IMG/VR virus record: IMGVR_UViG_3300009285_001314
Location: 1-36,533 of that record
Direction: 5' to 3' (one strand)
Length of the DNA stretch: 36,533 nucleotides
DNA from: a virus
Below, one piece after another: positions 1 through 36,533 of this stretch. Below the pieces are notes generated by a model. The model searched no databases, was not told the DNA's origin, and worked only from the letters and a program-made list of their open reading frames with translations. How positions within the stretch are numbered: position 1 is the stretch's first letter; each line of letters opens with the position of its first letter. The translations under genes and the position numbers were made by a program.

Positions 1-101
1 GGAATAATCGGTATGCCGCTTTCAAGGCCGATGCGCTCGATCTCATTCGTGAGCTTCGTAATCGGTTCGTCAAGGATGTACAGGAAATCGTCTAAGTCCA
101 T
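1..101 (-). CDS. Partial phage tail-region protein, N-terminus only
   Basis: An ATG at 99-101 on the minus strand follows a good ribosome binding site (GAGAGGTGAACCG) and opens a frame that runs off the left edge, giving at least 33 residues beginning MDLDDFLYILDEPITKL. It lies 11 bases downstream of the preceding tail gene and is probably the next gene of the same late operon. Nothing in the visible part identifies a function; the charged, helical N-terminus could begin a small structural or chaperone protein. Confidence 0.6.
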   Translation of the reverse strand, partial: MDLDDFLYILDEPITKLTNEIERIGLESGIPII

Positions 102-112
102 CGGTTCACCTC

Positions 113-463
113 TCAGGTAAAGGCCGATTCGATTGTGACCTTTTCGTTGTCGGCTTCTTCCCATGCGTACCACACGCCGGTCGAAACTTCAACCTCCATG
201 TAAAATTCGTACTTGTAGTTCGCGTCGGCACCCTTCCAGGTTGTGGCCGCCGGTGTAAACGTCAGGATACCGCTGGCTGCCGTTGTAACGACCAGCAGAG
301 CCGGGGAGTCGGTTGTCGCGAAGGTATCGTACGTCGGTTCGCTCTTGCCGTTCTTGCGGCGCAAGCGGACTGCTTTCGATCCGAGGTCGTAGGCGACGCC
401 CGCGCGCGTGAGGGTTATCGTTATAGGCTCCCGTGAACCTTCTCGTAATTCCAGTGTGCTCAT
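113..463 (-). CDS. Baseplate upper protein N-terminal (BppU-like) domain protein
   Basis: This 116-residue protein opens with MSTLELREGSREPITITL, then a patterned beta-rich segment (DLGSKAVRLRRKNG) and a late GVWYAW motif. The pattern resembles the N-terminal domain of phage baseplate upper protein BppU, which attaches receptor-binding modules to the tail tip. BppU proteins are usually longer, so this may be a stand-alone attachment domain. Its ATG overlaps the stop of the upstream repeat-rich tail gene (TAATG), which suggests coupled translation. The family assignment is by eye; tail location is well supported by context. Confidence 0.55.
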   Translation of the reverse strand: MSTLELREGSREPITITLTRAGVAYDLGSKAVRLRRKNGKSEPTYDTFATTDSPALLVVTTAASGILTFTPAATTWKGADANYKYEFYMEVEVSTGVWYAWEEADNEKVTIESAFT

Positions 464-2406
464 TAGTCCACCTCAATGTCCTTTTCAGTAATAGATTCCG
501 TGATTGTCTTCGCGGTGATCGATTTTACCAGAGTTTTGGCTGCGACGGCAAGGGACACGACGCGAGCGTAAGCGGACGAAAAGTTTATGCGGTCGGAAAT
601 GGAAGCGGTCAGGGTAAGGACGCAGTTGATAGTCGCGTAATACATCGTACCGACGGTAACCAGTGCCCCGATGATAGACGGCGTAAGTGTCAGTGTCACC
701 GCGATCCCTCGCAGGAACGTCACCGTGCGCGTGATAGCAGGCGTCAAGGTAATCGTCTGTGTGATTCCCCGGAGAAATGTAACGCGTCTGGAAATCAAGG
801 GAGTCAGCGTCAGGGAGCCGGTGATTCCGCGCAAGTATGTGACCACGCGCGAGAGCGCGGGCGTGAGCGTAAGCGTTTGGGTTATCCCTCTCAGGAACGT
901 CACACGTCGGGTTATGCCCGGAGTCAGGGTAATCGTTTGCGAGATTGAACGGGCGAACGTGACGCGCCTCGCGATGTCCGGAGTCAACGTCAGCGCACAA
1001 GTGATATTCCCGAAATACATAATGATGACCGCGCCGACAATTGAGGGCGTCAAGGTCAGGGTTTGGGTAATGCCGCGAAGGAACGTCACCATCCGGGTTA
1101 CCGCAGGGGTCAGGGTAAGAGTCTGAGTAATCCCGCGCAAGTAAGTTAGCCGTCGTGAAATCGCCGGGGTCAAAGTCAGAGTCTGAAGGATTCTCCGGTC
1201 GAATGTTACCCGCCTCGAAATAGCCGGGGTAAGCGTCAAGGTCTGCGTGATATAGCCGTAATATGTCGTGCCAGTCGGTGTCGGATTAAACGAAATAACA
1301 ATCATCGCCCAATCGTCAGACGCAACCGTATACGAAAGTGTTATACCAGCAGAGCCGTCCGCAAGACAGAACTGCGAACTTATTGTATAAGCACCCAAGT
1401 CCGTACCAGATATCTGAATATGGCTGTTCGCTATGGGCAGAGTTAAAAGTCCGTCCATCATAGCATCGACAATGAGCTTGCCTGCTCCGCCTGTCGTGAT
1501 AGCACAGGCCGGGTTTGCACTACCAGCGTTTAAAGCACTATTCGAGGTATCAAACGGGTCAGTAGTATCGATCCCGCTCCATGCTGAAACAATTAAAGAG
1601 ATGCTCGCTACACCTGTATTCGGGATGCTTATGGTCTGCGATCCCGATGAAGGCGAGGCAAGATAAAACAACTCAACTCTTGCCTCACCACCAGAGCTTA
1701 CCTTCCCTTGACCGCTATCGGTCATATCCACTGAATTAAAAGTAGGAACCGCCCCGCCACGAACTGCGCTAAGGGTAAAAACCTTTAACACAAGCAGGTC
1801 CCCGCCAGCGCAGTCAAAAGTCATTGTGACCGGATTAGCAGTAGATGCCGCCTGAGTTCCCTGAGCGGTTAATTCATAAGTGGCAGCAATTGTGATTGCC
1901 GGAAAAACGTCATAACTGATTGTGGCTTGCGGAGACGTTATCTGAAAATAAATAACATCGCCCGGAACGACATCTGCCGGGACGAGTTGCAAGCCATATT
2001 CAGTTTCACTGTTACCACTGGCTACAATATCGTTGGCTGTCCCACCAGATAAACCATTCTCAGAACAACCGTATGCAGAACTCTCGAATGTCCCTGTACC
2101 CGAAAGTCTTTGTGTACAGTGAGCCGGAGCCGCGAAAGCAATAACATTGACGGCTTTTACGACTGAAGAAGAGGTCGTAACATCAACCCAACTTCCGGTA
2201 TTTAATTTATATTGGAGTTGAGCAGCGACATCGGAAACCGCCGTCCCGCCTGCTTCCTGTTCACAGATACGCAACAAAAAGCGCATTCCGGGTATGATTA
2301 ACCCGGCAGTTGGATTAACATCCTCCGCCGCAATAAAACCATGCGTTATTTCGGTTCCGTTGTCGTAACCGAAACGAAAATGCGTTTGTCGCAGGTCTAC
2401 AGCCAT
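463..2406 (-). CDS. Repeat-containing tail adhesin-like protein
   Basis: A 647-residue protein with three visible parts. Residues 1 to about 185 are a beta-rich virion-type region. Residues about 190-375 form a beta-sandwich-like segment (GGDLLVLKVF near its start, LFYLASPSSGSQT in the middle) of the kind found in surface-exposed phage and bacterial proteins. Residues about 383-611 are eleven roughly 20-residue repeats with the core ITQTLTLTPAISRRVTFL, followed by a short helical tail. The ribosome binding site is GGGAG seven bases before the ATG. Its place after the tail-tip genes suggests a host-contact or fibre role. Exact function is unknown; no catalytic motif is seen. Confidence 0.6.
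   Translation of the reverse strand: MAVDLRQTHFRFGYDNGTEITHGFIAAEDVNPTAGLIIPGMRFLLRICEQEAGGTAVSDVAAQLQYKLNTGSWVDVTTSSSVVKAVNVIAFAAPAHCTQRLSGTGTFESSAYGCSENGLSGGTANDIVASGNSETEYGLQLVPADVVPGDVIYFQITSPQATISYDVFPAITIAATYELTAQGTQAASTANPVTMTFDCAGGDLLVLKVFTLSAVRGGAVPTFNSVDMTDSGQGKVSSGGEARVELFYLASPSSGSQTISIPNTGVASISLIVSAWSGIDTTDPFDTSNSALNAGSANPACAITTGGAGKLIVDAMMDGLLTLPIANSHIQISGTDLGAYTISSQFCLADGSAGITLSYTVASDDWAMIVISFNPTPTGTTYYGYITQTLTLTPAISRRVTFDRRILQTLTLTPAISRRLTYLRGITQTLTLTPAVTRMVTFLRGITQTLTLTPSIVGAVIIMYFGNITCALTLTPDIARRVTFARSISQTITLTPGITRRVTFLRGITQTLTLTPALSRVVTYLRGITGSLTLTPLISRRVTFLRGITQTITLTPAITRTVTFLRGIAVTLTLTPSIIGALVTVGTMYYATINCVLTLTASISDRINFSSAYARVVSLAVAAKTLVKSITAKTITESITEKDIEVD
577..1260 (-). 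repeat. Eleven tandem ~60-bp coding repeats in the tail adhesin-like gene
   Basis: Eleven units, mostly 60 bp, each encode a version of RGITQTLTLTPAISRRVTFL. Units 4 and 10 are extended by a few residues. The protein core LTLTP is nearly invariant while the DNA differs mainly at third codon positions, so the repeats are old and maintained at protein level rather than freshly duplicated. Confidence 0.9.
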
Positions 2407-2421
2407 TTATCGACTCCCGCC

Positions 2422-2808
2422 TTACGCCTGTGCAAGACTTGTCAGGAACGTTACGCGCACGATGTCGTTTATCAGGACAGCCTGCCCCGCGAGCACGTTC
2501 GCACGGGCGTACATCGTACCGCCCGTTGGCGGCGTGCCCGTGCCGGCTGACGAAAACGCGCCGTATTCCTTGATTGTCTCTGAAACCGTGACCGTGATAT
2601 CACCGACGCCCTGAACCTGAACGGCGGTCGGCTGCGTCACCGTAGCCACGACCCGCGCTTCATCGGACGGGTCTATCAATGCGCTCTGCGATGGAGCGGC
2701 TTCCGTGCCGTCTCTACCCATGTGGACATACATCGTCGCCCATTCCGTGTTGATGCGGTCATTGATCGCTTCCAGTTGGACGGTCGTAATCTTACTTAAA
2801 TCGGCCAT
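2422..2808 (-). CDS. Hypothetical tail-region virion protein
   Basis: A 128-residue protein starting MADLSKITTVQLEAIND. An N-terminal helical part (residues 1-60) containing MYVHMGRDGTEA is followed by a beta-rich, Gly/Thr-rich C-terminus (TGTPPTGGTMYARANVLAG). The ribosome binding site AAGGAGAAAT is very good, and the start lies 13 bases inside the end of the upstream gene. No family is recognised; position among tail-tip genes suggests a structural role. Confidence 0.6.
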   Translation of the reverse strand: MADLSKITTVQLEAINDRINTEWATMYVHMGRDGTEAAPSQSALIDPSDEARVVATVTQPTAVQVQGVGDITVTVSETIKEYGAFSSAGTGTPPTGGTMYARANVLAGQAVLINDIVRVTFLTSLAQA

Positions 2809-3122
2809 TTGTTATTTCTCCTTTGTGGTATCAATTCCCTGCTGCCATGCTCGTCTATTACAACGTGAGATACCAACCTATACTTTTGGTAACTCAAAAT
2901 TCCATCCTCACATTTGAACCGCCACTCGCGTCCGGGAATTAATCCGCGCTTGCCTAAAACCAGCAACAAGATTCCTTTCGTTAAAAGTGGCAATTCGAAA
3001 AACGGGGTCATCGGGAAGTCAGCAAATTTCGTGCCGTCGGCTGTCATCGGCTCACTATATGGCCGGAGAACTTCTGAGTCGACCCGTTGTTTCATTGAAA
3101 AGTTTTGATTTATTCCTGTCAT
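2796..3122 (-). CDS. Hypothetical tail-region protein
   Basis: A 108-residue protein starting MTGINQNFSMKQRVDSEV. It has a hydrophobic stretch (LPLLTKGILLLVLGK, about residues 44-58) inside an otherwise polar sequence, and a basic C-terminus. A GGTGG ribosome binding site precedes the ATG, two bases after the upstream stop, and the 3' end overlaps the next gene. No family is recognised. Confidence 0.55.
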   Translation of the reverse strand: MTGINQNFSMKQRVDSEVLRPYSEPMTADGTKFADFPMTPFFELPLLTKGILLLVLGKRGLIPGREWRFKCEDGILSYQKYRLVSHVVIDEHGSRELIPQRRNNKWPI

Positions 3123-3124
3123 GT

Positions 3125-3766
3125 TTATATTACCACCGCCGTAAGATTGCAGGCTCCCGTTGAAATCTGAATATCATCGAGGGAAAAAATCTGTGTTGAC
3201 ACTTTGACAAGCACATATATTAAATCCCCCGCCGCTATGGTTTCAGAAATCGTACCGCTCTTAGTCCCCGATGTGCCGCTATTATTTGTGAATGAATCCT
3301 TTGCGACATCGTTGACGTATAACTGCACGGTTATTGTGTCGGTTCCACCAGAAGGTGTCCATGTAGAAACATAGACACCCAACCATGTGATCGTGCCAGC
3401 CTGTGGAGAGATAATCCTATAACCAACCTCTTGATCCCCCGTGGTAAGCGTAATGGGAGGGCCAACAAGCGTGATTACAACGGATGTGCCGAGACCAAGA
3501 CTGGCTGGCGCTATGAATTCTGTAGCGGTTCCCCCCGCGTTGTTTCGATGTAAATATAATTCCGACCCCGTATAGGTCGAGGGCGTGTCCGTGAGCGAAA
3601 GGAAATCGTAATCCCCGCCCGCTAAATCTTTAATTTCGTAATCATGCTGTCCGCGCTCTTTATAACTCGACGGCTGCGGTGTTTTCCGGACAATCCGCTC
3701 GACCATGTTTTTGATAACAAGGCCGAGCATTTGCGGACCCTTAACGCCCCGATCATTGGAGGTCAT
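3125..3766 (-). CDS. Tail fibre/tip-associated virion protein
   Basis: A 213-residue protein. Residues about 45-65 contain DFLSLTDTPSTYTGSELYLH, a phrase that recurs in phage tail and fibre proteins. The remainder (about 90-213) is a beta-rich sandwich-like region ending in ISTGACNLTAVVI. The ATG overlaps the stop of the 921-residue tail protein (ATGA), so the two are probably translationally coupled. A decoration or receptor-contact module of the tail tip is likely; the specific role is inferred. Confidence 0.55.
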   Translation of the reverse strand: MTSNDRGVKGPQMLGLVIKNMVERIVRKTPQPSSYKERGQHDYEIKDLAGGDYDFLSLTDTPSTYTGSELYLHRNNAGGTATEFIAPASLGLGTSVVITLVGPPITLTTGDQEVGYRIISPQAGTITWLGVYVSTWTPSGGTDTITVQLYVNDVAKDSFTNNSGTSGTKSGTISETIAAGDLIYVLVKVSTQIFSLDDIQISTGACNLTAVVI

Positions 3767-6528
3767 GTGATCACCGCCGTATTCGCGTTCAGGACGGTAG
3801 CTTGCAATTCAAGAGCGTCTAATCCTGTCTTCTGGATTGAGAACGCCCGCACAACGCCCGTGTAATCCGATCCCCCGACGCCGTCCTCGTCAACCGTGAT
3901 CGTCAATCCAAGCTCCGGTTTTGTCGGGAGCAGCCCGGAATAGCCATAATGTCGCGATTCGTAATCCCGCAGGTGTGTCAATAGAAGCGTCCTGGCCGCG
4001 CTCACAGCGCTTTCGTAAGTCCCGACGCCTATGTCATAGGGAAGTATCCTTTGCGCCCCACCTACGCCATTCAGTGCGCCCACGGAGCCTCGTAGCTTCT
4101 GGTATGTCAGCGGCGCATAAACGAAAAGGGCATTGCCGATATCTGTCACGCTGTCGGTTAACTGGACGGTGACATACTTCTTAGCTCCGGTTATTTTCAG
4201 ATCGTGGATTACCGCCCAATAATAGTCAGCCCCGTCTTTTGGCCCCGGCATGTAATCCCAGATGATACGGACAGCGTTGACATTCCGCATCCGGAATTCT
4301 TCGCAGGTTTCCTCAAGCCATTTCCCGTAAGGGTTTGGTTTCCCTTCAAGCGCGAAACCGAGGTCAACCCATGTCGCGGCGTTCCTGCTTGCTTCATTGG
4401 TCGTGTCGTAATCGTCACAGCCGTAAAAGCGAACTAAGAATGTTTTCGATGAATTCTGATAGGTCTGTGAGGCGTCGATTGAGCGATATGTATTTATGGC
4501 AGCGGTGATCGATCCGAGCGGAATCACCGGCGGAATCGTCCCGGGTCCAAAAACGCAGTCACAGAAATGGACACTGGCAGCCGGGCTATGCGTAAACTCC
4601 GCTTTGAGTACGGTTGTAGGATCGCCGTCGATAATGTAGCCCTTTCCGAAATTCCCGGCGGAGGTACTATCGTCTATCTCGTCCATGTTCCAGGAGCCGC
4701 TATCGTTCTGCATCATAACCCAGCGATCCGGCTTCGCGCCCCCGACGCCAGCATCCGTATGCCAGATGTCGTAAATAATATTAACAGCTTGATCGCCCTC
4801 GTACTGGACTCGCACGCCGCTATAAACATTTTCGATGCTCTTTTCATCATCGATGCGGTGAAGGAAAGGCACGGTGAAAGCGGACGTGTCATTAGCGATC
4901 ACGCGCAACCTGAATTTATCAATGTCGTGCCTATACCAGAATTTAATTTCCTCTTCTAAACTGAGTTCCGTGAGTAAGTCCTGAATGGCGTCGAAAACAT
5001 TTTGCGGCTTCCGCGATGGATCGTAATCATAACGGTTGACGAACATCAGGCCGGTTGAAGAATGCAGATAAAGCGCCATCGAAACGTAACCATCCGATGT
5101 CGCAGATGCGGGTGTTTCACTGACTGTTATTCGTGTAACCGCGCCCGTCCACGCCGATGACACGATAGTATAATAGCCGTCGTTTCCTGTGGAGTCGGAC
5201 ACCGCGACGTATTCCCCGGCGACAAATTCAGTGGGCACATTCTCGGAGATATCGAATCGTTTATTAACGGTGTCGACCGCGTCGATATCGTAAGTTTTGA
5301 ATCCCGCGCCCCCGTAAGCGAGCGGAGCCGTGAGCATCTTTTTTATGATGTCATTCAGCGTTAAAAGATATGTGCCGCCTAATTCGTAATCCTCATCGTA
5401 AACGAAGTAAGTCCCCCGGTATGTATCCCCGGCTTCCGTGGTACCGGCCATGACAAAGCATCCGAGTTTGGGGACGCTCTGGACTTCCTTTTCAATCCGC
5501 ATGATGTCCCACGCGGCGGCATGATTCTTTTCGATCCGCGCCATTCCCGGAGCTATCTGTTTCGCTATCTTTTCATAGACGGCGACGGCTGCGAGATGCG
5601 CGGCTGCCGATGTCGCGAGCTGCCCACGGACGCAATTACGCAAGCGGTATTTCGTGTCCGCTGCGGAGTTGTCATAGCCGTCGTAGTAAATCCATTCGAC
5701 CGCAATCTTGACCCAGCCGCGAGGATTAAAGCCCTCGTTGGAAGTGGACAGGATTATGTTCGGGTTGACAATGCCGCCGTCTACAGTACCGTCCGGGATC
5801 GCTTCGTCAACCGTAATCACGGTTGGACCCGCTCCGGTTGCGCTTGCCACTGTGTATGTCCCGTCATTCCCCGTTGAACCGGATACCTGGAATCTATCAT
5901 CGGCCACGAATTCAGCCGCGACAGCATCGGCAACCGTGAATTCTTTCGTACCTGTGTTCACGCCTGTAATCGCGTAAGTCCCGGCGCCGATATTCACGTC
6001 AAGCGCGTCGGCATTTGAGGACGCATCTTTGATGTAACATTTCGCGCCGTCCGCATCGTCGGGATCAGGCCATAAGGTATCGCCCTCAAATTCACCATAG
6101 CTTGTATTCTCTATCAGCGGCACTTCCGTCAATAATGCGGAGTCCGTTTCAAGTGTCCAGTACGGGCTCCCGTTGGTGTCCGGAATTGTGCAACTTGTCA
6201 GGATTCCTTCCTTGCCCCATACCGTTACCTGAAGCATTCGACCCGTCGGGAAGTCATGCGTTTTCAGCTTTGAGTAAACATAGCCGCGAAACCAGAACGC
6301 GGAATCTCTCTTGAAATTCACCGTCGCCAATTGCTGACAGGGATTCGTCGCAAGCGTTTCATTTTCATAAAGCGACGCGATATCAGCCCGGATTAAAAGC
6401 ACCATCGCGCTCACGGTTTCCATGCTCTGCTCAATGCCCAAAAAAGAGACGGGTAAATTCCCGCTGGCACCTTGCGCGCCGCCCGTGAGGTTGTACTTAG
6501 GATTCGATGCTGTGACTGTCCAAGCCAT
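3763..6528 (-). CDS. Large tail-tip protein (tail-associated, Tal-like position)
   Basis: At 921 residues this is the largest tail-tip protein and lies second after the tape measure gene, where siphoviruses keep their tail-associated hub protein. It carries two copies of a small module centred on STGNDG (in DNA about 5757-5980 and 5075-5300), each with a following ITV-type strand. The C-terminal third (ESRHYGYSGLLPTKPELGLTIT) resembles hub or tip-attachment segments of minor tail proteins. No peptidase or lysozyme motif is evident. It is coupled to its neighbours by TAATG at the start and ATGA at the end. The tail-tip role is confident; the subclass is inferred from position. Confidence 0.65.
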   Translation of the reverse strand: MAWTVTASNPKYNLTGGAQGASGNLPVSFLGIEQSMETVSAMVLLIRADIASLYENETLATNPCQQLATVNFKRDSAFWFRGYVYSKLKTHDFPTGRMLQVTVWGKEGILTSCTIPDTNGSPYWTLETDSALLTEVPLIENTSYGEFEGDTLWPDPDDADGAKCYIKDASSNADALDVNIGAGTYAITGVNTGTKEFTVADAVAAEFVADDRFQVSGSTGNDGTYTVASATGAGPTVITVDEAIPDGTVDGGIVNPNIILSTSNEGFNPRGWVKIAVEWIYYDGYDNSAADTKYRLRNCVRGQLATSAAAHLAAVAVYEKIAKQIAPGMARIEKNHAAAWDIMRIEKEVQSVPKLGCFVMAGTTEAGDTYRGTYFVYDEDYELGGTYLLTLNDIIKKMLTAPLAYGGAGFKTYDIDAVDTVNKRFDISENVPTEFVAGEYVAVSDSTGNDGYYTIVSSAWTGAVTRITVSETPASATSDGYVSMALYLHSSTGLMFVNRYDYDPSRKPQNVFDAIQDLLTELSLEEEIKFWYRHDIDKFRLRVIANDTSAFTVPFLHRIDDEKSIENVYSGVRVQYEGDQAVNIIYDIWHTDAGVGGAKPDRWVMMQNDSGSWNMDEIDDSTSAGNFGKGYIIDGDPTTVLKAEFTHSPAASVHFCDCVFGPGTIPPVIPLGSITAAINTYRSIDASQTYQNSSKTFLVRFYGCDDYDTTNEASRNAATWVDLGFALEGKPNPYGKWLEETCEEFRMRNVNAVRIIWDYMPGPKDGADYYWAVIHDLKITGAKKYVTVQLTDSVTDIGNALFVYAPLTYQKLRGSVGALNGVGGAQRILPYDIGVGTYESAVSAARTLLLTHLRDYESRHYGYSGLLPTKPELGLTITVDEDGVGGSDYTGVVRAFSIQKTGLDALELQATVLNANTAVIT

Positions 6529-7601
6529 TATGAGGTAATCCCCAAGGTTGTTATCAAGCTGGTAATCGTGTCCGTGAAAAACTCGATGCTATATTCAGCC
6601 GGAATCATCTTGCCCGGCGATTCTATTTCTCCGGGGAGCGTCACAAGGAAGCCGCTGTATGTTTTATACATCGCGTCCGTGGTCATGGAAGGCGGATCGG
6701 TCAAACTCAGGTCTTCGATAAGTAGACGCTTTTCGTAATCCAACCAGTAGCGCATCATATTCAGTTGCATCATTGTTGCCGCGAGATGCGTACAGCCGAT
6801 GGTTAATTTTCGCGCCTGCTTACCGTCGGTGTCCGTCTGTCGCAACGTCTCCGAGATGTCGTAATGAAATCGCTGGTCTGGTCCGAGGACAGGTTCTGGC
6901 TTAACCGTTAGCGGCGGGTTTAATGTCATGTTCGGGAGCAAGTGATAAATCTGAGCAGCGACGCTCGGAGATACCGCACCTTGTGAAACGCGAATCCAGT
7001 AAGCGGCGGTGCCATTAATTGTGATCGACGCCCACGCGCCCGGGATGACCCATTCCAGAAAACCGCGCTGTGTGAAGCCCGATGTATTATTGTCGAGTAC
7101 CGTAAGCGTCGCCCACGATGGACCCGCTATCGAATATTCAGCGGCGAAAGTCCCGTAGCCCACGGGCGCGACAGCCATGCCGTAACCGACGAATCCAAAG
7201 GCGGCGGCCTTGCCCACATACATGACATCGCTTGCGTCCTCCCACAATTTGACGGCGGCGATATTCGTCACCGAAAATACAAGCGCGTCCGCGTTCGTCC
7301 AGATAACGCCGATGGTGCCGTCAACCGTGGCGTCAGGAATTACCTGGTCAACCGTGATCGTAATCGGCCCGGTTCCCGTCGCGTTTCCGTTGACGCTATA
7401 GGAGCCGTCGTTTCCCGTTGACCCCGCAATGGTGAAGGTCGAATTGTCGAGAAACATGTACGGGATATTTTCCGCGAGCGTGAAGGTTTTATTTCCCTGA
7501 TTTAATCCGGTGATATTATAGGTCGTGGCGCCCCGATATATCCGGCAGTAAGTGGCGGGATCGGCAGTCTGCGTTATCCGTACATTTTTTGAGATAGCCA
7601 T
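6528..7601 (-). CDS. Distal-tail-type minor tail protein
   Basis: A 357-residue protein directly downstream of the tape measure gene, the usual place of the distal tail (Dit) protein. Residues about 25-90 contain a third copy of the STGNDG module found twice in the next gene (GSTGNDGSYSVNG followed by ITITVDQVIPDATVDG). The middle is beta-rich (WASITINGTAAYWIRV). The C-terminus (GEIESPGKMIPAEYSIEFF) has the pattern of tail-ring proteins. Translation begins three bases after the tape measure stop with little ribosome binding site, so coupling is likely. Assignment rests mostly on position. Confidence 0.6.
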   Translation of the reverse strand: MAISKNVRITQTADPATYCRIYRGATTYNITGLNQGNKTFTLAENIPYMFLDNSTFTIAGSTGNDGSYSVNGNATGTGPITITVDQVIPDATVDGTIGVIWTNADALVFSVTNIAAVKLWEDASDVMYVGKAAAFGFVGYGMAVAPVGYGTFAAEYSIAGPSWATLTVLDNNTSGFTQRGFLEWVIPGAWASITINGTAAYWIRVSQGAVSPSVAAQIYHLLPNMTLNPPLTVKPEPVLGPDQRFHYDISETLRQTDTDGKQARKLTIGCTHLAATMMQLNMMRYWLDYEKRLLIEDLSLTDPPSMTTDAMYKTYSGFLVTLPGEIESPGKMIPAEYSIEFFTDTITSLITTLGITS

Positions 7602-7603
7602 AG

Positions 7604-9385
7604 TTACCCGCCCACGCGCGGAGCCTGCGCTTTCAATTGCATCGTGATATTGTTTATCCCCGCAGCCCCGACGCCTGACCAGAGAATCTTACCGATATTC
7701 AGCATGACCGTTGCGAGATCGGCGGTGTTTGTCATGTATACATAAAGCGGATTCGATTGCGTGTTGCCACGATCTTTTTTCTTAAAGAGCATTCCGAGCA
7801 GGCCGCCTATCGCCGCGCCCGGAGCGCCGAAAGCGGAGCCTATCATCGGGAGTGCGCTCTGCATAAAGTCCGCGCCGGAATCAGCCGTGGCAGCCATGCC
7901 AGCCATGCCCCATAAGAAGTCATTGGAGCCGAGAGTTTTCAGTCCGCCGCCGTACCACGATGAACCGTCGCCGCCCTTACGCATTTTAAAAGATGGTCCC
8001 GCTTTCGGATATACTCGCGAAAAGTCTGCATTAAATGCTTTTTCTTTTAACAGGCCTCGTATTCGTAAATCCTCAGATGCCGCCGCTGTTTCCTGTAACG
8101 CTTCTTTGAGCAATCGCATTTTCATGCAAAACGCATCAATATCCTGTAATGGTTCCTTTATGGAAACGCCAAAATCCCGCATTGGTTTCTTCCAGAAATT
8201 CCACGGTGCGGTATCGGTTGTACCACCGCCACCACCTCCACCGCCACCACCGGCCTCTAATAATCTTCTCTGAATTTCCGATTCTGGAATTGTCGGCCCC
8301 ATTAAGCCCCTATATGTAGGAGGGGGTGTCCCATTAAGTCCTAGAGAAAACCAAGAAGGGCCAGTTCTTGTACTTGGCGTGGTTGCCCCTGCCCCTCCGG
8401 AAATTGGCCATAATTGTCCCGGCCATGACTTATTATAATCTGCAATAAACCCACTTCTAACTTGGTTTTCCTTTTTTTCAAGCCATGCATCCATAGCGCG
8501 ACATGCATTCCAGATAGAATCACTTAAATTTTGAAATAAACCAGCATACCAATCGATGGCCCATCCCGTAAATAATATTTTGTCCGCCAGAGATTTTGCG
8601 GCTTCTCCTAAATTATCTATTCCAGTTTTCGATTCGGATACCGCCTCCGTTTGCTCATTAATTCTATCCGTGAGTTCTTTAATCGCGGACTTAATACCCG
8701 GACTTGCCGTAACAAACCCCCCGATAGATTCCTTGAGTTCATCCCATGCGATGGTTAAAAGCAGCATTTGACCTTCATAAGTTTTCGTTTTCTCCGTAGC
8801 AATAACCATGCCCGCCGATGTCTTTTCTTGAATCTCATTCAGCCGTCCGAGTGCATCCTTGCTCATGTCTATCTCAAGACCCATGCGCGCGAAAGCATTC
8901 GTATTACTTATGAGAGTTTTGGAAAGTAGTTGAGCGGCGGTCGCATAATCCTTGTTGTAGAGATTTGCTATTTGAATAACCGCATCCATCGCTTTCGGCA
9001 GCGCTTCTGTCGATAATTTTGTTATGCCTTCAATTGTGCCTAAAATTGAAAGTGTCAGTTCATCGCCGACTCCGAGCGCAGTTTGTGTTGCCGTCGCGTA
9101 TTTCTGAAGTTCATCGGATGCCGTGGCGGTATAATTCCCCGACGCCATGAGCGCGGCATTCAGCCGGGTAACCGCCGCTTCCTGCTCCATCGCCGCCTTG
9201 ACACATTCCCCCATCCATCGCGCGGCCTGTCTCAAAATGACCAGACCGCCGATGATACCAACCAATTGTTTAAATCCCGTTGTGAGTTGATTAAGCGGAG
9301 ACATCGACCCGGCAGCCGTCTTCTTTATACCGGGCGTTAACTGGTCTTTGAATCCGAGGATGACTTCTAATATCTTCTGGCTCAT
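7604..9385 (-). CDS. Tail tape measure protein
   Basis: This 593-residue protein is alpha-helical in its first 270 residues (MSQKILEVILGFKDQLTPG and the EQEAAVTRLNAALMASG segment), typical of tape measure N-termini. A run of ten glycines (8223-8252) follows near residue 380, and hydrophobic Gly/Ala-rich segments (AFGAPGAAIGGLLGML) lie near residue 530. It is rather short for the family; at the usual ~0.15 nm per residue it would imply a tail of roughly 90 nm, which is an inference. The ATG overlaps the stop of the frameshifted chaperone frame (ATGA at 9382-9385), the classic arrangement upstream of tape measure genes. Confidence 0.85.
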   Translation of the reverse strand: MSQKILEVILGFKDQLTPGIKKTAAGSMSPLNQLTTGFKQLVGIIGGLVILRQAARWMGECVKAAMEQEAAVTRLNAALMASGNYTATASDELQKYATATQTALGVGDELTLSILGTIEGITKLSTEALPKAMDAVIQIANLYNKDYATAAQLLSKTLISNTNAFARMGLEIDMSKDALGRLNEIQEKTSAGMVIATEKTKTYEGQMLLLTIAWDELKESIGGFVTASPGIKSAIKELTDRINEQTEAVSESKTGIDNLGEAAKSLADKILFTGWAIDWYAGLFQNLSDSIWNACRAMDAWLEKKENQVRSGFIADYNKSWPGQLWPISGGAGATTPSTRTGPSWFSLGLNGTPPPTYRGLMGPTIPESEIQRRLLEAGGGGGGGGGGTTDTAPWNFWKKPMRDFGVSIKEPLQDIDAFCMKMRLLKEALQETAAASEDLRIRGLLKEKAFNADFSRVYPKAGPSFKMRKGGDGSSWYGGGLKTLGSNDFLWGMAGMAATADSGADFMQSALPMIGSAFGAPGAAIGGLLGMLFKKKDRGNTQSNPLYVYMTNTADLATVMLNIGKILWSGVGAAGINNITMQLKAQAPRVGG

Positions 9386-9723
9386 TGCTTATTCTGTTCG
9401 CTCCGCTTTGCCTGTTCGTACTTTATGTTTCTCTCCATCGCCAGCATTGCATCCACATACCAGGCCGGTTGATCCTCGACGCCGCCGCCCTCTAACAAAA
9501 AACCTTTCGTGAATAAAAGATATAAATCCGAAAGGTAAGCGACGAAGTCCGATACATGTTCATGGACGCATTTGTCCGCATAGACGATTACCCACTCACC
9601 GACATCGTTTCGGGTTCGGTCGATTTCGCGATATCCAATTTCGGGACAGATGAAGTCGTCTCCGTAATTTCCTGCCCGGCAATCATCGCACCATCTGAGT
9701 TCGCTTCCGAGCAGGCGGGCGTA
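9382..9723 (-). CDS. -1 frameshift extension of the tail assembly chaperone (gpGT-like)
   Basis: After the heptamer A AAT TTT, a -1 shift continues with TAC GCC CGC and stays open for 113 codons to a TGA at 9382-9384 that overlaps the tape measure ATG. The extension begins YARLLGSELRWCDDC, contains ICPEIGYREIDRTRN and ends in a basic helix (NIKYEQAKRSEQNKQ). It looks like genuine protein, with four cysteines clustered in the first 50 residues, and it lacks a start codon with a ribosome binding site of its own. The fusion would be 287 residues (174 + 113). This matches the lambda G/GT logic, in which the T part contacts the tape measure protein. Confidence 0.75.
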   Translation of the reverse strand, partial: YARLLGSELRWCDDCRAGNYGDDFICPEIGYREIDRTRNDVGEWVIVYADKCVHEHVSDFVAYLSDLYLLFTKGFLLEGGGVEDQPAWYVDAMLAMERNIKYEQAKRSEQNKQ

Positions 9724-10244
9724 AAATTTATTTCCTTGTGCTCCTCGACCGTGATACCCGCTGACTTCTGGACTCTCTCAAATATTTCGCCGAACACATC
9801 CGACGGCAGTTGTTCAATGCAATCATCGGTGACGCGCTTGATCGCTTTCGTGCCGAGCTTTTTGTTTTCAAATTGCAAAACGAACGGGATGACATTCCCC
9901 GCATTGTCAACGTCCTCCAGTCCGGTTATTGCTTTGAGCGCATAGCCGACAACATCCCGGCTGATGCTACTCATGTCCGCGCCGAATTCATCCCCGCGCG
10001 CGCGCCCGAGCGCGGCTATGTGCGTTTGCAGGCCATTCGACAGGGGGATAATCCGGAAGGTGACTTTATCCTCTCGCAAGGCTTTGATCTCTGCTTCGAT
10101 CTTTTCTACATTCGCGAGCGCCACGGGATTACCTTCCGCTTCCGCCTTTGCCTCGACGAGCAGCCCGGCATAATATTCCAGGTTGTCCTGCCCGCGGAAG
10201 TAAGTAAATTCCTGTTCCGCAAGGCGTCTTGGTTTGACTTTCAT
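9588..10244 (-). CDS. Tail assembly chaperone, short form (gpG-like)
   Basis: A 218-residue, charged, largely helical protein (EYYAGLLVEAKAEAEGN) between the tail tube gene and the tape measure gene, the fixed place of tail assembly chaperones. The start has a strong site (AAAGGAG, nine bases before ATG). The last 44 residues are compositionally different (Ser/Thr/Glu-rich) and read through a region that also codes well in the -1 frame. A slippery heptamer A AAT TTT lies at 9723-9729 in the right register. The short product is expected to dominate, with a minority making the extended form. Confidence 0.75.
   Translation of the reverse strand: MKVKPRRLAEQEFTYFRGQDNLEYYAGLLVEAKAEAEGNPVALANVEKIEAEIKALREDKVTFRIIPLSNGLQTHIAALGRARGDEFGADMSSISRDVVGYALKAITGLEDVDNAGNVIPFVLQFENKKLGTKAIKRVTDDCIEQLPSDVFGEIFERVQKSAGITVEEHKEINFTPACSEANSDGAMIAGQEITETTSSVPKLDIAKSTEPETMSVSG
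9723..9729 (-). other. Programmed -1 ribosomal frameshift site (A AAT TTT)
   Basis: On the minus strand the frame-0 codons ATA AAT TTT contain a perfect X XXY YYZ heptamer. It sits 44 codons before the short-form stop, exactly where the -1 frame becomes coding-like. No obvious strong stem-loop was located immediately 3', so any stimulator is unknown. Confidence 0.7.
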
Positions 10245-10272
10245 TTCAGTGAACTCCTTTAGGGTTTATGGC

Positions 10273-11187
10273 TTATGTGAAGACCATTTGAAATTTCGTG
10301 TCACCGGCTTCCCAGCCGACCCGGTAGCTATTGGTGACAGCCAGAATGCCGTTTACATCCGAGAATGCCGGGGCAGCCATAGGATAGCCGGTTGCCGCCA
10401 TATTGCAGATATTCCCGGAGACGGTCCCGAGTGCGATTGCCAGAGCGGTCGATGTCCCGCCGGTGAAACGTGTCGGGAAATTTAGGACTGACAGCGCGGG
10501 GACTTCGCAGAGGAAACCAAACGATGGTTTTTGATCAACGAGATCGGGGTCATCGCAGCCGTCCGTCGCAACGATGGAAAGGTTCGGTGAGTTCGTCTCA
10601 TTGTTCAGAGCGATCCCGACCCGCTTTAAAACCAGAGCGGCGGCGCCAGCCATAGATACTGTTAGGCCAACCGCTGCGACCGGATTCGCGGCAACCTCAA
10701 TCGACGATGCAAGTGCGGCCTCTGTCGGTGCCGTGTAGATTCCGACGCCATTCACACTCACGACAACCGGCGCGCCCGCAGCTATCTCAAACGAGCAATC
10801 GCCGACGCAGTTTGCCAGGGGAATTTTATATCCGTTTCCAATCGCGAAGTCGATATCAAGCGGTGTGGTATCAGTCGCTAAGTCGCCTGTCTGCGCATAG
10901 GTGACGCTCGTTGAGGCGGAAACCGTTTCCTTCAGTCCGCACATCTTAAAGATAGGTCCAAGTGGAGGTGCCACGCCGAGGGGAGTTCCGGAACCGCATA
11001 GCAGCGCCTTAAAACTGAATTTCGTCCAGCGCGCCCCCACGACCGGATGATTCCTGACTGATATCGGGACCTGGTTTGTCGTGTCGAAAACTTCCGCTTC
11101 GAGCAAGTCTACGCTCGCGTCGAAAACGCGGTGCTTCGCCGATCCCCACTCTACTTGGTTTTGAACTGTTCTCCATGGTGCTGCCAT
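10273..11187 (-). CDS. Major tail tube protein
   Basis: A 304-residue beta-rich protein immediately upstream of the tail assembly chaperone, the standard position of the tail tube subunit. Features include WTKFSFKALLCGSGTP and GPIFKMCGLKETVSAS near residues 55-90, common in tube proteins of this type, then DIDFAIGNGYKIPLANCVGDCSF. The length is large for a tube protein and suggests an additional Ig-like or decoration region (about 140-230). A strong ACAGGAGGTG site precedes the ATG, which overlaps the upstream stop (TAATG). High expression is expected from the ribosome binding site and role. Confidence 0.75.
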   Translation of the reverse strand: MAAPWRTVQNQVEWGSAKHRVFDASVDLLEAEVFDTTNQVPISVRNHPVVGARWTKFSFKALLCGSGTPLGVAPPLGPIFKMCGLKETVSASTSVTYAQTGDLATDTTPLDIDFAIGNGYKIPLANCVGDCSFEIAAGAPVVVSVNGVGIYTAPTEAALASSIEVAANPVAAVGLTVSMAGAAALVLKRVGIALNNETNSPNLSIVATDGCDDPDLVDQKPSFGFLCEVPALSVLNFPTRFTGGTSTALAIALGTVSGNICNMAATGYPMAAPAFSDVNGILAVTNSYRVGWEAGDTKFQMVFT

Positions 11188-11378
11188 TATTGAGCACCTC
11201 CTGTAATCGTTTTCGTGTATTCAATCGCTTTCAAGTAAGCCCGTTTGTTTGCATCGTCCATCGCAAGCCAGTCCTTTTCGGGATAGCCCGCAGGACACGC
11301 GAGCTCGCGCGCGGGCGCGGGTTTACTTTCCGCATTCTCAGGCACTGTCCTCATGTGGTTTTCAGGTTCTGGTAACAT
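11187..11378 (-). CDS. Small tail-region hypothetical protein
   Basis: A 63-residue polar protein (MLPEPENHMRTVPENAESK; later CPAGYPEKDWLAMDDANKRA) between the tail terminator-like gene and the tube gene. A GGGA-type site precedes the ATG and the stop overlaps the tube gene ATG. The C-terminal half is a predicted amphipathic helix. Function unknown; its position and tight coupling argue that it is expressed. Confidence 0.55.
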   Translation of the reverse strand: MLPEPENHMRTVPENAESKPAPARELACPAGYPEKDWLAMDDANKRAYLKAIEYTKTITGGAQ

Positions 11379-11379
11379 T

Positions 11380-11802
11380 TTATATGTCCCTCCGATAGCG
11401 GAGCCTTACCCGCTTTTCGATCATCTTTTTTGTGCCGCGCGGCCATAATCGCGGCGGGTCTGAATCGACACCAAGGCACCATAGGCATGTGCCGTCAAGT
11501 GTTATATCTGAATTCAAAGCATCGTCCACGGCTTCATCGAGGTCATATAAATCGCTGTCCTCCGCTTCCGTGCCGCACACGATGAAAATAGCCACAAGTA
11601 ATTGATAGTCAAATGTAGATGTAATAGTGTAATCGTTTGTCTTCGACCCCGATTCGATTATGCAGGCAGGCAGCGATGTAACCGGGATATCGTCCAGTAG
11701 CTGAAAGTCCGGCGCGGCGGTGACAAGGTTAAAGTCATCGATGTTCGTTTCGATCCTGCTCACGATTGCATCCAAGATTGTTTTTCGCGCCTGTACTGTC
11801 AA
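11380..11802 (-). CDS. Tail terminator/minor tail protein (gpU-like position)
   Basis: A 140-residue protein starting at TTG (MTVQARKTILDAIVSRI). The TTG overlaps the upstream stop as TTGA and has AAGGA about nine bases before it. The N-terminal helix followed by DIPVTSLPACIIESG and a beta-rich core (FDYQLLVAIFIVCG) matches tail-terminator-type proteins in pattern and length. Position between the tail-completion protein and the tube gene agrees. Confidence 0.6.
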   Translation of the reverse strand: MTVQARKTILDAIVSRIETNIDDFNLVTAAPDFQLLDDIPVTSLPACIIESGSKTNDYTITSTFDYQLLVAIFIVCGTEAEDSDLYDLDEAVDDALNSDITLDGTCLWCLGVDSDPPRLWPRGTKKMIEKRVRLRYRRDI

Positions 11803-12272
11803 AAGTCTATTTCCTTTTTGAGTTCGTCTATGACTTCGTTGGCCACGTTCACCATCGGGATTGAAAAGAAATGTTTCGCGGTGATATTCGATCCGGGATG
11901 ATTCACCTGTTTAACCGGATGTAATGCGCCAGACCAGTAGAGAGCTTTTTTGTTTTTCGGCAAAATAATGTGTGGTGCCGTATGCCCGCCCTCATGCTGT
12001 ATGGCAGCATAATTCACATCCGACCGCATGCCGTATTCCATCGTGTCCGTGCCCACTTGACGGGCGAACTCCTCGAATGATTTCCTTAGCCGTCCGGTGC
12101 GGACTTTCAAAACTGAATAATAAAATCGCAGACTGGCATTCCGGAATCGACGCGGCATGCCCTGTAATTTAGTCGCCGTGAGTTTCGTATTCTTTTCGGC
12201 AAGGCGATTGAGAATGATCCCGATTGTCGGCCCAATTTCCACGGCTGTTATTGTATGCTTCGTAACTGTCAT
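11799..12272 (-). CDS. HK97 gp10-like tail completion/head-tail joining protein
   Basis: A 157-residue protein with the family signature VRTGRLRKSFEEFA at about residues 57-70, VNYAAIQHEGG at about 88-98 and HPGSNITAKHFF near 124-135. These motifs are typical of HK97 gp10-like or virion-morphogenesis proteins that finish the head-tail junction. The ATG overlaps the upstream stop (ATGA) and the 3' end overlaps the TTG of the next gene. Confidence 0.75.
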   Translation of the reverse strand: MTVTKHTITAVEIGPTIGIILNRLAEKNTKLTATKLQGMPRRFRNASLRFYYSVLKVRTGRLRKSFEEFARQVGTDTMEYGMRSDVNYAAIQHEGGHTAPHIILPKNKKALYWSGALHPVKQVNHPGSNITAKHFFSIPMVNVANEVIDELKKEIDF

Positions 12273-12907
12273 ATCACGTTTCGCCTATATTGATTCAACA
12301 CCAGACATGTTTCATCCGGCAGCCCCTTAAAGAACTTGTCAAAGCTAACACCGCCGTCCCGACTCAGGCTTGACAGCCCGAACCGCCCGCCCGCCGCTTT
12401 ACTGTCGTACCAGATTTTCATCGCCACCTGACACGTCGCATGCTCTAAATCCGCAGGCACCCCGAAAGCATCCTTGACCTCTTTGTTTTCCCAGTCCGCG
12501 CACGCGTACCCGCCCGTGTATTTAATCAGGATTCCGTCCTCGTAATCATCCGTCCACGATCCCCATGAGGCGTTCGCTTCCTGTCCGAGCTTGGGGTACT
12601 TGATAAATGTTTTGTCGATGACGTGGTAATAACTCGCGTCCTCTAATTCAAAGGCCGATGTCCCGTTCCATAAATACACGGATTCGATTTTCACGATTGG
12701 TGGATTCCTTACGAATAACCGGGTAGTGTCATTGCCCGTGTAATACTCCTCGTAAGTAGCAAGCGGGAATTCGCGCCCGCAATAGAGCGACACGATTGAC
12801 GATGCCGACGTGAGCACCGCTTTAAGCTGGATATCCTGCGTGTCGCCGGGTTCGTTGACGTATGCGGCGCTTTTAAGCAGGCTCAATCGTGCGATGGAAT
12901 CGGTCAT
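12269..12907 (-). CDS. Head-tail connector/adaptor protein (gp6-like)
   Basis: A 212-residue protein with a helical N-terminus (ARLSLLKSAAYVNEPGD), the SIVSLYCGREFPL motif and a central GILIKYTGGYA segment followed by C-terminal helices (DLEHATCQVAMKIWYDSK). This order is characteristic of gp6-like adaptor proteins that form a ring below the portal. It is coupled by TAATG upstream and ATGA downstream. Confidence 0.75.
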   Translation of the reverse strand: MTDSIARLSLLKSAAYVNEPGDTQDIQLKAVLTSASSIVSLYCGREFPLATYEEYYTGNDTTRLFVRNPPIVKIESVYLWNGTSAFELEDASYYHVIDKTFIKYPKLGQEANASWGSWTDDYEDGILIKYTGGYACADWENKEVKDAFGVPADLEHATCQVAMKIWYDSKAAGGRFGLSSLSRDGGVSFDKFFKGLPDETCLVLNQYRRNVI

Positions 12908-13344
12908 TATGGGTTAACCTTCCCGTCCTCTGACATCATGCGCGGCATTCCGAGCTCCGCGATAATCGTGATTATGGTTCCGTTCGTGTGCGTGCCCGTA
13001 GCTGTTACTACGACCTTGACATATCTATCGGTGCCGTCGTAACCGATGTGATAGATTCCCTGGTCTTCTGTCGGTGCATTGATAAGGCCGAAGGAATTTG
13101 AGGACGCAATCAGGATACCGTCCGTCCCGACGTCGGCGTATGTGCCGCCCTCCGTGGCGCATGACTGGAGCTTCGCAGTCCAGTACAGGGTACTCGAAAG
13201 CGTGTCGCCGGAATCCCCATAGATGACATGAAACGATGCGCCCTGATAGCCCTCGGTGTCGCAGACGTCGCTTGTGACCGTCGCCGTCTTCACAGCGGAA
13301 ACCGTCAATAATTTTATATATGATCTGTCATCCATGTTTTCCAT
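12907..13344 (-). CDS. Small virion protein B, paralogue of its upstream neighbour
   Basis: A 145-residue beta-rich protein. Its C-terminal half (YHIGYDGTDRYVKVVVTATG, residues about 98-117) aligns by eye with YKIGYKGNAKYLKGVVTATG in the gene just upstream. Position after the major capsid gene suggests a capsid decoration or minor head protein. The start has a TGGAG site six bases before the ATG, and a perfect UUCG-capped hairpin lies 12-33 bases before it. Confidence 0.6.
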   Translation of the reverse strand: MENMDDRSYIKLLTVSAVKTATVTSDVCDTEGYQGASFHVIYGDSGDTLSSTLYWTAKLQSCATEGGTYADVGTDGILIASSNSFGLINAPTEDQGIYHIGYDGTDRYVKVVVTATGTHTNGTIITIIAELGMPRMMSEDGKVNP

Positions 13345-13355
13345 TGTAGTCTCCA

Positions 13356-13377
13356 GGGGGAGTCCGAAGACTCCCCC
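13356..13377 (-). other. UUCG tetraloop hairpin between capsid-proximal genes
   Basis: A perfect 9-bp stem (GGGGGAGTC/GACTCCCCC) closes a four-base loop that reads UUCG in the minus-strand mRNA, an exceptionally stable tetraloop. There is no T-run after it in the mRNA sense, so it is not a standard terminator. It more likely stabilises or delimits the upstream capsid messages. On the plus strand it is followed by ATTTTATTT and could weakly stop antisense transcription. Confidence 0.75.
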
Positions 13378-13416
13378 ATTTTATTTAGGAGTTCACTCGG
13401 AAAGTAGCTTCCGTTA

Positions 13417-13872
13417 TTATGCAGTTGCCACGGCGACGGACGAATCCGAACCGGGACCCATCTTGATATCACCGAGAACCGCGTAAACCCCGATGACATT
13501 GCCGTAGGTGTGCGTGCCGGTTGCAGTGACAACGCCTTTTAGATACTTGGCATTGCCCTTGTAGCCGATCTTGTAGGTCAGCGCGAGTTCGCCGTTTGCG
13601 TCCACGACAACGGAGTTAGCCGCGAGATTCGTGATCTCTCCGGCTGCGACATCCGTAAAACTGCCGTTGTAGGTATCGCATTCAGTGATCTTGCACGTCC
13701 ACAAGATATTGGCCGAGAGGGTATCGGCGGACGCGGCACCGAATGAGAACAGGATCGTCGCGCTATTGTACGGTGTCAGATTCACCGGGGAACTCGTCAC
13801 GGTTGTCGTGGCATTCGCCGGGTTGGACATCTGACAGATGTTGAAATTGTCGGTGTTGTCTTTGTTAGGCAT
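13417..13872 (-). CDS. Small virion protein A (capsid decoration candidate)
   Basis: A 151-residue beta-rich protein immediately after the major capsid gene, with a very strong ribosome binding site (GAGGAG, nine bases before ATG). Such a position and expression signal fit a decoration or head-fibre protein present in many copies. It shares its C-terminal half with the next gene (KGVVTATGTHTYGNVIG against KVVVTATGTHTNGTIIT), so the pair arose by duplication. No enzyme motif is visible. Confidence 0.6.
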   Translation of the reverse strand: MPNKDNTDNFNICQMSNPANATTTVTSSPVNLTPYNSATILFSFGAASADTLSANILWTCKITECDTYNGSFTDVAAGEITNLAANSVVVDANGELALTYKIGYKGNAKYLKGVVTATGTHTYGNVIGVYAVLGDIKMGPGSDSSVAVATA

Positions 13873-13908
13873 GGTTATATTCTCCTCAGATTCTTTTAAT
13901 CACCTTCA

Positions 13909-15162
13909 TCAGGTAGTCTTGAGAATCTTGATTGCCTCCGGTTTGATTACCTGTCCACCGACGCGCTTCCTCATGTTGAAGTTGACGCCGGGGTACGGGG
14001 AATAGGGATCGACAAGTAGCGCGATGCCGCTTCGATCAACGATGCGATAGCCCCGCTTGAAGTCGCCGAGCATGATCGGGTAATAATCATTGCCCTGATT
14101 ATCCATGCTTTCGCAGATGATGTAAGGCCGACCGTAAATCTCTGCTGGGGGGCCAGCCTGCAAGCCGGGCTGCCAGATGAAAGCGTTGGTTGTGGATTCC
14201 TTCAGAATCAGAATCCTCTTTAGCGTATCTGAGTTGAACCCCCATATGCTGTTCGGGCGATATGGCGCGAGCAGCGTAGTGTACATTGTCGCGAAGTCAT
14301 CAGCTGAAATGACCTCAGTACCCGCGCCTGTCACATCGGCAGGATACTTCGCGGAGTCGGTGCCGTGGTTAAAGAAAATTCCTGCGGCGCGATCAACGGC
14401 GGTACCTTCGAGGAAGTCAATGCCCTCCGTATAACCGAAGGATTCCCCGGCGTCTGCGGTGATCTCGCTTTCAATGAAGCGCACATCATTCAGCATGTCG
14501 CTGGAAACTTTCGTCACAACGGTAAGCGGATACGCGGCGATCTTGTATTCCGCCCAAGTGCTGTTTGTCGCAGTAACAGCCGCTGCCGGGAGCTCGCTGT
14601 CATGGTAAGCGGTCGGTGTTCCGGTCCGCCTCCAGCCTTTGATGTCAAGGCCGGAAATTGTGCGAACGTCGGCAACCGACCGGATGGGGTCGATTGAGAC
14701 GTAATTCTTGATGATCTCGGCATCAAGTTCGGGATCGAGGAAAATACCGCCCTCTGCGAAAGTGCCCTCAGTGATCGTATGCTTCTCCAGCATAAGAACT
14801 TCACCGGCGAATTTCTCGTACTGCTCGCTCGCTATGAACTTTTCAGCGATGGGCATTTTGCCCCGCTGTCCGCCAAAAGTGCGGATATAATCGCGGATTG
14901 CCTCGCGGTGCTCCGACGGCTTGATACCGGCTTCCGCCTGGATTTCCTTCATCGCAGCCATACGAGTCTCCATTTCGTCAACACGCTTCGCTGTCGCATC
15001 GGCAAGTTGCGCGGCCTTTGTCGCTTCCGCCAGGTCGGTGCCGATCTTGTCAATCCTCGCCTCAATTTCGCCTAAGCCGATTTTATTGGCCTCCGAAAGT
15101 TTCCGGGTTTCCAATACGGCAGAGGTCGCTTCGGCAAGTTGTTTCTTGGTTTCTTCATCCAT
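13909..15162 (-). CDS. Major capsid protein, HK97 fold
   Basis: A 417-residue protein. Residues 1 to about 115 are highly charged and helical (EATSAVLETRKLSEANK; VDEMETRMAAMKEIQAEAG), corresponding to the scaffold-like delta domain that HK97-type proteases remove. The rest has the HK97 core pattern: an N-arm, then SIDPIRSVADVRTISG, PLTVVTKVSSDMLNDV (spine helix region), and near the end MLGDFKRGYRIVDRSG. An AGAGGT site precedes the ATG. The prohead protease gene lies three bases upstream, consistent with cleavage of the delta domain. Confidence 0.9.
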   Translation of the reverse strand: MDEETKKQLAEATSAVLETRKLSEANKIGLGEIEARIDKIGTDLAEATKAAQLADATAKRVDEMETRMAAMKEIQAEAGIKPSEHREAIRDYIRTFGGQRGKMPIAEKFIASEQYEKFAGEVLMLEKHTITEGTFAEGGIFLDPELDAEIIKNYVSIDPIRSVADVRTISGLDIKGWRRTGTPTAYHDSELPAAAVTATNSTWAEYKIAAYPLTVVTKVSSDMLNDVRFIESEITADAGESFGYTEGIDFLEGTAVDRAAGIFFNHGTDSAKYPADVTGAGTEVISADDFATMYTTLLAPYRPNSIWGFNSDTLKRILILKESTTNAFIWQPGLQAGPPAEIYGRPYIICESMDNQGNDYYPIMLGDFKRGYRIVDRSGIALLVDPYSPYPGVNFNMRKRVGGQVIKPEAIKILKTT

Positions 15163-15164
15163 GA

Positions 15165-15836
15165 TTATTTACCTCTACATGCTGTCAAGAATTTTGTGAG
15201 CGCTTCCGCGTCGTGGCTGTCCGGGGACGGGACGATCAAGGCGGGTTGTGACGTGGACTTTGCCGAAGCCACAAGTGCCGTAAGTTTTTCGCGCTCGACA
15301 TCGGTTAAATTGATCAGTGTATCTGCAAGCCCACTGAGTGAGCGTACATCCGTGAGTTGTGCGTCGGGATTCGCAGGCCATTGGCAGATCGACCATTCCC
15401 ATAACGCGATCTCTTTTAACGTCCGGGTCGATACCTTTTCGACGGTTGCCCAAGCCTCATCTATCGTTTCAAAGCCGATGGACAATCCGACCTTCATACC
15501 CTTTGACATCGCGTCTTTCGCAAGGGCGTAAATCTCGCGGGCGCGCTGGACGCTGTTAACGAGCAGATCGCCCGATACAAGCAGGCCGTGATCATCCTCC
15601 GTACCGCCGTTCGCATTCCCGATCCACTCCATTGAGAAGTGATTAAAGAGTATCGGCACTTTCCCGCCGTTGTTTTTCAGGGTTCGTTTGAACGCGCCGG
15701 GCTTCACCGTCTCCATGTGATCCCAAACCGGGAAAGCATTATTGAACACGCTGGCATAACCCTCGACGTGCCCCGTCGATTCATCCAGTGCGCTTAGTTC
15801 AAGTTTAAATGTTCTGTATTCTTTACGACCTTTCAT
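15165..15836 (-). CDS. Prohead protease (HK97 gp4-like, S78 family)
   Basis: A 223-residue protease expected to process the capsid delta domain during head maturation. The start at 15836 (MKGRKEYRTF) is chosen because CGGAGG lies eight bases before it and its ATG overlaps the portal stop as ATGA; a longer frame to 15881 lacks such a site. Catalytic candidates are His66 in PILFNHF, Ser119 in VGLSIGF and an acidic residue in KEIALWEWS. The N-terminal VEGYASVFN segment is typical of the family. Length is normal. Confidence 0.88.
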   Translation of the reverse strand: MKGRKEYRTFKLELSALDESTGHVEGYASVFNNAFPVWDHMETVKPGAFKRTLKNNGGKVPILFNHFSMEWIGNANGGTEDDHGLLVSGDLLVNSVQRAREIYALAKDAMSKGMKVGLSIGFETIDEAWATVEKVSTRTLKEIALWEWSICQWPANPDAQLTDVRSLSGLADTLINLTDVEREKLTALVASAKSTSQPALIVPSPDSHDAEALTKFLTACRGK

Positions 15837-17959
15837 ATCGGTTCCTCCGTTTCGTCCAGTACCGAAAATGTACAGCGACAATTACAGTCGTGAGACGGGT
15901 CACCCATCATGCCCGGAGCCTGTCCCCTCACACCATCCATCGGTGAAACAAAGTCCTCATCAAAGCTCACGACCATGCCGTCAAGCTCTACGTGGCTGTC
16001 CCTGACGCGCGAGTCGCGGGCAGACAGCCATTCCTTCCGTTCTGCCACGCCTGACTGCCTGTAGCCTTCCAGCGTCGCCTTAGAGGACGCCATGCCGACT
16101 TCCGTCTGTGCGATTGTACGCGCTCGCGCGGGCGTGAGATCATCGAAGTTATCGAGTAACCTCTGCTTGATTTCCATTATGCTTTCGTTCTGCGAAACGC
16201 CCTCGTTGATAATCCTCTGCATGCGGTCGGCGGTTGTCTGGTTAATTAATTCCGATCTGTCCGCGAGAGTTTCCGCGATCCACTTCTGGATCGCCGGGCG
16301 ATTAATGTCAAACACGATGCCCTTTGCTTTGAGTTCCGCGAGCGCCGCCTGCCCAAAAGTAACCATCAGCGAAGACGTCAAACTGTGGACGGCCTCGACG
16401 TATGCCTCGTCCTGATTCGTGTTCTGGAAAAGCCTGTCAACGGTCATCGCGTGCATCTCGCGATTGTCGGCAGCGGACATCATGCCTTCCAGTTTGTCGA
16501 AGACTGTATTTAATTGTTCACGCGCAAACGTTTTAAAAGCCCGTTCAAATTTCGTCTCATAGGGAAGCCGCATTTTGTTCTTGCGGTTGTATGCGGCGGC
16601 GCGCGCAACCTCTGTTTTATATCTGGATTTCGGATGAATCGGGAAAAGCGACAATACGGGTTCGCTGTCTTCGCGCTTCTCATAACCGGATTTACCAAAG
16701 ACCGCGCCTGTATCGGCAGTGACGTCCGTACCCAACGGCACAAGATTGAACGGCACAAGGATAACGTCACCTTCCGGCACCGTATCGAATCCACTCTTGA
16801 CGCGCTTCTCGTTTTCAGTGAGCCATGAAGCCATAGCCAGGCGCGTAAACAGTGCCGTCGCGTCTTCCTGCATTACATCGATATGCCCGTATTCCAGGCC
16901 GATTTCAATGCCGGGTTTCTGGCTGGCTACTTTATTCGTGAGCGCATCGGCGAATGCCTGCAATGGCGGTATTACGGTTTCAAGATATAAGCCCTTACGC
17001 GCCTCGTTGACGTTGTTATATGTGGACGCCGCCGGATCTCCGATTAGCTTTGAATCGACACCCATGACAGCGCAGATATCCCGCATCATGTCCTGCTTAC
17101 CGAGCAGCCAGTCCATGTCTTTAGCGGTCTGCGACATCTCTTTTGCTTCGATGGATTCACCGGGTACGAACATGGGACGTCCGGCATTTTTGGCACCGGC
17201 GTATTGCGCCTGATAATCGTCGTGTAGTTCCTTTTTTAGAGTCGGTTTAAGACTTAGAAGCCCCTTAACAAAAAAGATAATCGCCGGGATACCGCCACGT
17301 TGCAGGATGTTCCGATTCCAACTGATAGCGTTCGTGTGCGCTTCGATGACCTCGGCAGCGGCGGCTATTGGAGAGAATGCGCCGGTCATGCTTTGCGGGT
17401 CGGGGTAGCGCGTATAAACAATTTCTTCCGCCGGGATGATAATGCCTGTCGGACCATATTCGTACCGAGTGATCGCGCCGAAGTCATCGGTAATGATGCG
17501 GACCTTATCCGGGAGCAGTAGAACCATTTCGGGCGCAGACTTAAATTCCAGTCCGTTCAATCCCACGCGTGTACCGAAACCACGGAGTTGTGCGAATGCA
17601 CATCCCGCGAGATTCATGTGCAGGCACCACATCTCGATAAATGACCGCATCGTTTCCGTCTGCGAAGGCGACGTTATCAGGCGTTGAATTCCCGCTAAAT
17701 CCTTCGGTATTTTGTCATCCGGAATGATTTCGCCGTCGCGTTTGATCACGAACTTGACGGACTTCGAGGCGGTGCAAATCTCGCGCAAGCAGGCATAAAC
17801 AACGGGATTTCGCTTGTAACCGTACTTCACATAGTCCGCAAAACGCCACGATGAAGATGTGCCTGTACCGATGCCGTCGGGGAAGTTATCGAACGTGATA
17901 GCAATCCGCTTCTCGGGAGGATTGAGAAGGCGATGGACGAACTGCCCGAAAATGTTCAC
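15833..17959 (-). CDS. Portal protein fused to a MuF-type minor head protein
   Basis: A single frame encodes an HK97-type portal (about residues 1-450; YGYKRNPVVYACLREIC, then EIVYTRYPDPQSM and WNRNILQRGGIPAI) and then a helical region joined to a MuF-like domain (final ~100 residues: ARTIAQTEVGMASS, KEWLSARDSRVRDSH, HDCNCRCTF). Usually the portal is ~400-450 residues and the MuF protein is a separate gene. No stop or frameshift separates them. The start is uncertain: GTG at 17959 gives a normal portal N-terminus (VNIFGQFVHRLL), whereas TTG at 18040 would add 27 residues; neither has a clear ribosome binding site. The portal forms the DNA entry vertex. Confidence 0.8.
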   Translation of the reverse strand: MNIFGQFVHRLLNPPEKRIAITFDNFPDGIGTGTSSSWRFADYVKYGYKRNPVVYACLREICTASKSVKFVIKRDGEIIPDDKIPKDLAGIQRLITSPSQTETMRSFIEMWCLHMNLAGCAFAQLRGFGTRVGLNGLEFKSAPEMVLLLPDKVRIITDDFGAITRYEYGPTGIIIPAEEIVYTRYPDPQSMTGAFSPIAAAAEVIEAHTNAISWNRNILQRGGIPAIIFFVKGLLSLKPTLKKELHDDYQAQYAGAKNAGRPMFVPGESIEAKEMSQTAKDMDWLLGKQDMMRDICAVMGVDSKLIGDPAASTYNNVNEARKGLYLETVIPPLQAFADALTNKVASQKPGIEIGLEYGHIDVMQEDATALFTRLAMASWLTENEKRVKSGFDTVPEGDVILVPFNLVPLGTDVTADTGAVFGKSGYEKREDSEPVLSLFPIHPKSRYKTEVARAAAYNRKNKMRLPYETKFERAFKTFAREQLNTVFDKLEGMMSAADNREMHAMTVDRLFQNTNQDEAYVEAVHSLTSSLMVTFGQAALAELKAKGIVFDINRPAIQKWIAETLADRSELINQTTADRMQRIINEGVSQNESIMEIKQRLLDNFDDLTPARARTIAQTEVGMASSKATLEGYRQSGVAERKEWLSARDSRVRDSHVELDGMVVSFDEDFVSPMDGVRGQAPGMMGDPSHDCNCRCTFSVLDETEEPI

Positions 17960-18022
17960 GCTAGGTGGACATAGATTGCATGAATTAAACAAAACATAAT
18001 TATCCGAAATAGTCAATACTGC

Positions 18023-18051
18023 TTGACAATTATTTTCCAATGTAATAAAAT
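18023..18051 (+). promoter_or_regulatory. Near-consensus sigma-70 promoter for HNH gene 1
   Basis: TTGACA (18023-18028), 17-base spacer, TAAAAT (18046-18051). Only six bases separate the -10 box from the ATG at 18058, so the predicted transcript would start at or next to the start codon. It points rightward, against the late operon, and lies over the 5' region of the portal gene. Confidence 0.75.
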
Positions 18052-18057
18052 TAAATT

Positions 18058-18588
18058 ATGTCAAATTTGCCTGAATTAATAAGAGAAATGGTGGAAGTGC
18101 AGAGAATGAGTTTATCCTCAATCGGTAGAGAGTTAAATTATTCGAGGGAGAGAATAAGACAAATTTACAAGCAGGTCGGCAACGGCCTTACGGTCAAGGA
18201 TTGGAAGTTACCCAAAAGCAAATGGCGAAAACCGAAGGTCAATCCATACGCTCTACAAAGATTGGCTCGGATAAAAGGATGCTCTAATCCAGAATGCACG
18301 CATAAACATACTGCACGACAATACGATTGGCATCATCCCGGAGAAAAAAACTTTAACTTAGGGGCAAGATTGGGCAAGGTATCCCGTAATAAATTAAATG
18401 CAGAACTAAAACTCGTAATTCCTTACTGCAACTCTTGCCATATGAAACTACATCATCCCAAAGGGTTAAAGCCAAACGGGGAAATAGCCATGAGTGCAGA
18501 AGAAAAAAGACAAAGGGTAAATGAGCGGAGTAGAAAATATTATAAGCTGCGTTGTGGAAAAACCCAACTTAGAAAATTAGGAGAGTAG
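18058..18588 (+). CDS. HNH endonuclease with sigma-region-4-like HTH (HNH gene 1)
   Basis: A 176-residue protein encoded opposite to its neighbours between large terminase and portal. Residues about 17-40 (MSLSSIGRELNYSRERIRQI) resemble the helix-turn-helix of sigma-70 region 4, probably for site recognition. Residues 75-130 form the HNH nuclease: zinc cysteines C75, C80, C124 and C127, the WHH pair at 91-93, and CHMKLHH. Base composition is more A/T-rich than the flanking late genes, suggesting recent arrival. There is no ribosome binding site; the promoter geometry predicts a leaderless mRNA. It is probably a free-standing homing endonuclease; the target is unknown. Confidence 0.85.
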   Translation: MSNLPELIREMVEVQRMSLSSIGRELNYSRERIRQIYKQVGNGLTVKDWKLPKSKWRKPKVNPYALQRLARIKGCSNPECTHKHTARQYDWHHPGEKNFNLGARLGKVSRNKLNAELKLVIPYCNSCHMKLHHPKGLKPNGEIAMSAEEKRQRVNERSRKYYKLRCGKTQLRKLGE

Positions 18589-18673
18589 GACTCGTTTTTT
18601 ATATGGTGAATCTCCACTCTTGAGGCCATGATTTTAATTTTAACAGAAAATTTCCATTTGTCAAATAGGGGCA

Positions 18674-20083
18674 TTAGAAAAGAAACAAGCTCGACGGCGG
18701 CACGGTTATCAATCCGAAACATCCCACGGTCAGGTACCGAAAGCCGTCAACGCTGTGATCATTCAGCTTTATGGGGTGATTCGTCACGCTGTTGCGCTCG
18801 TAAGCCGGGATGCGCTCTATCAAGTCCGGGCAATGCGTCCGGTCTATCCGTACCAGCGGGCGCTCGGGTTCGCTTAGGCGCCACTGTACCGCGCTTATGC
18901 CGTCTTCGACATCGTTGATCGACCGCTTTTCTTCCGGGGAAGTCCAGAATATCGGGATACCGGCGTTCTGAAAATGCGTTTTCATCTGCTTGCCAGACGG
19001 GTCACAATAAGCCATTTGCACGAGATCGCCCGCTAAGTCGATACCCGCGAGCTTCCCGTAGAACTCGAGCTTTTCCATGACCGCGTTAAGTTGACGGTTG
19101 GGCGCGTTCTCGACAATCGCTACCTCATCGAAAATATTCAGGCAGTCCCATTCCCCGACCTGGGCGAACAGGCAGCGGAAGTTTTCACCCCAGTCGATTC
19201 CCATGACAACCGGGAGCATGGGATCGAATTCTACCCGGTCGACATGCCACGGCAGCCCCGCGTTCGTCGGTCGAAACATGCTGTAAATCGCGCCCTGTAA
19301 TGCCGTGAATTCCGCGAGATAGTTCATGCGGAATAAATCCATGAGGCCACGGCGTTCATATTCCACGCGGATTTTATCTATGGCTGAATGATCGACATGC
19401 GGATTATCGTAGCTCGTGAAAGTGAGCGTGTAGTAATTCGGGTCCGTCGCTGCCTGTCGCGTCCAATCGTCATAGCGTTCCTTCCAATGATCCATGCCGT
19501 GCGGGGTCGTAATCAGCAAGGCCGCGCCGTTGACGTCCGTTAGACCGCGCTCGATATACTCCTCAAATATTTTCGGTTTGAACCGGGCGAACTCATCGCA
19601 GAGTACGAATGGCCAACCTTCACCGAGGATTGAGGCCGGGTTGTCGGCTGTCGCTCCGATGATCCTAGCACCCCAGGGCAGCTCTATGTAGCGTTCGCGT
19701 TCGCTGTATTTTACCTGCTTATTTGGATTAAAGCCGGGAATGAAAGTCTTATAAACGTTCGTCCGCATTATGGCCTTTGACACCATCCGGAAGGCTTTAT
19801 CAGTGAGTTCGTTGTAAGGCGCGATGATGGGGATTACGCGGAGCGGTTGCTGCCCATCGGGCGCAAACGCGCCTTCCGTGAGGATCGGTGCCTGGGTGAT
19901 TACAGTCTTGCCCCCGCGCGTACCCGCGTTAATACCGATGCGCTTACAGCCACGGTCGAGCGCGCCGAGGATTAAATCCTGTTTGGCATGCGGCACAAGG
20001 CCAAGAGCTTTGAATATGCGCTTACGGATTATCCGGCGCGTCACGGCCTGAGTAATCTTTTCTTTTGTGGCGAGTGCTTCCAT
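18674..20083 (-). CDS. Terminase large subunit
   Basis: A 469-residue DNA packaging motor. The ATPase part has a Walker A loop at residues 52-60 (NAGTRGGKT), Walker B at about 159-164 (FVLCDE) and a coupling-type motif ITTP near 191-194. The nuclease part has acidic residues D297 (MGIDWGE), D361 (YCDPSGK) and D442/D446 (NDHSVDGF), consistent with an RNase H-like metal site. It translocates and cuts concatemeric DNA at the portal. The ATG follows directly after the stop of the tiny upstream membrane gene (TGAATG), so translation is coupled. HNH gene 1 separates it from the portal. Confidence 0.92.
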   Translation of the reverse strand: MEALATKEKITQAVTRRIIRKRIFKALGLVPHAKQDLILGALDRGCKRIGINAGTRGGKTVITQAPILTEGAFAPDGQQPLRVIPIIAPYNELTDKAFRMVSKAIMRTNVYKTFIPGFNPNKQVKYSERERYIELPWGARIIGATADNPASILGEGWPFVLCDEFARFKPKIFEEYIERGLTDVNGAALLITTPHGMDHWKERYDDWTRQAATDPNYYTLTFTSYDNPHVDHSAIDKIRVEYERRGLMDLFRMNYLAEFTALQGAIYSMFRPTNAGLPWHVDRVEFDPMLPVVMGIDWGENFRCLFAQVGEWDCLNIFDEVAIVENAPNRQLNAVMEKLEFYGKLAGIDLAGDLVQMAYCDPSGKQMKTHFQNAGIPIFWTSPEEKRSINDVEDGISAVQWRLSEPERPLVRIDRTHCPDLIERIPAYERNSVTNHPIKLNDHSVDGFRYLTVGCFGLITVPPSSLFLF

Positions 20084-20221
20084 TCACTGATTGCTATAAT
20101 GCCCAAAAATTGCAGCCAGGATAAACATCGCGACGATAAACACGACGATCATAATGCAGCCGTAACAACCGCAATTCATCGTCCGCAGGAAAAGGCCGTC
20201 ATTTTGTCCGTCGATTTTCAT
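20084..20221 (-). CDS. Tiny single-pass membrane protein
   Basis: A 45-residue frame starting MKIDGQNDGLFLRTMN, then CGCYGC and one hydrophobic segment (IMIVVFIVAMFILAAIF, residues about 23-39) and a short polar tail. Its ATG overlaps the methyltransferase stop (ATGA) and its TGA abuts the terminase ATG, so it is stitched into the operon at both ends. Function is unknown; size and topology would fit a small membrane-active protein, but no lysis genes are adjacent. Confidence 0.6.
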   Translation of the reverse strand: MKIDGQNDGLFLRTMNCGCYGCIMIVVFIVAMFILAAIFGHYSNQ

Positions 20222-20805
20222 ATACATGCAGCCTGTGTCAGAACGCCATTGCGGAGTCCGTAGAAATATAAATCAGTTCCAGGCTTTGTACCGCCCGCAG
20301 CCTCTTTATTCGTCGAAAATTCATGCTGGACAAATTCGTCAAGATGTAAAACGCTTTTCAGGTCATCGCCCGTAAGCGGTCGATAATATTTAGACCAAGC
20401 CGGGTTATCGATTTGCGCCGTGCCCGATGATTGCGGAGTATGTGCGGCTGTGCCGTGTTCATCGCGCCCCGGTGCCGCGCAAGTGAGAATCAGCAAGCCG
20501 CCCGGCTTCACCATGCGCTGCATTTTCGGTATGCTCGACCGCCAAAACATGTCATGCTCCAGCATTTCGGTTGATATCACGACATCGAAATGCTCGTCCG
20601 GGTAATCGAGTTCATGCACCTTTGAAATCACGTTGACGCCCTTGCCCGCGATCACGTCCACGCCGGTATACGCGCAGGACGCAAATTCATTCGATATGCT
20701 GCCGTTCAAATCAAGACTACCGCATTCCAGGATGCGCTTATTCCAGAAGTGCCCCGGATATTGAGCCTTCACGCTTTCGACGAATTGGCGACATTGGCAG
20801 TGCAT
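20218..20805 (-). CDS. Class I SAM-dependent methyltransferase
   Basis: A 195-residue protein from the ATG at 20805, chosen because GAGGAGGACGC precedes it; a longer frame from 20835 has a badly placed site. Motifs: ILECGSLDLNGS at about 25-36 (SAM-binding loop), YTGVDV near 46-51 with an acidic residue at strand 2, FDVVISTEMLEHD at about 73-85 and VKPGGLLIL near 98-106. It matches the small-molecule/sugar type (Methyltransf_11), not DNA methyltransferases, since no DPPY or PC motif is present. It overlaps the 3' end of the sugar-transfer-like gene by 37 bases, so a shared pathway is likely. Confidence 0.8.
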   Translation of the reverse strand: MHCQCRQFVESVKAQYPGHFWNKRILECGSLDLNGSISNEFASCAYTGVDVIAGKGVNVISKVHELDYPDEHFDVVISTEMLEHDMFWRSSIPKMQRMVKPGGLLILTCAAPGRDEHGTAAHTPQSSGTAQIDNPAWSKYYRPLTGDDLKSVLHLDEFVQHEFSTNKEAAGGTKPGTDLYFYGLRNGVLTQAACI

Positions 20806-22895
20806 GCGTCCTCCTCGTGCTGGATTTTCGTCCATTCCTTTGCCTGCGGATGTTCGGGATCATAATCGACATCATGCTCCGGCTCGCGGCGTCCAAGCGT
20901 GTTCGCCTGCCCGTTCACGAAGTAATGTTTCACACCGAAATGATGCGGGATCGGGTCGTATTTTTTTTCAAGCTGCCTGCGGAAAGTATTGTCACGCGCT
21001 CCCTCGTAATTGACCGCCGGGAGTCGTTTCGGAGCGCGCCAATCGCCCTCGTAAACGGTAGCAAAAAGCTCATTTAATTCCGCATAAATTAAATCGGTAA
21101 CGCCGACAAGCGCGCCTATCGGACTGCGATATGCCTCATTCTTAATGCGTCCGCTTTCGTGCATGTAACAATCGTAAGTCCACGCTACCGATGAAACCCC
21201 GTCCACTAGAGGTTGAATCGCTTTAATCGTGTAATCCGGTGACAGCCGATCATCGGGATCGCACCAGATGATTATCTCAACGCCGTCCGCTTTCGCAGCC
21301 TGTAATCCGGCCTGCCCCTTGTAAAGCCAGAGATGCGGCCACGATCCTTCCACGTCGATTTCCACGACCTTGAATTTAAAGTCATGGATTAGACGCGCCG
21401 GGAATTCACCCTTGCGACGCTGATAAAGAACGTAGACGGTCTTCAATTCATCGGGGTAGTTCTGATACTGGATATCGATTAAGGCATGATGAAGGTCGAG
21501 TCCGAAATGCGCCATGACCAGATAGCCGACGGTCGGGAATTTTTCTCTCTTAGGCAGTGCGGGAATCTTTTTAATCCGTTTCGGCTCCCGTAAGCGCGTA
21601 TCCGAAAGCGTGAGGATTTCCAAGCCCTCGGATTTCAGGAACCGGATAATGCTGTCGCAGCCGTCGCAGCACTGCCATTTGTCGCCGTGCCGCGAGTCGC
21701 CCGTACCGCCGCTGCCGTCGAAATGGAAATCCCCGGCCATGTCGGCACCGATCATAATCACGCGACGCGCTCCGCAAAGCCACGCAATTTCAAGCGCGGT
21801 CGATGATACCGTGCCGCCGACGCGGAAGCCGAGTTCGTCGGGGACATACGGCTCCTCATTGTACGAATCACGGATGAAGAAATGTAGCACGTCCTTTGTT
21901 CCCGTCCGCTCGATTATGAAGCTGGAAAATACCCGCTTGCCCTCGAAGTTTTCAAAGGCATTATTCCAGAAATCCTTCAGGATAACTTCCCAGTCGGCAC
22001 ATACCCAGACCGCCACTTTAAACCGTGCCGATTCCTGCGTCCACGGAATCACAACCGCGCCGTTGACCGCAATCACATACGCATCAGCCGGGACGTCTTT
22101 ATAGCAGTCCCTTCCGTTAGGTCCGGACGCGAGCAGATAAACAGTGTCCGGCATTTTCCATAGGTTGCGATGGACGTCATTATCCGGGAGTACGTTATTT
22201 TGTGGCCTGTGAACACGAATATTCCAAACTGGTTTCGGCTGATCGACTGGCAGCGGTTCACATTCGTCGATCCGTCGCACGTCCACGCCCTGGCTCTTAA
22301 CCCATTTAACGAGCCACTCCCATTCAGCGACGCAAGGCCAGACCTTATCATGCCCCGCCTGCGGATGCGGATCGCCGTTGAAATAGCCGCCTTTCATATC
22401 GACACCGAGCGTTATGACTTCTTTACAACCGCCATAGTAGCAGAGCGCGAGAGCGATACCGGCTACCGTGGCGCGCGTCGATATCATGCCCTCTGCTTTG
22501 TCGAGCGGTCGATAGATATCGCCGCCCGCTTTGAACGTCACCTTGACAATCGGGAAATATTTTGCGATGCACTCCTGCTCGAAAACGGGGACGGGAGCGC
22601 AACCGGCATAGATCGAGTTCAAACTTAAATCACGATGCGAGTCTGCTATTGCACCGATGCGGTTGTTAAACCAGTCCGCTTTCAGCACGGCGGGGTCATG
22701 GACAAGCCAGATGGACGGCTTAATTGGGAGTTCGATAGCGCGGTTGCAGGCGATCACGAAAGTACCGGGGGGAATCCGGAGGCAGTTATCCTTTGCGGAC
22801 ATGCCGCTGCCGACGATGTAAACGGTATCGGGGAAGGTGAAATCAGTTTTGAGGATGTCAGTCTGTCCCATTGTCGGAGCCATTGCCGTTCCCAT
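20769..22895 (-). CDS. Three-domain sugar-transfer-like protein (two duplicated Rossmann-like domains plus GT-A-like domain)
   Basis: A 708-residue protein with an internal duplication. Domain 1 (about 24-215) has VYIVGSGMSAKD and STRATVAGIALALCYYGG...LGVDMKGG. Domain 2 (about 250-432) has VYLLASGPNGRD and SSTALEIAWLCGARRVIM..GADMAG. These resemble MptE-like/DUF115 or sialyltransferase-type nucleotide-binding folds. Domain 3 (about 455-690) resembles a GT-A glycosyltransferase, with TVGYLVMAHFG at its start and an acidic WCDPDDRLSPDY motif at 544-555. The start could be 22895 or 22883. It sits between the terminase genes and overlaps a methyltransferase. Modification of a virion or cell-surface glycan is the leading inference. 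Confidence 0.65.
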   Translation of the reverse strand: MGTAMAPTMGQTDILKTDFTFPDTVYIVGSGMSAKDNCLRIPPGTFVIACNRAIELPIKPSIWLVHDPAVLKADWFNNRIGAIADSHRDLSLNSIYAGCAPVPVFEQECIAKYFPIVKVTFKAGGDIYRPLDKAEGMISTRATVAGIALALCYYGGCKEVITLGVDMKGGYFNGDPHPQAGHDKVWPCVAEWEWLVKWVKSQGVDVRRIDECEPLPVDQPKPVWNIRVHRPQNNVLPDNDVHRNLWKMPDTVYLLASGPNGRDCYKDVPADAYVIAVNGAVVIPWTQESARFKVAVWVCADWEVILKDFWNNAFENFEGKRVFSSFIIERTGTKDVLHFFIRDSYNEEPYVPDELGFRVGGTVSSTALEIAWLCGARRVIMIGADMAGDFHFDGSGGTGDSRHGDKWQCCDGCDSIIRFLKSEGLEILTLSDTRLREPKRIKKIPALPKREKFPTVGYLVMAHFGLDLHHALIDIQYQNYPDELKTVYVLYQRRKGEFPARLIHDFKFKVVEIDVEGSWPHLWLYKGQAGLQAAKADGVEIIIWCDPDDRLSPDYTIKAIQPLVDGVSSVAWTYDCYMHESGRIKNEAYRSPIGALVGVTDLIYAELNELFATVYEGDWRAPKRLPAVNYEGARDNTFRRQLEKKYDPIPHHFGVKHYFVNGQANTLGRREPEHDVDYDPEHPQAKEWTKIQHEEDACTANVANSSKA

Positions 22896-23427
22896 TCCCG
22901 TTGTCCGGTTGTACTTCCGGGAGCGCGAGCGGAGCGTATACGTTTTTCATCGCATCGTCAACCGCCAGCTTGATTTCGTCCTCGACGGAATCAGCCGGAG
23001 GATTCGCGCGGTCATCGTCAACTGTGATGTGCGATGGTACCGGGATATTCAATATGCGGTACTTGGATTCCACTAAAGTTTTCAACGATGATGTCAGAAT
23101 GGATATATCGGAATTCCTTAACAAACTCGCAAGACTGGAATCTCGCATCGCAAGCAGAATCTTAGAGACGCCTAAATCACATGCGGCGGACGCCATAGAA
23201 TCGAAGCGGGTTTTATCCATGACTGCAAGGTGTGTTGCGGTATCCATGCCGAATTTGACGATGCTGTCGCGGAAATCTTCTCTCTTGTCAGTCCAATGTT
23301 CATCAGCCGAATGCTGCCTAACTATCCCGGCAGCAACATTGAATTGCAGCGCGACGTCTTCCAGAGTGACATCGGATGTCACGTAAAGGACTTCCATTTC
23401 CTGCCAGTTATGTTTCTGTCTTGACAT
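22858..23427 (-). CDS. Terminase small subunit candidate
   Basis: A 189-residue protein. The N-terminus (NWQEMEVLYVTSDVTLEDVA, then AAGIVRQHSADEHWTDKRE, residues about 7-52) is a helix-turn-helix of the type found in small terminases and related DNA-binding proteins, followed by helices (to about 125) suited to oligomerisation. The acidic linker ends in a Gly/Asn repeat tail. It is the first gene of the late block, upstream of large terminase, although two modification genes intervene. No ribosome binding site is seen before the ATG, so the start or expression mode is unusual. Confidence 0.65.
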   Translation of the reverse strand: MSRQKHNWQEMEVLYVTSDVTLEDVALQFNVAAGIVRQHSADEHWTDKREDFRDSIVKFGMDTATHLAVMDKTRFDSMASAACDLGVSKILLAMRDSSLASLLRNSDISILTSSLKTLVESKYRILNIPVPSHITVDDDRANPPADSVEDEIKLAVDDAMKNVYAPLALPEVQPDNGNGNGNGSDNGTD

Positions 23428-23459
23428 AGTAGCTATTAACTAAATACTCCGACCTACCC

Positions 23460-23858
23460 TCACCCCGACCGCCTCTTTCTGGCTAATGCTTTGGCTTTAT
23501 ATCGCAAGCCTATCCAAGGCCGTGAGGGTTTTTTGACACTATGCCCAACCATTGCCCCGACAGGATCGCGCTTTATTGTGTTTGGGAGCTTCCCATAAAG
23601 ACCCTGCATGTAGGGAGTCACCGTCTTGGAAGGCTTCTGGCTTATAATATCAAAGCCGTCCTCGATAAGATGCACCGCCTGATGTTCCCTCCGGGTTAAA
23701 ACTGCCAGATTCAAGGGGTCGTTATCATCATGTTTCCGGTTAATATGGTGAACGACCTTGCCTTTTAAGTCCGCGCCAACTTCGGCAAGAATTTCCCGAT
23801 GCTCAAAACTGTATTTCCCGTTCTTGTAAATCCGCTTATATGGGACTTTCTTTTTCAT
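23460..23858 (-). CDS. HNH endonuclease (HNH gene 2)
   Basis: A 132-residue HNH_3-type nuclease: residues 19-60 carry EHREILAEVGADL, VVHHINRKHDDNDPLNLAVL and EHQAVH, the H-H, N and H positions of the ββα-metal motif. The rest is basic (KALARKRRSG at the end). The second ATG (23858) is chosen because the promoter -10 box TATAAT ends seven bases before it and nothing resembles a ribosome binding site. It lies just before the small terminase. HNH proteins next to terminases can take part in packaging in HK97-like phages, so a packaging role is an alternative to homing. Confidence 0.85.
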   Translation of the reverse strand: MKKKVPYKRIYKNGKYSFEHREILAEVGADLKGKVVHHINRKHDDNDPLNLAVLTRREHQAVHLIEDGFDIISQKPSKTVTPYMQGLYGKLPNTIKRDPVGAMVGHSVKKPSRPWIGLRYKAKALARKRRSG

Positions 23859-23865
23859 CGGCATT

Positions 23866-23892
23866 ATTATAACACATTAGTCAGGATGTCAA
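23866..23892 (-). promoter_or_regulatory. Sigma-70-like promoter for HNH gene 2 and possibly the late operon
   Basis: Perfect TTGACA (23892-23887) and perfect TATAAT (23871-23866) on the minus strand, with a short 15-base spacer. It starts 20 bases after the T-run of the replication-operon terminator. The predicted start is at or next to the ATG of HNH gene 2. It may also feed the terminase genes, for which no other promoter is obvious. Confidence 0.65.
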
Positions 23893-23911
23893 ACCTTCAG
23901 AGACTGCGATA

Positions 23912-23979
23912 AGAAAAAAAGACCGGGAGACTGCAAGTATTAAGCCCCAAGACGAAAGCCTTGGTTCGCAGTCTCCCGG
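23912..23979 (-). terminator. Strong intrinsic terminator of the replication operon
   Basis: On the minus strand CCGGGAGACTGC (from 23979) pairs perfectly over 12 bp with GCAGTCTCCCGG (ending 23923), with a smaller inner hairpin CCAAG/CTTGG, then TCTTTTTTTC. It closes the operon that ends at 24100 and insulates it from HNH gene 2 and the late block. The 235-base stretch 23865-24099 holds this terminator and the HNH promoter but no convincing gene. Confidence 0.9.
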
Positions 23980-24099
23980 CTAATCTGATAACCCGTCGCC
24001 TAATCGTCTGACCAGTCAAGCTGGGATGATTCTGAACGCCCCGAAGGGCACTCGCTTGGTTTTCAGCTAAGGGATACATTCTGGTCAAACTTTCACCGC

Positions 24100-24333
24100 C
24101 TACCTTTCACGAGCAAAATCCGTATACGGAAGATTATCATGCCATTCAGTACACGCATCGCTTTTTGGGAGGCATTTATGAAAAATCCGGGTGTAGGTCG
24201 TGTCGAGTTCCTTCCGGGCAGCCATGATCGCCAGGATGAGGGCGGCCTTGTCGGGATCGTCGCTGCCGCCGATGCAGGCAAGCAAGTCCTGGAAGCGTTG
24301 ACGGGCGTTGAGATATTCGAGTTCTGGGCTCAT
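24100..24333 (-). CDS. Small hypothetical protein, replication operon
   Basis: A 77-residue helical protein (MSPELEYLNARQRFQDLL, then DPDKAALILAIMAARKELD). Its ATG overlaps the upstream stop as ATGA and GAGAGGG precedes it. It is the last gene before the terminator. No family is recognised; the tight coupling suggests a replication-associated helper. Confidence 0.6.
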   Translation of the reverse strand: MSPELEYLNARQRFQDLLACIGGSDDPDKAALILAIMAARKELDTTYTRIFHKCLPKSDACTEWHDNLPYTDFARER

Positions 24334-24773
24334 GTTATCGCCCTCTCTTTAAGTGTTTCCCAACTTTTTAACTTCTCTCCCATTTCGGCATATAACGCTA
24401 CTCTCTCCGTCGGGTTATCCGTCTGACTGGCTTTCAGGCTTAACTCGCGCTGCCAAGATTCTATCTGCCGGTCAAACATGATTCCCATGCATTCGTAATA
24501 TCGATTTTCGTTCAGGGCGTCGATGTCGAAATCCCCGGCCTCGCGCTTCTGATGGAATTCAGCCTCAAAACCGGCGAACAGACTGATTAAATCCTCATTA
24601 TCGGGCGTGTGGGATATTTCGGCTCTTACCGCGTCGACCAATAAGTCGGACTCGCAGAACTGCAAAGCCATGTGGACGCGTGCCCGCGGGTCTTTAACCT
24701 TCCCGCGAGTTTTTATTTCCCCGGCATATCTGACTACTTTGAGTAGGATTTCACCGTCTATATACATTTCCAT
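24330..24773 (-). CDS. Hypothetical helical protein, replication operon
   Basis: A 147-residue acidic, mainly helical protein (MEMYIDGEILLKVVRYAG; later RQIESWQRELSLKASQTD). The ATG lies inside the end of the helicase gene, with AAGGT before it. Its place immediately after a replicative helicase is where many phages encode helicase loaders or other accessory proteins, but no motif confirms that. Confidence 0.6.
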   Translation of the reverse strand: MEMYIDGEILLKVVRYAGEIKTRGKVKDPRARVHMALQFCESDLLVDAVRAEISHTPDNEDLISLFAGFEAEFHQKREAGDFDIDALNENRYYECMGIMFDRQIESWQRELSLKASQTDNPTERVALYAEMGEKLKSWETLKERAIT

Positions 24774-26041
24774 TTCGCTACCTTCGAGTTGAAATAAAAT
24801 TGTTCTTCACAACGGAAGCCGTTCCGGTTCTTGGCTACCTCGACATTCACAAGCCAGTCGTAATCATCGGGATCGACGGAATCCCGGTAAAGCAGGATCA
24901 CCACATCGGCATCGTTTTCAAGTTCCCCGGCTTCCTTCAGGTCCCAGATCGTCGGCTTCCGTCGTTGCTTCCGGGACTTCGAATCGGGGCGCGTGAGTTG
25001 CGACAGGATAATCATCGCGCATTTATTCTGCCCGTTCAGGACGCGCGTCCAGCCGGATAAATGCCCCATTTGCTGCCGCCGATCCCCGCGAAATTGCTTG
25101 CTGGAATTAAGCCGCTGAATATAATCGAGAATAATGAGGTCGACGCCACCGCGGTTATAGGTTTCCTTGAACGTGTCCTCAACGTCAAGTTCGTTCGCGG
25201 TCGGCATGTAAGCGATGGTCAAGGCACCGCCTGAGTCCACAATCTCGCGTCTCAGTGTGGCCATAGCATGATGGGCGATTATCCGGTTCGTGTTCGCCTT
25301 GATTAATCCGATGCCGGTTTCTGTGACCGTGCTTGCGATGCGTTTAATCATTTCGTCGGGCGACATTTCAAGCGACACAAACAGGACCCGCTTCCCCTTC
25401 CGGGCGTTAGCAAGCGCAATTTCCGTCGCGAAAGCGGTCTTACCGTGCGATGACCAGGCGCCGATGACCATCGTATTGCAGGGGTATAGTGTAACTTTGT
25501 CGCTTATTGTTTCAAAGGGAATCTCGATTAAACTAACTTCCCCGGTTTGGAGATGCTCGCAGAATTCGTCGTATTCCTCCGCCGCTTCGTCGAGTGTCCG
25601 GACCTTAAACCGCTCTGATTTCGGTTTCAGTTCCCCGAAACTCTCGACCGCGAAGCTGTAAATTTCCGCTGCCGATTTCCCGTTCTGACTGTAAGCCCCG
25701 ATCACATGGGCGATCTTGGCCATAGTCCGCTTGCCACTGAGTTCCCGGACGTCGAAAAAGTATTGCTGAAAATTCGATCGGATAACGGATGTCACCGGAA
25801 GCGTAAAAAGCCGGTCGACATGCTCTTGATTTTCAAGCCGGGAAGCGACATTGGAAAAACTAATCGAGCTTCCTGCTTGGACTACTTTTTGCATCGCGAC
25901 AAATATTGCCTTCGACTCAATGAGGCAGAAATCATCCAGCGTCAATTTCAGGACGGCCTTCACCGCGAGATCGGGTTCCCGGATACAGGCTGCCAAGAAG
26001 TGGGACTCTGCCATTTTCTCAACCTTGCCTTCAGAATTCAT
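24758..26041 (-). CDS. DnaB-type replicative helicase
   Basis: A 427-residue ring helicase. Residues 1 to about 110 form a DnaB N-terminal-like helical domain (MAESHFLAACIREPDLAVKA). The RecA-like domain has Walker A at 194-202 (GAWSSHGKT, with serines in place of some glycines), SLEMSPDEM near 223-231, Walker B at 302-307 (LIILDY), ILSQLTR and the arginine-containing H4 region (KEAGELENDADVVILLYR). It unwinds DNA at the phage fork. The start has GGGAGG about eight bases before the ATG and lies 11 bases inside the initiator gene. Confidence 0.88.
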   Translation of the reverse strand: MNSEGKVEKMAESHFLAACIREPDLAVKAVLKLTLDDFCLIESKAIFVAMQKVVQAGSSISFSNVASRLENQEHVDRLFTLPVTSVIRSNFQQYFFDVRELSGKRTMAKIAHVIGAYSQNGKSAAEIYSFAVESFGELKPKSERFKVRTLDEAAEEYDEFCEHLQTGEVSLIEIPFETISDKVTLYPCNTMVIGAWSSHGKTAFATEIALANARKGKRVLFVSLEMSPDEMIKRIASTVTETGIGLIKANTNRIIAHHAMATLRREIVDSGGALTIAYMPTANELDVEDTFKETYNRGGVDLIILDYIQRLNSSKQFRGDRRQQMGHLSGWTRVLNGQNKCAMIILSQLTRPDSKSRKQRRKPTIWDLKEAGELENDADVVILLYRDSVDPDDYDWLVNVEVAKNRNGFRCEEQFYFNSKVAKWKCI

Positions 26042-27023
26042 CGCAATCGCCTCCCTGCAGACCGGTTAAAACCGGGTCGGGTTCCGCGGTCGACATGCCC
26101 TGACGTCCCTGTTCAAGCCGTTCCTTCCGGTCGACGTCCTCCGAAATGACCAGTTCGTCGACATGCCGGATGAACATCTCCCATTTGTGGCCGGCTACCC
26201 ATTTAACCTGAAATTCGTCGCAGTCCGCGGGATCGAGTCCGATGAAGTAATCCATCGCATTCTTTACCTGGGTTTCTGTAAGTCCCCGCTTTAAACACGT
26301 CCGGACGTTAGGGAGAGCATGAGCAAAGGGAATCGACGGCTTAAAACCCCACCGCTTAAAATGGGTAAGAACGTAATGCCCTTGACACCTTTCAGCGGGA
26401 TCATCGGATTTAATCCAATCCTCGGCAGTCCGTCTTTTAGTTTTTTTTTCAGGGCTGTCCGATGCTTTATCGGACGAATCTTTCCTAAGATTCTTCTTAG
26501 GAGACGGAGGAGGAGGAGGAGGAGGAGGAGGAGCGGTGCTTGTAGCGGACGTTTTTAGCGTTTTAGCAGTGCTTGTAGCTACGCTTGAAGCGGTGCTTGT
26601 AGCGGATTTTATGACTGAAATCCTTTCCTGCAGGTATTTTTCACCTTCGAGGGATGTCATCATACCGCGGTTTATTTTGGCCGCGACGTTCCCTTTGATC
26701 GCTCGGATTTTCCTTTCCGGAGCCGCTACGACGTAAGCCTGGTGAAACTCCCACTCATGGACTTCATACTGACCGTCTATTTCGTCCACAAGCCGCACTT
26801 CAAGCAGTGCTTGTAGAAAAGTCCCGGGATCACCTTTCCATCCGGCGGCAATGTCCACGTCGAGCGGGTCCATGCCGTTCATTTTGCCGGTCGGATGATT
26901 TATGGCGATGAAGCACCAAAACCGGATCAAACACCGGTACGCGGGTTCGCCCAATAGTCGGTACAATTTTTCAATTTTTGGGTGGTCGGGGTTGTCGCAA
27001 GCGATTCTGATATCTGTGTTCAT
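26031..27023 (-). CDS. Replication initiator (lambda O-like architecture)
   Basis: A 330-residue protein. Residues 1 to about 110 form a winged-helix-like DNA-binding region (KIEKLYRLLGEPAYRCLIRF; VHEWEFHQAY). A low-complexity linker has three ATSTA repeats and nine prolines (165-173). The C-terminal domain (about 195-300) is a likely helicase-contact module. The start at 27023 is chosen because AAGGA lies seven bases before it; a longer frame to 27062 runs through the leader hairpins. The linker DNA contains iteron-like repeats, as lambda O contains its origin. It lies directly before the helicase gene. The family name is inferred from architecture and context. Confidence 0.7.
   Translation of the reverse strand: MNTDIRIACDNPDHPKIEKLYRLLGEPAYRCLIRFWCFIAINHPTGKMNGMDPLDVDIAAGWKGDPGTFLQALLEVRLVDEIDGQYEVHEWEFHQAYVVAAPERKIRAIKGNVAAKINRGMMTSLEGEKYLQERISVIKSATSTASSVATSTAKTLKTSATSTAPPPPPPPPPSPKKNLRKDSSDKASDSPEKKTKRRTAEDWIKSDDPAERCQGHYVLTHFKRWGFKPSIPFAHALPNVRTCLKRGLTETQVKNAMDYFIGLDPADCDEFQVKWVAGHKWEMFIRHVDELVISEDVDRKERLEQGRQGMSTAEPDPVLTGLQGGDCDEF
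26457..26501. repeat. Two adjacent inverted repeats beside an A/T tract, possible origin element
   Basis: GTCCGAT/ATCGGAC (26457-26463 and 26469-26475) and CCTAAGA/TCTTAGG (26484-26490 and 26495-26501) lie side by side inside the initiator gene. A run of nine A/T pairs lies just to the left (26441-26449) and the iteron-like repeats begin 31 bases to the right. Together they look like an origin, though both dyads are short. Confidence 0.5.
26532..26603. repeat. Iteron-like repeats AGCRGTGCTTGTAGC inside the initiator gene
   Basis: Three 15-bp copies at 26532-26546, 26565-26579 and 26589-26603 differ at one position (G or A). A fourth, 14-base match lies at 26803-26816, and a half copy GCTTGAAGC at 26583-26591. 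They encode the ATSTA peptide repeats of the linker. Iterons inside the initiator gene are known from lambda-type origins. Peptide repetition alone is the rival explanation, but the fourth copy lies in a different protein segment. Confidence 0.6.
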
Positions 27024-27025
27024 AA

Positions 27026-27142
27026 GCTGGTCCTTCAGGGGAGTCCGGCTAAGGACCAGCAAAGGCCGGACTCCCCCAGAAACGAAAAACGCGCTTACCC
27101 GGTCAAGGATGCGCGTCTTGTAATTGTTCTCCCTTGACCGGG
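27026..27142 (-). promoter_or_regulatory. Structured leader of the replication operon with two interleaved hairpin pairs
   Basis: Four perfect inverted repeats are arranged as two A-B-A'-B' sets in the minus-strand leader. Set 1: an 11-bp stem (27142-27132 with 27108-27098) overlaps a 6-bp GC stem (27116-27111 with 27094-27089, extendable by A-U/G-U pairs) followed by TTTTTCGTTT. Set 2: a 12-bp stem (27076-27065 with 27049-27038) overlaps a 10-bp stem (27060-27051 with 27035-27026). The last arm contains AAGGA, the initiator's ribosome binding site. Members of each set cannot easily form together, which suggests alternative terminator/antiterminator and closed/open translation states. Confidence 0.7.
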
Positions 27143-27152
27143 GTACTCAAGA

Positions 27153-27181
27153 ATCTTAAACTAATTTTATCCGCCTGTCAA
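27153..27181 (-). promoter_or_regulatory. Promoter for the replication operon
   Basis: TTGACA (27181-27176), 17 bases, TAAGAT (27158-27153) on the minus strand, overlapping the 3' end of HNH gene 3. The predicted start near 27146 is just before the first leader stem, so the whole structured leader (about 120 bases) would be transcribed. TTGACAGGCGG resembles the operator-like TTGACAAANGG at the switch. Confidence 0.6.
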
Positions 27182-27674
27182 GATTTTTTGCCTTGTTGTA
27201 TTGTTTCCGCCTTCCGAAATTTAATCTATCTCGATTTTTCAGCCAATATCGATAGCTGCCTTGCCTGCTTTTCTCAGGATGTGATGCGTGGTATTCCTTT
27301 TGATATTGGCATTTTCTTAATTTATCGGCTTCTATGCTGTTGTTTTCGGTGCAGATACCATAATATTTATATATATATTTAATAAGCAGTTCACTATGGC
27401 TGGTCACCGCTCGTTTGTTTATTATTGTGTGAACTTGAGAATGGCAGGAAGCGCATAATATATGGCATTTTTCTATTTCCCTAAGAATCGCCCCTATTGA
27501 ACTACCCGCCATGCTCGGAGGATTCATTGTTTTTCTTTCGGGTTCAATATGATGGAAAACTAAATTATTCATTGATCCGCAAACCCGGCAACCATAATGT
27601 TCTTTATATTTCTTAATGAACAATTGATGTTTCCACAATATATCGGTTTTAGAATGTTGATTATTTCTAGTCAT
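27156..27674 (-). CDS. HNH endonuclease (HNH gene 3)
   Basis: A 172-residue nuclease from the ATG at 27674 (MTRNNQHSKTDILWK). Zinc cysteines in GCRVCGS and LCASCHS, an FHHIEPER pair and CHSQVH form the HNH site in the first 110 residues. The C-terminal tail is basic and Tyr/Arg-rich (QKEYHASHPEKSRQG; LKNRDRLNFGRRKQ), likely DNA-contacting. The DNA is A/T-rich compared with the replication genes. The chosen ATG lies seven bases after a perfect -10 box and has no ribosome binding site; an upstream TTG at 27710 is part of the -35 box. Probably a mobile homing gene between switch and replication operon. Confidence 0.85.
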   Translation of the reverse strand: MTRNNQHSKTDILWKHQLFIKKYKEHYGCRVCGSMNNLVFHHIEPERKTMNPPSMAGSSIGAILREIEKCHILCASCHSQVHTIINKRAVTSHSELLIKYIYKYYGICTENNSIEADKLRKCQYQKEYHASHPEKSRQGSYRYWLKNRDRLNFGRRKQYNKAKNLDRRIKLV

Positions 27675-27681
27675 GGGGTAA

Positions 27682-27710
27682 ATTATAGCTTGATAAATAT
27701 TTATTGTCAA
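27682..27710 (-). promoter_or_regulatory. Perfect sigma-70 consensus promoter for HNH gene 3
   Basis: TTGACA (27710-27705), exactly 17 bases, TATAAT (27687-27682), then seven bases to the ATG at 27674. Both hexamers match consensus fully. The spacing predicts a transcript starting at or next to the A of the start codon. Confidence 0.85.
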
Positions 27711-27722
27711 TCGTTTATTATT

Positions 27723-27760
27723 AAAAAAAGTACCCCGGCCAACTTTCCCGCTGACCGGGG
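27723..27760 (-). terminator. Intrinsic terminator just downstream of the leftward switch promoter
   Basis: In the minus-strand RNA CCCCGGTCA pairs with TGGCCGGGG (9 bp with one G-U), loop of 10, then TAC and seven T residues (27729-27723). It lies about 45 bases after the predicted start of the leftward promoter at 27840-27812 and before the HNH gene 3 promoter. Confidence 0.85.
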
Positions 27761-27805
27761 CTTCTCGTAGGAGGATTGAGAATGAGATACTGCAACTTAC
27801 TCACA
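27723..27805 (-). ncRNA. Candidate small RNA (promoter-terminator unit without a convincing gene)
   Basis: Transcription from the perfect leftward promoter would begin near 27805 and stop at the T-run near 27723, giving an RNA of about 80 bases. It has no ATG; only a GTG-initiated 27-codon frame without a ribosome binding site is present. An unpaired segment CTCAATCCTCC could pair with the leader of the gene at 28690. This is inferred; it may instead be an attenuated leader of an ancestral replication operon interrupted by HNH gene 3. Confidence 0.5.
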
Positions 27806-27811
27806 CTCAGG

Positions 27812-27840
27812 ATTATAACCAGCGATTTCCCGTTTGTCAA
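27812..27840 (-). promoter_or_regulatory. Leftward switch promoter, perfect consensus
   Basis: TTGACA (27840-27835), 17 bases, TATAAT (27817-27812) on the minus strand. The -35 box forms one arm of the inverted repeat shared with the repressor promoter. Confidence 0.85.
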
Positions 27841-27860
27841 ATTTTTCTATTGACAAATGG
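27830..27860. promoter_or_regulatory. Operator-like inverted repeat over two divergent -35 boxes
   Basis: CCGTTTGTCAA and TTGACAAATGG are inverted copies (10 of 11) separated by nine bases. Each arm contains the -35 box of an outward-facing promoter. A third copy, TTGACAAAGGG, overlaps the -35 box of the early promoter at 28093. One protein bound here, most simply the adjacent repressor, could control all three promoters. Confidence 0.7.
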
Positions 27861-27878
27861 TAGCCCTTATGTTAATTT
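27850..27878 (+). promoter_or_regulatory. Repressor promoter, leaderless geometry
   Basis: TTGACA (27850-27855), 17 bases, TAATTT (27873-27878; weak match), then six bases to the ATG at 27885. No ribosome binding site is present. A repressor message starting at its own ATG is known from lambda cI transcribed from PRM. Confidence 0.6.
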
Positions 27879-27884
27879 ATTTTC

Positions 27885-28091
27885 ATGGTTAAGAAACTTT
27901 ATACCCTCAGAATCGAAAAAATCAAGCGGCTGATGAAGGCTTACGAAATCAGCAATAGCGCGCTGATAGCGGAGTCTACGCTATCCCGTCGGACGGTCGA
28001 GGAAGTCCTCGCGGGTACGCGAAACGCGAATCCAGCCACTTTAAAGCTGATGGAAATTTCCATAAAAAATTTACGAAAAGGGATTATTTAG
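27885..28091 (+). CDS. Small Cro/CI-like HTH repressor
   Basis: A 68-residue basic protein about the size of lambda Cro. The helix-turn-helix lies at about residues 15-45 (MKAYEISNSALIAESTLSRR followed by TVEEVLAGTRNANPATL), of the XRE/Cro-CI type in which an A/S-L-S-R turn contacts DNA. No dimerisation or cleavage domain follows. It lies between two promoters that carry the operator-like sequence, so it probably binds both and sets the switch between leftward and rightward transcription. Whether it acts as Cro or as the maintenance repressor cannot be told from sequence. Confidence 0.75.
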   Translation: MVKKLYTLRIEKIKRLMKAYEISNSALIAESTLSRRTVEEVLAGTRNANPATLKLMEISIKNLRKGII

Positions 28092-28092
28092 C

Positions 28093-28121
28093 TTGACAAA
28101 GGGTACACCATCTGTTACGCT
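28093..28121 (+). promoter_or_regulatory. Rightward early promoter
   Basis: TTGACA (28093-28098), 17 bases, TACGCT (28116-28121), preceded by TGT, so an extended -10 element may compensate for the weak hexamer. It begins two bases after the repressor stop, and its -35 region TTGACAAAGGG matches both arms of the operator-like repeat. It would drive the long plus-strand operon. Confidence 0.65.
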
Positions 28122-28166
28122 TGTCTCATCTTAAAGGCACCGACCTTTCCGGCAGGAGCGCAAACG

Positions 28167-28319
28167 ATGACAATCAAAGCATATCAAATCACAGCTAAGG
28201 GAAAAAACAAAGAGGTTGTTATCCCGGATGTATCCGAAGGATTGCCCAGTATGGCAATCTGGGAAATCGTGAGATGTTATCTTCTAAATGCTACATGCTG
28301 GGAGATTGTTCGGGACTGA
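28167..28319 (+). CDS. Small hypothetical protein, first early gene
   Basis: A 50-residue protein, MTIKAYQITAKGKNKE at the N-terminus, with a C-terminal helix (PSMAIWEIVRCYLLNATCW). AGGAG lies nine bases before the ATG. It is the first gene after the early promoter. No family recognised. Confidence 0.6.
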   Translation: MTIKAYQITAKGKNKEVVIPDVSEGLPSMAIWEIVRCYLLNATCWEIVRD

Positions 28320-28383
28320 TACCACAAGCCGGGGCGCGACGGGAAACGCGCAGGCTGGCGAGCATACGCGAGGAGCATTGACG

Positions 28384-28626
28384 ATGGAAAACTGTAAGAA
28401 ATGTCATCACAAAAAAATGAGAATCTGCCAGTGGGCGGATAATCCCAAAAACTGCCAGGACTACTGGGAAGGACAATATGAGTTAATGGGATGTGATTCT
28501 CCAGACGGTAGACGATGCGTTTTCAACGCAGTACCGACAGGACAATTTCAGCCGGGCGGATGTACTCATTTCAACGGTTGCCGATTACGCGCCGGAACCA
28601 ATGAATGCGCGAACAGCGAATACTAA
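28384..28626 (+). CDS. Cysteine-rich small protein
   Basis: An 80-residue protein starting MENCKKCHHKKMRICQW, with GAGGAG before the ATG. Eight cysteines, including a CxxCHH pair and later GGCTHFNGCRL, suggest one or two zinc sites. A longer frame from 28288 has no suitable site. Function unknown; one of a group of cysteine-rich early proteins in this window. Confidence 0.65.
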   Translation: MENCKKCHHKKMRICQWADNPKNCQDYWEGQYELMGCDSPDGRRCVFNAVPTGQFQPGGCTHFNGCRLRAGTNECANSEY

Positions 28627-28640
28627 GCCAACACTACACT

Positions 28641-28669
28641 CCCCCCTGACCCGTCGCCGGGCAGGGGGG
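28641..28669. other. GC-rich perfect hairpin between early genes
   Basis: CCCCCCTG (28641-28648) pairs perfectly with CAGGGGGG (28662-28669), with an inner CCCG/CGGG stem. No T-run follows on either strand, so it is not an intrinsic terminator. It ends next to the ribosome binding region of the next gene and may protect, process or modulate the message. Confidence 0.75.
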
Positions 28670-28689
28670 ATTGAGGAGCGTGACACACG

Positions 28690-28890
28690 ATGAAAATGTG
28701 TAACACATGTACTGAGAATGGGAGAGAGGATAAGGGAAAGTGTGCGATCCATGATGTCCAAGTTCAGGATATCAGCGAGTCATTCAGCGGGGAATGCAAA
28801 AGCTATGCCGACAAGTGCGTTGGTTGTCCCCATTTCGAGACTGTCGGCACTGATGCGGAGGGATGCCGGAAACCCGCTTGCGTAAAGTGA
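28690..28890 (+). CDS. Cysteine-rich small protein
   Basis: A 66-residue protein (MKMCNTCTENGREDKGKC) with nine cysteines in CxxC-type pairs (CNTC, CVGCPHF) and a final CRKPACVK. GAGGAGCGTGACACACG precedes the ATG. Zinc binding is likely; the partner is unknown. Confidence 0.65.
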   Translation: MKMCNTCTENGREDKGKCAIHDVQVQDISESFSGECKSYADKCVGCPHFETVGTDAEGCRKPACVK

Positions 28891-28947
28891 CATTTTTGTC
28901 CGGTTGAACATCGGGCGGGGAACTTTTTCTAAGGAGCGTAAACGAGA

Positions 28948-29217
28948 ATGACGGAAATGACACAGGAATTAAAAGCGAAAATCAAGGAACTATCCGCAGA
29001 GCATTTTGAAGAGGCTTATGCGATGGGCGAGGAACATGAGCGCATAAAGTGGATGGAGGATCATAACCGCATCCGCGCTGCCGTCGCCAAGCTCAGGGAT
29101 GAGGCGCGGACAAATCTTCACATCTGGGAAAGCCATAAATACCAAGAGCGTTACGACGCATACACCCGCGTCCTCACCCTGCTCGACGGGGAGGTTACTG
29201 ATGGAACGACTAATTGA
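28948..29217 (+). CDS. Hypothetical helical protein
   Basis: An 89-residue charged, mostly helical protein (MTEMTQELKAKIKELSAEH; RIRAAVAKLRDEARTN). AAGGAGCGTAAACG precedes the start. The 3' end overlaps the next gene by 17 bases. No family recognised. Confidence 0.6.
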   Translation: MTEMTQELKAKIKELSAEHFEEAYAMGEEHERIKWMEDHNRIRAAVAKLRDEARTNLHIWESHKYQERYDAYTRVLTLLDGEVTDGTTN

Positions 29218-29362
29218 CATCCCCACATCATCGGACGAATCCTGCCCCTGCATCGGTTGTCCGGAATACTGGCAGTGTTTCACCGACGCCGGGGACGCCG
29301 GATGCCCACGACCGGATCGACTCTGCAAGATCGGGAGCGTAGCAGATGCACAAAGGAACTGA
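29201..29362 (+). CDS. Cysteine-rich mini-protein
   Basis: A 53-residue protein starting MERLIDIPTSSDESC with GGGAGG six bases before the ATG, inside the end of the upstream gene. Six cysteines (CPCIGCPEYWQC; GCPRPDRLC) suggest a compact metal-bound or disulfide knuckle. The stop lies 17 bases inside the next gene. Confidence 0.6.
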   Translation: MERLIDIPTSSDESCPCIGCPEYWQCFTDAGDAGCPRPDRLCKIGSVADAQRN

Positions 29363-29633
29363 CCGGATAGGCGTCCGCATCCAGACGTCGCTTAGTGGCG
29401 TCCTGGTACGATGTGCGCCGGGGCAGGTGGTAGAGGCTATCGAATGGCGGGAATTGCGCCTGCTGCCCTGTGAGAGCGTACAGGCGGTATCTGTGAGACA
29501 TCTTGCAAAACTCGCGGATACCGGGCCGGTCGACTTCACGGACGGGGATGCGGATCGGGAGCGCCAGGACTGGCAGGACGGGCTTGACGCGGACAGGATT
29601 CGAAATAGAGAACTTTACGGGAGCGAACAATAA
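29346..29633 (+). CDS. Hypothetical protein
   Basis: A 95-residue protein starting MHKGTDRIGVRIQTSLSG with GGGAGCG before the ATG. A beta-rich first half (VLVRCAPGQVVEAIEW) and an acidic helical end (DGDADRERQDWQDGLD). The stop is immediately followed by the next ATG. Confidence 0.55.
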   Translation: MHKGTDRIGVRIQTSLSGVLVRCAPGQVVEAIEWRELRLLPCESVQAVSVRHLAKLADTGPVDFTDGDADRERQDWQDGLDADRIRNRELYGSEQ

Positions 29634-30608
29634 ATGACAGATGACAAAATCACACCAGCTATACCGACGAGGACGGCGATAAGCACGGTTGATGACACAC
29701 CGACTATCGACCGCATCATAAAGCGGCGACAGATTCTCCAGCAGGCCATGGCTCAGGCGATGAAGCCGAACATCGATTTCGGGAAAATCCCCGGTTGCGG
29801 CCCCAAGCCGACGCTACTTAAACCGGGTGCCGAAAAGATAGCGAATCTTTTCAGGCTGGCTCCGAAAACCGTTTTTGAGATTATCGACATGCCGAACGGA
29901 CACCGAGAATATCGCGCCACATGCAGCCTTTATGCGACGGACGGGACTTTCTTGGGCGACGGTTCGGGATCGTGCTCGACAATGGAGAGTAAGTACCGCT
30001 ACCGCAATTCAGAGCGCGTTTGCCCGGCTTGTGGCGAGTCCGCGATCATCAAAGGCAAGGCTGAATACGGCGGCGGATGGGTCTGCTTTAAAAAGAAGGG
30101 CGGATGCGGAGCGACATTTGACGACGACGATCCGGCGATTACTGACCAGGAAGTTGGCAAGGTCGAGAACCCCGACATCGCGGACGTATACAACACCTGC
30201 GAGAAAATGGCTGATAAGCGGGCTTTCGTGGCGGCTGTCCTGAAAGTTACCGGAGCATCGGAAGTTTTCACGCAGGATATCGAGGACATGAATAAGCGTC
30301 GACCGGCGCAAAAACAACCCGAATGGACACCCGGCGAAAGCGGTCCGATAGCACAGGCGGTCGATGCAGGACGCGCCCAAAAAGCGGACACGGTCAAGCG
30401 GGGTAGCTCCGGACACCCGACCGAAAAGCAGGTCAAATTGATTTACGCAGTTGCTGAAAAGGTAGTCAGTCGGGATTTTGGCGAATGGATAAGTGAGTAC
30501 ACAAAAGGCCGAACCGCTGACCCGGCAGAACTAACCTACGATGAAGGGCAGGCAGTAATCGCACACCTGAAATCACTTGAAGCGAACGCGGAGGGCAGCC
30601 ATGAGTGA
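29634..30608 (+). CDS. Zinc-ribbon protein of a conserved phage family (KPGAEKI type), possible DNA recombination/repair role
   Basis: A 324-residue protein. Residues about 30-65 (RRQILQQAMAQAMKPNIDFG then PTLLKPGAEKIANLF) and about 113-125 (GSGSCSTMESKYRYR) form a recognisable conserved core. A zinc ribbon follows (CPACGES; CFKKKGGCG, about 132-162), and a helix with NTCEKMADKRAFVAAVLKVT (about 185-205), reminiscent in pattern of single-strand annealing proteins. The C-terminus (TEKQVKLIYAVAEKV) resembles a DNA-binding helical motif. GGGAGCG precedes the ATG. Recombination is an inference only; a resolvase is encoded 2 kb downstream. Confidence 0.5.
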   Translation: MTDDKITPAIPTRTAISTVDDTPTIDRIIKRRQILQQAMAQAMKPNIDFGKIPGCGPKPTLLKPGAEKIANLFRLAPKTVFEIIDMPNGHREYRATCSLYATDGTFLGDGSGSCSTMESKYRYRNSERVCPACGESAIIKGKAEYGGGWVCFKKKGGCGATFDDDDPAITDQEVGKVENPDIADVYNTCEKMADKRAFVAAVLKVTGASEVFTQDIEDMNKRRPAQKQPEWTPGESGPIAQAVDAGRAQKADTVKRGSSGHPTEKQVKLIYAVAEKVVSRDFGEWISEYTKGRTADPAELTYDEGQAVIAHLKSLEANAEGSHE

Positions 30609-31188
30609 GACACAAGTTTTTTCAGAATCGGGATTGCACCGGAATAAAGAAGGCCGGGATGGGACACAAGGTTTTTATACTTGGGATGATTTTACGATAG
30701 AACAACAGGATTTATTCCGGGCTGACTTCGGACTTGACCTCTCTTGGGAATTATTCGGTATCGGGGCGCAATGGAATGATGAACACTTCTATCAGCCTCT
30801 ATTGTCGCGATGTAAAGACCTCAAAGCAGAGGTCGAGCGGTTAAATAAAGCATTCGAGGATTGCAACGAAAATCGGACTTACTGGTTACAGCGAATCATC
30901 AAGGCTGGGCAGAAATTCGGTTATAGCGGTGATCAATGTGCGGAAACAGCAATGGAGATTATCGAGGAATCTGCTCTAACTGCCACACCCCCCAAGCCCG
31001 TGGTGTGGGTAGACGATGGTGGTTTTATCGTGGACGAAAACGGACAAATTGCGAATGCGGGATTCATTTTGAAAAGCACTGTCCGCTATCTCGTTAATCA
31101 TCATATCGCCGATGTCCGCGTGTGGGAGCCGCCGGAACCGACCTGCGATAAGTGCGGACAGCCTTTGAAAGCGACACCGGAAGGATAG
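30601..31188 (+). CDS. Hypothetical protein with C-terminal zinc knuckle
   Basis: A 195-residue protein from the ATG at 30601 (MSETQVFSESGLHRNKEG), which overlaps the preceding stop and has GGAGGGC before it. It has a helical middle (CKDLKAEVERLNKAFEDCN) and a C-terminal CDKCGQPL knuckle. No family recognised. Confidence 0.55.
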   Translation: MSETQVFSESGLHRNKEGRDGTQGFYTWDDFTIEQQDLFRADFGLDLSWELFGIGAQWNDEHFYQPLLSRCKDLKAEVERLNKAFEDCNENRTYWLQRIIKAGQKFGYSGDQCAETAMEIIEESALTATPPKPVVWVDDGGFIVDENGQIANAGFILKSTVRYLVNHHIADVRVWEPPEPTCDKCGQPLKATPEG

Positions 31189-31202
31189 ATAGTTTGCGCT
31201 CC

Positions 31203-31263
31203 GGGGCTGGTCGGAAATTCACGGACACCCCCTTCCCGACATCCGGCCAGCCCCCACCTTTTT
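31203..31263 (+). terminator. Intrinsic terminator-like hairpin within the early operon
   Basis: GGGGCTGGTCGG (31203-31214) pairs with CCGGCCAGCCCC (31243-31254), 12 bp with one G-U, loop of 28, then CACCTTTTT. It lies in a 97-base gap without a gene and probably reduces expression of downstream genes unless antiterminated. Confidence 0.7.
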
Positions 31264-31285
31264 AACTATGACCGGAGAAACCGAA

Positions 31286-31522
31286 ATGACACTGACACTA
31301 CCCGATAACTTTCCTGAAATTCCCGGCTCCGATCAGTGCGAGGATCGCCCGTTGCACCGCGCCGCAAAGTTACGGATGATCGCCCAGCAAGATAAACTGG
31401 CTGACTTCCTGAGACACCGCGAGGCGAACCCGGACGCGCTCACGCACACGGTCGAACTGGACGGGGATGACAGGATACAGATTATGGTTGACAAACTTTA
31501 CGACAAAGGAGGAACACGATGA
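31286..31522 (+). CDS. Small hypothetical protein
   Basis: A 78-residue acidic protein from the ATG at 31286 (MTLTLPDNFPEIPGSDQC), chosen because GGAGAAACCGAA precedes it; an earlier ATG at 31268 has no site. It has a helical middle and ends by overlapping the next ATG (ATGA). Function unknown. Confidence 0.55.
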   Translation: MTLTLPDNFPEIPGSDQCEDRPLHRAAKLRMIAQQDKLADFLRHREANPDALTHTVELDGDDRIQIMVDKLYDKGGTR

Positions 31523-31776
31523 GAACGAAAATCGCCACGATTGAAATCTTCCAACTGGACGATGATAGCTTGACCGCTCAGGTTTTCGAGCCGACAATAA
31601 TGCCGACCGCGAACATCATGCTCGAAGCGGGAATGCTTCCGATGGTTGAAGCTGATATTTCATCAGCTTGCTTCACGTCCTTACTGACTCCCGCGCTGGA
31701 AGTCTGGGCGGACAAAGGCTCGTCGCTGATGCACAAGCTGGCGACAGCGGTTAAGAAGTGGAAGGGGTGGAAATGA
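31519..31776 (+). CDS. Hypothetical protein
   Basis: An 85-residue protein (MRTKIATIEIFQLDDDSLT) with a beta-rich start and helical end. AAAGGAGG precedes the ATG, which overlaps the upstream stop. No family recognised. Confidence 0.55.
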   Translation: MRTKIATIEIFQLDDDSLTAQVFEPTIMPTANIMLEAGMLPMVEADISSACFTSLLTPALEVWADKGSSLMHKLATAVKKWKGWK

Positions 31777-32021
31777 TGCCGCTTGACACAGCCAAACGCG
31801 ACGCGCTTCTAGTCAAACTGACTGACCCGGCTATCAGCATCCGGGAAGCGGCGATCCTGCTCGATGTCTGCAATGCAACAGTCCGGCGGTACACGAACGC
31901 CGGGGCTTTAAAATGCACGCTAACCCTGGGAGTCAAGCCAGCCGGCAACAGGCGACGATTCCAACTGCATGACGTAATGGAATTTATCGAGGAGAGAAAA
32001 CGCGGAGGTGATCGACCTTGA
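31773..32021 (+). CDS. MerR/excisionase-like helix-turn-helix protein
   Basis: An 82-residue protein from the ATG at 31773, which overlaps the upstream stop as ATGA with AAGGGG before it. Residues about 19-60 (AISIREAAILLDVCNATVRR then YTNAGALKC) are a winged-helix MerR-type domain as found in excisionases and small regulators, closed by RRRFQLHDVMEFIEERKR. It could be an excisionase, but no integrase is in the window, or a regulator of the operon. Confidence 0.7.
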   Translation: MMPLDTAKRDALLVKLTDPAISIREAAILLDVCNATVRRYTNAGALKCTLTLGVKPAGNRRRFQLHDVMEFIEERKRGGDRP

Positions 32022-32338
32022 CAGACCTGACGAAACTTAGTGGTGGTATGCTGATATTAAATTATGGCATGTCAGTAATTGCCGGAGATTCGGCGATAGA
32101 AGAACGTAAAGCCCTTCATACCGAACTCCTCCGCCGTCTGACCGAGGGCGAACAGGACACGAAGCGGTTGGAGTGGCTATTCCATCATACGAATGTGATT
32201 CGTACACATTTTATTGGCGATGGTAAAGTTGAGTATTCGATTCTGGAACCTAACCCATTAAAGGTTAGAGAACCGGAAATCCATTATCCCACGCCCCGCG
32301 TTACTATAGATGCTGCAATGGAGGCCACGAATGATTAG
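32018..32338 (+). CDS. Hypothetical protein with TTG start and full-length ribosome binding site
   Basis: A 106-residue protein starting at TTG (MTDLTKLSGGMLILNYG). The upstream CGGAGGTGATC matches the 16S rRNA 3' end over about ten bases and sits four bases before the TTG; the TTG overlaps the previous stop (TTGA). An internal RRLTEGEQDTKRLEWLFHH segment recurs in small phage proteins. Function unknown. Confidence 0.6.
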   Translation: MTDLTKLSGGMLILNYGMSVIAGDSAIEERKALHTELLRRLTEGEQDTKRLEWLFHHTNVIRTHFIGDGKVEYSILEPNPLKVREPEIHYPTPRVTIDAAMEATND

Positions 32339-32822
32339 TCTCGGAGTAGACCAGAGCATGAAAGCCACAGGGCTTTGCCTGGTGCAATTTGGCGAAACCG
32401 GCGTATGGGTTTACCTGCGCTCCCGGACGATTGCCACGCCCTCATACGTCGCCATGCGGGACGCCCTGATTGACTTCATAGGGCTTGATACCGTAACGGT
32501 CGTGACGGCGGAAGACGCGTTTTTCGGCAAGAGCGCGATGGCTCACAAGAACGCTATCCGATCCGCGACGTGGGTAGAGTCCACATGCTGCCAGTACGGA
32601 CTAGGAGAAATGTTTGATATCGTATCGGCCAACCAATGGAGGGCGGCGATATGGGGTAAGGGCAAGGGCGGCATGAAGCGCGACGATGCGAAGGCGTTCT
32701 CGATTGAGTTCGCCACGGCACACGGCTTGCTCGACCCGGACGATAACCGGGGCGATGCTTTTGGGCTTGCCCTGTACGGGATTGATAATTATTTAAACAT
32801 GAAACGGGAGGCGACGTTATGA
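32331..32822 (+). CDS. RuvC-like Holliday junction resolvase
   Basis: A 163-residue RNase H-fold nuclease. Acidic residues in the expected order: D7 (SLGVDQSMKATG), E61 (VVTAEDAFFGKS) and D138/D142 (DPDDNRGDAFGLAL). It probably resolves four-way junctions in replicating or recombining phage DNA before packaging. The ATG at 32331 has GGAGG before it and overlaps the previous gene by eight bases; an upstream non-ATG start lacks a site. Confidence 0.8.
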   Translation: MISLGVDQSMKATGLCLVQFGETGVWVYLRSRTIATPSYVAMRDALIDFIGLDTVTVVTAEDAFFGKSAMAHKNAIRSATWVESTCCQYGLGEMFDIVSANQWRAAIWGKGKGGMKRDDAKAFSIEFATAHGLLDPDDNRGDAFGLALYGIDNYLNMKREATL

Positions 32823-32992
32823 CTAAAGAAGAACACATCGAACGGCACAAGCTACTGCATCAATGCCTTGACGAATTGGTAGCGGACTTCATTACGCATA
32901 CGGGCGTATTGCCAAGTAAAACCAGTGTGATGGAGTTGATGACATGGAGTCACGAGCAGACTATAAATCCAACGGAGGCTCCGCATGACTGA
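32819..32992 (+). CDS. Small hypothetical protein
   Basis: A 57-residue protein (MTKEEHIERHKLLHQCLDEL) with a C-terminal MTWSHEQTINPTEAPHD. GGGAGG precedes the ATG, which overlaps the resolvase stop (ATGA). The first 30 residues form a helix. Function unknown. Confidence 0.6.
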   Translation: MTKEEHIERHKLLHQCLDELVADFITHTGVLPSKTSVMELMTWSHEQTINPTEAPHD

Positions 32993-33092
32993 CAACTTTT
33001 GGATCGCCGGGGCTTTGTTCACCATCGCTATCGGCTGCTACTTTTTGGGATTCCTGCATGGAAGGCAAGGAGAAAACCACAATGAAAATTGA
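32985..33092 (+). CDS. Tiny membrane protein
   Basis: A 35-residue protein (MTDNFWIAGALFTIAIGCYF) with one membrane segment at about residues 5-24 and a polar tail. GGAGG lies six bases before the ATG and it overlaps both neighbours. It could be an early membrane-active peptide; function unknown. Confidence 0.55.
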   Translation: MTDNFWIAGALFTIAIGCYFLGFLHGRQGENHNEN

Positions 33093-33411
33093 AGGCAGAA
33101 TCATCGAGGTAACAGAGGGTGAGGAGTGCGACAGCATTAAGGTGCTGTCCGAGAAAAGAACGTCCACGATCAAAATGGACGTGGGCGATGCAGAGCGGTT
33201 TACCATCGGCGCGAACGTCACCATAACGGTCGACATTGAGCCGACGCTTTATAACCGCGAGACCGGGGAAGTGACTCCAAAGGTCATCGAAGCCGTCAAG
33301 GATTTCATCGCAGATTGCGAGTCCATGCCGGAAGGGAACTCCACGACAATCTCAACGAGTTTGCCAGGACATGAACCGGTCACGATCAAAGGGAAGGGGA
33401 AAAAGACATGA
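33082..33411 (+). CDS. Hypothetical protein
   Basis: A 109-residue beta-rich protein from the ATG at 33082 (MKIEGRIIEVTEGEEC), chosen for AAGGAG before it. It ends in a basic tail (KGKGKKT). The pattern suggests a small OB- or beta-barrel-like protein, not confirmed. Confidence 0.55.
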   Translation: MKIEGRIIEVTEGEECDSIKVLSEKRTSTIKMDVGDAERFTIGANVTITVDIEPTLYNRETGEVTPKVIEAVKDFIADCESMPEGNSTTISTSLPGHEPVTIKGKGKKT

Positions 33412-33488
33412 TTGACCTTTTAATCTGTTGTGGATTGATGACATTGTTCGGCCTCGCCATGATTATTAATGCTTTGATTTTAAAATGA
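33408..33488 (+). CDS. Tiny membrane peptide
   Basis: A 26-residue frame, MIDLLICCGLMTLFGLAM at its start, almost wholly hydrophobic. The ATG overlaps the previous stop (ATGA) and GGGGAA precedes it. Supported mainly by coupling and ribosome binding site; function unknown. Confidence 0.45.
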   Translation: MIDLLICCGLMTLFGLAMIINALILK

Positions 33489-33502
33489 AGGGAGTAAAAC
33501 CA

Positions 33503-34072
33503 ATGAGCACAAACCCTGAGTTACTCCGTATCGGCTGGGAACTGGTCACGGTCATGGAGCGGGAAATCGCCCGGTTCAAGGCAATCCTGATGACCGAAAT
33601 CGCCGTGACGCCCGGGCCCGGCCAGCTACTGACCGAGGAAGGCGTTGAGGAAGTACCCTCTGACACCTATCAAGTGAAAGCCCCAAATATCATATTTTCA
33701 GAGGTTCCGGGCGGTCGAACGAAGGTGACATACATGGTAGACATGAATCAGGCAGTTTCGACCGTCCCAGATGCCCCACAAGCGACGAATCAGGCTCCGG
33801 CAGGGGTAGACTACCGGCTCGAACCGATCGGCTGGCAGACCGGGCTGAAGGTTGATCCTGCTGGTGTTGTCCACCAGGGCGTTTTTAATAAGCAGGATTT
33901 CGTCCGGATTTATTGCCCGTTCGGTTGCGGGGGCAGCGACGTTTACGATAAGGCCGTTTTCACTCTCAGGAAGGTAATCAAGTGCCGACGATGTAAGCGG
34001 TCGTTTGAGGTTAAGCGCATGGACGATGTGCATCTGTGGAAGGCAATCGACAACGAGGAGCCGAAAGCATGA
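33503..34072 (+). CDS. Hypothetical protein with C-terminal zinc ribbon
   Basis: A 189-residue protein from the ATG at 33503 (MSTNPELLRIGWELVTVM), with GGGAG before it. A helical N-terminus, a Pro-rich middle, then CPFGCGGSD and CRRCKRSFEV, the four cysteines of a zinc ribbon (about 143-175). Nucleic-acid binding is plausible. Confidence 0.55.
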   Translation: MSTNPELLRIGWELVTVMEREIARFKAILMTEIAVTPGPGQLLTEEGVEEVPSDTYQVKAPNIIFSEVPGGRTKVTYMVDMNQAVSTVPDAPQATNQAPAGVDYRLEPIGWQTGLKVDPAGVVHQGVFNKQDFVRIYCPFGCGGSDVYDKAVFTLRKVIKCRRCKRSFEVKRMDDVHLWKAIDNEEPKA

Positions 34073-34608
34073 CCCGTCGGTTCAGTAATAAACATGAAAC
34101 AGCAATTGCTGGTCTCCAAACCACTCTGAAAAAGTTAGGGGCGAAGCAATTTGAGATCAAACAAAGTTACAGTGGCGGAAAGGAATCCGTCGCCATTATG
34201 TTTACGATGGTTGGTTCTGACAAAATGGAGCGCGAGTATCGGTTTATATGTGATAATTACTCCGATCCTAAAGACAATCTGAGGGCTGCGCAGAAAACAC
34301 TTCAATATTGGTGGAGCATTTTATTTGATTATAAGGTTCGCATCGAAGGGCAAAAAAGCACGGTTGAAACTTTACTCGCGGCCTTTCGGGTTCTGCCTTC
34401 ACAGCAAGTTTTAATCAAGATGCTCCCCGATCCCGACAAGAAACAACCGCATGAGATTTTAGGGATTGCCTACGATGCGAACCGCGACGAAATTCAGAGG
34501 GCTTTCAGAGAGCAAGCGCAAGTAGTACATCCGGACAAAGGCGGGGACAATGAATCCATGCAGAGGTTAATCAGGGCAAAGGACGAAATGATTTCACGAT
34601 TGAACTAA
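34069..34608 (+). CDS. J-domain (DnaJ-like) protein
   Basis: A 179-residue protein. Residues about 127-178 form a C-terminal J domain: HEILGIAYDANRDEIQRAF, then VVHPDKGG with the HPD motif at 154-156, needed to stimulate DnaK/Hsp70. The first 115 residues (FSNKHETAIAGLQTTLKKLG; WWSILFDYKV) are a separate conserved-looking domain. The start at 34069 has GAGGAG before it and overlaps the previous stop. It probably recruits the host DnaK to a phage process such as replication initiation. Confidence 0.85.
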   Translation: MTRRFSNKHETAIAGLQTTLKKLGAKQFEIKQSYSGGKESVAIMFTMVGSDKMEREYRFICDNYSDPKDNLRAAQKTLQYWWSILFDYKVRIEGQKSTVETLLAAFRVLPSQQVLIKMLPDPDKKQPHEILGIAYDANRDEIQRAFREQAQVVHPDKGGDNESMQRLIRAKDEMISRLN

Positions 34609-34622
34609 AGGAGACAACGACG

Positions 34623-35072
34623 ATGAACGGACCAGTTAATTTCAATGACCACGGAATCGAGATCAAGGTTTTCCAGGGCAAGGTGCTATCAGCGAACGCA
34701 CGGTTGGTGAACCCGAAGTTTGCCCCGCTGATGGAAGCCCTCTGCCTGTGGCTGAAAGAGAACGGCTACACGAAAATTGCGACACGGGGGATTCGAAATA
34801 ACCGCCAGATGCGAGCCGTCAAGAAGACATCCCGCCATAGCGACGGGACATACCCAGATTTCAAGGCATGGCCTGACGGAACGACCGGGAGCTACGGGAT
34901 CGACATCGAGGGATTCTATGCGCCTGATAAAAGCCTCACAACGCGAATCAAAAAGCAGAAGGCGGAGATGGTGAAGATTCTGGAAGGGCTTGATTTCCGG
35001 GTCTATCACAAGGGGCCGATCAATCCTGAGCATGTCCATGCAGAGTTAAAGAACCCGACAACCTGGAAGTGA
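34623..35072 (+). CDS. Hypothetical protein with M15-peptidase-like HxD/H pattern
   Basis: A 149-residue protein. Histidine and aspartate residues appear in the order SRHSDG (about 71-76), YGIDIEGF (about 94-101) and PEHVHAELK (about 138-146). That spacing is reminiscent of zinc-binding M15-type D,D-peptidases, but the family's HxxGxAxD motif is not intact. AAAGGAG precedes the ATG. It could be a cell-wall hydrolase or an unrelated early protein; location among early genes argues against a lysin. Confidence 0.4.
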   Translation: MNGPVNFNDHGIEIKVFQGKVLSANARLVNPKFAPLMEALCLWLKENGYTKIATRGIRNNRQMRAVKKTSRHSDGTYPDFKAWPDGTTGSYGIDIEGFYAPDKSLTTRIKKQKAEMVKILEGLDFRVYHKGPINPEHVHAELKNPTTWK

Positions 35073-35076
35073 CGGA

Positions 35077-35433
35077 ATGAGCGATGAAACATGGAAACGA
35101 GACATGCTGGCAGTAATCGACGATGCGTTGTCTACCAACGAGGTCGAAGACTTGCAGGCCAACCGCGACCTGATGCGGGTATGCGCGGTGACACTCAGGG
35201 ACATGCTCCGGGATTCAGACAAGCGCATCGCAGAGCTTGAGGCGTGCGTGAGGGGGTTGACAAATCCGCTTTGGCGCAAAACCGATTTCTGCGATTCGGG
35301 CCCGCACATGAGATGTATATTTTGTGGTGCTATCAGGAATTATATTGAAGGAATCATAGAGCAGTATTTCTGCACCAACCCCGCGTGCCCCGCCGTGATA
35401 GCCCGCGCCCTGGTGCCGGAGGTGCCTGAATGA
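35077..35433 (+). CDS. Hypothetical zinc-finger-like protein
   Basis: A 118-residue protein (MSDETWKRDMLAVIDDAL) with a helical, coiled-coil-prone first half and a C-terminal CIFCGA...CTNPAC pair (about 80-104) suited to one zinc. The ribosome binding site is weak (GACGGA). The stop overlaps the next start. Confidence 0.55.
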   Translation: MSDETWKRDMLAVIDDALSTNEVEDLQANRDLMRVCAVTLRDMLRDSDKRIAELEACVRGLTNPLWRKTDFCDSGPHMRCIFCGAIRNYIEGIIEQYFCTNPACPAVIARALVPEVPE

Positions 35434-35693
35434 TCGGACAACATTGTATCATCTGCGAATATCCGACCATCGTTGATCTTCTGCGTCTTGAATCAGAAGG
35501 TCTCATGGTTGAATTAAATATGGTTAATATAGACGGGCTTAAATCGTCTGAAACTCTTTATATGTGTGACCAGTGTAAAGAGAAACAAGAACGGGGAGAA
35601 CTTGACTGGAATAACTTACCGCCCGATGGTCCACTTGGTAGATTCTTGAAAACACAAGAGGTAACCGATGCAATTCAAGAAGCTAATGGCTGA
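35430..35693 (+). CDS. Hypothetical protein with two CxxC pairs
   Basis: An 87-residue protein (MIGQHCIICEYPTIVDLL) with CIIC at the start and CDQC near residue 47, a possible zinc site. GGAGGTG precedes the ATG, which overlaps the previous stop. Function unknown. Confidence 0.55.
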   Translation: MIGQHCIICEYPTIVDLLRLESEGLMVELNMVNIDGLKSSETLYMCDQCKEKQERGELDWNNLPPDGPLGRFLKTQEVTDAIQEANG

Positions 35694-35994
35694 CAAAATC
35701 ATGGCCGGCGAAAAGACCGCAACACGCCGGTTGAAAAAGCCACGATTCAAGGTTGGCTCACGACAGCCCGTGCAGAACGGGTATCGTGACAAGGCGCGGT
35801 GTTACATCGTGATTGATGTGATCTATGAACAGCGGATGGATGCGATGACCGATGCAGATGTCCGGCGCGAGGGATTCGATAACTATTATACGTTTTATGC
35901 TTACATCTGCAAGGTCAATAAGACAGTCATTCTCACGATTCGGCCTGTATGGGTCATTGAATTTCACAAGGAGGCCGATAATGGAACTAAATAA
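35668..35994 (+). CDS. ASCH-domain-like RNA-binding protein
   Basis: A 108-residue protein resembling the ASCH (PUA-like) fold: MADKIMAGEKTATRRLKKP at the N-terminus, the FKVGSRQPVQ loop, then IDVIYEQRMDAMTDADV and REGFDNYYTF. ASCH proteins bind RNA or modified nucleosides and are common in phages. It overlaps its neighbours at both ends. Confidence 0.7.
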   Translation: MQFKKLMADKIMAGEKTATRRLKKPRFKVGSRQPVQNGYRDKARCYIVIDVIYEQRMDAMTDADVRREGFDNYYTFYAYICKVNKTVILTIRPVWVIEFHKEADNGTK

Positions 35995-36262
35995 ATTCCG
36001 CGACAAGTGGGCTGGCTATATCGCTGGTCCGGACCGCCAAGAATTCGAAGACGACTTAGCCGCTCTCGAAGCCGGTATGCGGGGGACGCTGAGGTTTGTT
36101 ATAAAACATAGTCAAACAATGACATGGTACGAATCGGGACAAATAGAAGATGAGCGCAATTTAGTATTTGATACTCAATATAAATGTATGCGTTTCGCCG
36201 CATCTCTCGGATACATTGCCGAGTTCATGGAGGACAAACCCGATGAACACACCGCACTGTAA
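35981..36262 (+). CDS. Hypothetical protein
   Basis: A 93-residue protein from the ATG at 35981 (MELNKFRDKWAGYIAG), with AAGGAGG before it. Acidic and helical; no motif recognised. Overlaps the previous gene by 14 bases and the next by 20. Confidence 0.55.
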   Translation: MELNKFRDKWAGYIAGPDRQEFEDDLAALEAGMRGTLRFVIKHSQTMTWYESGQIEDERNLVFDTQYKCMRFAASLGYIAEFMEDKPDEHTAL

Positions 36263-36422
36263 ATTCCTTAAATGTTTGATATGCACTCGTATGGATGAGG
36301 AGTGCCCCCACAAATCGATTGAGTCACAATTTGAATGTCAAGAAGCAACAGCAAGAGAAGATGAAGAGGATGCTTCCTTGTGGCATCCAGGGAGTCCCGA
36401 TAATTATGGACACAAAGACTAA
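36243..36422 (+). CDS. Cysteine-rich small protein
   Basis: A 59-residue protein (MNTPHCKFLKCLICTRMD) with five cysteines in the first 32 residues and an acidic tail. GGAGG precedes the ATG. It is probably zinc-binding like other early small proteins here. Confidence 0.55.
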   Translation: MNTPHCKFLKCLICTRMDEECPHKSIESQFECQEATAREDEEDASLWHPGSPDNYGHKD

Positions 36423-36533
36423 CACACCGCATCCGTCCGAGGTCGTGGGATCGCTCATACCGATTGTGAGTGAGCCGTGGGAGGTTGTTTGTAAATCTTG
36501 TTTGGGTCACAAGTTAGCGTATGATTCTCGACG
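36406..36533 (+). CDS. Partial hypothetical protein at right edge
   Basis: A frame from the ATG at 36406 (MDTKTNTPHPSEVVGSLI) runs off the window with at least 42 residues, including WEVVCKSCLGHK, a CxxC pair. GGGAG lies about 11 bases upstream. It overlaps the previous gene by 17 bases. Confidence 0.5.
   Translation, partial: MDTKTNTPHPSEVVGSLIPIVSEPWEVVCKSCLGHKLAYDSR

Follow-up and report, generated by a model that had tools for sequence, protein, structure and literature searches.

A candidate two-stage RNA gate in the leader of a phage replication initiator gene

Initiator leaders in plasmids and the setting of the phage leader

That plasmids gate their replication initiators by RNA is textbook knowledge. 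In tailed phages such gating is far less established, and the start of replication is generally ascribed to promoters and repressors. Control of the ColIb-P9 repZ type reportedly depends on an activating pseudoknot and needs a leader peptide. In IncI-alpha ColIb-P9 repZ and in repA of IncB and IncL/M, a loop is complementary to sequence beside the initiator start and structures compete (work cited in PMC10724649). The countertranscript-driven attenuators of pT181 repC and pIP501 repR lie in the initiator leader, where a pre-emptor wins by default and a terminator with a U-run stands just before the gene; stem-loop IV of pT181 is also predicted to hold the ribosome-binding site (RBS), and in the pSK41 rep leader an alternative stem, induced by antisense RNA, sequesters the RBS of the initiator (PMC5703833). 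Homing endonuclease genes of T4 phages commonly come with terminators and with promoters for the downstream gene, and may carry the promoter for the essential gene behind them, and the operator upstream of the I-TevI ORF resembles its homing site (PMC2988022).

The leader analysed here lies on the minus strand of a viral IMG/VR record, all 36,533 bases of which were analysed (the window) and which carries portal, HK97-type capsid and terminase genes. An HNH gene lies on one side of it and a gene for a 330-aa protein on the other (Table 1). The preliminary description had placed the leader before a replication initiator, and the downstream gene indeed matches PHROG replication initiation families; its ATG is supported by homologue alignment, and a DnaB-type helicase gene lies downstream of it. 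The HNH gene is A+T-rich, has its own 12/12 promoter at 27710-27682 and holds in its 3' end the predicted promoter of the initiator, the -10 element of which overlaps the HNH stop codon. From this consensus match the initiator mRNA is expected to start at about 27147-27145, a few bases 5' of the first stem. Divergently upstream, a small Cro/CI-like gene (27885-28091, plus strand) faces a 12/12 consensus promoter at 27840-27812, and a strong intrinsic terminator (27761-27732, U7) lies behind this promoter. Within 27812-27860, beside the divergent repressor gene, a palindrome (CCRTTTGTCAA, 9 nt, TTGACAAACGG) overlaps this perfect sigma-70 promoter, which is likely to be an early promoter with its operator. 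Farther along the plus strand, several consecutive genes between 28160 and 28950 have a near-identical start region like AGGAGCGYAAACGATG (at 28167, 28690 and 28948, with a variant near 28378).

Table 1. Features of the leader and its surroundings (positions in the window)
Feature	Position	Strand	Detail
HNH endonuclease gene	27156..27674	-	35.6% GC vs 51% for the window
Sigma-70-like promoter, TTGACA-17-TAAGAT, 10/12	27153..27181	-	consensus match
Module 1 S1, pre-emptor/antiterminator pair of 11 bp with a 23-nt loop	27098..27142	-	CCCGGTCAAGG 27142-27132 / CCTTGACCGGG 27108-27098
Module 1 S2, 13-bp terminator-like hairpin, AA bulge	27085..27119	-	arms 27119-27107/27100-27086, merges into UUUUUCGUUU
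Module 2 S1, 12 bp perfect, 15-nt loop	27038..27076	-	GGGGAGTCCGGC/GCCGGACTCCCC
Module 2 S2, 10 bp perfect	27026..27060	-	GCTGGTCCTT (inside S1 loop) pairs with AAGGACCAGC
Replication initiator gene, 330 aa	26031..27023	-	phrog_9474/phrog_3926 matches
3' arm of upstream intrinsic terminator, candidate trigger or shared motif	27729..27742	-	complementary to leader 27147-27134
Predicted short RNA, 12/12 promoter 27840-27812 to terminator 27761-27732	27725..27806	-	both transcript ends predicted

The leader contains two modules, each a pair of interleaved stems (S1 and S2). By analogy it would work like the pT181/pIP501, pSK41 or ColIb-P9 leaders, but since neither a countertranscript nor a leader peptide was found, we do not assign it to any of these plasmid systems. 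A sigma-70 consensus scan for a countertranscript promoter reading on the plus strand into 27021-27147 gave as its best match a 9/12 site at 26333, about 660 bp away. A leader-peptide attenuator (trp/erm or repY-repZ type) was rejected, since the leader offers no reading frame beyond UUG-ACC-GGG-stop and the in-frame UUG at 27062, and no known riboswitch or Rfam family matched at gathering score in the window, where sub-threshold matches alone were returned. Module 1 is predicted to combine a mutually exclusive pre-emptor and intrinsic terminator as in pT181/pIP501. Unlike those plasmid systems, the locus belongs to a phage, its leader is shorter and has no convincing antisense promoter, the terminator and the Shine-Dalgarno (SD)-blocking stem form two separate modules, and the candidate trigger comes from upstream sequence of the same strand. 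It differs from pSK41 in that no countertranscript was identified and the module 2 switch is an interleaved loop-SD pairing, and from the repZ type in that the SD itself is the partner of the loop, there is no leader ORF and a full pseudoknot would need longer linkers. As in T4-type homing endonuclease neighbourhoods, the HNH gene contains the promoter of the essential gene downstream, and terminators and RBS hairpins lie around it; the T4 hairpins, however, control the endonuclease (PMC2988022), whereas those described here precede a replication gene.

Interleaved stems and their chance expectation

An inverted-repeat search recovered both stems of module 1, interleaved and at the positions first proposed for them. 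The GC stem does comprise 6 bp (ACGCGC 27116-27111 / GCGCGT 27094-27089), but it had been underdescribed: these pairs are the core of a 13-bp hairpin, to which 27119-27117/27088-27086 and 27110-27107/27100-27097 also contribute and in which 27096-27095 form the AA bulge. Folded without the first arm of S1, this hairpin has an energy of -15.6 kcal/mol and a loop of six nucleotides, UUGACC. T27089, the last base of the core, doubles as the first T of TTTTTCGTTT, and the U-run ends at 27085. S2 thus has the GC-rich stem, the small loop and the directly following U-run of an intrinsic terminator, although the U-run is short and interrupted.

Bases 27108-27107 and 27100-27098 belong to both stems of module 1, which therefore exclude each other whatever the linker lengths. 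The linkers measure 15, 2 and 3 nt, and because the 3-nt linker would need to span 11 bp, co-existence of the stems is unlikely, as the preliminary description had anticipated in calling the linkers too short for a comfortable pseudoknot and the stems probable competitors. The geometric test used the linker-length rule for H-type pseudoknots, and a stable double pseudoknot of that type was rejected for both modules, the critical linker in module 2 having 2 nt across 12 bp. S1 of module 1 is worth -20 to -22 kcal/mol (-20.4 kcal/mol as a bare stem), about 5-7 kcal/mol more than S2. In prefix folding it is already complete when the terminator's 3' arm has yet to emerge. Because S1 is both more stable and first to form, the default prediction is read-through without termination, and termination would need a factor occupying 27147-27132; when the 5' arm was masked in folding, the terminator formed. 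Of the terminator/antiterminator design proposed earlier, the competing stems and a terminator-grade S2 with its U-run hold up, whereas the default fold turns out to be read-through and the trigger had been left unnamed.

Module 2 begins eight bases past the U-run of module 1, from 27076. Its S1 stops 2 nt short of the Shine-Dalgarno sequence, AAGGA at 27035-27031, seven bases 5' of the ATG; this motif lies within the 3' arm of S2, so that the interleaved 10-bp pairing falls exactly on the SD and spacer. Masking the 5' arm of module 2 in folding caused the SD-burying stem to form. In folds that include coding sequence the SD stayed largely paired whichever state was tested (unpaired 0.07-0.14), so the predicted on-state is not cleanly open; translation of the initiator may be throttled in general. 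A long-range helix between the U-run and the SD in the minimum-energy fold was rejected as not significant (294/5000 shuffles). Separately, the in-frame UUG at 27062 (minus strand) has GGGGGAG a few bases before it and could start an extended initiator from within module 2.

The window contains three perfect inverted repeats of at least 10 bp with a gap of at most 30, all in the leader (shuffle mean 0.85 per window), and only two interleaved pairs with stems of at least 10 and at least 6 bp, namely modules 1 and 2 (shuffle mean 0.05). This interleaved geometry occurred 10 times in 617 kb of other phage DNA, with some occurrences possibly double-counted, corresponding to about 0.6 module 1-type cases expected per window; the geometry of module 1 alone is accordingly not exceptional. 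A terminator as strong as S2 arose beside S1 in 59 of 5000 shuffles (conditional p 0.012). Interleaving with both arms of at least 10 bp, as in module 2, was absent from the same 617 kb, and when its 12-bp stem was kept and the loop and downstream bases were shuffled, the 10-bp complement appeared in 0 of 200,000 trials. Module 1 alone is suggestive, and module 2 goes far beyond what chance would give; the latter, next to the start codon, is statistically the stronger feature. The leader as a whole folds with a z-score of -4.55, none of 200 shuffles being as stable. A chance or relic structure devoid of function is very improbable in view of the shuffle and background tests of module 2, even though the structure is known from a single sequence, in which the U-run:SD helix is not significant.

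The contrast between the modules bears on a narrower explanation, in which only module 2 is regulatory, through SD sequestration, and module 1 is an ordinary HNH terminator plus a 5' stabilising hairpin that overlap incidentally. Other phages show the geometry of module 1 about once in every 60 kb or more, the conditional p for its terminator is only 0.012, and its S2 starts about 40 nt past the HNH stop codon, where a terminator of that gene would be expected, much as terminators and promoters commonly accompany homing endonuclease genes in T4 (PMC2988022). However, S1 forms first and would disable an ordinary HNH terminator, the two stems share bases exactly as in attenuators, and the first bases of S1 lie at the predicted transcript start. 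We regard this explanation as unlikely, though it deserves serious weight.

A proposed gate and its candidate trigger

Our tentative reading, to which we give roughly four chances in ten, is that the 125-nt leader of the initiator mRNA is a two-stage RNA gate acting on transcription and then on translation, provided that the promoter is used and that the predicted folds occur in the cell and gate expression. Module 1 would be a transcription attenuator, in which early formation of S1 keeps the S2 terminator from forming and gives read-through by default, and an occupant of the 5' arm (27147-27132) would allow S2 to form and the transcript to end near 27085. Module 2 would be a translational switch, S1 keeping the SD free and S2 burying it. 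If true, a phage initiator gated at both levels by 125 nt of leader would link the plasmid and phage worlds, and the phage may control the timing of its DNA copying through RNA folding.

The best candidate for the trigger would be the upstream terminator arm at 27742-27729. Its 14 nucleotides are all complementary, with one G-U pair, to 27147-27134, where the predicted mRNA 5' end and the 5' arm of module 1 lie; apart from the complement of the sequence itself, no other such site exists in the window, and 0 of 1000 shuffles of both regions gave an equivalent. Through this complementarity a small transcript that begins at the early promoter and stops at this terminator could induce the module 1 terminator in trans, or the arm could pair in cis within read-through transcripts. 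Against such a role, the arm sits in a strong hairpin with a free toehold of about 4 nt, the gain from cofolding is about 1 kcal/mol, and part of the complementarity stems from a shared motif, CCCCGGTCA, whose sharing may instead reflect duplication at HNH insertion or protein sites. The full scheme is a long shot: a dsDNA phage would time its replication by a tandem RNA gate for transcription and translation, switched by an early-promoter small RNA that uses its terminator arm to target the initiator mRNA at its 5' end. For the 5' arm of module 2, no convincing trans partner was found in the window; its own 3' arm aside, the two matches, at 18568 and 35059, are rich in wobble pairs.

The repeats might alternatively be DNA sites, with TTGACCGGGGTACT and its copies (27134-27147, 27742-27729, 27106-27095 and 27750-27761) bound by the HNH endonuclease or a phage regulator and flanking the HNH gene in the manner of I-TevI homing and operator sites. 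A 14-nt inverted copy does lie on both sides of the HNH gene, and the homing-site-like operator of I-TevI provides a precedent (PMC2988022). Yet the half-sites are unequally spaced (6 and 23 nt), module 2 follows the same design without such a motif, and the loops and U-runs suit RNA hairpins, which together make protein-bound DNA sites improbable.

Putative iterons, relatives and a second HNH locus

The inverted repeats directly precede the initiator gene and could in principle be part of a phage replication origin bound by the initiator. Iterons inside the initiator gene are usual in lambda-type replicons, and here putative iterons, AGCRGTGCTTGTAG, occur inside it at 26520-26602; the leader arms do not match them. 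With these repeats within the gene the leader need not be the origin, and we think it most improbable that it is. Copies of AGCRGTGCTTGTAG, possible iterons of the phage origin, are found at 26803-26816 as well as at 26520-26602.

Searches of viral contigs, genome contigs and phage and plasmid records, with the initiator, helicase, capsid, terminase and DNA patterns as queries, found no relative carrying the initiator and leader, and consequently no covariation was counted; a comparison of the leader DNA with 50,697 phage records likewise gave no match. The phage has hardly any known relatives in the collections searched. The sole close phage contig found (IMGVR_UViG_3300035701_000344; terminase 77% and capsid 65% identical) ends before any replication gene, the initiator included. 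Among the candidates rejected were a match to the start-codon pattern that has no stems of the leader's kind and four contigs with the arms of module 2 S2, which form plain hairpins lacking interleaving.

Distant homologous initiators, 25-27% identical in alignment, lacked such a leader in the cases examined. In a Stenotrophomonas plasmid and in Dolichospermum and Microcystis phages the gene overlaps or abuts the preceding gene, and in a Faecalibacterium phage it starts 87 bases behind it; judging by these gene starts, the leader seems not to be a general property of the initiator family. The Stenotrophomonas 'plasmid' (NZ_CP090425.1, 42,041 bp) has the order initiator-DnaB-NinB-Ref and looks like a phage-plasmid.

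A second HNH gene (23864-23460) has its own 11/12 promoter, and both are preceded by a structured stretch at 23906-24120 on the minus strand (z -2.29), for which no Rfam match was found. It combines a 10-bp closing stem around UUUGACCAG../CUGGUCAGA with a GCCC-UUCG-GGGC hairpin; behind these comes a terminator-like hairpin of 12 bp with U7. The order terminator, about 20 nt, promoter and HNH gene is common to both HNH genes.

Follow-up and report, generated by a model that had tools for sequence, protein, structure and literature searches.

The switch region and its features

The stretch of viral DNA analysed, called here the window, is the 36,533-nt IMG/VR record IMGVR_UViG_3300009285_001314. 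A search of IMG/VR with the 68-aa HTH protein encoded next to the unit of interest returned one relative, IMGVR_UViG_3300031949_000126 (hereafter L002), whose HTH protein is 72% identical. The features on which the analysis turns are the following.

27885..28091, plus strand: gene of the 68-aa HTH protein, repressor-like, with sub-threshold matches to Pfam HTH_26 and to PHROG 9103 (transcriptional repressor)
27850..27878, plus strand: P_HTH, divergent promoter of the HTH gene, read from the sequence, with an L002 counterpart at 4966-4994
28093..28121, plus strand: PR, rightward early promoter, with an operator-like spacer motif shared with P_HTH
27840..27812, minus strand: P1, promoter of the predicted small RNA, TTGACA-17-TATAAT, matching the sigma-70 hexamers at 12/12 positions
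27723..27805, minus strand: predicted small RNA of ~80 nt, starting at about 27805 and ending in a T run, deduced from the promoter and terminator positions, the fold and conservation in L002
27763..27781, minus strand: hairpin 1 of this RNA, a UCUC/GAGA stem with a AAUCCUCCUAC loop (UCCUCCU, anti-Shine-Dalgarno-like), from the RNAalifold consensus of the window and L002
27723..27761, minus strand: intrinsic terminator, stem and T run, from the sequence and RNAalifold
27156..27674, minus strand: HNH endonuclease gene, an insertion that separates the small-RNA terminator from P2 and that L002 lacks
27181..27153, minus strand: P2, separate promoter of the replication operon, TTGACA-17-TAAGAT, with the same hexamers and spacing in L002

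A preliminary description of this DNA had reported a perfect leftward promoter with a 17-base spacer, a terminator about 45 bases further on and a resulting RNA of ~80 bases. P1 is indeed exact at 27840..27812 of the minus strand, the terminator begins 44 bases past the predicted start, and the RNA is predicted to run from 27805 to 27723. The terminator had been given seven T residues and a 9-bp stem; the T7 run is there (27729..27723, minus strand, preceded by AC), but the stem, GCCCCGGTCAGC-GGGAAA-GTTGGCCGGGGT at 27761..27732 of the minus strand, has 12 pairs, 3 of them G-U, around a 6-nt loop. The window contains three promoter sites with at most one mismatch, where 0.14 would be expected; two of them are perfect. 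The HNH gene has its own promoter, with a 12/12 match, at 27710..27682 (minus strand). When a unit is defined as a promoter with at most two mismatches and a terminator within 130 bases of it, exactly one is found in the window and none in 200 composition-matched order-2 Markov genomes; by the same definition L002 likewise has exactly one.

Conservation of the unit in a relative with other replication genes

The unit region is 72% identical in DNA between the window and L002 over 165 bases. L002 keeps the P1 spacing (its counterpart of P1, TTGACA-17-TAGAAT, lies at 4956..4928), hairpin 1 and the terminator, whose stem is at 4877..4848; its counterpart of the RNA would span 4839-4921. The replication initiators of the two phages are unrelated in sequence, their DnaB proteins share 22% identity, and in L002 no HNH gene stands between the switch and the replication genes. 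The preliminary description had proposed to look for the unit in a relative without that gene, and L002 carries it. On this comparison of sequences, the promoter–terminator unit is an autonomous cassette travelling with the HTH/switch module, independently of the HNH and replication genes. Further relatives were found neither in phage records nor in plasmids or GTDB genomes, the loci L004 and L008-L015 proved to be chance matches, and searches started from the two replication proteins yielded no related loci.

In L002, P2 (TTGACA-17-TAAGAT, 4838..4810) lies directly past the T run of the terminator and ahead of the replication genes, and in the window it sits downstream of the HNH gene. It had been suggested that the unit might be an attenuated leader that the HNH gene (HNH gene 3) had separated from its operon. 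This explanation fails, because L002, which has no HNH gene, keeps the terminator and a separate P2, and the window also has a P2.

Several further observations concern this side of the switch. P2 is followed by a leader whose layout is common to both phages, at 4744-4803 (minus strand) in L002 and in the window at:

27085..27147, minus strand: P2 leader, in which overlapping hairpins of an attenuator- or pseudoknot-like kind precede T5, of the same topology and different sequence in L002

The two sequences are unrelated. In each, an upstream arm can pair with the loop of a terminator hairpin that has T5 behind it, which would make the leader an attenuator or an H-type pseudoknot. Arms of at least 12 are expected 0.0025 times per genome; that of L002 is 8. 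An inverted, near-perfect similarity of 14 nt links the small-RNA terminator (27729-27761) and the start of the P2 leader (27096-27147), which flank the HNH gene; it could serve as a pairing or be left over from the insertion of the HNH gene. Leaderless mRNAs are predicted for the HTH gene (27885, plus strand; L002 5001, plus strand) and the HNH gene (27674, minus strand), with the ATG ~7 bases past the -10 box. Iteron-like repeats occur inside the replication initiator genes, at 4255-4320 in L002 (CGGTGNACC type) and at 26530-26615 in the window (GCGGTGCTTGTAGC), and are probable origins inside the initiator gene, as in lambda. Downstream of dnaB, between small genes of the window, a strong 13-bp hairpin followed by T7 (23905-23985, minus strand) is a probable terminator.

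Fold, strand and coding capacity of the predicted RNA

The predicted small RNA folds better than nearly all of its shuffled versions (z = -3.0). With the alignment as its sole input, RNAalifold returns for both phages a 4-bp hairpin with the UCCUCCU loop and a 12-bp terminator hairpin. TTGCAG, UCUCA, UCCUCCU and GAGAAGCCCCGGUC are common to the two RNAs, and identity is distributed unevenly: the 5' part matches at 13/29 positions, the terminator stem at 22/24 and the terminator loop at 2/6. The two substitutions in that stem exchange A-U for G-U and G-U for A-U. Both retain pairing solely in the minus-strand RNA, since in a plus-strand RNA the G-U would be a C-A mismatch, so that selection seems to act on the minus-strand RNA, as far as two sequences compared can indicate it. 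This pair of sequences (n=2) contains no two-sided covariation, and no Rfam family scores above its gathering threshold for the small RNA.

The view that the unit holds no credible gene is borne out, as no short reading frame of either strand across the RNA region is conserved between the window and L002. A tiny plus-strand ORF at 27782 with a Shine-Dalgarno sequence (MRYCNLL...) and a TTG-started frame inside the RNA were considered, and both frames are lost in L002. An own promoter, an own intrinsic terminator, the lack of an ORF and conservation are thus all found together, as in the general kind of self-terminating phage small RNA.

Divergent promoters and regulation

In the window and in L002 alike, nine bases separate the -35 box of P1 from that of P_HTH, so the polymerase footprints at the two promoters should overlap. 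The PR spacer is identical at 17/17 bases in the two phages, and the spacers of P_HTH and PR share an operator-like motif at 12/17 positions (shuffle p about 0.0002). In P1 the motif reaches 9/17 in the window (p 0.014) and is absent in L002. With a weak operator-like motif or none, P1 may therefore stay active under HTH-protein binding, and the small RNA may belong to the lysogenic state, with P1 perhaps active while the HTH protein is bound.

Search for targets

The preliminary description had named a specific target, the sequence upstream of the early gene at 28690, through pairing of CTCAATCCTCC with GGGGGATTGAG with one G-U. The complementarity itself stands and extends to 14 nt with 3 G-U; it is in essence that of an anti-Shine-Dalgarno sequence with a purine-rich stretch. 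The specific target does not stand. The pairing site, at 28664, lies inside the hairpin of the following element:

28637..28689, plus strand: intercistronic hairpin and Shine-Dalgarno element, the proposed target, occluded (fold -32.2 kcal/mol, z -4.9)

In joint folding with the 28690 leader, 33/100 shuffled RNAs do equally well or better, and neither the gene nor its pairing with the small RNA is conserved in L002. Hairpin and Shine-Dalgarno elements also precede early genes of L002 (5505-5550, 5660-5702, 6064-6130), so that the element is a general leader rather than a made-to-measure target. What remains of the candidate phage small RNA as it was put forward is an independent, conserved cassette; the named target and the P4-like immunity are not supported.

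The early-gene leader elements consist of a CCCC/GGGG hairpin (2/3 in L002) and GGGGGATT(CT)GAG, then GGAGCGTGACAC-ATG, and resemble start-associated sequences. L002 also encodes, at 5860-6050, a small early protein with in-frame AxAWKVYEEAT repeats.

Two further matches were rejected. A longer match, of 14 nt with 1 G-U at 17915-17928, sits across from a left-facing gene, on the other strand, and probably arose by chance. In the window, 14-15 nt of the terminator's 3' arm, with 1-2 G-U, are complementary to the P2 leader at its 5' arm (27147..27134), a contiguous match stronger than that at 28664, but 30/100 shuffled RNAs fold with that leader equally well or better, the matching arm is part of the RNA's own terminator stem, and L002 has no counterpart of the pairing. 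None of the targets tested gave an interaction energy clearly better than shuffles, the best being the L002 6127 leader (8/100); raw duplex energies, with their high background, were left out of the assessment.

Comparison with known phage RNAs

The OOP RNA of lambda is a 77-nt self-terminating RNA (pO-oop-tO), and part of oop and pO is common to lambdoid phages (PMC3349717). The RNA predicted here resembles it as a short self-terminating RNA with its own promoter, lying in the early/immunity region beside the replication genes. However, OOP is antisense to the end of cII, which it overlaps, whereas the window RNA overlaps no gene (none is encoded on the plus strand across 27723-27805), lies divergent to the HTH gene and has no Rfam match. 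The c4 RNA of P1/P7 is an antisense RNA of phages; it pairs close to a ribosome-binding site, and its complementary sequences probably lie in loops (PMC12197685). A possible likeness is the conserved UCCUCCU loop, which may pair with a ribosome-binding site, no specific target having done better than shuffles; the difference is that neither an antirepressor target nor a conserved target pairing was found for the window RNA.

The CI RNA of satellite P4 is processed from a primary untranslated transcript, with premature termination via seqA/seqC (PMC4825925), and shares with the window RNA an origin in an immunity region. Unlike it, the window RNA has its own promoter and terminator, which would make processing from a longer transcript unnecessary, and no conserved complementary leader: leader complementarity amounts to 14-15 nt in the window and is missing in L002, and the joint folds are no better than those of shuffles. 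The suggested P4-like RNA immunity is accordingly not supported, none of its tested defining features having been found. In Gifsy-1 IsrK, a prophage promoter and a leaky terminator together give two isoforms, one short and one long (PMC4825925). A promoter–terminator pair in a (pro)phage yielding a short RNA is also what is predicted here, although the window unit is followed by the separate P2 promoter. By the tests made, the small RNA does not belong with OOP or P4 CI, and probably not with c4.

Proposed function and alternatives

The sequence of the unit, its rarity, its conservation, its strand-specific pairing and its independence from the HNH and replication genes are established here, and from them the transcription of the small RNA, its action in trans and its target class can be proposed. 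Very probably the cassette is a genuine small-RNA gene belonging to the switch module, with an action broadly like that of lambda OOP or P1 c4. P1 would fire to the left, away from the divergent, repressor-like HTH gene, and its transcript would end at its own terminator after ~80 nt. The RNA would fold into a small hairpin displaying the UCCUCCU loop, and then the terminator hairpin with its U tail. Its most likely action would be antisense, with the C-rich, anti-Shine-Dalgarno-like loop pairing with the ribosome-binding site of a single phage or host mRNA, or of a few, and so blocking translation. The terminator would also keep strong P1 transcription from entering P2 and the replication operon. 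Taken as a whole, an autonomous small-RNA gene of the switch module, antisense through its loop and with a terminator shielding P2, is on balance the probable reading.

The main rival, considered rather unlikely, is a leaky leader of the IsrK type. P1 would then be a lytic, early-left promoter whose transcripts mostly stop at the terminator, with read-through or antitermination reaching the leftward genes and the short RNA as one isoform. P1 does point toward the replication and structural genes, only P2 lies between the terminator and the replication genes in L002, and Gifsy-1 IsrK offers a precedent for a prophage promoter–terminator pair with read-through (PMC4825925). Against this stands P2, which in either phage gives the replication operon a promoter of its own beyond the terminator. 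That terminator is strong, with a conserved stem, none of the proteins scanned was recognised as an antiterminator, and the replication genes have been exchanged while the unit is unchanged.

It is less probable still that the RNA is a by-product of a P1 that acts in cis on the HTH promoter, by competition or supercoiling, with a terminator that merely insulates P2. The nine-base spacing of the -35 boxes in both phages fits this proposal, which does not account for the TTGCAG block or for the conservation of hairpin 1 and its loop, UCCUCCU. Least credible is RNA immunity of the P4 CI or pT181 type, in which the small RNA would pair with the start of the P2 leader, favour its terminator and shut off the replication operon: the window does offer the 14-15 nt of complementarity and a leader with overlapping alternative hairpins ending in T5, with an arm of at least 12 at 0.0025 expected per genome, but the arm concerned is already taken up by the 12-bp stem of the RNA itself, shuffled RNAs fold jointly as well, and L002 has no equivalent pairing despite the same leader topology.

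Significance

Switch-region phage small RNAs such as OOP, c4, CI and sar have been found in cultured model phages. The kind of RNA described here is thus already known, and the cassette is carried by two genomes. That the cassette would represent a new RNA family in a portable HTH/small-RNA switch, in which immunity is set by the RNA and its anti-Shine-Dalgarno loop, in place of the HTH protein or alongside it, possibly through the attenuator-like leader of the replication operon, is quite improbable. The cassette stays with the HTH gene while the surrounding replication genes are exchanged and, being recognisable from sequence alone, provides a testable example of such a small RNA in an uncultivated lineage.
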